DNA of 36,081 nucleotides, from assembly GCF_003610195.1 (NCBI RefSeq), contig NZ_RAPO01000011.1:1-36081 (forward strand). The letters are read 5' to 3'. This DNA is from Halopiger aswanensis (GTDB lineage Archaea; Halobacteriota; Halobacteria; Halobacteriales; Natrialbaceae). The position numbers were made by a program, and so were the translations under genes. The notes beneath the pieces are model-generated. The model was not told the origin of the DNA, made no database searches, and saw only the letters and a list, made by a program, of their open reading frames with translations. Positions 1 through 36,081 of the stretch are shown here, piece after piece (within the stretch, counting starts at the first letter, position 1; each line of letters opens with the position of its first letter).

Positions 1-167
1 TCGGTAGGGTTCTTCCGTTTTTGGAAGTCGATCCAGTTTTCGGCCCATCTCATCAGGGCGATAGGACAACTCTTCTGAGGTCATATCTATTCTTTAGAGT
101 GAACTCCCATCAAATCTGTGTCTGTTCCGAAATAAGGAGGCGCTTTCCCGTCAAATATAGGTGGGAA

Positions 168-175
168 TTAATATA
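168..175 (+). promoter_or_regulatory. TATA box of PadR copy 1
   Basis: TTAATATA sits 23-30 nt before the ATG at 198. The same box and surroundings recur before PadR copy 4 (30991-30997), so the promoter was duplicated with the gene. Confidence 0.6.
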
Positions 176-197
176 CTACGAATTTGACGATAGTCGT

Positions 198-491
198 ATG
201 TACGATCTTACAGCTTTCCAGCGAGATCTATTGTACGTGATCGCCGGTCAGGACGAACCACATGGACTCGCAATCAAAGACGAACTCGAGGAGTACTACG
301 AGAAAGAAATCCATCACGGCCGACTCTACCCTAATCTCGATACTGTCGTCGACAAAGGCCTCGTCGAGAAGGGAGAACTCGATCAGCGGACAAACTACTA
401 CACCATCACCGCTCGTGGCCAGCGTGAACTCGAGGCCCGTCGAGAGTGGGAAGAGCAGTACGTTGGCGAACTGCTCTCAGCAGCGGAATAG
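198..491 (+). CDS. Short PadR-family transcriptional regulator (copy 1)
   Basis: A 97-residue winged-helix DNA-binding protein made almost only of the PadR domain. It shows the family pattern FQRDLLYVIAG, then a recognition-helix region with GRLYPNLDTVVDKGLVEKG and the wing RTNYYTIT. PadR proteins are usually dimeric repressors; the effector here is unknown. The ATG at 198 was chosen because a TATA box (TTAATATA, 168-175) lies 23-30 nt upstream, which fits a leaderless haloarchaeal mRNA, and because the start context is shared with copy 4 at 31021. Upstream in-frame TTG starts would add residues unlike the family. It lacks the long C-terminal dimerisation helices of classic PadR. A long inverted repeat follows at 533-573. 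It is nearly identical to copy 4 and more distant from copies 2 and 3. Confidence 0.88.
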   Translation: MYDLTAFQRDLLYVIAGQDEPHGLAIKDELEEYYEKEIHHGRLYPNLDTVVDKGLVEKGELDQRTNYYTITARGQRELEARREWEEQYVGELLSAAE

Positions 492-532
492 TCACGTGTC
501 AGTTGCGGAAGTAGGAGTAGAGGGGTATCGTC

Positions 533-573
533 TTAACCAACAACCGCTCGAGTCTTCGTCTTCTGTTGGTTAA
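533..573. promoter_or_regulatory. Inverted repeat IR1 (PadR-associated operator candidate)
   Basis: Perfect 10-bp arms, TTAACCAACA (533-542) and TGTTGGTTAA (564-573), are separated by 21 nt. The arm centres are 31 bp apart, about three helical turns, so both would lie on the same DNA face. The site is 42 nt after PadR copy 1 and upstream of the small zinc-ribbon operon. There is no T-run, so a protein-binding site is likelier than a terminator. Two more copies are at 1498 and 31354. Confidence 0.6.
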
Positions 574-680
574 TAGTATCACAACGGTTTCGATGGGGTG
601 CCGTTATCGGCTGGACAGCCTGTTGCTGGAACTGACAACGGACGAGGTCCAGTAGTTTCAGTTTCACTGTGGTTGGATCG

Positions 681-689
681 CTTATATAC
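681..689 (+). promoter_or_regulatory. Probable TATA box of the small zinc-ribbon operon
   Basis: CTTATATAC is a good haloarchaeal TATA element. The first ATG is 93 nt further on, so if used it would give a transcript with a leader of roughly 65-70 nt instead of a leaderless one. Confidence 0.4.
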
Positions 690-781
690 AGCACCGCGGA
701 CAAACCAACGGTAGAGGGGGAACTACACTACCACCCTGTCGCAGTCACACGCTCTTCCCCTCACACCAGTAGCTTCAACGT

Positions 782-934
782 ATGTCCACGACAAATTCGC
801 CATCGCTCGGTACCTGTCCGTTCTGCCACGCCGAGATCACATCCAGCGACGTGATCCTCGAGTACGAGACAGTGACCGGACCGACAGTATACGCTGAGTG
901 CCCCGAATGCCGCGACGTCGTGACCCCGGAGTGA
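782..934 (+). CDS. Small zinc-ribbon protein (50 aa), CPxC...CPxC type
   Basis: A 50-residue protein with two knuckles, CPFC near residue 12 and CPEC near residue 40. This is the four-cysteine arrangement of a single zinc ribbon, of a type abundant as tiny proteins in haloarchaea and their plasmids. The function of this one is not recognised. It starts at ATG and is followed 7 nt later by a second 50-residue zinc-ribbon gene and then by a third small gene, so the three were probably co-transcribed. The codon choice, GC-rich third positions and acidic content look like a real gene. Confidence 0.7.
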   Translation: MSTTNSPSLGTCPFCHAEITSSDVILEYETVTGPTVYAECPECRDVVTPE

Positions 935-941
935 CTACCCT

Positions 942-1094
942 ATGCTGTTTGTAGGTGTGAACTGGCTACTGGATCTGGTGAGCCGGAATGAAGTGGTGTA
1001 TGAGTGCCGGCACTGCGGCACCACCGTCGACAGCGATACCGAAACCTGTCCTGTATGCGGCGCAGACGCGATCGTCCAGCATCAGATTCCCTGA
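942..1094 (+). CDS. Second small zinc-ribbon protein (50 aa)
   Basis: A 50-residue protein with a short hydrophobic N-terminus (MLFVGVNWLLDLV) followed by a zinc ribbon: CRHC at about residues 22-25 and CPVC at about 36-39. The hydrophobic start could be an amphipathic or membrane-peripheral helix. It begins 7 nt after the first zinc-ribbon gene and ends 4 nt before the next ATG, which is operon spacing. Function unknown. Confidence rests on the two intact CxxC pairs and the tight packing. Confidence 0.65.
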   Translation: MLFVGVNWLLDLVSRNEVVYECRHCGTTVDSDTETCPVCGADAIVQHQIP

Positions 1095-1098
1095 CCTC

Positions 1099-1325
1099 AT
1101 GCCAGAACACTACGAGCAAATATTGGAGATTGTAGCGGAGAATCCTGGAAGCACTGTCGACGATATTGAGGACTTGGCAGCGGATCACAGCATCGCCGAT
1201 ACCGGTATCCAGGGACTCCTCGCAGAGGAGTCAGTAACGACGATATTCTTGAGTTTGACAACCGGTACTGGGTGATGCGGACAGGAAAGTATCGGTACAA
1301 CCAATACGATCACTCGGAAACGTGA
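1099..1325 (+). pseudogene. Small conserved haloarchaeal protein, frameshifted near 1236
   Basis: The frame from ATG 1099 codes for an acidic helical segment up to about 1235 and then degenerates to a stop at 1273-1275. Moving to the next frame at about 1236 continues a convincing protein (NDDILEFDNRYWVMRTGKYR...) to a stop at 1323-1325. Joined, this is a roughly 75-residue protein with an N-terminal helix-turn-helix-like half and an aromatic C-terminal half. One indel therefore seems to have broken the last gene of the zinc-ribbon operon. A sequencing error is the other explanation. Function unknown. Confidence 0.55.
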
Positions 1326-1497
1326 CGTTCCTGAATGGCCAGCGATGTATTTTCGGATGGAGTCAGTCGTGGTCGATCTTGTTTTCGGAGTCGTTCTCGA
1401 GTTCTGCATTGATTTCCAGACCGTGAGGTTCCTCTAGGCCTATCGAGAGTAGGAAATCACGTGTCAGTCGTGAACGTCGAAACATCGAGCTATTTTC

Positions 1498-1538
1498 TTA
1501 ACCAACAGAGCCTCACATCTCTGCCCTTTGTTGGTTAA
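1498..1538. promoter_or_regulatory. Inverted repeat IR2 upstream of PadR copy 2
   Basis: The same arms as IR1, TTAACCAACA (1498-1507) and TGTTGGTTAA (1529-1538), again with exactly 21 nt between them. It lies about 95 nt before the PadR copy 2 start. The flank after it (AACCTG..GTCTAATTCG......GCCAG) is shared with the flank after IR3 at 31393, so a longer block was copied. The rest of the 1326-1633 gap holds no gene that can be supported; a TTTATA box is at 1587-1592. Confidence 0.6.
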
Positions 1539-1633
1539 AACCTGCGTCTAATTCGGGATGACGCCAGTTATGGGGGCTTACAGCCCTTTATAACCAAGAT
1601 AACAAACACGATGGCATCTAAACTACCTATAAT

Positions 1634-1915
1634 ATGGACGACCTCACTGGGTTCCTACGTGACGCGCTGTACGTAATCGCTGGTGCTGACCGACCATCCG
1701 GACAGGACATTAAGGAAGAGATGGAACAGTACTATAGTAGCGAGATCAATCACGGGCGGTTGTATCCGAACCTCGATACTCTCGTCAACAAGGGACTCGT
1801 CGACAAAGGCCAGCTCGATAGGCGAACGAATTACTATACTATTACAGACGAGGGCGAACAGGCCATTGCGAACCGTCTTGAGTGGGAATCGAGCTATCTC
1901 GACGAGCGGCTGTGA
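1634..1915 (+). CDS. Short PadR-family transcriptional regulator (copy 2)
   Basis: A 93-residue single-domain PadR protein. It shares the LTGFLRDALYVIAGAD start, the GRLYPNLDTLVNKGLVDKGQ recognition region and the wing RTNYYTIT with the other copies. It is closer to copy 3 (29223-29498) than to copies 1 and 4, for example in YYSSEINHGRLYPNLDTLVN. It starts at the ATG matching the short family form. Inverted repeat IR2 is upstream, which would suit autoregulation or control by a paralogue. The next gene downstream belongs to a different unit, separated by an IS relic. Confidence 0.85.
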   Translation: MDDLTGFLRDALYVIAGADRPSGQDIKEEMEQYYSSEINHGRLYPNLDTLVNKGLVDKGQLDRRTNYYTITDEGEQAIANRLEWESSYLDERL

Positions 1916-1988
1916 GATACTCTCTCGAGTCAGAAGCGCTACCGACTGGACGGCTGACTCGAGTTCGCCAGGTGAGAATCTAGTTTCT

Positions 1989-2046
1989 GGCCTTGTTGAA
2001 GCCTTCAGTCGGTGATAAGTTACAGAACCCGTGCTGAATACAGAGG
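1989..2046 (+). mobile_element. Relic IS end A
   Basis: Begins GGCCTTGTTGA and runs to GTGCTGAATACAGAGG. The same order of motifs occurs in the opposite orientation at 2681-2781 and 19875-19994. These are most simply solitary ends of one insertion-sequence type whose body has been lost. The IS family was not identified with certainty. Confidence 0.45.
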
Positions 2047-2144
2047 ATGAGCGCAGCACGACGACTTCGTTTGTTTCACGCCGAAAGCAGTGAACCAGCC
2101 ACTCACTACACGTGCGAGTGTATCGATCTCGTGTCGGAGAAAGT

Positions 2145-2152
2145 ATATACCA
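2145..2152 (+). promoter_or_regulatory. TATA box of the lipoprotein gene
   Basis: The AGTATATA-type box ends about 23 nt before the ATG at 2175, as expected for a leaderless transcript, and helps to choose that start over the upstream GTG at 2112. Confidence 0.5.
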
Positions 2153-2174
2153 GAACGTCAGAAAATCATTCTAT

Positions 2175-2660
2175 ATGCCGTCTCGTCGAACCGCTCTCTC
2201 CCTTCTTGGCACCGCTGGGATTGGTGCCATCGCAGGATGCTCCTCGCTTGGTCAACAGGTGGGATATGTTCAACTCAAGTCAATAGAGGTCGAGTACAGT
2301 GAAGAGAACAAGCGACACTCGAAAAGCCTACTCAGGGTTTCGCTGAGCGAACCAGCAGGAGCAGAGAAACCACAGGTGGACTGGCTTGATGAAGAGTGGA
2401 GCGACCACTTTGAGACACCACATGAGCCAGTTGTCTCTGAATCGCTCGATGAAGCGATACAACGAGCGTATGACGAAGTACGTTACGTCATCGGCGTATG
2501 CAGTCCCTCAGGAAGTGATGAGGGGTGTCGAAACGCAGACACGAGTCGAGACGATTTCAACCGTGTGCAAGTCCACGACCGAGTCACCGCCTCATACAGG
2601 GATTCTCATATTTCTATACAGGACGTAGATGGGAAGTGGGAATTCGAAAAACTTGAGTGA
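2175..2660 (+). CDS. Predicted Tat-exported lipoprotein of unknown function
   Basis: A 161-residue protein starting MPSRRTALSLLGTAGIGAIAGCSS: a twin-arginine pair, a hydrophobic stretch and a lipobox-like IAGC with the cysteine near residue 22. It is therefore probably exported by Tat and lipid-anchored outside the cell, as is common in haloarchaea. The mature part is acidic and hydrophilic, has a CSPSGSDEGC pair of cysteines that could form a disulfide, and belongs to no family recognised here. The ATG at 2175 fits the signal peptide and the TATA box. The gene stands alone, flanked on both sides by relic IS ends, so it may have come in with mobile DNA. Confidence 0.7.
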   Translation: MPSRRTALSLLGTAGIGAIAGCSSLGQQVGYVQLKSIEVEYSEENKRHSKSLLRVSLSEPAGAEKPQVDWLDEEWSDHFETPHEPVVSESLDEAIQRAYDEVRYVIGVCSPSGSDEGCRNADTSRDDFNRVQVHDRVTASYRDSHISIQDVDGKWEFEKLE

Positions 2661-2680
2661 TAGACTTATGGTCTGTACCG

Positions 2681-2781
2681 AGCGATCTCCACTTTCACAA
2701 ATCGGACCTGATCTTGTGGGACATTCGCACCCTGTATTCAGCACACACCATATATTACCGGCTAAAGGTTTCAACAGAGCC
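2681..2781 (-). mobile_element. Relic IS end B
   Basis: Read on the minus strand it begins GGCTCTGTTGAAACC and continues through GTGCTGAATACAGGGTGCGAATGT to a GAGATCGCTC stretch. It is similar over about 100 nt to relic C at 19875-19994. No transposase gene remains next to it. Confidence 0.45.
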
Positions 2782-4100
2782 TCGTTTCTGTATGGTGATC
2801 GATCCCCTTCTGGTTGACTTCGTGCGCGTTCGAGAAGGAGAAAGTCCCTAGCGCACTCGAGTTCCGCGCCTCGCTGTCGTTCGAGAGAGCGAAGCTCTCG
2901 TGATGACGAAAGCGCTTTTCGCCTTTCGAACCCCGCTCCTCACAGGTTGCGATCCTTTCGTCGGTGAGGGTTCCTCGAATCCGCTAGCTCCTTTCAGTCC
3001 TATTTAGGTGGGAAGACGACCGGCTACAGGGGGTCGGTGGTCAACTACAGAGGGTATATCACACCATCCTCGCAAGTGAAGTGATGGACTAGATTTTTGT
3101 ATCGAGTCTGACACTGCAGCCTGCGACGCTCTGGAGACCAGCGTCGCCAGATATGATCAGTCATGCTGTGAAGGCTCCTCGAGATTGGACTCCGCTTCGA
3201 GGCAGCTTTTGAGCCCTCCCTCGAGAATGTAAGTACGAATCCGGGCCCAACGTTGGCGATGCCCTCGAGCAATTACGATCGTCGCGACGATCTCCTCGTC
3301 ACCGTCGCGCTGACCGATTTCTCAGTCCACTACGAACAGGTCGATCCCGAACTCGCCAAACGAGCCTGGCAGCTGGCGGCCGACTGACTCCTCGAGCACG
3401 ATGTTGACTCGAAGGACGCAATCAATAGCCTATTCAATGAGCTCCGGCGTTAGCAGGTATTCCAGCCACCAGATTTATTCTAAATTGGAATCAAATACGG
3501 ATGTGGCGAGGGGGACTACCTACTGGATCTCGGTAGGAGGCCCAGACCAACGACAGGGACCTCGCCGCAGATGATCGGGGAGTTCATCCCACGATCGACA
3601 CACCACCTACCACCATTCGGCCCCCGGATGGAGACATCCCCTTATCATCATTCCACTCGAAACAGAACGATCAGTAGGCCACTGGTGTGAGGATGAGTGA
3701 TCGTAACTTGCCAATCCTCGATCCGAGGTCCATCATTGAACTCGAGATCACCAAGTAGCAGCCCTAATAGTTATTAGATTGGGAGAAATGCACCACCAGA
3801 CTTATCTGGATGTGCTCATGAGTGACAATCGGCGAGGGATGGGGGACTGTCGTTGCCTACGTGCGTTCATGATTAACATTCCCTCGCCAGCCAACGGAGA
3901 CACACATACGTGTTTCCGTTGCCCTTCCGCAACAATCCGGTCACCACAGCGGCGCACCGATCCCTCCGACCGGTGCTTCACCAATAGGTCGTAGCTGGTT
4001 ATACTTCACAGGATAGTTCCAGCATTGTTGACTCGTTTGAGCTGGTAACGTCGTTACATTTGCCGCCGTGATCGTGACCAAGATAGGTTATCGGAATCCA
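2782..4100. other. Gene-poor stretch with decayed sequence
   Basis: About 1.3 kb without a supportable intact gene. It contains one fragment with coding character (3265-3453, listed separately). Reading frames elsewhere are short and lack haloarchaeal protein character on both strands. A TAATA-GT-TATTA dyad lies at about 3765-3776. Its position between an IS relic and a small gene suggests an insertion and decay zone. Confidence 0.4.
3265..3453 (+). pseudogene. Fragment of a haloarchaeal gene with an in-frame stop
   Basis: The frame from 3265 reads as an acidic haloarchaeal-type protein (DDLLVTVALTDFSVHYEQVD..., then WQLAAD), meets TGA at 3385-3387, and continues in the same frame as LLEHDVDSKDAINSLFNELRR to a stop at 3451-3453. 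No start codon or 5' part is present. It looks like the C-terminal end of a lost gene carrying a nonsense mutation. The family is not recognised. Confidence 0.35.
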
Positions 4101-4466
4101 TCACAAGAGTTCCGTGCAGCTGTCGATAAACGTCGCCAACTCCCGTGCTGCCTCACGTTCGAGTGAGACAGCGACGCCTTCGTCCTTGCTTTCTCGAAAG
4201 TGGATGAGAACGCCATGTTCGTGCAGTTCCACTGATGCTTGGGCCGCGCCTATTTTTGGATACTCCTCTTCACGAACAATTGGTTCGATCGTTCGTGCAC
4301 GGTCGATCAGCTGTGGAAGTACGTCATGGAGTTCTTTTGTCGCGATATCGTCCCGGAGATACAATGCTTGCCAGTCATCGGCAGTATAACTGAATGCTGA
4401 TCGAAATGTATTGCCGGCGCGGTCGTGGATCAACCGGACAAGGTCCTGATATTCGGGTTTGACCAT
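4101..4466 (-). CDS. Small conserved haloarchaeal protein, function unknown
   Basis: A 121-residue acidic cytoplasmic protein starting MVKPEYQDLVRLI. It appears to be alpha/beta: an N-terminal half with WQALYLRDDI, a middle helix rich in Arg and Glu, and a C-terminal strand HGVLIHFRESKDEGVAVSLE followed by a helix. It resembles small haloarchaeal proteins of unknown function found near signal-transduction genes, but this was not confirmed. The ATG at 4466 is preferred over the upstream start at 4718 because the extra residues (Arg, Thr and Cys rich) lack haloarchaeal protein character. It is monocistronic and convergent with nothing nearby. Confidence 0.7.
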   Translation of the reverse strand: MVKPEYQDLVRLIHDRAGNTFRSAFSYTADDWQALYLRDDIATKELHDVLPQLIDRARTIEPIVREEEYPKIGAAQASVELHEHGVLIHFRESKDEGVAVSLEREAARELATFIDSCTELL

Positions 4467-4933
4467 ACAGGGTGTTTTAATTCTCCATGTTTGGCTTTTG
4501 TCTCCTCTGATTCTAATTGACTCGTGAGAGTGTTGACGCGCTCGAGTTTTAGCATACCAAATATCTTGGCCAGTATACCTATAGCTAGCGTTGACCAACT
4601 GGTGAACTGACGAGGGGGAGTGGGGACATCTGTCGCTGCCCGACAGTCCTTTGGCCCGAAGACAGGTCCTCCTCGTCACTGTTCCAACGTTCCGATCGTT
4701 GGGGGCACCCACAACCACCGGCCCATCCCGTCGGTGGTCTCAATAGCCATCACGGCTATCCTTCAACCTCGTCGTTCTGAGCCATTACTGCATTGTCAAC
4801 GTCGGTAGACATCCGCTTGTCTTCGGGCGAGTCGGCGTCCATATATGATCCATTCTGCTGCAGTACTACAGGATCACACGTATTCACTTGTTTGTTAGTA
4901 GAACTAAAGATGTAGCAGGTATATGTGTATCCT
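4467..4933. other. Intergenic stretch
   Basis: 467 nt with no firm gene. A 28-codon minus-strand frame (4756-4842) has acidic, haloarchaeal-like composition but is too short to support. The region should hold the divergent promoters of the flanking genes. Confidence 0.3.
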
Positions 4934-6343
4934 ATGTCAGAGGATTCTAAACTTAAGAAAACCTGTGTCTATGGTTTTGGCATCCTCATGTTGTTGGGAG
5001 GTCTTGGCGGCATGTTCGAAGGAGGATTAGGGTTGCTTGGCGGGCCAATTCTTGTCGTCACATCTCTACTTCTAATTCCCAAAACTCGCCCACTCATCAC
5101 AGATGCTATTGATTCAGCTGGTGGCCCTGACCTTAGTACATTAGGGCGCGGTGCATTCATCGGACTCCTCATTGTCGGATTTGTTGTTGGCGGGGCACTA
5201 CTTCCGGCAGCCGATTCACCGGAAACAGCAGGAGTGGATACACCACCATCACCTTCTAATTCGACGGATTCTCCTGATTCTACATCTGAACCAGCATCTA
5301 GCAATCCTGACTCTACATCAGACTCGTCGACAGACGAATCAACGGATTCACCAGGGTCGTCACCGGCCGATTCATCAGGTACATCCTCAAGAGATAGCTC
5401 GGATTCATCTTCTGAGGGTCCCACAGATGACTCTTCAGATGATACCACGAGTGAGTATCCAGACAACTCTACGTCTGACTCTTCTGATCCATCTACAGAT
5501 AGCGGCCAGACGACCTCGTGGACGGTTACAGTTCTATCTGTAACAGATGGAGACACGATGGACGTGCGGATGCCTGATGGCAGCACAGATACAATCCGTT
5601 TGCTGGGCGTCGATACACCTGAGACTAGTGCTGGGAACACGGACCCAACAGAATGGGAAGGTATCCCAGATAACGCGGACGGACGAGAGTGGTTAGAGCA
5701 ATGGGGTGGTGAAGCCAGCGAGTATGCAGAAGACCGTCTTGCTAGCGAAGAGATATACATCGAGGTGGATGAGGAGTCCGACCGACGTGGTACGTATGAC
5801 CGCCTACTCGTGTATGCGTATCAGTCTGAGTCTTCGTCAACATCGTTCAACCTCAGACTCATCGAGAATGGATATGCACGGATGTATGATAGCCAATTCT
5901 CACAGCGCTCAACCCACCAATCGGCAGAATCCGAAGCACAAAACAACAATGTAGGCGTCTGGGATTACTCCGACTCCTCAAGCACACCATCTGACGACGG
6001 CGGCAGTCAAAACGGTGACATCGTAGTATCAACTATCCACGCTGATGCAAATGGCAACGACCACGAGAACCTAAATGAAGAATACATCGAATTAACGAAC
6101 GAGGGAAGCTCGTCTGTGGATATGACTGGCTGGACAATATCTGATGATGCGGACCACACGTACCACATCCCATCTGGGTTCACACTCGATGCAGGCGAAT
6201 CTGTGATTATCTACAGCGGGAGTGGATCAGATACCGACACAGAGCTATATTGGGGCTCCGGGAGCGCAATATGGAACAATAGTGGTGATACCATTATCGT
6301 GACGAACGCTGACGGCGAGACGGTCATCAACCGGGAATACTAA
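4934..6343 (+). CDS. Membrane-anchored thermonuclease-like protein with lamin-tail domain
   Basis: A 469-residue protein. Residues 8-50 and 73-95 hold hydrophobic membrane segments. A long Ser/Thr/Asp/Pro linker spans about 96-195. A staphylococcal-nuclease-like domain spans about 196-347 and carries the catalytic signature: DGDT (205-208), IRLLGVDTPET with Arg222, Asp227 and Glu230, and YDRLL with Arg290. A lamin-tail (LTD) beta domain, from about 361 to the end, shows EYIELTNEGSSSVDMTGW and a terminal NADGETVI. This family is a calcium-dependent DNA/RNA nuclease; the linker and topology suggest it faces outside the cell. The ATG at 4934 is preferred over GTG 4925. Codon use is more AT-rich than in the metabolic block downstream, consistent with transfer. 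It stands alone. Confidence 0.88.
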   Translation: MSEDSKLKKTCVYGFGILMLLGGLGGMFEGGLGLLGGPILVVTSLLLIPKTRPLITDAIDSAGGPDLSTLGRGAFIGLLIVGFVVGGALLPAADSPETAGVDTPPSPSNSTDSPDSTSEPASSNPDSTSDSSTDESTDSPGSSPADSSGTSSRDSSDSSSEGPTDDSSDDTTSEYPDNSTSDSSDPSTDSGQTTSWTVTVLSVTDGDTMDVRMPDGSTDTIRLLGVDTPETSAGNTDPTEWEGIPDNADGREWLEQWGGEASEYAEDRLASEEIYIEVDEESDRRGTYDRLLVYAYQSESSSTSFNLRLIENGYARMYDSQFSQRSTHQSAESEAQNNNVGVWDYSDSSSTPSDDGGSQNGDIVVSTIHADANGNDHENLNEEYIELTNEGSSSVDMTGWTISDDADHTYHIPSGFTLDAGESVIIYSGSGSDTDTELYWGSGSAIWNNSGDTIIVTNADGETVINREY

Positions 6344-6387
6344 TCCTAAGTCATCAATATACTCTATCTCCTCGCCTTCTGTGTTTT

Positions 6388-6622
6388 GCCGACGACCGGC
6401 CCGCGGACGAGATCAAGGGAGCGGATACCATGCTTACAGCCCTGGATGCCCAGCACTTCAGCACAGGGGCCGCGACTGGGGTATACATTTACAGGACGGA
6501 TATCGCAGCCGGCGAGGGACCGAAACAGTGCTCACGAGTGAGGGCTACGGTGACTCGGTGGAGTTCGTGGACGGCTTCCGGTTCATCGAGGACTTAGTCC
6601 TGGTGACGGCTGACGTTACTTG
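6388..6622 (+). pseudogene. Frameshifted fragment of an unidentified gene
   Basis: From 6388 one frame gives a plausible protein (ADDRPADEIKGADTMLTALD..., GVYIYRTDIAAGEGP) and breaks near 6522. The neighbouring frame then continues (ETVLTSEGYGDSVEFVDGFR..., IEDLVLVTADVTW) to about 6622, where it runs into the 3' end of the repressor gene on the other strand. There is no start codon, and one frameshift. It looks like a truncated accessory gene; the family is not recognised. Confidence 0.35.
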
Positions 6623-6903
6623 GCCTCGAGATCACGAGCATCGAGTTCGCCAGCGAGATACTGTTCGCCGTTTCGCGTGATGTCGTAGACGCCGTTGCCG
6701 AGATGAACGAGCAGCCCATACTCGACGAGCGTTTTACAGCGGTCATTGATATGCTGTCTCGAGAATCGAACACGGTCACTGTCGGCCATTTTCTTCGGTG
6801 TATCGGGGCCAGCTTCGGATAGATGCTCGAGAATTCGATCGTCAGCGCGTGACATCCAGTCGGCGTCAAAGCGCATACTCAACTCTGATTGCGCTGCGAT
6901 CAT
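6616..6903 (-). CDS. PhiH1-repressor-like winged-helix regulator
   Basis: A 95-residue winged-helix protein with the pattern of the haloarchaeal phage phiH repressor family: DWMSRADDRILEHLSEAGPDTPKKMAD, then SRQHINDRCKTLVEYGLLVHLGNGVYDITRNGEQYLAGELDA. It is expected to bind DNA as a dimer and repress phage-type promoters. Two starts are possible. The ATG at 6903 has a CTATAG element 20-25 nt upstream, which fits a leaderless mRNA; the ATG at 6876 begins MRFDADWM, the form I recall for relatives. A perfect inverted repeat (6917-6953) covers the promoter and probably mediates autoregulation. It is divergent from the HalOD1 gene. Confidence 0.8.
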   Translation of the reverse strand: MIAAQSELSMRFDADWMSRADDRILEHLSEAGPDTPKKMADSDRVRFSRQHINDRCKTLVEYGLLVHLGNGVYDITRNGEQYLAGELDARDLEAK

Positions 6904-6916
6904 CCTACACCCGGAA

Positions 6917-6953
6917 AGTCAACTATAGAGTCGGTACGATGCTATAGTTGACT
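6917..6953. promoter_or_regulatory. Perfect inverted repeat, likely operator of the phiH1-type repressor
   Basis: AGTCAACTATAG (6917-6928) and CTATAGTTGACT (6942-6953) are perfect 12-bp arms 13 nt apart, with centres 25 bp apart. It lies between the divergent repressor and HalOD1 genes, and each arm contains a CTATAG core that can act as a TATA box. Repressor binding would block transcription in both directions. Confidence 0.7.
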
Positions 6954-6996
6954 CCAAATCACTTAACACCCTGTAATCAGAAGTGTTAGGCAGTCC

Positions 6997-7251
6997 ATGA
7001 GTTCCGCTCCGACAGGACACGGGTCCTCGACTGATCTCGTTGTCGAACTCGTCGAGACGCTCGAGGCAGCTGGCCTTGATCGTGATGAGTACCGGCTCTA
7101 CGATTACGTCGATGTTGAAGCGCTCGAACAGTTGCTCACCGATTCAAATTCGGATATCGAAGTTCGTGTCACTGTGGCCGGCGTTCAAATTGCTGTGACG
7201 CCAACCGGCGTCGATGTTCTACAAGATGGTTCTGCCAGCACATCGGAGTAG
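6997..7251 (+). CDS. HalOD1 output-domain protein
   Basis: An 84-residue acidic protein that is essentially one HalOD1 domain: the helix TDLVVELVETLEAAGLDRDEY, LYDYVDVEALEQLL, then two strands VRVTVAGVQIAVTPTGVDVL. HalOD1 domains occur in haloarchaea alone or at the end of sensor and response-regulator proteins and are thought to be signalling outputs; their biochemical activity is unknown. It is divergent from the phiH1-type repressor across a palindromic operator, so it may be a target of that repressor. The gene ends just before the decayed vapC copy. Confidence 0.78.
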   Translation: MSSAPTGHGSSTDLVVELVETLEAAGLDRDEYRLYDYVDVEALEQLLTDSNSDIEVRVTVAGVQIAVTPTGVDVLQDGSASTSE

Positions 7252-7298
7252 ACGTCTGTATCTACCACCGGTGGGGCTCCTCTCAGCCATCTCGTGGC

Positions 7299-7525
7299 GA
7301 TCCTGATCCACTTTCGCTCTGTTTAGTCCAGTACGAGGTCGTCATCCCAACGATAGTCACCGAGGAACTTCGGTTCGGGAGATTACCTCGTACGATGACG
7401 TGCACGGTCGCGGGGCAGCTACCGTGCTCGAGCGAAGTGAGACATTTGAGACATGGACGGTTGACCTCGACACCGAGTTCCCGCTCGATGACGGCGAGAA
7501 CGACGCTGTCTCCTTCCGGATCTCA
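7299..7525 (+). pseudogene. Decayed fragment of a VapC-type PIN toxin gene
   Basis: The sequence aligns closely at nucleotide level to the middle of the intact PIN gene at 30298-30810, starting from its GATCCTGATCCACT stretch (30358). The ORF encodes DPDPLSLCLVQYEVVIPTIVTEELR and is then thrown out of frame by a 4-nt insertion (TTCG) near 7374. It recovers the nucleotide match through CGTACGATGACG and CCCGCTCGATGACGGCGAGAA. The 5' end including the first catalytic Asp, and the 3' third, are both missing. The end abuts the 3' end of the integrase gene. It is a dead paralogue of vapC. Confidence 0.75.
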
Positions 7526-7541
7526 GTCACCTCCTATAGGT

Positions 7542-8516
7542 TCAAGTAGAACCGAGTTGATGGTAATGCTGATTCTCGAGTGTCGTTCGATACGCTCTAT
7601 CGATGTCTCGGCCCGACAGATGGACGTATCTCCCCGGAACTCGAGATCCTCTTACCCAACCAAACCACTCGCATAATTGTGCTTCAGTAAGGAAATTTGC
7701 CAAGTACGTTGCTCGGCTATGTCGGAAGTGATGTGGGTTCACTGGTTTCTCGATCTTCGCCCGGTCCTGAGTACGAGCGAGGATTTTGAGCCGAATATAC
7801 TGGTAACTGATTTGTTCATTTGGAGTTCCCTGATTCATATCGACTTTGCACCATAAGAAGGCGGTCGTGACTGGGTTTGGGTGTACAGTTAACCACTGCT
7901 CGAGATACGATGCTGATTCAACCAGCAGCAGCCGTCGGGAACCCGTTTTTCCATCTACGATAACGTATTTTTGTTCGCCACTGTTCTCAATATCATCCAC
8001 ACGTAAATCGATCAATTCCCCGATTCGAGCGCCAGTTTCCCAGAGAAGAGCGATGAATGCACGATCACGTTCATTGGTAGCAGACTCGATCAGGGCTTCA
8101 ACATCGTGTGGCGTCAGTAGATTTTGTGGGAGTAATCGAGGGTGCGTTTGGCGATGCTTTTGAATCCATGCTGTCTCTGGTGGTTCTTCACCGTCATGCA
8201 TCCAGGTCCAAAACTGCTTAATCACCTGTTTGTAATCTGTTATCGTTGACTCAGTTATATTACGTGTGTAGATCCATGCGACAAGTTCTTCGATATCTTC
8301 TTTTTCGAGATCGGGAAACGGCGTTGCTTCCGTGTGTTCGGCGATGATCTTGAGATGGGCCATTAATTTCTGGCGTCGAGCAGCACTGATTCCTGAAAGA
8401 AGCAGATGGCGGTAGAACGCTTGAATGAGTTTTTTATTGGTTGCATCAATAGTGGGCGACTCAGTAATGTACTCGAGTGTTCGAGTCGCCTGCTTTTCGA
8501 AATCTGCGGTAGGCAT
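7542..8516 (-). CDS. Tyrosine recombinase / integrase (XerC/D type)
   Basis: A 324-residue protein with an N-terminal SAM-like core-binding domain (about residues 1-115) and a C-terminal catalytic domain. The active-site set is complete: Arg164 in TGARIGELIDLR, Lys190 in DGKTGSRR, H262xxR265 in HHFRHSR, Trp287 in the second His/Trp position, and the nucleophile Tyr297 in GRYVHLSG. It would catalyse site-specific strand exchange for integration or excision of a virus or plasmid. It lies next to a phiH1-type repressor and a broken vapC, as in a decayed provirus or integrative element. No tRNA gene or att duplication could be identified beside it. An 8-bp-arm inverted repeat overlaps its promoter. 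Confidence 0.9.
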   Translation of the reverse strand: MPTADFEKQATRTLEYITESPTIDATNKKLIQAFYRHLLLSGISAARRQKLMAHLKIIAEHTEATPFPDLEKEDIEELVAWIYTRNITESTITDYKQVIKQFWTWMHDGEEPPETAWIQKHRQTHPRLLPQNLLTPHDVEALIESATNERDRAFIALLWETGARIGELIDLRVDDIENSGEQKYVIVDGKTGSRRLLLVESASYLEQWLTVHPNPVTTAFLWCKVDMNQGTPNEQISYQYIRLKILARTQDRAKIEKPVNPHHFRHSRATYLANFLTEAQLCEWFGWVRGSRVPGRYVHLSGRDIDRAYRTTLENQHYHQLGST

Positions 8517-8526
8517 ACTGGGAGTA

Positions 8527-8550
8527 TACGCTATGAGCAGAGATAGCGTA
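8527..8550. promoter_or_regulatory. Inverted repeat in the integrase promoter
   Basis: TACGCTAT (8527-8534) and ATAGCGTA (8543-8550) are perfect arms 8 nt apart, starting 11 nt upstream of the integrase ATG and overlapping a GTATAC promoter-like stretch. It could be an operator or an Int arm or core site. Confidence 0.45.
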
Positions 8551-8565
8551 CGTGTTAGTTGTAAC

Positions 8566-8700
8566 GGCCTTGCTGAGAAACATAACGAGTGAGTAGCGTG
8601 AGGGAGGATGGATGCTCTCCCGAAATCCCAGTTTCTCCAGTTTGTCGAACGTACTATGGTGTTGGCTCGCCGTGCAGTAGCTCGATTCTCAAGGTTGTGA
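8566..8700 (+). mobile_element. Left-end relic of an IS with the start of its transposase
   Basis: Starts with GGCCTTGCTGA, matching the first bases of relic ends A and C, and runs into a small frame from ATG 8608: MDALPKSQFLQFVERT, then VLARRAVARFS, followed by TGA at 8698-8700. This N-terminus resembles haloarchaeal IS5-type transposases, which continue LARRAVARYSSKFSK in the relatives I recall. Everything after about 30 codons is lost. The rest of the 8517-8877 gap shows no other gene, only the promoter region of the next one. Confidence 0.5.
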
Positions 8701-8877
8701 AACGGAACGCAACGTCCATCTCGGTATTGACCGGCGACAAGGAATATCTCACAATTTCAGCCTGTTTGAGTAGCACAGCCAATCTTTTGGGATGTGGCTC
8801 ATTTCACCCACAGTAATTAAACATCCAGCACGAGTGAATGAAATTCTAAGTACTGATGCAAATAATCTGGGATCAGC

Positions 8878-10221
8878 ATGGTACTAGCCGACATAGACCG
8901 ATATGATCAATCGAGAAATGCACAGATAGATGGACGAGCGATAATCCTCGGTGCAAGCATGGCTGGTCTTGCTGCTGCGAAAGTAGTTTCTGACGTGTTC
9001 GACGAGGTCGCTGTCATTGAGCGTGATCCGTTACCTGATGTACCTGCGACTCGGGATGGTGCGCCACAGACCAGTCATCCTCACGTTCTGTTAGAGGCTG
9101 GCCGAACGACACTGGAGGACTTCTTCCCCGGCTTCAGTGAAGATGTCATCCGCAGCGGCGGCTTGATGGTTGATGCCGCAACGGAGATGGAGTACTATGA
9201 GAACGGCGGTTTCTTTGCTGATGGGCCGAACCACCTCCCGATGCTCTGTGCCAGTAGGGCACTCTTTGAACACGTGGTTCGCCAACACGTGCGAGAGCTT
9301 CCAAACGTCGAACTGCTCGACAACTGTCGATTCTACGATTATCTCTACACGTCGGAAAACGGGGTGACCGGTGTGCGGTACCGCGATGGAACCGGGAACA
9401 AAAAGACGCTCTCCGCGGCTCTCGTTGTCGATGCAACCGGCCGAACCAGCCGAACGCCTGACTGGCTCGACGAGAACGGATTTGAAGCACCGGACGTCGA
9501 AGAGGTGTCTATCAACGTGACGTATAGTACGATTCGTCTTGATCGCCCGTCGGACAACCGAACAGTACTGTTCGTTCCTCCATCCCCGCCGAGAAAACGG
9601 GGCGTTGCTGCGATTCCGATTGAGGACGGTCAGTGGGAGTTTATCCTCCAGGGGATCCACGGTGACGACGCCCCGACTGACTGTCCGGCGTTCATCGAGT
9701 TCGCAAACAGTATCCCGGTGGATGAGGCTGGGCAGCTGCCGAGAGAACGTGACTGGGTCTCCGACGAGATCCATCACTATCCGTTCCCGTCGAGCATTCG
9801 ACGCCGGTACGACGAACTCGAGGAATTCCCTGACGGGCTCGTTGTGACGGGAGATGCAATCGCCAGTTTCAATCCGGTATACGGACAGGGGATGTCGGTT
9901 GGCTCTTTAGATGCACTCTTGTTACACCATCTACTCGCGGAGACCGGACTTGATGAGTTCGCCCTCACGTACTTCTCCCGCACCGCTGCCGTGATCCAAC
10001 AAGCGTGGCAGATAGCTGTAGTTGCAGATTTTGCATTTCCAATGACAACCGGACCGAAACCCCTAGGAACTGATCTTCTCAACTGGTATATAAACCGATT
10101 GATACGGAGCGCCCACGCGGATGGGGAACTCATGGATGCGTTCTATCGCGTGTTCAGACTAGAGAAGTCTGCCACCAGCCTGTTTCGTCCTGGTGTCGTA
10201 CGACGTGTCCTACAACCGTAG
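8878..10221 (+). CDS. FAD-dependent oxidoreductase / monooxygenase-like protein
   Basis: A 447-residue flavoprotein of the PHBH or geranylgeranyl-reductase type. The Rossmann ADP-binding motif is IILGASMAGLAAAKV (about residues 22-36, GxSxxG variant), with VIERD as the acidic end of the second strand. The second FAD motif is GLVVTGDAIASFNPVYGQGMS, with the Gly-Asp contacting the ribityl chain. The VVDATGR motif lies in between. This family hydroxylates or dehydrogenates aromatic or lipid substrates using NAD(P)H; the substrate here is unknown. The gene is monocistronic, between IS relics on both sides. It starts at ATG with about 20 residues before the FAD motif. Confidence 0.85.
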   Translation: MVLADIDRYDQSRNAQIDGRAIILGASMAGLAAAKVVSDVFDEVAVIERDPLPDVPATRDGAPQTSHPHVLLEAGRTTLEDFFPGFSEDVIRSGGLMVDAATEMEYYENGGFFADGPNHLPMLCASRALFEHVVRQHVRELPNVELLDNCRFYDYLYTSENGVTGVRYRDGTGNKKTLSAALVVDATGRTSRTPDWLDENGFEAPDVEEVSINVTYSTIRLDRPSDNRTVLFVPPSPPRKRGVAAIPIEDGQWEFILQGIHGDDAPTDCPAFIEFANSIPVDEAGQLPRERDWVSDEIHHYPFPSSIRRRYDELEEFPDGLVVTGDAIASFNPVYGQGMSVGSLDALLLHHLLAETGLDEFALTYFSRTAAVIQQAWQIAVVADFAFPMTTGPKPLGTDLLNWYINRLIRSAHADGELMDAFYRVFRLEKSATSLFRPGVVRRVLQP

Positions 10222-10530
10222 CTCGGTCGCCCTATCGGTACGCTCAACTGAACGCTATGAGGTCGTCGAACTGGCTGCGGAAGACAACACCCTGTATCTC
10301 GCACACTTCACTTTCGTTTCTTCCACGTCGAAAGCAGTGAATTCGCCGTTCGCTACAGGTGCAAACTGAACACTTCAACTCCCGAAAGCACTTACCGTTG
10401 TACTAGAAGCCGGATTCGTGAACCGGCGAACACTTCCCTCGAGTGAATCATCGCGTTTCTCGACGGGGCTGTGAGATAATCTCCGGGACGCTGGTGGCGG
10501 CGCGGCATTGACCGTCTGCCGGCCAGTCTG
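10222..10530. other. Convergent intergenic region with a shared repeat fragment
   Basis: No gene is supported. Positions 10308-10370 (around CGAAAGCAGTGAA) resemble 2062-2125 in the same orientation, with conserved order over about 60 nt, so both are probably remnants of the same mobile or small gene sequence. Confidence 0.35.
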
Positions 10531-10905
10531 TCAGACGTCGACCGCTTCGATCTCGCGGGCCATCGCCACGGCTCCGAACTCTTTTGTATCGTCTTCGCTG
10601 TGCTCGATCTCGCGGAACTCGACTCGCGATCGGTTCCAAGAGCCGCCAGCGACTTCCTCGGCCGCGACCAGTCCTTCGGGGTCGGGCAGGTCGAGGCGGT
10701 TGACCGCGTCGTCGTCCGCCTCGACGGCGTAACGCAGGCTGCCGCCGTCGACGTCGTCATCGACCGAACTCGGCAGGTGAAGCGGCCGCCGAATGGAGAC
10801 CGGTAACTCCGTACCGTCGTCCAGATGTAGCACGATCTTCTCGCCGTCTTGCTTGTCGAGCAGTACCTCCGCTATCTTGTCTGGATCCTGTGAGTTGGAC
10901 GTCAT
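10531..10905 (-). CDS. Small haloarchaeal protein downstream of the PAPS-reductase-like gene
   Basis: A 124-residue, strongly acidic, soluble protein. The N-terminal third (VLLDKQDGEKIVLHLDDGTELPVS) looks like a small beta-barrel; the rest (GSLRYAVEADDDAVNRLDLP..., SWNRSRVEFREIE) continues as beta strands. No catalytic motif is visible and the family is not recognised. It begins 60 nt after the PAPS-reductase-like gene on the same strand, so the two are likely co-transcribed and may work together, which is inference from position only. The ATG at 10905 is the only good start. Confidence 0.7.
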   Translation of the reverse strand: MTSNSQDPDKIAEVLLDKQDGEKIVLHLDDGTELPVSIRRPLHLPSSVDDDVDGGSLRYAVEADDDAVNRLDLPDPEGLVAAEEVAGGSWNRSRVEFREIEHSEDDTKEFGAVAMAREIEAVDV

Positions 10906-10965
10906 CGTACTCGTACGAGGTCGTGAGGTCGGTCACTCGATGAGACTCGCTGCTGCGTGGGACCG

Positions 10966-11670
10966 TCAGTCATCCGTGTCAATCTCTCCCTGGCCGACGT
11001 CCTCCATGCTGTCGACAGCGAAGATGACTTCGCCGTCGAGCGTGCACTGCTTGCAGCCCGTACAGTCGAACCCTTGGTCGTAAATCTCGTTGTACGGGAG
11101 TTCGCGGCGGTCGTGGTATTCCCAGACGTCTTGGTCCGTCCAGTGGACGATCGGGTTGATGTGAGTGATCTCCTCTTTCTCCTCGAAGAAGTCGAGGTTG
11201 CTACGCCAGTCGTAGCTCTCTTCCCCCTCGTCATCCTGCCCTTCGGTGATGCGGTACCCGGTGATCCAGCCGTCGTGCCCGTCGACCATCCGCTCGATCG
11301 GTTTTGACTTGAGCGTCTCGCAACAGAGGTCCGGCTTGCGCTGGTTCACACGAGGGCCGTGCTCTTCGACGAGTTCCTCGTAGCTCGAGTCGGGCCGGTA
11401 CGTATCGAACGTGACGCCGTAGCGGTCCTCGAGGTCCTCCTTTACCCGCAGGGTGTCCTCGAAGTGATTGCCGTGGTCGCAGAAGCCCAGCGCTGTCCGG
11501 GCCTTAATGTCGACGGTCGATCTGTCTAGCAGATCGAGTACGACGTTCGAATCCTTCCCGAAACTGCAGGTGAAGATCGGATTGTCGAACCGGCCCCAGG
11601 TCTCCTCGAGGACATCGAGCGATCTATCTATCTTTTCGTCGAGGGTCGCGGAGTCGATTTCCAGGGACAT
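10966..11670 (-). CDS. Phosphoadenosine phosphosulfate reductase-family protein
   Basis: A 234-residue member of the adenine nucleotide alpha-hydrolase / PAPS reductase superfamily. CSFGKDSNVVLDLL (about residues 35-48) is the pyrophosphate-binding loop, and DHGNHFEDTLRVKEDLEDRYG matches the region that follows it in CysH-type enzymes. It has LCCETLK and then GFDCTGCKQC, so four or more cysteines that could bind an iron-sulfur cluster or act in sulfur transfer. True assimilatory reductases have a C-terminal ECGLH-type motif, which is not visible here, so sulfate activation is not certain; a sulfur-transfer or nucleotide-modifying role is possible. The ATG at 11670 is chosen because upstream residues lack homologous character. 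Confidence 0.82.
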   Translation of the reverse strand: MSLEIDSATLDEKIDRSLDVLEETWGRFDNPIFTCSFGKDSNVVLDLLDRSTVDIKARTALGFCDHGNHFEDTLRVKEDLEDRYGVTFDTYRPDSSYEELVEEHGPRVNQRKPDLCCETLKSKPIERMVDGHDGWITGYRITEGQDDEGEESYDWRSNLDFFEEKEEITHINPIVHWTDQDVWEYHDRRELPYNEIYDQGFDCTGCKQCTLDGEVIFAVDSMEDVGQGEIDTDD

Positions 11671-11874
11671 AGTGTCGGTGAAGTAGGGATCTCGTAGCGT
11701 CGAAGGCGGCTCACGGCGGTCGCGTACCCGCACTGGTGCGGTCAGGCTGTGCGCCGATCGTCGGCATCGCACTACGATTACGTATTTGCTAACGAGAGTC
11801 GCGGTAAAAGCTTCCACCCTTGCTATCTTAGGTATTCGAGGCTCTCATAATGTAGACGATGAGACGGCTGCCGA

Positions 11875-12087
11875 TCATTCGGCATTGGTGAGGAGGATCG
11901 CCACCCCATTTGTAGACCGTGATGGCCAGAAGAGGACGATGAATGCGATCAGCACGATGGAGATGCTGCTGTTGGTCGCGAAGCTCATTGGTTCCTGGCC
12001 CGTGAGCAGCCGGCCCCGCACGAACCCGATCTCGGCAATCGGGCCGACGATGACGCCGAGCATAGGGCTCAACGATGGGGACGTGGC
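11875..12087 (-). pseudogene. C-terminal fragment of a second TctA permease
   Basis: The minus-strand frame reads MLGVIVGPIAEIGFVRGRLL then TGQEPMSFATNSSISIVLIA. This matches the last 60 or so residues of the intact TctA at 15191 (LGVILGDIAENGFVTGWLLT). It runs to a natural C-terminus, but everything upstream is absent. It is a truncated relic of another tripartite tricarboxylate transporter permease, not a duplicate made recently, because identity is only moderate. No other gene is visible between 11671 and 12462. Confidence 0.7.
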
Positions 12088-12462
12088 GACACTGGACGCC
12101 ACTGAGAAACGCTGGCGCATCGTTGATACCGCCGACGCGCCGTAGAACAGCTGACGCGTGAAACAGTACTCGCTATCCACTGACGCTCGGAGGAAACATA
12201 CGCCTACCGCGATCACGCACTGCCCTCGTGTGATCGCTGTGGATTACCTCTAAATGGCGCGGACATTCGGCAAGATTCCGTCGGGGTGTCGGTGGGATGC
12301 ACGGAATTTCCCTCTCCTGAAAGCGTGTTCCGGCCCGCAAACGCCGGTAGAACTGTTTTTGACAGTGGTCCTCTCAGCCAGCAGGTGTCAGATACGTCCT
12401 GCTCGATCTTCTTGAGTTGATGATCAGAAGTGTATCGGCTACCAGAGCGGTGTGGACTGCTG

Positions 12463-13656
12463 TTAGATTACACCGTCTTTCTGGAGTTTTTCGATCTCAT
12501 TCTTCGAGAGGCCCAAGCGCTTTCGATAGATCTCATGGTTGCCTTCACCCTTTCGTGGAGCGGGCTCGATATCGGGCATCTCCGACTCCGAGAGTCGGAT
12601 CGGCATCCCGGGAACACGGATCTCTCCCTCGGTGGGATGATCGATCTCGACGACCATCTCCCGCTTCTCAAGGTGGGGATCGTGGATCACCTCCTCGACG
12701 CTCTGGACCGACCCACAGGGGACGCTGACCGCCGAGAGCGTCTCCTCAATCTCTTCGCGGGTGCGCTCTCGAGTCCACTCCTCGATGGCCGTGTCGATCG
12801 TCTCCATGTGCTCGACGCGGTCGACGTTGGTCGCGAACCGGTCGTCGTCCCGCAGGTCCTTTCGACCGATCGCCTCGCACAGCGTCCGCCAGTGGTCGTC
12901 GGATGTACAGAGAATCGCCACGTAGCCGTCGTCAGCCTCGTAGGCGTTGTAGGGCGCCTTCGCGAGGCTGCTGTGCCGATTGCCCGTCCGCGCGGGGACG
13001 TCGGCGTTGTCGTAGTAGTTGGCCAGTTGGGACATGAGCGAGGGGTACACTGCGTCCTGCATGCTGGCCTCGACGAACTGGCCCTCGCCGGTACGCTTGC
13101 GCTGGTAGAGCGCCGCCAGGACGCCAGCCGCGAGGTGGATCCCGCCGAGGAAGTCCCCCGGCGCGATCCCGGTCTTGGTCGGCGGATCGTCGGGACGACC
13201 GGTAGCGTCCATGACGCCGCTTTCGGCCTGGACGATGAGGTCCATCGCCAGCCGATCACTTTTGGGGCCGTCCTCGCCGAAGCCGCTACCGTGCGCGTAA
13301 ATCAGTTCGGGGTTGATCTCGGCGAGGGTTTCGTATCCGAGGCCGAACTGCTCCATCGTCCCCGGCGCGAAGTTCTCGACGAGGACGTCCGCGTCCCGTA
13401 CGAGATCCTTGAATAGTTCCTTGCCCCGGTCGTCTTTGAGGTTGAGCGTGATGCCCTCCTTCGTGGAGTTGAGCATCACGAGTTCCGGCGGTTCGCCCTC
13501 GCCGTCCTCGACGCGGGAGCGGAGGGGTTCGCCGAACGGTGGTTCGACCTTCGTCACGTCGGCTCCAAGATACGAGAGCATCAAGGAACCGTACGCGCCG
13601 TTGTAGATCTGTCCGAGGTCGATAACGTCGACGTCGTCGAGTGCTTGTTGATTCAT
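12463..13656 (-). CDS. Type III CoA-transferase (CaiB/BaiF family)
   Basis: A 397-residue enzyme of the formyl-CoA transferase family, which moves CoA between carboxylic acids through a covalent aspartyl-CoA intermediate. The N-terminal Rossmann part shows VIDLGQIYNGAYGSLMLSYLG and GADVTKVEPP. Asp139 in MDLIVQAESGVMDATG is the expected catalytic aspartate. LNLKDDRGKELFKDLVRDAD and VLVENFAPGTMEQFGLGYE are typical family blocks. Length is normal. It lies 42 nt downstream of the acylating aldehyde dehydrogenase and probably ends the tct operon. The likely role is to activate the imported carboxylate to its CoA thioester. The substrate cannot be read from sequence. Confidence 0.88.
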   Translation of the reverse strand: MNQQALDDVDVIDLGQIYNGAYGSLMLSYLGADVTKVEPPFGEPLRSRVEDGEGEPPELVMLNSTKEGITLNLKDDRGKELFKDLVRDADVLVENFAPGTMEQFGLGYETLAEINPELIYAHGSGFGEDGPKSDRLAMDLIVQAESGVMDATGRPDDPPTKTGIAPGDFLGGIHLAAGVLAALYQRKRTGEGQFVEASMQDAVYPSLMSQLANYYDNADVPARTGNRHSSLAKAPYNAYEADDGYVAILCTSDDHWRTLCEAIGRKDLRDDDRFATNVDRVEHMETIDTAIEEWTRERTREEIEETLSAVSVPCGSVQSVEEVIHDPHLEKREMVVEIDHPTEGEIRVPGMPIRLSESEMPDIEPAPRKGEGNHEIYRKRLGLSKNEIEKLQKDGVI

Positions 13657-13698
13657 ATATGAGTAGTGTCGATGTCGAAAATGGACCTTTGGGAAGGT

Positions 13699-15120
13699 TC
13701 AGTGGCCGTATTTCTCGTGATACGAGCCGAAGAGTTCCTCCTCGCTCGGCTCGTCGGGTTCGACAGTCTCAGCGACCGTCGTCGTGTTGAGGAAATGAGT
13801 GTAATCGATGTTCTCGTCGGTCTGGTTGCTGCCCCAGATGCCGGCTCCCATCGAGAGCGTGAAGTTGAGCCCATTGTCGAAACTTCCGCCGTTGCCGAAA
13901 CACTGGGGCTGGTTGATTAACAGCCGGGCGACGTTGATCTCATGGCCGATGCGTTCCCGGTGGTCGTCGTCAGTCGTGTGTAAGCCACAGGAATGACCAC
14001 TCCCCTCGAACGCGAGGATGTCGCTCGTTGTCTCGAGCGCGGCGTCGAAGTCGGCGGCCTCATAGAGGGTGAGCACGACCGAGAGCTTCTCGCCCGAAAG
14101 GGGATATTCTTCGCCGATGCCCTGCCCCTCGACCATGAAAAAGTCGGCGTCGCGGGCCTCCGGCGGGAGGTCGGCGGCGACCGCGATCTCGTCTGGCGGC
14201 TGTGCGGTGACCTCGCCGGAGAGCGAGCCGTGGCCGTCGGGGAACATGGTCTTCTCGAGACGCTCGCGTTCCTCGGCGTCGCAGAGGTACCCGCCCTGGG
14301 CCTCGAGCGCGGCGATGGCGTCGTCGTAGACCAACTCGACGATCACCGCGGAATTGTCGCTCGAGCAGCTCGTCGCGTAGTCGAAGGTCTTGCTCTTGGC
14401 GATGCGGTCGGCGGCCGCCTCAAGGTCGGCCGTCGCGTCGACGATCGAGACGACGTTGCCCTCGCCGACGCAGTAGTTTGGCGTCCCCGAGCGCTCGCCC
14501 CGGTGGACGTTGCTCGCGGAGCCGGTTACCTGTAGCAGGTCGCACCGATCCATCAGCTCGTACGTCTTCTCCTTCTCGACGGGTCCGGGGAGCAACTGGA
14601 CGAGATCCCGGGGCGCGCCTACTTTCTCGAGTTCGTCGCGAATGTACTCGACGACCAGTTCGGCGGTCGAGTAGCCGGCCGGCGACGGCGAGACGACGAT
14701 CGCGTTGCGCCCCTTCAGCGCCATCATTGCCAGATTCGCGGGCGTCGCGCCCGGGTTGGTCGAGGGGACGACCGCGCCGACGACGCCGACGGGCTTAGCA
14801 ATCTCGGTAATACCCGTTTCCTCGTTCCGCTCGACCACGCCGACTGAGGGTTCCCCGCGCAAGTCGTCCAGCGTGCCGGCGGTCTTACGGCGCTTTTTGG
14901 TGATCTTGTCCTCGACGTTGCCGAAGCCGGTGTCTCTGACTGCCATCTCCGAGATTTCTCGGGCGCGATCCTCCTCGTAGATCGCCCAGGCGATCGCTTG
15001 GATGAGTTCGTCGACCTCTTCCTGATCGTAGTCCGCGATCTCGTTCATCGCCGTTCGTGCGCGCTCAAGACAGGAATCGACGGCCGACGTCGACCCGACT
15101 TGCGAAGCGTTCGTAGTCAT
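13699..15120 (-). CDS. Acylating aldehyde dehydrogenase, SauS-like (sulfoacetaldehyde dehydrogenase type)
   Basis: A 473-residue CoA-acylating aldehyde dehydrogenase, expected to interconvert an acyl-CoA and its aldehyde with NAD(P)H. The catalytic cysteine is Cys252 in ATSCSSDNSAVI. The cofactor region has PVGVVGAVVPSTNPGATPAN, and NGLNFTLSMGAGIWG lies near the C-terminus. The blocks DTGFGNVEDKITKKRRKT and GITEIAKPVGVVGAV resemble SauS of bacterial sulfoacetate catabolism, which reduces sulfoacetyl-CoA to sulfoacetaldehyde; acetaldehyde and succinate-semialdehyde enzymes are also close. It sits between TctA (70 nt) and the CoA-transferase (42 nt), so the three functions are linked. The exact substrate is inference. 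Confidence 0.82.
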   Translation of the reverse strand: MTTNASQVGSTSAVDSCLERARTAMNEIADYDQEEVDELIQAIAWAIYEEDRAREISEMAVRDTGFGNVEDKITKKRRKTAGTLDDLRGEPSVGVVERNEETGITEIAKPVGVVGAVVPSTNPGATPANLAMMALKGRNAIVVSPSPAGYSTAELVVEYIRDELEKVGAPRDLVQLLPGPVEKEKTYELMDRCDLLQVTGSASNVHRGERSGTPNYCVGEGNVVSIVDATADLEAAADRIAKSKTFDYATSCSSDNSAVIVELVYDDAIAALEAQGGYLCDAEERERLEKTMFPDGHGSLSGEVTAQPPDEIAVAADLPPEARDADFFMVEGQGIGEEYPLSGEKLSVVLTLYEAADFDAALETTSDILAFEGSGHSCGLHTTDDDHRERIGHEINVARLLINQPQCFGNGGSFDNGLNFTLSMGAGIWGSNQTDENIDYTHFLNTTTVAETVEPDEPSEEELFGSYHEKYGH

Positions 15121-15190
15121 CTACGGTCCCTGGTCGATTCCGCCCTAAAGCCATGTTGCCGGCACGTACGCGCCGGCGATTAGCAGCCGT

Positions 15191-16687
15191 TCAGTCCTTG
15201 ATCACGGTAACGAGCAGCGAGAGAGCGATCAGGAGCAACAGCCCGATCGTGATGTAGCTATTGAACAGGAAGGCCCGAGCGCTCTCGCCGGTCAATAGCC
15301 AGCCGGTGACGAAGCCGTTCTCGGCGATGTCACCGAGGATCACCCCCAGCACGAGGCTTACGAGCGGGTAGTCGTACTTGATGAACAGGAGTCCGACTAG
15401 GCCGAAGATCAGAACGATATACAGATCGACGGGCGCGTTCCGCACCGCGAAGCCCCCAACAATCGAGAGCACCGCCACTGCGGGAATGATGTACCGAATC
15501 GGGATGTACGCAAGTTTCCCGAAGTACTGCGATCCGGTGAGTCCATAGATCAGAATCAGGACGTTCCCGATGAACAGCGAGAGGATCATCGCGTAGACGA
15601 TATCGCTTGAGGAGTCGAACAGCCCGGGACCGGGGTTCAGTCCGTGAAGCGCGATCGCACCCAGCAGCGCCGCGGTCGAGCCGCTCCCTGGGATTCCGAG
15701 TGTCAACGTCGGAATCAGCGCCCCGCCCTGGGTCGCGTTGTTGCTCGAGTCGGCCGCGATGACGCCTTCGATGATGCCGGTGCCGAACCGGTCGCTTAGT
15801 TCGTCGTTAGCCCATCGCTTGGCTTCGTTATACGAGACGAAGTTCGCTACGTCAGCACCCGCGCCGGGCAACGAACCGACAAAGGTCCCGATGAGCGTCC
15901 CGCGAACGAACTCAACCGGCCGAGAAGCGACCGCTCGGGCGGCCTCGTACACTTCCGACGTGCCGCCCTCGACGTTTTCACCGCCGGTAACGGCGGGACC
16001 TCGGTAGGCGAGTCGAAACACCTCCGCCAGGACGAATAGCCCGATGAGCACGACGACGAAGTCGACGCCTTCAAGGAGCGTTGTTTGCCCGAACGTGGCC
16101 CGCGACTGGGAGAGTTGCGGGTCGTTCCCGATCGTCCCGATCAGTAGTCCGAACAAGCCGGCCAGCAGTGCCTTCGTGAGTGACGCACCCTTCGCAGCGG
16201 GGATGATCGTCAGGGCAAACACCGCGAGCAGGAACATCTCCGGCGGGCCAAAGTTGAGCGCGAATTCGGAGATCGGTGGGGCGAAGACGAGGAGGAAGGC
16301 TGCTGCGACCACGCCCGCGAGTCCGGAGACGATCGCGGAGACCGCGAGCGCGTAGACGGCTCGCCCTTGTTTCGTGAGTTCGTACCCGTCCCAGCAGGTG
16401 ACAACCGATCCCGGCGCGCCGGGCGTATTGATCAAGATCGCTGGAATCGACCCGCCGTACACCGCACCACCGTAGGCGGAGACCAGGAAAATCAGCGCCA
16501 GCGTCGACTCGAACGGGATCGTAATCGGCGTGAACAGCACGATTGTCATCGTCGCGGAAAACCCGGGAATCGCGCCGAACACGACGCCGACTGCGGTTCC
16601 TAGAAAGATCGCGAAGAGCACATACGGATCCGCGAGTATGCTGAGTCCGGCCTCTATCGAGGCGGGGAAGAGCAACGCGTCGATCAT
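15191..16687 (-). CDS. tctA: Tripartite tricarboxylate transporter permease TctA
   Basis: A 498-residue polytopic membrane protein with about 12 hydrophobic segments. It has the family hallmarks GAIPGFSATMTIVLFTPIT near residue 40, GSIPAILINTPGAPGS near 80-100, the second pseudo-symmetric copy of the motif at GTFVGSLPGAGADVANFVSY, and ALIPTLTLGIPGSGSTAALL. It is the large, ion-coupled permease that takes substrate from the TctC binding protein. The start is ATG 16687, which overlaps the stop of tctB in an ATGA arrangement. Substrates of this family are carboxylates such as citrate, aromatic acids and sulfonated acids. Third in the operon after tctC and tctB. Confidence 0.92.
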   Translation of the reverse strand: MIDALLFPASIEAGLSILADPYVLFAIFLGTAVGVVFGAIPGFSATMTIVLFTPITIPFESTLALIFLVSAYGGAVYGGSIPAILINTPGAPGSVVTCWDGYELTKQGRAVYALAVSAIVSGLAGVVAAAFLLVFAPPISEFALNFGPPEMFLLAVFALTIIPAAKGASLTKALLAGLFGLLIGTIGNDPQLSQSRATFGQTTLLEGVDFVVVLIGLFVLAEVFRLAYRGPAVTGGENVEGGTSEVYEAARAVASRPVEFVRGTLIGTFVGSLPGAGADVANFVSYNEAKRWANDELSDRFGTGIIEGVIAADSSNNATQGGALIPTLTLGIPGSGSTAALLGAIALHGLNPGPGLFDSSSDIVYAMILSLFIGNVLILIYGLTGSQYFGKLAYIPIRYIIPAVAVLSIVGGFAVRNAPVDLYIVLIFGLVGLLFIKYDYPLVSLVLGVILGDIAENGFVTGWLLTGESARAFLFNSYITIGLLLLIALSLLVTVIKD

Positions 16688-17256
16688 AGCGGCACCTGTA
16701 ACCACTGGATGAACACGATCCAGAGAAGGAACGCGAACCCGATCGAATACAGCGTCAGGGAGAGCAGGCTCTCCTCACCGAACATATAGAGGGTGACCGC
16801 GAGATACCCTACAGTGGCGACGAGGAAACTGATCAGCTCGAGCGCGACGATGTAGAGGCCCGTCAGGACGACCAACAGCGCCGCGTTACGCACGGTGAAT
16901 ATCTGATCGGTTGTGGTCGTTTTGGGCTCGGTATCTGAACTTGCCTCGGGCTCGCTCTTTGGGTTCGGTTCTGGTTCAGGGAGGGCCGACGCCGTTTCGA
17001 GATCGGACCCGTCCTGCTCCCTGCCCCCGTTGATCGAAACCGCTTGCTGGACGAGGGTGATGACGGCGAGGGCCGTCGTCGCGTACAGCAGCGGCCCCGC
17101 ATACAGCATGGAGAGGTCCGGCAGGGCGCGCGTGTCCCAGTAGTAAAACAGGCAAAACGCCAGCACGAGTCCTGGAAACAGCAACTCGCCCGTATCGACC
17201 TCGAGTGTCCGTTCGCCAGCTGAGAACGTGAGTACCGGCGGTGTGACTCCTGTCAT
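16684..17256 (-). CDS. tctB: Tripartite tricarboxylate transporter small membrane subunit TctB
   Basis: A 190-residue membrane protein with about four transmembrane segments: LLFPGLVLAFCLFYYW, MLYAGPLLYATTALAVITLV, AALLVVLTGLYIVALELISF plus LVATVGYLAVTLYMF, and LYSIGFAFLLWIVFIQWL. Between the second and third is a Pro/Glu/Thr-rich acidic linker of about 45 residues, longer than in bacterial TctB and probably cytoplasmic or external loop adaptation to salt. The ATG at 17256 is 5 nt past the tctC stop, and its own stop overlaps the tctA start. It pairs with TctA to form the transport channel. The upstream in-frame extension is Arg-rich and not real. Confidence 0.85.
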   Translation of the reverse strand: MTGVTPPVLTFSAGERTLEVDTGELLFPGLVLAFCLFYYWDTRALPDLSMLYAGPLLYATTALAVITLVQQAVSINGGREQDGSDLETASALPEPEPNPKSEPEASSDTEPKTTTTDQIFTVRNAALLVVLTGLYIVALELISFLVATVGYLAVTLYMFGEESLLSLTLYSIGFAFLLWIVFIQWLQVPL

Positions 17257-17261
17257 GGATT

Positions 17262-18287
17262 CTACTGGTCGTAAATGAAGGACTCGATCACGTCGGCGTA
17301 CTCCTCCATGAACGCGGCAGTATCCTCGACCTCCTGTCTCGTCTCGTCGGGACCGCGGTAATCGATGATCTCGTCGAGGCCACCCTGTTCTTCGGTTCGG
17401 GCCCGAAACGCCTCGTCGTCGAATACCGCGGCGTAGCTCTCCGAGAGCGCCTCGAATCGGTCGGGATGCTGCTCGCGAACCCCGCCGGGTAACACGACCA
17501 GTTTCCACTGCCCGAGCCCCTCCTCGACCAGCGGGATTTCCTCCAGCCCGAGTTCGGCGAACGACGGCGCGGGCGGCCACAGCTCCTGTTGCTCGGCGGT
17601 GTGTGATCCGAGTGCGATCACGTCGTCGACGTGGTCGGGGTTGAACGCCCAGGGTTGATTGACGCCGGCGTCGATGTCGCCTGCGAGGACGGCCTGTCGG
17701 ACGCCGGAGCCGCCGCCCATATTGACGATGGTCAGATCGAGGTCAAAGGTCTCCTCGACGAGCAACGCGGACAGCGCCGTGTTGCCGATCGCGGCCGTAA
17801 TGCCGACGGTTGCGTCGTTTTCGCGGGCGTACTCGACGAATTCCTTGAGATCGCTGTACGGGCTGTCGGGCGGTGCGAACCACATCGTCGGATCCCAGTG
17901 GTGAGTGCCGAGATAGTCGAAGTCGTCGATCCGGTACGGCGCATTCTGGAACAGCCACGTCGCCTGCATCTGGGGCATGTTCCACATCGCAAGCGTAAAC
18001 CCGTCGGCGTCGGCATTGTACAGCTCCTCGCCCCCGACCTGCGTCGAACCGCCTGGATGGTTTTCGACGACGAAATCGATATCGAGTAATTCGGACCACG
18101 TCGGCGTCGTAACGCGGATCGACCGGTCGGTACCTCCGCCCTGCGACCACGGAACAACCGCCGTAATCTGGGTCTCGTCGAACACGCCCATTATACCGCG
18201 GGCCTGGGCGGTGTACGCTGCCGTTCCCGCCAGTCCGACGGCCCCAGCCGCGAGAAACTCCCGTCGACTAGTGTCTTTTATTGTCAT
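17262..18287 (-). CDS. tctC: Tripartite tricarboxylate transporter substrate-binding protein TctC
   Basis: A 341-residue exported periplasmic-type binding protein. The N-terminus MTIKDTSRREFLAAGAVGLAGTAAY carries a twin-arginine (Tat) signal. The mature part has the family patterns ITAVVPWSQGGGTDRSIR near residues 40-60, VENHPGGSTQVGGEELYNA, TIVNMGGGSGVRQAVLAGDID and WKLVVLPGGVREQHPDR. It captures a carboxylate outside the cell and hands it to TctAB. The ATG at 18287 is chosen because it begins the Tat signal; the longer frame to 18452 lacks protein character. It is the first gene of the operon tctC-tctB-tctA-aldehyde dehydrogenase-CoA-transferase, so the promoter should lie just upstream. 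Confidence 0.9.
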   Translation of the reverse strand: MTIKDTSRREFLAAGAVGLAGTAAYTAQARGIMGVFDETQITAVVPWSQGGGTDRSIRVTTPTWSELLDIDFVVENHPGGSTQVGGEELYNADADGFTLAMWNMPQMQATWLFQNAPYRIDDFDYLGTHHWDPTMWFAPPDSPYSDLKEFVEYARENDATVGITAAIGNTALSALLVEETFDLDLTIVNMGGGSGVRQAVLAGDIDAGVNQPWAFNPDHVDDVIALGSHTAEQQELWPPAPSFAELGLEEIPLVEEGLGQWKLVVLPGGVREQHPDRFEALSESYAAVFDDEAFRARTEEQGGLDEIIDYRGPDETRQEVEDTAAFMEEYADVIESFIYDQ

Positions 18288-18702
18288 TGTTGGATTATAC
18301 TTGCGCCTGGATTTGCTCCGACTCGAGAGGGACTGATGATGCGCTTCGTCGCACTTCAGTCTTGAGTCGGTCGCACGGTTCGTCGTTTCGCGGACACCAC
18401 TGCAGTGTAGCAGTTGACATTGTTGGAGGCGGTCAAGCGTTAGATCGTCCAATAATCGGAAGATTCGATCCGAACTGTGTCCCGAACTACGTGTTATATT
18501 GAGGACCTATCCTGGGTTGCCGATTGGGCTTGCGACTGCAACTGAAACAGGTGATTAAGAACCAGTATGTTAGATATGGGGGCATAATATACGTCGACGA
18601 CGATAGATCAGCTAACCCGACTTTATGCAGCGAATGGAGGAATACGTGATCAGTTCATAATGCAACCCGAGTGGCTTTGTGTCTCCCAGCGGCAGTTGTT
18701 TC
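18288..18702. promoter_or_regulatory. Divergent intergenic region of the tct operon and aldo/keto reductase
   Basis: 415 nt with no supportable gene on either strand. It must contain the promoters of the divergent tct operon and reductase. A clear palindrome or operator was not seen. Confidence 0.35.
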
Positions 18703-19680
18703 GTGGAATACACGACGCTCGGATCAACTGGCATGGAAGTCAGTCGACTCTGTCTCGGCTGTATGAGTTTCGGCGATCCGAACTGGCGCGACTGGGTCCT
18801 CGAGGAAGACGAAGGGACGGAAATCATCGATCGGGCGATCGACCTCGGGATCAACTTTTTTGACACCGCGAACATGTACTCGCGGGGCGAATCCGAGCGC
18901 ATCCTCGGGAACGCCCTCGAGGGGTATGATTCGGACTGGCCGGTCGTCGCCACGTAAGTGTACATGGAGATGAACGAGGAGAACCCGAACGCCAGCGGGT
19001 TGTCGCGAAAGGCGATCGAGCAGGAACTCGCGAACAGCCTCGACCGGTTGGGAATGGACACCGTCGACCTCTACCAGATCCACCGTTGGGACGACGACAC
19101 GCCGATCGAGGAGACGATGAAAGCGCTCGACGATGCCGTGCGTCGCGAACAGGTGCGTTATCTCGGTGGTTCCTCGATGTGGGCCCACCAATTCGCAGAA
19201 TCACTCCACACGAGCGACCGGTTAGGTCTCGACCGGTTCGTCACGATGCAGGACCACTACAATCTTGTCTACCGCGAGGAGGAACGCGAGATGCTGCCGC
19301 TCTGTAAGAAGGAAGGCATCGGTGTCATGCCCTGGAGCCCGCTTGCTCGCGGCTATCTCGCCCGACCCGCTGAGGATATCAACACGACGGCTCGAGGCGA
19401 ATCAGGCGAAAAGCTGTACGAACACCCGTATCGCGACGGCGGCGGTCGCGAAATTAACGAGCGTGTCGAGGAACTCGCTGAGGAGAACGGTATGACGATG
19501 GCGCAAATTTCCCTAGCTTGGTTGTTACACAAAGATTGGGTCGATGCGCCAATAATAGGGACAACAAGTATTGAACATCTCGAACAAGCTGTTAACGCAC
19601 TCGATATTTCGTTATCCGATAGCGATATTGAATATCTTGAGGCGCCATATGAACCAGTACCGGTATCTGGTCACACATAG
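18703..19680 (+). pseudogene. Aldo/keto reductase, nonsense mutation at the catalytic lysine
   Basis: The complete frame would give a protein of about 325 residues starting VEYTTLGSTGMEVSRLCLG (GTG at 18703). It has DTANMYSRGESE with the catalytic Asp and Tyr, and LYQIHRWD with the catalytic His. Between them the frame reads WPVVAT, then TAA (18955-18957), then VYMEMNEENPN. Family members have the catalytic Lys exactly here (VATKVY), so one AAA to TAA change both ends translation and removes the key residue. The remainder, with the CKKEGIGVMPWSPLARGYL block and a normal C-terminus, is intact. The last 180 nt or so are visibly more AT-rich than the rest, suggesting a mosaic origin. It is divergent from the tct operon and may once have reduced the aldehyde it makes. 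Confidence 0.85.
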
Positions 19681-20175
19681 ATGTGATCCGAGCGACCAAT
19701 GACTTTGATTCAGTATACGCAGCAAGAGGACTCTCGGATGGACGAATCCGCCCGATAGGAGTTGACTCCTGTAACTGCGGGTCGAACGACTTCCGACTAC
19801 TCCAACAAGGATCACCGTAGTCAATCAGTGACGCTACCTCAGTTCTTTTCGTCTCATACTGCTCATAATCAGTGCCTCATCTATACTGAGCGATCACCAC
19901 GTTCGTAGATTAAGCCGAATCTCGTGCCACATTCGCGCTCTGTATTCAGCACGGTTTCTGTAACCTATCTCCAATTGAGGGTTTCAACAAGGCCAGATTT
20001 CCGGGACTGATCGGTCCGGGAGATCCTTCTGCCGGCGGGCGTTCTCCAGCAGCGCTTCCGGCGTGAACACAGATGATTCGTCGAAATCTTTCGCCTCGAA
20101 AAGCGGAGACGTGTCCGGGTCGGATGGGTCAGTCATATCGTTCGTGTTCACAGAACTCAGGCAAGGATATTGTGG
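19681..20175. other. Intergenic region containing an IS relic
   Basis: No gene is supported. The main feature is relic IS end C at 19875-19994; the rest has short random frames only. Confidence 0.4.
19875..19994 (-). mobile_element. Relic IS end C
   Basis: On the minus strand it begins GGCCTTGTTGAAACC and contains GTGCTGAATACAGAG followed by CGAATGTGGCACGAGAT. It is similar to relic B over about 100 nt and to the first 55 nt of relic A. No transposase lies beside it. Confidence 0.45.
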
Positions 20176-20781
20176 TCACTCAGTCGGAGTCCCAACGACC
20201 GCTGAGATCGCAGCGTTCGATGGGTCTGCGCTCTCGAAGACTTGCTCGTCGGAGATACCCAAGAAGAACTCCTGCTCGCCCTCGACGTATTCCAGAATCG
20301 TGTCTGTCAAAGCCTCAGAATCCCGGTGGACCATCCGCTGGAAGTAGGAACCTTCTCGCTGGAGATTCGATCGAACGTACTCGGAACGTGTGTTCAACAC
20401 GAGTGCCACGAGGACACCCTCAGACGCGAGGACACGAGTCGCCTCAGCTAGCACAGCATCGCTATCGGGAATGAATTCGAGCGTCGAGACGAAAACGACA
20501 GCATCAACGGACGCGGTTGCGATAGGGAGCGCGGTCGCATCACCGAGAACAAGCGGTGCAGAAACTCGATCCCGTGCTGCCTGGATCATCGCCTTTGAGC
20601 GGTCTATCCCGATCATTTCGTGATCGGGAAAGCGTTCTTCGAGCGAGCCGATGCCGCATCCAACGTCCAGAATCCGGTCGTCCGTACCGACGTGCTGTTT
20701 CACATACGCGGCCTCGCGGTCCATGACCGTCGTCCCGAACTCACTCTCACAAAATCGAATGAAACTCTCTACGTCGCTCAT
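20176..20781 (-). CDS. Class I SAM-dependent methyltransferase
   Basis: A 201-residue Rossmann-fold methyltransferase. Motif I is ILDVGCGIGSLEERF (about residues 37-51), the acidic residue ending strand 2 is in MIGIDRSKAMI, LGDATALPI is motif II or III, and VDAVVFVSTLEFIPDSDAVL is the motif IV region with following helix. The acceptor is unknown. Its ATG overlaps the stop of the cysteine desulfurase gene (ATGA), so the two are translationally coupled. That suggests a link to sulfur chemistry, for instance thiol or small-molecule methylation, but this is inference. It is the last gene of the unit. Confidence 0.85.
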   Translation of the reverse strand: MSDVESFIRFCESEFGTTVMDREAAYVKQHVGTDDRILDVGCGIGSLEERFPDHEMIGIDRSKAMIQAARDRVSAPLVLGDATALPIATASVDAVVFVSTLEFIPDSDAVLAEATRVLASEGVLVALVLNTRSEYVRSNLQREGSYFQRMVHRDSEALTDTILEYVEGEQEFFLGISDEQVFESADPSNAAISAVVGTPTE

Positions 20782-21896
20782 CTCCTGGCCTCCTCGAGAA
20801 CGTGTCCGAGTTGGTCTTTGACGTACTGGATGTCCTCTCTCGCCGTGTTACGGCCCAGTGAGAACCGAACCGCGCCAAATGCTAGGTTCGTATCGATGCC
20901 CATCTCCATTAGGACCCGAGAGGGAGACCGATCATTGGAGTGGCACGCAGACCCGCTCGACACCGCGATGTCGCGGTCGGCAAACGCCTGAACGAGATCC
21001 GCCCCCGACAATTCAGGGAATCCCATCATCGCGTAGCCAGGGAGTCGCCGATCCGGATGACCGACGAGGGTCGCATCGGTTTCGGTCTGGAGTGTCGCGA
21101 CGAGTTCGTCACGGAGTTCGGCTAGACGTTCTCTCCGTTCCGCCAGGTCCTCCACGGCGAGTTCAGCAGCTTTCCCCATCCCAACAATCCCCGGGACGTT
21201 TTCCGTCCCGCTGCGGAGTCCCCGTTCTTGACCGCCTCCGTGGATTATCGGCTCCAGTTCGATACCGTCACGGACGTACAGTGCGCCCACGCCTTTCGGG
21301 CCATAGAACTTGTGCGCGCTGAGGCTCGCCAAGTCGAGTCCGAGTGCATCGACGTCGATTGGAATCTTCCCCGCTGACTGGACCGTATCCGAGTGGAACA
21401 CCACGTCGTGTTCGTCGGTGATTTCGCCGATAGCCTCCAGCGGCTGGATGACCCCGGTTTCATTGTTGGCGTGCATAACGGAGACGACGGCTGTGTCCGG
21501 TTGAATCGCAGCTGCGACGTCGGCTGGATCGACGCGGCCGTCCCGGCCGGGAGTCACCCGCGTTACATCGATACCGTGGTCTCCCAGCCAGTTGGCCGTC
21601 TCGACCACCGCTGAGTGTTCGATAGTCGTGGTGACGACGTGTTGCCCGTCAGCCGCATCGACGGCCCCTTTGAGCGCGAGGTTGTCCGCTTCGCTTCCTC
21701 CGCCCGTGAACACGATGTTCCGAGCACTCGTGCTGAGGAGATCAGCGACTGCTGTTCGTGCGTTGTGAACCGCGTCAGCCTCAGCGGTCGCATAGATCGC
21801 CGATGGATTGCAGTAGTGATCTTCGAGAGACGGCTGCATTGCGGCGATGACCTCCTCGTGCGGTTCCGTCGTCGCGGCGTGGTCCAAGTAGATCAT
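20778..21896 (-). CDS. Cysteine desulfurase (NifS/IscS-like)
   Basis: A 372-residue PLP enzyme that removes sulfur from L-cysteine as a persulfide, supplying iron-sulfur clusters, thiolated tRNA or other sulfur carriers. It begins IYLDHAATTEPHEEV. The PLP lysine is Lys196 in SLSAHKFYGPKG, the pyridine-N Asp is in FHSDTVQSAGK, and ATTTIEHSAV and NNETGVIQP are family blocks. The sulfur-accepting cysteine is Cys318 in VSSGSACHS. The loop is short, as in group II and NifS-like members with a full active-site loop. It starts at ATG with a divergent DsrE-like gene 142 nt away. Lack of a neighbouring IscU/SufB argues for a special-purpose sulfur donor. Confidence 0.92.
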   Translation of the reverse strand: MIYLDHAATTEPHEEVIAAMQPSLEDHYCNPSAIYATAEADAVHNARTAVADLLSTSARNIVFTGGGSEADNLALKGAVDAADGQHVVTTTIEHSAVVETANWLGDHGIDVTRVTPGRDGRVDPADVAAAIQPDTAVVSVMHANNETGVIQPLEAIGEITDEHDVVFHSDTVQSAGKIPIDVDALGLDLASLSAHKFYGPKGVGALYVRDGIELEPIIHGGGQERGLRSGTENVPGIVGMGKAAELAVEDLAERRERLAELRDELVATLQTETDATLVGHPDRRLPGYAMMGFPELSGADLVQAFADRDIAVSSGSACHSNDRSPSRVLMEMGIDTNLAFGAVRFSLGRNTAREDIQYVKDQLGHVLEEARR

Positions 21897-22038
21897 TAGT
21901 AGTTGCTAAGATGTAACATCGACTCTGGAGCGCTTCACTCTTGATCTGAAGCGACCTGCCACCGTAATTGGTTGGCGGAATTCCCTCTAGAGAAGAATCA
22001 TCGCTGAGACTCAAGTCGCCACCTACCGTAGTTTCTGT

Positions 22039-22362
22039 ATGCACCTCGGAATCATCCTCGAGACGAACGACCCCGAGCGCGTCTGGAACGGATTTCGACT
22101 GGCGAACACCGCACTGGACGAGGGACATACCGTCGAAGTGTTCCTCCTCGGGGATGGCGTCGAAGCGCCCGACCTCGAGCACGAGAAGTTCAACCCACGC
22201 GGAGTCATGCGGAAGTACACGCAAAACGGCGGGGACCTCTTCGCCTGTGGTACCTGCCTCGACTCTCGTGACATCGATCCCAACGACCTCAGGCCCCGTT
22301 CGACGATGGGTGACTGCCTTCGTATCGTCGAAGACGCCGACGAAGTGCTGACCATCGGCTGA
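22039..22362 (+). CDS. DsrE-family sulfur-carrier-like protein
   Basis: A 107-residue soluble protein of the DsrE/TusD fold: HLGIILETNDPERVWNGFRLA, EGHTVEVFLLGDGVEA, DLFACGTCLDSR and a final ADEVLTIG strand. Cys70 and Cys73 form a CGTC pair at the position where DsrE-like proteins carry a persulfide-accepting cysteine. It likely accepts sulfane sulfur from a donor such as the divergent cysteine desulfurase or the rhodanese fusion 0.9 kb downstream. The start is the ATG at 22039. The gene is convergent with the HTH-10 regulator. Confidence 0.85.
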   Translation: MHLGIILETNDPERVWNGFRLANTALDEGHTVEVFLLGDGVEAPDLEHEKFNPRGVMRKYTQNGGDLFACGTCLDSRDIDPNDLRPRSTMGDCLRIVEDADEVLTIG

Positions 22363-22391
22363 CGCTACGACGGCGGTGGCTCGTCGCGTGG

Positions 22392-23126
22392 TCAGTCGGC
22401 GCTCTGTTCGGGCGTCCGTGGTTGCTCGACGTGCAGCGGATCTCCCGTGGACGTCGCCGTCACCAACCGTAGGAACTCGCCCGCGTTCGTGAGGAGTTTG
22501 TTCTCAGCTTTTCGAAGGTGCTCCTCGTACGTCGAGCGAGCAACGGATGTCCGCTCGGCCAACTCGCGTAGCGACGTCTTCCGGGGCTGTTCGTAGTACC
22601 CGCTTTCGAGGGCCAACCGGAGCGCCGCCAGCTGTCGGTCGGTGAGATCCTCGAAGAGCTGATCGACGGGGGCCAACATGCTGTGCGGGATCTGCTGTTC
22701 CTCGATGGCGGTCTTCGAGAGAACGTCGATGTCTCGGTCGGACTCGAGGTCCCGAATCAGCGCTCGAACGTCGGCCTCGTCGAACGCGATCACCGAGTAG
22801 TGCTCCCAGCCCTGTCGGTGGATCGTCGGCGGCTGGTACAGGCAGTTGTACTCCTCGAACCGGTCGATAATCGACCCCTCCAGCGAACAGAGACACGCCT
22901 GCGTGACGACGTGCAACCCGGAGTCGTCGATCGATCGATGCAGGATCGTTCCTAGACTGTCGATCTCCTCGAGCAGGTCGTCCGTCGGGGTTTCCGAGGA
23001 CGTGATCTCGAGCACCTGGCAGTCGCTCAGATACCACTCGCGTATCGTGAGGTCCGGGTGCCGTTCCGAAATCTCCCGATAGGGACACTCGTGTTTCACC
23101 CGGAACGAGGCCTCGTACAGGCTCAT
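22392..23126 (-). CDS. HTH-10 (bacterioopsin-activator type) transcriptional regulator
   Basis: A 244-residue haloarchaeal regulator. The N-terminal two-thirds is an alpha/beta ligand-sensing region with four cysteines (Cys14, Cys36 and the CLC pair near residue 100), which could react with sulfur species. The C-terminal HTH-10 domain reads LTDRQLAALRLALESGYYEQ and SLRELAERTSVARSTYEEHLRKAENKLL. Bat-type regulators usually activate adjacent genes. The ATG at 23126 is the clear start of homologous sequence. A perfect 20-bp palindrome begins 30 nt upstream, shared with the divergent rhodanese operon, so it probably controls that operon and itself. Confidence 0.88.
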   Translation of the reverse strand: MSLYEASFRVKHECPYREISERHPDLTIREWYLSDCQVLEITSSETPTDDLLEEIDSLGTILHRSIDDSGLHVVTQACLCSLEGSIIDRFEEYNCLYQPPTIHRQGWEHYSVIAFDEADVRALIRDLESDRDIDVLSKTAIEEQQIPHSMLAPVDQLFEDLTDRQLAALRLALESGYYEQPRKTSLRELAERTSVARSTYEEHLRKAENKLLTNAGEFLRLVTATSTGDPLHVEQPRTPEQSAD

Positions 23127-23156
23127 ACGCACTATTCGTTCTCTATCGCAATAGCT

Positions 23157-23176
23157 GTGCCGGTCATGACCGGCAC
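23157..23176. promoter_or_regulatory. Perfect 20-bp palindrome, probable operator of the sulfur operon
   Basis: GTGCCGGTCA followed by its exact reverse complement (TGACCGGCAC). It lies between the HTH-10 regulator and the rhodanese-MBL gene, immediately upstream of a TATA box (ATATACAG, 23182-23189) that is about 26-33 nt before the ATG at 23215. That is the standard place for an activator near the BRE. Confidence 0.7.
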
Positions 23177-23214
23177 TACCCATATACAGATATGCCTCTT
23201 ATCGGAGAACACCG

Positions 23215-24327
23215 ATGACAGAAGTGACTCCGGACGAACTCAGTGGACGATTGCAGGCCGACGGGGACGACGTTCTCGTCCTCGACATTCGGCACCAAGC
23301 GGACTACGACGAATGGCATATCCCGAACAGCGTCAACGTAGACGTCTACGACGAACTACAGGACGATCCGGAGACGGCAAGGGATGCCCTCGAAGACCTG
23401 CCGGAAGAGAAAGAGATCGTCACCGTCTGCGCCGCGGGAGTCGTCTCACAGACGGCGACGGACGTCCTGCGAGAGATGGGGTACGATGCCGCGACGCTCA
23501 CCGATGGGATGAACGGGTGGAGCCGCGTCCACCGGAGCGCGCCCGTTGAAACCGATCTCGACGGGACGCTCGTTCAGGTCGCCCGTCCCGGGAAGGGCTG
23601 TCTCTCGCACGTCCTGATTTCGGACGGCGAAGCCGCCGTGCTCGATCCCTCCCACTACCTCGACGAGTACGATGCAATCCTCGAGGAGCACGACGCCGAC
23701 CTCGTCGGCGTCTTCGACACGCACGCGCACGCCGACCACGTCTCCGGAGGTGCGGAGCTTGCCGAGCGTCACGACGTTCCCTACTACCTCCATCCGAAAG
23801 ACGCGCTCGCGATCGACGCGACCCCGGTCGAAGACGAAGCGACGATCGAAGTCGGGACCGTTGACGTCGACGTGATCCACACGCCGGGACACAGCGAGGG
23901 CAGCGTCTCGTTCGATCTCGAGGGCGAGGCCCTGCTCACGGGCGATACGCTGTTCCACGAGAGCGTCGGCCGCGTCGAACTCGGTGTCGAAGCCGGGATC
24001 GAAGAGTCCGACGTCGAAGGGAATGCGGCGACGCTCTACGAGAGCCTCCAGCGCTTGCTGGATCGACCGGCTGACGCCGTCGTCCTGCCGGCACACGACC
24101 CCGAAGCACCCGAACCACCGGTAACTGCGACACTCGGTGACGTCAAAGCGCAAAACGCGGATCTCAACCGTGACCGTGAAGAGTTCGTCGAGACACTCGC
24201 CTCGGACATCCCGGACCATCCGCCGAACTTCGAGCGCGTCAAGCGCACGAACGTCGGGCAGGAGGACGTCCCCGACGACGAACTATCCGAGCTCGAACTG
24301 GGCCCTAACCGCTGTGCAGCCGAGTAA
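23215..24327 (+). CDS. Rhodanese / metallo-beta-lactamase fusion, persulfide-dioxygenase-like
   Basis: A 370-residue two-domain protein. Residues 1-110 form a rhodanese domain (VLVLDIRHQADYDEWHIPNS, active loop VCAAGVVS with Cys72). Residues 115-300 form an MBL fold with HAHADH (170-175), His226 in TPGHSEGS, Asp244 in LLTGDTLF and His294 in PAHDP. ETHE1-like MBL proteins oxidise glutathione- or other persulfides to sulfite at a mononuclear iron; the rhodanese can relay the sulfane sulfur. The usual order in bacterial fusions is MBL then rhodanese, so the order here is reversed. The tail (about 310-370) is acidic and ends NRCAAE. It is 3 nt from the MFS gene, hence co-transcribed. Confidence 0.9.
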   Translation: MTEVTPDELSGRLQADGDDVLVLDIRHQADYDEWHIPNSVNVDVYDELQDDPETARDALEDLPEEKEIVTVCAAGVVSQTATDVLREMGYDAATLTDGMNGWSRVHRSAPVETDLDGTLVQVARPGKGCLSHVLISDGEAAVLDPSHYLDEYDAILEEHDADLVGVFDTHAHADHVSGGAELAERHDVPYYLHPKDALAIDATPVEDEATIEVGTVDVDVIHTPGHSEGSVSFDLEGEALLTGDTLFHESVGRVELGVEAGIEESDVEGNAATLYESLQRLLDRPADAVVLPAHDPEAPEPPVTATLGDVKAQNADLNRDREEFVETLASDIPDHPPNFERVKRTNVGQEDVPDDELSELELGPNRCAAE

Positions 24328-24330
24328 TCG

Positions 24331-25620
24331 ATGAGTGGACAAACCGACCTGACGCAGGGCATTCGCGAGCACCTCGGACAGTTCTCGCTGCACGTTCTGC
24401 TGGTGTTCGCGACGGGGCTGACGATCGGCTCTGAGCGCACGGTCGTCCCCGTGTTGGGCGAGGAGGTGCTCGGCGTCGAGTCGTTCTTCGTCATCGGCTC
24501 GTTCGTCGTCTCCTTCGGCTTCGTCAAGGCGCTGCTCAACCTCTACGCCGGCAAGTGGGGCGAGGAGTACGGCCGCAAGCCGGTGCTCGTGCTCGGCTGG
24601 CTCACCGCCCTGCCGATCCCGGTGATCCTCATCTATGCGCCGAGCTGGAGCTGGATCACCGTCGGGAACATCCTGCTGGGGATCAACCAGGCGCTGACCT
24701 GGAGCATGGCGATCAACGCCAAGATCGACCTCGCGAGTCCCGACCAGCGCGGGCTCGCCGTCGGCATCGACGAGGCCTTCGGCTATACCGGCGTCGCCGC
24801 AGGCGCGTGGATCACCGGCGTCATCGCCGGCCAGACCAGTCTCCGGCCCGAGCCGTTCTACTTCCTCGCGGCCGTCGTGGTGCTGGCGTTCCTCATCTCG
24901 ATCTTCCTGATCAAAGAGACAGTTCACCTCGCGCAACTGGAGGGCGACGACGACCACCACGATGCGAACCTGCCGTTCAACGAGGTCCTGAAGCGCGCGA
25001 CCTATGGCGACAAGACGCTGTTCGCGGCGGCGCAGGCCGGCCACATCGAGAACTTCGTGGACACGCTGTTCTGGATCGCCGTCCCGCTGTATCTCACGAG
25101 TCAGGGCCTCGCGATAGAGGCCGTCGGCGTCGTCGTCGGCGTTCACAGCGCGATGTACTTCCTCCAGATCGGGACCGGCGGTCTCGCCGACCGCATCGGT
25201 CGCCGCCCGCCCGTCGTCGTGGGGATGTTCATCGCCGGTGCTGGCGTCCTCGGGATGGTGTTCGTCGATAGCTACCTTCCGTGGGCCGTTCTATCCGGGA
25301 TCTCTGGCCTGGGGATGGCGCTGCTCTACCCGAACCTGATGACGGTCCCGAGCGACGCGGCCCATCCGACCTGGCGGTCGGCGGGCATGGGCGTCTACCG
25401 GATGTGGCGTGACTCGGGCTACGGCATCGGCGCGATCCTGATCGGCCTCACGATGCAGTTCGTGAACACCGAAGCTGCGTTCTACATGACTGCGATCCTG
25501 ATGTTCGTCTCGGGGGCAGTCGTGTTCCTATGGATGGAAGAGACCCATCCCGACTTTGGTACTCACGAACCTCCGGCGCCTGCGACGGAACCACCTAGAC
25601 AACCGACATCTGAAGACTGA
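24331..25620 (+). CDS. Major facilitator superfamily transporter
   Basis: A 429-residue membrane protein with 12 predicted transmembrane helices. The MFS signature between helices 2 and 3 is AGKWGEEYGRKPVLVLGW, and the matching half-repeat GGLADRIGRRPPVVVGM lies between helices 8 and 9. A charged His/Asp loop (EGDDDHHDANLPFNE) separates the halves. It begins 3 nt after the rhodanese-MBL stop, so it is translated from the same mRNA. Export of the sulfite or thiosulfate produced, or import of a sulfur compound, fits the context, but the substrate is not readable from sequence. A T-rich run (GCTTTTTCTG) after the stop may end transcription. Confidence 0.88.
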   Translation: MSGQTDLTQGIREHLGQFSLHVLLVFATGLTIGSERTVVPVLGEEVLGVESFFVIGSFVVSFGFVKALLNLYAGKWGEEYGRKPVLVLGWLTALPIPVILIYAPSWSWITVGNILLGINQALTWSMAINAKIDLASPDQRGLAVGIDEAFGYTGVAAGAWITGVIAGQTSLRPEPFYFLAAVVVLAFLISIFLIKETVHLAQLEGDDDHHDANLPFNEVLKRATYGDKTLFAAAQAGHIENFVDTLFWIAVPLYLTSQGLAIEAVGVVVGVHSAMYFLQIGTGGLADRIGRRPPVVVGMFIAGAGVLGMVFVDSYLPWAVLSGISGLGMALLYPNLMTVPSDAAHPTWRSAGMGVYRMWRDSGYGIGAILIGLTMQFVNTEAAFYMTAILMFVSGAVVFLWMEETHPDFGTHEPPAPATEPPRQPTSED

Positions 25621-26022
25621 GGATTGCTTTTTCTGACCGTATCGGACCTCCTTTCTTCTAACTAGTCGCGTATCTTCGAACGATGCTCGGAAACGAAGAC
25701 CCGCTGGTGGTCGCTGCTTCCTAACCGGCTGCGGACGCTTGACCTACTCTCTCAGAAGACAATCCTGAATTAGCCTATTTTGAAATTGGTTACAACCTGC
25801 TGTCCGCCGTGTTCGTTGGCCTGAAGTCGACCAACGATTATCCCCTACGGAGTATTTTAGGCATTTAAATTCTCGGAAAGCAGGAGTGGAAAGGGATGGG
25901 GAACGAGGTGGGTGGGGGAGCTCACCGCACCACTAGCAACTATATTTTGTTTCCTATAGTGGTTTCGGATGGTAATACCATTTCAACTTATATTCTGCCA
26001 TCAGCGTGAACTAATAGAAACT
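25621..26022. other. Intergenic region after the sulfur cluster
   Basis: No gene is supported. It has a T-rich possible terminator at about 25625-25634 and two TATA-like elements (ACTATATTTT near 25940, CTTATATT near 25988). These give alternative promoters for the following regulator. Confidence 0.4.
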
Positions 26023-26370
26023 ATGAGCGAGATGCCGTCCGAACCAGTCAAGAACCAGCATAATACAGTTGATATCACCTTGGAGGCCCTCTCTCACGAA
26101 TATCGCTTTCAGCTTTTACGGTGCCTCCGTGAAGAAAGCCCGATAGAAGCCGTTATCCCTCACGTCATTGACGGCATGGAGGGCGATCCGGAGATAGAAG
26201 CGGTGGAAATTGAGATGTATCATCATCACCTACCGAAACTCGAAAGAGAGGGATTCATCAAGTGGGAGCGAGAGCACGATCAAGTGAGGAAAGGGCCGGA
26301 ATTTGATAGAATCGAGAAGTTATTCGACCGGTTAACCGAAGACAAAAACGACGAACCCGTATTTAGATAG
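26023..26370 (+). CDS. DUF7344-type winged-helix regulator
   Basis: A 115-residue haloarchaeal winged-helix protein: LEALSHEYRFQLLRCLREES opens the domain, then EIEMYHHHLPKLEREGFIKWER is the recognition helix and wing. This ArsR-like group is common as small single-domain regulators. The ATG at 26023 is preferred because a CTTATATT box sits about 30 nt upstream and the protein then begins MSEMPSE. The ATG at 25969 also has a TATA box but would add residues (VIPFQLIFCHQREL) unlike the family. Target unknown; the gene is alone. Confidence 0.75.
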   Translation: MSEMPSEPVKNQHNTVDITLEALSHEYRFQLLRCLREESPIEAVIPHVIDGMEGDPEIEAVEIEMYHHHLPKLEREGFIKWEREHDQVRKGPEFDRIEKLFDRLTEDKNDEPVFR

Positions 26371-26472
26371 TTCAGCGTCTACAGTAGCATCAGAAAATAC
26401 GCGCGTACTCACGGATAGATTGTTGCCCATCTCCCTAGGAGTGATAGTCTCTATTGACAACTATAGGGACGG

Positions 26473-26724
26473 ATGACTCGAGCAACGGTTTCAACGCAAA
26501 TGGAGGACGTTGAGGAGGGAAGTCTCGTTAGGTGGAATGGCCGTACAAATCCGCAGGTAGTGACTGAAGTAACTGAGACTTGGTTTGATGTGAACAGCCA
26601 TAGCGGGAGTTACTACCGATTCTATCCTCACGATCGGTACCTTATCAACCAGCAGAGTGATACTGAGTATGATGTTGATGAGTTCGAGATCGTCGGAGAA
26701 GTCTACGACACAAGTGTTTGGTAA
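26473..26724 (+). CDS. Small protein of unknown function
   Basis: An 83-residue acidic protein with beta-rich character: EEGSLVRWNGRTNPQVVTEV, ETWFDVNSHSGSYYRFYPHD and DVDEFEIVGEVYD, like a small SH3-type barrel. The family is not recognised. It starts at ATG with no good ribosome-binding site, probably leaderless. The downstream end is close to a relic IS terminus (26749-26768). Confidence 0.6.
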   Translation: MTRATVSTQMEDVEEGSLVRWNGRTNPQVVTEVTETWFDVNSHSGSYYRFYPHDRYLINQQSDTEYDVDEFEIVGEVYDTSVW

Positions 26725-26748
26725 ATGTACTTAGTGGATCGATGGACT

Positions 26749-26768
26749 GGCACAGTCTAGTTTAGCAA
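26749..26768 (+). mobile_element. Solitary IS6/ISH15-type terminus
   Basis: GGCACAGTCTAGTTTAGCAA differs at only one of the first 19 positions from the intact element end at 35751 (GGCACTGTCTAGTTTAGCA). No transposase follows; it abuts the stop codon of the CARDB-repeat gene. It looks like a relic left by deletion or excision. Confidence 0.5.
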
Positions 26769-28442
26769 TCAATCAACAACGGTGACGGTTCGCGTGGCCG
26801 AATCGGCGCCCGTATCCACCACCACGGGGAACTCCTCCCGACCGCCCGATGGCTGCCCCGTCTGAAACGTCAACGTGAACGTCGCGGATTCACCGGGTTC
26901 GAGCGTTCGCATCGTGCTATCTTCCACCTGTGGGCTATGCCCAACGATAAGCTGGATATCCGTCCGTCCCGTTTCATCGCCGATATTTTGAATCGTCGTC
27001 TCAACAAGGAGGTTTTCTCCGCCGCCGACCGGAGAATTAGTGGTCATTTCCTGAACGGCGAACGTTGCGGGGGTTGGACCGTCTTCAGATCCATCCTCGT
27101 TTCCACTAACAACGGCGACAGTCCGCGTGGCTGAATCGGCACCTGTATCCACCATCACGGGGAATTCTTCTCGGCCGCCCGATGGCTGCCCCGCCTGAAA
27201 GACCAGTGTGAACGTCGCAGATTCGCCGGGCTCGAGCGTTCGCATCGTACTATCTTCCACCTGCGGGCTGTGTCCGACGATAAGCTGAATATCTGTCCGT
27301 CCCGTTTCATCGCCGATGTTTTGAATCGTCGTCTCAACAAGGAGGTTTTCGCCGCCGCCGACCGGGGAATTAGTAGTCATTTCCTGCACGACGAACGTTG
27401 CGGGGGTTGGACCATCCTCGTTTCCGTCCGAGCTATCATCTTCGGTGACGACAATCGTGAAGTCGTGTGTATCATTCCTCGTCGCAACTCTGCCGGGGAA
27501 CACTTCCCGACCACCCGAGGGCTGGCCCGCTTCAAACTCAAGGGTGACCTCGGTTTCTTCGCCGGGGTCGGCGCCGACGCTCTGTGTCGAGACACGTTTT
27601 GGATCATGACCGATGATGAGATCGACCAGCGTCCCACCGCTTTCCCTACCCGTATTTCGGATTGTAGCGTCCACTTCGAGCGTTTCACCCCCGCCAATTG
27701 GTGAATTCGTTTCTACGCCCGTAATAGTAAATTGGGAGTCCGGGTCAGGGCGGGCAAACGCCCATCGGTTTGAACTGGTGATTAGCCCATTCTCACTAAT
27801 CACCCACGCCGTAACACCTTCTTGAACGATGTCTTCCGACGACGGAGTGATCCGCGCAGTGTCCTCCCGCCCGGAGACGGACGTAATATCTAGTATGATG
27901 TCGGCTGCCAGTGCCCACCACACGACGCGATCCAAGTTACCATCAGGGTCGGTCACATCCATTTCACATTCTAGCGTAGTATTGGGTTCAAGGATCCGGC
28001 GTTCAGCTGTCGAGGGTCGCGTGTCGCGAATCTGTGGTGGTGCAAGCCCGGCTGAATCGGTATTGATCGTCCAGGCGACGGTATTCCCGCCCGCCCCATC
28101 CCAGTCGAGAACGGCGGTTACGCGGCAGTCCTTCTCAACAGTGTACTGCCAGAACTCATTGCCGGTGTACTGGTGGTACGTACTGAACCATGGGCCCAAC
28201 GAGAGTCCTTTAGAATCCCCGTTGATGTGCCATTCAGGACTTTGTTCGGAACCGGCGTCGTGGTCAATCTCGAACATCACTCCCGAGCCGGGTTGTACGG
28301 TGAGCTCATAGGATGGCGGGCGAACACGCCGAAACGGCGTTTCCTGCACACCGGTCACGTGCCCTACAGCACCGCTCCCGAGCAGCCCGCTTGCGGTGAT
28401 CCCCCCAAGAAATCGTCGTCGATCGATCCGTGACCGGTCCAT
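26769..28442 (-). CDS. Tat-exported protein with three CARDB-like repeats
   Basis: A 557-residue secreted protein. The N-terminus MDRSRIDRRRFLGGITASGLLG is a Tat signal. Residues 40-235 form a beta-rich N-terminal module that includes EFWQYTVEKDCRVTAVLDW and WWALAADIILDI. Three CARDB/NEW3-like immunoglobulin-type repeats follow at about 236-332, 341-446 and 451-557, each with a TNSPVGGGE..LVETTIQN start and a GQPSGGREEFP end. Repeats 2 and 3 are nearly identical in protein but differ at many silent sites; the DNA period is 330 bp. Acidic linkers (NEDGSEDGPTP) join them. It is probably a cell-surface or extracellular adhesion or binding protein. The last residues sit next to an IS relic. Confidence 0.85.
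   Translation of the reverse strand: MDRSRIDRRRFLGGITASGLLGSGAVGHVTGVQETPFRRVRPPSYELTVQPGSGVMFEIDHDAGSEQSPEWHINGDSKGLSLGPWFSTYHQYTGNEFWQYTVEKDCRVTAVLDWDGAGGNTVAWTINTDSAGLAPPQIRDTRPSTAERRILEPNTTLECEMDVTDPDGNLDRVVWWALAADIILDITSVSGREDTARITPSSEDIVQEGVTAWVISENGLITSSNRWAFARPDPDSQFTITGVETNSPIGGGETLEVDATIRNTGRESGGTLVDLIIGHDPKRVSTQSVGADPGEETEVTLEFEAGQPSGGREVFPGRVATRNDTHDFTIVVTEDDSSDGNEDGPTPATFVVQEMTTNSPVGGGENLLVETTIQNIGDETGRTDIQLIVGHSPQVEDSTMRTLEPGESATFTLVFQAGQPSGGREEFPVMVDTGADSATRTVAVVSGNEDGSEDGPTPATFAVQEMTTNSPVGGGENLLVETTIQNIGDETGRTDIQLIVGHSPQVEDSTMRTLEPGESATFTLTFQTGQPSGGREEFPVVVDTGADSATRTVTVVD
26775..27435 (-). repeat. Two tandem 330-bp coding repeats
   Basis: The unit at 26781-27110 matches that at 27111-27440 over its length with scattered, mostly silent differences. 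It encodes repeats 3 and 2 of the CARDB-like protein. Confidence 0.75.
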
Positions 28443-28818
28443 ACGAAGAAAACCGAAAGCCTGCGCCGTAAACTCCGGCTATTATTCCACCACTCAACCG
28501 CATATTATGCAATATAGCCTGGTGTATATACACCACTAAGGAGGGATGCGATGACCGCGTGATGTGGGACTTCCGCTCCAAATACGCATACGGGTATCAA
28601 CCAAATCGACATAACCGACGATCGAGAGCTGCTGATCGAAGTTTGGCTCCGTCACTTCCGCTGTTACAGGACAAGATTCGACTGACTAGGCTTGGAATCG
28701 ACCCGTCATCTCACAACTAACAGCGGAAGCAGTGGGGTCGATTCTACAGAGTATTAATCGGTAGACGCTAACCGCTCTCAGCAAATTACTGAGTCCAACC
28801 TGCATCAAGTCCGCTGGG
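28443..28818. other. Intergenic region with dyad elements
   Basis: No gene is supported. It holds the palindrome at 28520-28535 and a 12-bp inverted repeat with arms CTTCCGCTGTTA (28655-28666) and TAACAGCGGAAG (28718-28729). Confidence 0.4.
28520..28535. promoter_or_regulatory. 16-bp perfect palindrome
   Basis: TGGTGTATATACACCA with a TATATA centre. It lies 78 nt upstream of the Tat/CARDB gene and may be a TATA box embedded in an operator. Confidence 0.5.
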
Positions 28819-29130
28819 TTAGCTACTGTTGGACCGACCGGGGACGCCGTAATCCACGTGAACCGTCGGAGTGCTTGGTGACTCCGGTGCGGGTACGCCG
28901 TTCCAATCGACAACGTGGATGTTTGCCAGTTCACCGGAGAACCGAAACCGCATCACGCCAGTATCAACTGCACCCTCTGCGGAGTGGTCTGTGACAACAG
29001 TTGCCTCTTCGAGCGGATCAGCGCCAACTAGTTCGAGCTCGCCGTCAACGGTGATTTCGTAGTTTGATGGTACGCCTCTGCCAACGATCGTTACGAGATT
29101 TGGCAGAGTTGACTCATTTTCTTCGGACAT
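28819..29130 (-). CDS. Small haloarchaeal protein of unknown function
   Basis: A 103-residue acidic protein, all beta in appearance: NLVTIVGRGVPSNYEITVDG, ELELVGADPLEEATVVTDHS, MRFRFSGELANIHVVDWNG and a Pro/Ser tail ending VHVDYGVPGRSNSS. It resembles small haloarchaeal proteins that I recall with the same VGRG.PSNYE.TVDG pattern, whose role is unknown. The ATG at 29130 has a TATA box (CTTATACT read on the minus strand, about 29150-29158) roughly 25 nt upstream, which supports a leaderless start. Confidence 0.72.
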   Translation of the reverse strand: MSEENESTLPNLVTIVGRGVPSNYEITVDGELELVGADPLEEATVVTDHSAEGAVDTGVMRFRFSGELANIHVVDWNGVPAPESPSTPTVHVDYGVPGRSNSS

Positions 29131-29222
29131 ACGTTGATGAGGCAATCCTGCCAGTATAAGCCTTCTTGTCTGCGAAAAAGTAGGTATTGGTGAAGGTGTG
29201 ATCAGGCCGAATACGATTCCTT

Positions 29223-29498
29223 TCAGAAATCAACGTATTGGCCCTCCCACTCTCGTCGCTCGTGGATCATTTCTGTCCCTGCCTCAGTGATAGCATAGTA
29301 GTTCGTCCGGCGATCGAGTTGGCCTTTCTCGACTAATTCTTTGTTGACGAGGGTATCGAGGTTTGGATATAGGCGACCGTGATTGATCTCGGAACTGTAG
29401 TACTTCTCTACTTCTTCCTTGACGGTTTGCCCGGACGGTTGGTCAGCGCCTGCGATCACATACAGGAGGTCGCGTTGGAAACCGGTGAGGTCGTGCAT
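29223..29498 (-). CDS. Short PadR-family transcriptional regulator (copy 3)
   Basis: A 91-residue PadR winged-helix protein on the minus strand. LTGFQRDLLYVIAGADQPSG, YYSSEINHGRLYPNLDTLVN and RTNYYAITEAG match copy 2 closely. The ATG at 29498 gives the same N-terminus as the other copies; upstream ATGs would add 5 to 23 residues that include IKYIIVEFSGE. Unlike the other three modules, no TTAACCAACA inverted repeat was found near it. It lies between the unknown small gene and the VapBC pair. Confidence 0.85.
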   Translation of the reverse strand: MHDLTGFQRDLLYVIAGADQPSGQTVKEEVEKYYSSEINHGRLYPNLDTLVNKELVEKGQLDRRTNYYAITEAGTEMIHERREWEGQYVDF

Positions 29499-29994
29499 CT
29501 CACCTGAGAATTCAACGATGATGTATTTGATTTCTTTTCCGACTCGTGACATATGTTTGGATATCATGAAAGTATCGGTCTAATGAATGACCGGAGTTAG
29601 CGGAGTAGCCGATCAGAACGTTTTAGATACTCAGATCAAAACTCGAGAGCGTGGTCGCTAGGAGACGGCCACACTGGGGTTGTTCGGGCTACGTCAGGGC
29701 ACACGAACACCGGCGCCCTGTCGCTTTCTAGTATGTTGGCGACCCCGTAGCAGTAATCCGACGTCGTCCCCAGCAGCGCTTTGACTATGGCTGCATTGAA
29801 CTGAGCATCTCGACGGCCCGTTCCCACTTTCTACCACGTGTAGTCCTGACAGGTCAGCTACCCACCGGACGCGTGACCTGGAAACCCGTCATGTTCCTGG
29901 GAGATCGTCAGACAGAAGACCATCGACATAAGTTGGAAAGCTCACACTGTACACACGACAATGGCTAAGTAGGCTGGCTCACAATGTACACATA
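29499..29994. other. Intergenic region before vapBC
   Basis: A 63-codon minus-strand frame from a GTG (29636-29827) has some protein character (AIVKALLGTTSDYCYGVANI) but no family or good start, so it is at most a gene remnant. The right end holds two direct repeats. Confidence 0.3.
29940..29992 (+). promoter_or_regulatory. Direct repeats upstream of vapB
   Basis: GCTCACACTGTACACA (29940-29955) and GCTCACAATGTACACA (29977-29992) differ at one of 16 positions. The repeat starts are 37 bp apart and the second ends 2 nt before the ATG. Each contains the dyad TGTACA. They are probable binding sites for the VapB ribbon-helix-helix protein or the VapBC complex. Confidence 0.6.
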
Positions 29995-30297
29995 ATGAGT
30001 AGCGATAAAAAGCGCGTCCAGTTTCGAGCTCCTCACCGACTCATCGATCGAACCGATGCGCTCGCAGATGTCCTCGGAGAGGATCGAACGGATATCCTCG
30101 TGACCGCACTTCGGGAGTACCTTCAGGAGGCTGCTCACGACGATGCCATCACGCAGGAGATTGCGGCCGCCTACTACGACGACGAGATCACCTTCGACCA
30201 ACTCAAAGCACTCGTCGGAGCCGAAGAGGCGGCTAACCTTCGGGTGTTGAAACAGCAGTTAGACGAAGACTTCATCGACGAGGTTGCCGACGCATAG
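29995..30297 (+). CDS. VapB-like ribbon-helix-helix antitoxin
   Basis: A 100-residue protein with an N-terminal ribbon-helix-helix: KKRVQFRAPHRLIDRTDALADV and then EDRTDILVTALREYLQEAA. The acidic C-terminal half (DDEITFDQLKALVGAEEA..., LDEDFIDEVADA) is the part expected to wrap and block the toxin. Its stop codon touches the ATG of the PIN-domain gene, so the pair is translationally coupled in the antitoxin-first order typical of type II systems. It likely represses its own promoter with the direct repeats just upstream as sites. Confidence 0.8.
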   Translation: MSSDKKRVQFRAPHRLIDRTDALADVLGEDRTDILVTALREYLQEAAHDDAITQEIAAAYYDDEITFDQLKALVGAEEAANLRVLKQQLDEDFIDEVADA

Positions 30298-30810
30298 ATG
30301 TCGCAGCTAGTTGCAGACGCTTCCGCCCTCGTCAGTCTCGGGATCGTTGCTGATGACGATCCTGATCCACTCTCGATCTGTTTGGCCCAGTATGAGGTTG
30401 TCGTCCCAACGGTGGTCATCGAGGAACTTCGGGAGATCGCTTCGTACGATGACGCGCATGGTCGTGCCGCAGCTACCGTACTCGAGCGAACTGAAGCATT
30501 CGAGACACGGACGACCGACCTCGACGCTGAATTCCCGCTCGATGATGGCGAGAACGCTGCTGTCTCCCTCGCGAATGAACTCGATGCTGCACTGTTTCTC
30601 TGTGACGAGTTCAACCAACTCGGCTTGATTCACGCGTCACTCGCTGATACCCGACTTGTGACGACGCCGACGCTGCTCTCGGTCCTCGTTCGAACCGAAC
30701 AGCTGTCAGCTGCCGAGGCCCAGAAGCTTCTCGACGAGATCAGCGTCGCTCGCAGTTGGGACTCGAACAGCTACGTGCAACGGGCCCGCTCGTTGCTCGA
30801 GGAGTCCTAA
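30298..30810 (+). CDS. VapC-like PIN-domain toxin/nuclease
   Basis: A 170-residue PIN-domain protein. The acidic residues of the metal-dependent RNase site are visible: Asp7 in VADASALVS, an Asp/Glu pair in LDDGENAAVSLA, and Asp in LFLCDEFNQLG. PIN toxins usually cut tRNA or rRNA and are held inactive by the preceding antitoxin. Here the length is a little greater than the bacterial VapC norm, with a C-terminal extension (LLDEISVARSWDSNSYVQRA). A broken copy of this gene lies at 7299-7525, showing that the locus was once duplicated or moved. It is followed by PadR copy 4. Confidence 0.82.
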   Translation: MSQLVADASALVSLGIVADDDPDPLSICLAQYEVVVPTVVIEELREIASYDDAHGRAAATVLERTEAFETRTTDLDAEFPLDDGENAAVSLANELDAALFLCDEFNQLGLIHASLADTRLVTTPTLLSVLVRTEQLSAAEAQKLLDEISVARSWDSNSYVQRARSLLEES

Positions 30811-30990
30811 ACCGATACTGTCTCTCTTCAGTTCGCAGTCCGTTCCTCTTGTGCCCACTCACCTTCTTGCCCACTTCGAGTCAAGGGTTGGGGTGTCGCC
30901 GAGTGGGTTTTGAGGCCATATTTATTCTTCAGAATGAACGCCTATCATCTGTGTCCATTCCCGTCATTTCCCGCCGAATATAGATGGGGA

Positions 30991-30997
30991 TTAATAT
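30991..30997 (+). promoter_or_regulatory. TATA box of PadR copy 4
   Basis: TTAATAT lies 24-30 nt before the ATG at 31021, in the same context as the promoter of copy 1. Confidence 0.55.
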
Positions 30998-31020
30998 GCT
31001 ACGAATTTGATGATAGTCGT

Positions 31021-31305
31021 ATGTACGATCTTACAGCCTTCCAGCGAGATCTCTTGTACGTGATCGCCGGTCAGGACGAACCACATGGACTCGCGATCAA
31101 AGAGGAACTCGAGCAGTACTACGAGGGCGAAATCCATCACGGCCGGCTCTATCCAAACCTCGATACTGTCGTCGACAAAGGTCTCGTCGAGAAGGGAGAA
31201 CTCGATCAGCGAACAAACTACTACACCATCACCGCTCGTGGCCGGCGTGAACTCGATGCCCGTCGAGAATGGGAAGATCAGTATGTCGGTGAACAACTCT
31301 CATAG
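31021..31305 (+). CDS. Short PadR-family transcriptional regulator (copy 4)
   Basis: A 94-residue PadR protein nearly identical to copy 1: the same MYDLTAFQRDLLYVIAGQDE start, with changes mainly in EELEQYYEGEIHHGRLYPNL and at the C-terminus. The DNA match extends upstream through the promoter to about 30905 and downstream to the inverted repeat IR3, so the whole module was duplicated. The start is ATG 31021, leaderless. It lies between vapC and the ArsR/zinc-ribbon gene. Confidence 0.88.
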   Translation: MYDLTAFQRDLLYVIAGQDEPHGLAIKEELEQYYEGEIHHGRLYPNLDTVVDKGLVEKGELDQRTNYYTITARGRRELDARREWEDQYVGEQLS

Positions 31306-31353
31306 AGGCTAGTCATAGACCAGTTGTGAGAGAAGGAAGACAGTGCCATTCTC

Positions 31354-31392
31354 TTAACCAACAAGCTTCTATTTACACTGACCGTTGGTTAA
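31354..31392. promoter_or_regulatory. Inverted repeat IR3
   Basis: TTAACCAACA (31354-31363) and CGTTGGTTAA (31383-31392), with 19 nt between and one mismatch at the inner base of the second arm. It lies 48 nt after PadR copy 4 and 109 nt before the ArsR/zinc-ribbon regulator. The following bases share ACCTG..GTCTAATTCG with the flank of IR2. Confidence 0.6.
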
Positions 31393-31501
31393 GAACCTGT
31401 TGTCTAATTCGTCGGCTGCCAGCTATCACTACTGCTGTGTCGGATCGGAGTATACGACTGGGGTTTCAATACTACTGCGAAACTGAGAGTGGGTACGGAC
31501 A

Positions 31502-32416
31502 ATGACAGAGAACCGTTCGGCGGCGGATATCTTTCGTCTTCTCGCTGACGATACTCGTGTTGATATTCTTCGCGCTGTTGCAGTTGCACAATACGAACTA
31601 GAGGAAGTTGGATCAGGTGCCGCTGTACTCGCGTTTTCTGAGATCTATGACCACGTTGACGTGGAGAATACGTCAAAGTTATCGTACCATCTCGGGGAGC
31701 TCACTGGGACCTATCTACGGAAAAGCGAGGACGGGTATTCGCTCTCACATGCCGGTGAGCGTATTGTTCGATTCATCCTATCTGGGAATTACGAGCAACC
31801 GGAAGCATTTGGTCCTGAACCGGTCAATGGAGTATGTGTCTTCTGTGGAGAGAATGCGCTTGAAGCAAGCCTCTCGCACCAGTTTTTCCGAATCGACTGT
31901 ACGGCGTGTGAGCAGCAGGTTACGGGTCAGCCGATAACGCCGGCACAGGTTAATACACGGGATGGCGATGCTCTCATTCGGAGTGTCAAGCTACGAAGTA
32001 CGGAGGATGCGAGACAGATTCGACAAAGAATGTGTCCGGAGTGTGGGGCACATCTCTCGGCTGATGTGATTCACGTGTCTGAGAGCGCGTTACCTGATGC
32101 TGATCCGTTTGTCGTGACGAGTTCCTGTGAGGAGTGCCTTCGAGAGTACAACAGTCCGTTGACCTACAGTGTCGTCTATCACCCGGCATCAATCGCGTTT
32201 CATTGGAATCATGGGGTAGATGTGACTACACGAGGTATCTGGGAGTTCCACGAATACGTCTACGATGGCCTTTGGACGTCCGAACGGACTGCGACTGATC
32301 CCGACGAGTACGAGGTGGTGTTACGTCATGGAGACGATGCAGTTCGGTTCTACTTGGATTCGACTGCGACGGTAGTTCGGACGGAGCGCGTGCGACGTGA
32401 GAGCGGTGTGTTTTAG
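31502..32416 (+). CDS. ArsR-like regulator with zinc-ribbon sensor domains
   Basis: A 304-residue protein. Residues 1-95 form an ArsR-type winged helix (IFRLLADDTRVDILRAVAVA, LSYHLGELTGTYLRKSEDGY, LSHAGERIVRFILSG). After it come three CxxC-type knuckles: CVFCGENALEA at about 112-115, CTACEQQV at about 138, and CPECGAHLSADV at about 179 with CEECLREY at about 211, which together can form two zinc ribbons. The C-terminal part is a beta-sheet domain (YEVVLRHGDDAVRFYLDSTA). This is the DUF7351-type architecture of haloarchaeal regulators. Inverted repeat IR3 lies upstream. Confidence 0.8.
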   Translation: MTENRSAADIFRLLADDTRVDILRAVAVAQYELEEVGSGAAVLAFSEIYDHVDVENTSKLSYHLGELTGTYLRKSEDGYSLSHAGERIVRFILSGNYEQPEAFGPEPVNGVCVFCGENALEASLSHQFFRIDCTACEQQVTGQPITPAQVNTRDGDALIRSVKLRSTEDARQIRQRMCPECGAHLSADVIHVSESALPDADPFVVTSSCEECLREYNSPLTYSVVYHPASIAFHWNHGVDVTTRGIWEFHEYVYDGLWTSERTATDPDEYEVVLRHGDDAVRFYLDSTATVVRTERVRRESGVF

Positions 32417-32624
32417 CGTTCCTAACAGAATTATTACGAAATCAGTGTTGAGCGAATAGCGGTACTAATTGGGTGACACTCTTACTCTACGTATTAGGTG
32501 TGTGTTCTCTCGCTTTTCTACTCAACCTTGGTTTTGAATCGAATCCGACCAATTATCAAATTTGCGATGGTTTTATCGGTGTTGCTGGTTCGACCCGTAA
32601 TTGCAGTCAACGGAGACCCAACCC

Positions 32625-33326
32625 GTGTCATCAAGCAACCCTCACGAACCAACAAGCCAGCAGAATCGAACACCGCGCGAAAGAACTGAGCAACAGCAAT
32701 CGAACGAGAGACGGTCGAAGTCAACCGAAGAAATCGCCGATGCGTATGCAGACGTAGCTGACAAGCTTGCCCGATGGCAGCACCTCGATCGACTATTCGC
32801 CGGTCAGTATCGTCGAAGCCAGTTCAGTGACGCGAACGACCGTGTGCTCGATGTCGCCTGCGGCACTGGGAGGAATTTCCGGTATCTCACATCGTCGAGT
32901 GAGGTCGTCGGTATCGACATCAGTGACGAGATGCTTACCCACGCCCACGACGTACTCGAGCGACTCGATCTGGACGGTACTGTCCAAGTGATGGACGCTC
33001 AGTCACTTGGATTCTCTGACAATAGCTTCGACGCTGTCATCTCGTCGTTCTCCACGTGCACGTTCCCTGACCCAGTTACTGCACTCCACGAGATGGAGCG
33101 AGTCTGTACGTCTGACGGTGAGATCTTGCTACTTGAGCACAGTCGCAGTGATGCTTCGCCGCTTGCCTGGCTCCAAGATTGGCGTGCCGAGTCCCACTAC
33201 GAGAAAAACGGCTGCCGACTGAACCACGATCCGCTGGAGACCGTCGAACAGGCCGGCCTCACAGTCGAGAACGTCTCGACCTCGTTCTTCGGTCTCGTCA
33301 CTACTATCGAAGTCACCCCGTCATGA
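32625..33326 (+). CDS. Class I SAM-dependent methyltransferase (UbiE-like)
   Basis: A 233-residue methyltransferase. Motif I is RVLDVACGTGRNFRYL, motif post-I is EVVGIDISDEML, VMDAQSLGFSDNSFDAVISSFS is motif II-III, and ILLLEHSRSDASPLAWLQDW is typical of the UbiE/COQ5 and Pseudomonas-type class. No ATG is available; GTG 32625 is preferred, with TTG 32601 as alternative. The first 30 residues are Ser/Gln/Asn-rich and probably disordered. Its TGA overlaps the ATG of the serine hydrolase. A lipid or quinone acceptor would suit the membrane-linked neighbours, but is not proven. Confidence 0.8.
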   Translation: MSSSNPHEPTSQQNRTPRERTEQQQSNERRSKSTEEIADAYADVADKLARWQHLDRLFAGQYRRSQFSDANDRVLDVACGTGRNFRYLTSSSEVVGIDISDEMLTHAHDVLERLDLDGTVQVMDAQSLGFSDNSFDAVISSFSTCTFPDPVTALHEMERVCTSDGEILLLEHSRSDASPLAWLQDWRAESHYEKNGCRLNHDPLETVEQAGLTVENVSTSFFGLVTTIEVTPS

Positions 33327-35002
33327 TGAACACCAGAACGACTGGAACCACGAGACGGTCGTTCCTCGGATGTCTCGGTGGGTTCGGACTCGGCAGCCTT
33401 GGAACCGCAGCCGGTCGAACGAACCCCACGGCCACCTCTCGAGCCGCCGACTCACGTTCAGGTGACGTTCCGTTCACGAACCCAGACGAACTCGAAGCGT
33501 TCGTTGACGAGGTAATGGCCGAACGAATTGGAACGACAACACCCGGAGCCACTGTCGCTATCGTCTCGGGAGATTCCGCCGTCCTCACCAAAGGATACGG
33601 TACTGCTGCTGTCGATGCTGACGAGTCGGTTCAGGCTGATGAGACAGCATTCCGGGTTGGATCGGTCGGGAAACTCGTGACATACACTGCCGTCATGCAG
33701 GGTGTCGAACGAGGCGTGCTCGACCTCGACGTCGACGTGAATACGTACCTTGAGGACTCAGCAGTCACTGTCCCGGACACGTACAGCAATCCTGTAACAC
33801 TCCGGCACCTTGGTACCCATACCGCTGGATTTGAATCTGCACTTGACCCCGGTATCGTCGCCGACCCAGCTGCACTTGACTCATTGGAGACGGTACTCGT
33901 CGATCAGCAGCGCTCACGCGTCCGTCCCCCTGGCGAGCTCGTCGGATACTCCAACTACAGTGCGGCACTCGCCGGCCACATCGTTGCTGAAGCTCACGAG
34001 ACGACGTTTGACGAGTACATCCAGTCTGAGATTCTCGACCCGCTCGGCATGTCTCACAGCACGTTCGCCCAGCCCATCTCTGACGATCAGCCTGGTGAGC
34101 TTGCCGCACCACACGTTAGCGACGGTGGGTCGTTCACGGTAGCTAACGACGTGTACATCAATATGCGTCCCGCGGGTTCGCTAAGCGCGACGGCGACGGA
34201 TATGGCGGCGTTCATGCGCGCACACCTTGGTGATGGTTCAGTCGGCGATGGGCGGATTCTAGACACTGAGACCGCCAAAACGATGCATAGTTGCCACCAT
34301 GTACGTCACCCAGCGGTCACGAATTGGCGATACGGATTCCACGAGTACGGGGACCCAGATGCCAACCTCATTGCTCACTCGGGTGCGACAGTTAACTTCA
34401 CGAGCCACCTGCTGCTCGCCCCGGACCACGATGTCGGGATCTTCGTTGCCTACAACACCAATCCCAGCGAGCTTCCGGCGGCTGTTGTTGATGATATCGT
34501 TAGGGGATACGGTCTCCAACCAGCACCGACATCGCCGACTCCGACTGCAGAACCGGGTAAGCAGGAACGCGCTGAAACCGTCGCTGGCGAGTACAGCCTC
34601 TCGTATCTCCCGGAAAGCGGTCCCCTTCAGGTAGTAGACTTGTTGGAACACGTGACCGTCGAACCAACGGACAATGGCGGTCTGCGTACGACCACGCTCG
34701 AGGGAAACGACCGGAAATGGATTGAAATCGAGCCGTACGTGTATCAAGAAGTCGGCGGCCACGATGTCCTCGCTTTCGAAGTTACAGATGGGGTCGTGAA
34801 CGTGCTGCACATGAGCAGTGAACCGACTGGTGTCTACCAACCAGTCCCGCTCCACGAACGCCAATTCGTCTCCGGCGGTGTCCTCGGAACGGCAGTAACT
34901 GGATTCGGACTCTCACTCGTAGGGTGGGGTGGACACAGCGCCTGGCAGCAGTGGAAGCAGCATCGGATCGACGATAAATCCGACACGGAGGACTCTGAAT
35001 GA
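33323..35002 (+). CDS. Tat-exported serine hydrolase of the beta-lactamase / penicillin-binding family
   Basis: A 559-residue enzyme. The N-terminal Tat-like signal is TTRRSFLGCLGGFGLGSLG. The class C beta-lactamase-type fold spans about 55-440 with the catalytic set Ser114-x-x-Lys117 (RVGSVGKL), Tyr209-Ser-Asn211 (YSNYS) and the HSG motif at 352-354 (AHSGATVNF). A beta domain follows, and the C-terminus carries a membrane helix (GGVLGTAVTGFGLSLVGWGG) and a basic tail, so the active domain faces outside. Archaea lack peptidoglycan, so an esterase or peptidase role is likelier than cell-wall work. It starts at ATG 33323 overlapping the methyltransferase stop and its own stop overlaps the next gene. 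Confidence 0.9.
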   Translation: MMNTRTTGTTRRSFLGCLGGFGLGSLGTAAGRTNPTATSRAADSRSGDVPFTNPDELEAFVDEVMAERIGTTTPGATVAIVSGDSAVLTKGYGTAAVDADESVQADETAFRVGSVGKLVTYTAVMQGVERGVLDLDVDVNTYLEDSAVTVPDTYSNPVTLRHLGTHTAGFESALDPGIVADPAALDSLETVLVDQQRSRVRPPGELVGYSNYSAALAGHIVAEAHETTFDEYIQSEILDPLGMSHSTFAQPISDDQPGELAAPHVSDGGSFTVANDVYINMRPAGSLSATATDMAAFMRAHLGDGSVGDGRILDTETAKTMHSCHHVRHPAVTNWRYGFHEYGDPDANLIAHSGATVNFTSHLLLAPDHDVGIFVAYNTNPSELPAAVVDDIVRGYGLQPAPTSPTPTAEPGKQERAETVAGEYSLSYLPESGPLQVVDLLEHVTVEPTDNGGLRTTTLEGNDRKWIEIEPYVYQEVGGHDVLAFEVTDGVVNVLHMSSEPTGVYQPVPLHERQFVSGGVLGTAVTGFGLSLVGWGGHSAWQQWKQHRIDDKSDTEDSE

Positions 35003-35406
35003 CAGATCAACACGTCCCTCAACACCGAACGGAGAATGCACGCGAACACGATAATCGAACTGGGTTCATGCACGCCGTCAAACACCGGATGACGAGTCCT
35101 CCGTGGCTCGCTCGCACAGCAGGCGTCGGCTTGAGTAGTGTCTCGATCGGGTTCGTCGGGCTCTTTCTCTTCGTCTTGGAATCTGGCGGCGAGGTCACAC
35201 TCTTTACACGACCGCTTGTAATGGAAGTCGCACTCGTTCTCCCGTATTTCATCGGAATCCTCACGCTCGGTACAACTGCTGGTGCCTTACTGGCATGGCG
35301 ATACCAATATTGGTCCCTACCTGTCCGCATCCATCAAACAGTACTGGCACTGCTAGGTATCGCGTTTAGCTGGCAGCTCGTGGTACTCGGATTCATAGCA
35401 TTGTGA
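34999..35406 (+). CDS. Small membrane protein of the serine-hydrolase operon
   Basis: A 135-residue protein. The first 35 residues are hydrophilic, followed by three membrane helices: TAGVGLSSVSIGFVGLFLFV, VMEVALVLPYFIGILTLGTT and VRIHQTVLALLGIAFSWQLV. The ATG at 34999 overlaps the serine hydrolase stop (ATGA), so it is translated in step with it and may anchor it or form a complex. The family is not recognised. Confidence 0.8.
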   Translation: MTDQHVPQHRTENAREHDNRTGFMHAVKHRMTSPPWLARTAGVGLSSVSIGFVGLFLFVLESGGEVTLFTRPLVMEVALVLPYFIGILTLGTTAGALLAWRYQYWSLPVRIHQTVLALLGIAFSWQLVVLGFIAL

Positions 35407-35499
35407 GGTTCACCACTGGGTAAAAGATGAAACTGAATAGGTTCCCATAGTGCTCATGCCACTCCTTTCTAAACGAAAAGCAGCGCGAGTTCCCCACCC

Positions 35500-35555
35500 T
35501 TCCGAAAACCGCAGGTTTTCGGCTTTCGCAAATCTTTGATTTGCATCAACACCGT
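35500..35555. repeat. Hairpin-forming end of an IS200/IS605-type element
   Basis: Two stem-loops follow each other: CCGAAAACC-gca-GGTTTTCGG (35503-35523) and GCAAATC-ttt-GATTTGC (35528-35544). Subterminal hairpins are the recognition sites of IS200/IS605 transposases. They lie just beyond the tnpA fragment on its 3' side. Confidence 0.55.
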
Positions 35556-35573
35556 GGGCGGGGGTGAAGCGCG

Positions 35574-35750
35574 TCACTCCGGCGCGTGTTCCGTCTGTTC
35601 GATATACCGCTCAACCACTTCCTCCGACACCGTTCCTGTCGTCCCCACGTAGTATCCGACCTTCCAGAATCCACCGCCCCAGAAATACGATTCTTGAATC
35701 TCGGGATACCGCTCCAGCAAGTGCTTTCCAGAGTAGGACTTGAACTGACG
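35574..35750 (-). pseudogene. IS200/IS605-type TnpA, C-terminal fragment
   Basis: The minus-strand frame ends at TGA (complement of 35574-35576) and reads KSYSGKHLLERYPEIQES, YFWGGGFWKVGYYVGTTGTV, SEEVVERYIEQTEH. WGGGFWKVGYYVGTTG is typical of Y1 single-strand transposases of the IS200 group. The 5' part is replaced from 35751 by the end of an IS6-type element, which interrupts the gene. Confidence 0.8.
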
Positions 35751-36081
35751 GGCACTGTCTAGTTTAGCACCTCGGCTGGCGTCTGTCCGTTAAGTGATTG
35801 ATGCGGTCGTTGTGTGTTATAGTAATGTACAAACTGCTCAAGCCATTCCCTGACGCTCGCCCGACTGCCCACCCACGAATTATGGAAGCGGTCAACCCGC
35901 ATCTTGAACGTCTGAAACCACTTTTCGATTAGGTTTCGCTCGACGTAGTCGAGCTGACCGCTTAACCCTAATCGAGAGAGGGCAGTCAGATAGCCGTAGC
36001 CATCAACGAGAAATACAGCTTCGGAGAGATCGTGTTTCTCGGTCAATCGATGCAGGAACACAGCGGCTGGATCGGTGCCTC
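35751..36081 (-). mobile_element. IS6-family (ISH15-like) insertion sequence, partial
   Basis: The left end is GGCACTGTCTAGTTTAGCA at 35751. The element extends past the window end. It is inserted into the IS200-type tnpA, so it is the younger insertion. The transposase is listed separately. Confidence 0.8.
35759..36081 (-). CDS. IS6-family transposase, C-terminal part (runs off the window)
   Basis: The frame is open to the window end, giving over 107 residues that begin GTDPAAVFLHRLTEKHDLS. It includes AVFLVDGYGYLTALSRL (catalytic Asp region), DYVERNLIEKWFQTFKMRVD (catalytic Glu region), HNSWVGSRASVREWLEQFVH and the typical end YYNTQRPHQSLNGQTPAEVL. It is a DDE transposase of the IS6 type that makes cointegrates. 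The stop lies within 20 nt of the terminal inverted repeat, as is usual in this group. Confidence 0.88.
   Translation of the reverse strand, partial: GTDPAAVFLHRLTEKHDLSEAVFLVDGYGYLTALSRLGLSGQLDYVERNLIEKWFQTFKMRVDRFHNSWVGSRASVREWLEQFVHYYNTQRPHQSLNGQTPAEVLN

Follow-up and report, generated by a model that had tools for sequence, protein, structure and literature searches.

A haloarchaeal tctCBA-sauS-caiB operon proposed to import sulfoacetate and convert it to sulfoacetaldehyde

Gene content and conservation of the operon

The window, that is the whole stretch of 36,081 nucleotides of Halopiger aswanensis DNA analyzed here, contains a confirmed five-gene operon, tctC-tctB-tctA-sauS-caiB, on the minus strand at positions 12463-18287. 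Five genes packed on one strand had been described in the first-pass annotation, and all of these open reading frames were recovered. The Pfam scores of the five products are above the gathering cut-offs:

17262..18287, minus strand: tctC, periplasmic substrate-binding protein of a tripartite tricarboxylate (TTT) transporter (PF03401, 58.6 bits)
16684..17256, minus strand: tctB, small membrane subunit of the TTT transporter (PF07331, 52.2 bits)
15191..~16687, minus strand: tctA, large membrane subunit of the TTT transporter (PF01970, 458.7 bits)
13699..15120, minus strand: sauS, predicted CoA-acylating sulfoacetaldehyde dehydrogenase (Pfam Aldedh, 74.1 bits)
12463..13656, minus strand: caiB-type gene, type III CoA-transferase (PF02515, CoA_transf_3, 406.9 bits)

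The intergenic spacing across the five genes is operon-like: tctC and tctB are separated by 5 nt, tctB and tctA share a short overlap, and the tctA-sauS and sauS-caiB gaps are 70 and 42 nt, respectively. An alternative GTG start of tctA is possible upstream at 16705; the annotated start of the Haloterrigena orthologue (NZ_CP149788.1) is an ATG overlapping tctB. TctC carries a Tat-type signal (SRREFLAAGAVG), and TctA, TctB and TctC are all present by Pfam, which makes the tripartite tricarboxylate transporter complete. A bacterial-type promoter scan, a method not designed for archaea, gave no match.

The same gene order is kept in three relatives, namely G242, G197 (Haloterrigena sp. KLK7 plasmid NZ_CP149788.1) and G226, with protein identities of 77-91% for TctC, TctA, SauS and CaiB (77-89% for TctC and 86-91% for TctA). 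The SauS and CaiB proteins of Haloterrigena sp. KLK7 are WP_339105900.1 and WP_339105899.1. The identity of TctC falls to 54-59% in the remaining haloarchaeal SauS-CaiB-Tct clusters. TctB occupies the equivalent position at loci L047-L052, L079 and L080. Gene order and high identity in three relatives indicate that the five-gene arrangement did not arise by chance.

Three further features flank the operon:

10966-11667: PAPS-reductase-like gene
18679..19680, plus strand: aldo/keto reductase (AKR) gene, divergent from tctC and 87-92% identical to the intact copies at L048 and L049
20778-24327: rhodanese-metallo-beta-lactamase and cysteine desulfurase group

The AKR gene, which is intact in G197 and G242, has an in-frame TAA here (18955-18957) at the position of the AKR catalytic Lys codon, and it was left outside the core pathway. 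The sulfur genes on either side had originally been taken to favor a sulfonate substrate. They do exist, but neither the PAPS-reductase-like gene nor the rhodanese/desulfurase genes are syntenic with the operon at L048-L050, and on the Haloterrigena plasmid an MFS gene and a rhodanese-metallo-beta-lactamase homologue are present but lie well away from it. Since synteny is lacking in the relatives, these genes were ruled out as parts of the system and provide no evidence for a sulfonate.

Assignment of the dehydrogenase and the CoA-transferase

The SauS protein scores 667.9 bits against the curated equivalog model NF047625 (cut-off 600). In a rooted tree, whose bacterial SauS were chosen by gene context and do not include the characterized C. 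necator H16 enzyme, it groups with the SauS proteins that have Xsc, SauCD or SauT as partners, while SucD and acetylating acetaldehyde dehydrogenase fall outside; its clade is nested in the haloarchaeal SauS group with support of 100/100. Sulfonate-linked SauS and a sister clade, M, differ at thirteen alignment columns. There the window clade shows either the residue of the sulfonate-linked enzymes or a conservative substitution, including F414 and M424. The SauS-like character first proposed for the dehydrogenase is thus borne out by the curated model, by the phylogeny that had been suggested as a check, and by the group-distinguishing residues. The nearest relative of solved structure is the succinate-semialdehyde dehydrogenase SucD (8cei), and Cys252 (TSCSSDN) aligns with the Cys of this C. 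kluyveri sequence.

The CaiB protein has both the PF02515 fold and the catalytic Asp of type III (CaiB/BaiF) CoA-transferases; the predicted catalytic residue is Asp168, and an Asp is aligned in all 27 rows of the alignment. Its relatives in the PDB are YfdE (4hl6) and Frc (1p5h). No equivalog cut-off was reached for mesaconate (321 of 700 bits), formyl-CoA (295 of 504) or CoA:oxalate (274 of 522) transferases. The window CaiB resembles the formyl-CoA:oxalate (Frc) and acetyl-CoA:oxalate (YfdE) CoA-transferases in fold family, catalytic Asp and proposed acceptor, a small dianionic acid, but it scores far under the Frc cut-off and has SauS, rather than oxalyl-CoA decarboxylase, as its partner. 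All SauS-linked CaiBs, from Xsc-linked and Xsc-less loci alike, form one clade (support 99/98). Outside this group, the closest cousins have CoA ester lyases or TAXI-TRAP genes as neighbors, and the type of CaiB is therefore not by itself diagnostic of a sulfonate. We propose that the window CaiB is a sulfoacetate CoA-transferase.

Alternatively, the substrate might be an analogous carboxylate (for example malonate, succinate or an acid related to 3-hydroxypropionate), at least in the lineage without Xsc; CaiB would then make an acyl-CoA and the dehydrogenase a semialdehyde, and no sulfonate would be involved. This would agree with SucD as the closest solved relative, with the lack of Xsc in the window lineage, and with the neighbors of haloarchaeal clade M (a propionyl-CoA-synthase-like protein of 1811 aa, an Fe-ADH and a 3-hydroxyisobutyrate-type dehydrogenase), a context that suggests malonate semialdehyde. 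However, the residues typical of clade M (Y/H414, E424, mostly G256, and Q445) are not common to the window SauS, which has the sulfonate-linked state, and the SauS-CaiB pairing is retained across Xsc-linked and Xsc-less loci. Moreover, malonyl-CoA and succinyl-CoA have known catabolic routes shorter than reduction. A carboxylate substrate is therefore considered unlikely.

Sulfonate gene context and the proposed pathway

Bacteria activate sulfoacetate with an ATP-using ligase. In bacterial loci, the order tctCBA-sauS is followed by SauCD or SauT, and CaiB takes this slot in the archaeal window. A search for SauT or SauCD homologues in the operon and its close homologues found none, the type III CoA-transferase being in their place, in agreement with the initial proposal that a CoA-transferase replaces the CoA ligase beside a Tct transporter. 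The organic-acid transporter adjoining sauS is TctCBA, as in Azospirillum and Rhodobacteraceae. For instance, Azospirillum argentinense plasmid p3 (L171) has the identical tctC-tctB-tctA-sauS order but continues with sauCD in place of CaiB, followed by xsc and Fe-S/membrane-anchor genes. In Rhodococcus, SauCD comes after sauS, together with xsc, pta and tauE.

Some haloarchaea, including one strain in culture, have the whole Tct-CaiB-SauS-Xsc-Pta set of genes. SauS and CaiB of the window type adjoin Xsc and Pta on a plasmid of Halomarina halobia, whose strain PSR21 has Xsc, and in G029 (loci with this arrangement are L047 and L080). At L046, SauS-Xsc-Pta is adjoined by Fe-S/NrfD and molybdopterin genes that suit sulfite oxidation. 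Three of the seven genomes with Xsc belong to the eight with SauS among 391 genomes (p 2e-4, ignoring shared ancestry). ComA, the phosphosulfolactate synthase, is confined to 3 of the 391 haloarchaeal genomes, all of them SauS-positive (p ~6e-6, ignoring shared ancestry); these three carry the sulfolactate-forming enzymes ComA-ComB. Neither the window genome nor G197 has ComA, and G242 has only a weak paralogue.

From this linkage, TctCBA would import sulfoacetate. Judging from its family, conserved catalytic Asp and operon position, CaiB would form sulfoacetyl-CoA by transferring CoA to sulfoacetate from a cellular thioester, with succinyl-CoA or acetyl-CoA as the probable donor. SauS would then use NAD(P)H to reduce this product to sulfoacetaldehyde, as its family, phylogeny and residues suggest. 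We consider it probable (roughly 0.7) that the operon imports sulfoacetate and converts it to sulfoacetaldehyde. Sulfoacetate emerges as the best candidate for the sulfonate substrate proposed earlier, given the haloarchaeal Xsc-Pta-CaiB-SauS-Tct clusters and the bacterial tctCBA-sauS-sauCD/sauT operons, and the reading of the operon as a variant of known sulfoacetate catabolism is well supported at the sequence level.

Two described pathways allow comparison, both as cited in PMC12625764. Bilophila wadsworthia uses the TTT transporter SauXYZ, the ADP-forming ligase SauCD and SauS (Liu et al. 2023). The archaeal operon shares the TTT transporter, SauS and the sequence of acid, CoA thioester and reduction, but it has a type III CoA-transferase instead of SauCD, and the window genome lacks SarD above cut-off and an IslA-type enzyme. 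The SauSTU system of Cupriavidus necator H16 comprises the AMP-forming ligase SauT and the MFS transporter SauU (Weinitschke et al. 2010). Here the SauS chemistry is alike, and Xsc and Pta are found downstream in some haloarchaeal relatives, whereas SauT is replaced by CaiB, SauU by TctABC, and Xsc is missing from the window genome. The system had been envisaged as a distinct version on account of both its transferase and its Tct transporter; the CoA-transferase entry step is a new variant, but the transporter is not novel since SauXYZ is already described for Bilophila in this source.

Operation in reverse, with SauS turning internal sulfoacetaldehyde (e.g. from taurine) into sulfoacetyl-CoA, CaiB recovering CoA and sulfoacetate being released, is very improbable. 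Both enzyme types are reversible, Xsc is missing and ComA-ComB is found in three SauS genomes; yet the same operon encodes an importer, the TTT transporter and its binding protein, the window genome has no ComA, and the surroundings of the operon showed no taurine genes.

Fate of sulfoacetaldehyde and biological significance

In haloarchaea with full sets, for example Halomarina halobia and G029, sulfoacetaldehyde would be converted by Xsc and Pta to acetyl-CoA with release of sulfite. The window contains no Xsc, as had been noted, and the gene is also absent from the whole window genome (G000) and from G242, G197, G226 and G256. Four TPP enzymes of G000 were scanned for a divergent Xsc and all fit elsewhere: one is an acetolactate synthase (682 bits, TIGR00118), one is of PRK06154 type and two others fit other families better. 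In G242, acetolactate synthase is the only TPP enzyme at the threshold used. Neither TauD nor an IslA-type glycyl-radical (PFL-like) enzyme has a good match in the window genome and the four relatives, and the best match to SarD scores 298 against a cut-off of 700; the window genome thus has no Xsc and no SarD/IslA-type route for sulfoacetaldehyde. ComA was rejected as the missing step on its distribution. The AKR was likewise rejected as the next enzyme; its gene adjoins the operon in three genomes but is broken here, and no copy was found next to the operon of G226 or G256.

Since Xsc, an IslA-type enzyme and TauD are lacking, the case for sulfonate use in the window lineage rests on its relatives. 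Lack of xsc combined with a clear non-sulfonate substrate had been named as grounds for abandoning the sulfonate idea; the gene is indeed missing from the window genome and those closest to it, but nothing points clearly to a substrate other than a sulfonate. With Xsc absent, the last step in the window genome may be carried out by some other enzyme, or sulfoacetaldehyde may be reduced or aminated rather than desulfonated. Only tentatively do we suggest that the five Xsc-less genomes (the window genome, G242, Haloterrigena sp. KLK7, G226 and G256) dispose of sulfoacetaldehyde via a desulfonating or assimilating enzyme outside the known ones. A decaying remnant, left after the loss of Xsc and no longer a working pathway, would fit the missing Xsc and the broken AKR gene but is the least probable alternative, because the five genes are intact, the four compared are 77-91% identical in three genomes of other genera and families, and the catalytic residues are kept, all of which points to purifying selection.

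A literature search on haloarchaeal sulfonate breakdown found no paper in the literature searched. If the CoA-transferase entry holds true, it would spare ATP and add to SauT and SauCD a third way of activating sulfoacetate. The finding also exposes a missing enzyme for sulfoacetaldehyde, and the operon, if the tentative suggestion above is right, would be the entry to a new sulfonate breakdown route in Xsc-less haloarchaea. Haloarchaea may thus be consumers of organosulfonates in brines.

Operon structure and genomic distribution

Pfam searches confirmed each of the five genes that the first-pass annotation had placed in this carboxylate operon; all lie on a single strand and are separated by short gaps.

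17262-18287, minus strand, tctC (Pfam)
16684-17256, minus strand, tctB (Pfam)
15191-16687 (alternative start 16705), minus strand, tctA (Pfam)
13699-15120, minus strand, sauS, dehydrogenase gene (Pfam)
12463-13656, minus strand, caiB, CoA-transferase gene (Pfam)

Contig C11, which makes up the window, belongs to a 4.87 Mb haloarchaeal genome (G000) assembled in 17 contigs, with reported completeness of 100% and contamination of 4.4%. Identical gene order was found in G242, from the same genus, and in G197 and G226, while G256 has all operon genes in a rearranged order. In Haloterrigena sp. KLK7, which matches G197, the operon copy is on a plasmid of 396,905 bp. The flanking sulfur genes, previously used to argue for a sulfonate substrate, do not serve that purpose, as they are not conserved beside the operon in relatives; one of them, the PAPS-reductase-family gene (10966-11667, minus strand), also scores below the cut-offs of the CysH models (117 against 154 bits). 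An aldo/keto reductase gene (18679-19680, plus strand) has an in-frame TAA (18955-18957) where the codon for the AKR catalytic Lys would lie; intact copies, 87-92% identical, are found at the corresponding position in G197 and G242.

Phylogeny of the dehydrogenase and the CoA-transferase

The window dehydrogenase scored 668 bits against the NCBIfam SauS equivalog (cut-off 600), the next family reaching only 351 bits; SauS exceeds this cut-off in only 8 of 391 haloarchaeal genomes. When the dehydrogenase tree is rooted on C. kluyveri SucD (8cei) plus an acetylating acetaldehyde dehydrogenase (5j78), the first to branch are bacterial SauS with linkage to Xsc, SauCD or SauT, followed by Bacillus-type SauS with SauCD and lastly by a fully supported haloarchaeal group. 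This group contains the window SauS in a clade of four members (support 100/100), Xsc-linked copies and, separately, the SauS-like clade M (100/100). Its internal branching is tentative, because a second tree unites the Xsc-, ComA- and CaiB-linked sequences with moderate support (87/90). Sulfonate-linked SauS share a residue that sets them apart from clade M at 13 columns; at each of these the window clade carries either that residue or a conservative change, F414, M424, N256 and N445 being among them. Outgroup-side sequences have the same state, so it is ancestral and was retained by the window clade.

Clade M genes adjoin Fe-ADH and several also a protein of 1804-1811 aa; the one scanned combines regions of an acyl-CoA synthetase, an enoyl-CoA hydratase and a reductase, a set resembling propionyl-CoA synthase. 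Both neighbors occur at L053, L054, L055 and L058, three of which add a 3-hydroxyisobutyrate-type dehydrogenase. Several clade M proteins score near the SauS cut-off (583-592 versus 600). We infer a malonate-semialdehyde role for this clade, whose loci possibly encode a malonate-semialdehyde/3-hydroxypropionate pathway.

The window CaiB is a type III CoA-transferase with a conserved catalytic Asp (Asp168) that scores far below the cut-off of every curated equivalog model. A tree that also included the four remaining G000 paralogues and plasmid and bacterial homologues places all SauS-linked CaiBs, Xsc-linked and Xsc-less together, in a single clade (99/98), a pattern that suggests one recruitment of CaiB, followed by its retention alongside SauS. 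The closest CaiBs outside it are haloarchaeal and adjoin CoA ester lyases or TAXI-TRAP genes. At G000:C7:63453-67719, a PRK06154-type TPP enzyme lies between two CaiB-type CoA-transferases.

Candidate sulfoacetaldehyde-processing genes in haloarchaea

The first-pass annotation suggested seeking xsc elsewhere in the genome; G000 has none, but xsc accompanies SauS in other haloarchaea. Searches of G000, G242, G197, G226 and G256 found no Xsc (best matches are acetolactate-synthase-like), IslA-type glycyl-radical enzyme or TauD, and SarD-like proteins were far under the cut-off. At G000:C5:120100-123025, a TPP enzyme adjoins an aldehyde dehydrogenase carrying an in-frame TAG.

SauS, Fe-ADH, Xsc, Pta and CaiB occur on a Halomarina halobia plasmid (L080) together with divergent TctABC, SauS-Xsc-Pta-CaiB-Tct at L047 (G029), and SauS-Xsc-Pta at L046 (G325), where adjoining Fe-S/NrfD and molybdopterin proteins would suit sulfite oxidation. 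Xsc of L046 and L047 exceed the NF005713 cut-off (708 and 712 versus 620) and fall slightly under that of TIGR03457 (672 and 671 versus 676). G340 has SauS, CaiB and Tct with adjacent ComA-ComB, and Xsc on a different contig beside acetate kinase. Altogether, Xsc was found in 7 of 391 haloarchaeal genomes, and three of these also carry SauS above its cut-off (p 1.9e-4, ignoring ancestry). Fe-ADH adjoins Xsc at L150 (G340), L151 (G209) and L152 (G157); the last two loci also have Pta, and the first has acetate kinase. None of the Xsc genomes of genus g46 has a SauS score above the cut-off, suggesting that isethionate or taurine is their source of sulfonate.

Of the 391 haloarchaeal genomes, only G226, G256 and G340 have ComA (E up to 1e-50). 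All three belong to the eight with SauS (hypergeometric p 5.7e-6, not corrected for ancestry), and in each a glyoxalase-family gene and then ComB come after ComA. Both ComA and Xsc are missing from G000 and G197, and the ComA search of G242 gave a weak paralogue only. The ComA-glyoxalase-family-ComB clusters (L051 3384-5666, L079, L148 9632-11693, L149 about 9659-11536) may form sulfolactate or capture sulfite, here in archaea that are not methanogens.

Comparison with bacterial sau operons

In Azospirillum argentinense, xsc lies downstream of tctCBA-sauS-sauCD, whereas the window operon has CaiB in the ligase place. Rhodococcus DK180 combines sauS-sauCD with xsc, pta and tauE. A sauS-sauT arrangement, in most cases accompanied by Tct, occurs in Rhodobacteraceae, Pelagibacter and Caballeronia. 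The activating enzyme directly follows sauS in all of these loci, a place held by CaiB in the window, in agreement with the CoA-transferase variant proposed earlier. Sulfoacetate is likewise the likely substrate, as the first-pass annotation proposed; what the analysis shows is family, phylogeny, conserved residues, and gene content and order, and from these we infer the substrates, the CoA donor and the direction of the enzymes. The operon likely represents sulfoacetate catabolism of the described kind with a new activating step, and searches of G000 gave no known enzyme for the last step. Since TTT transporters together with SauS were reported previously (PMC12625764), its novelty would rest on the CoA-transferase and not on the transporter.
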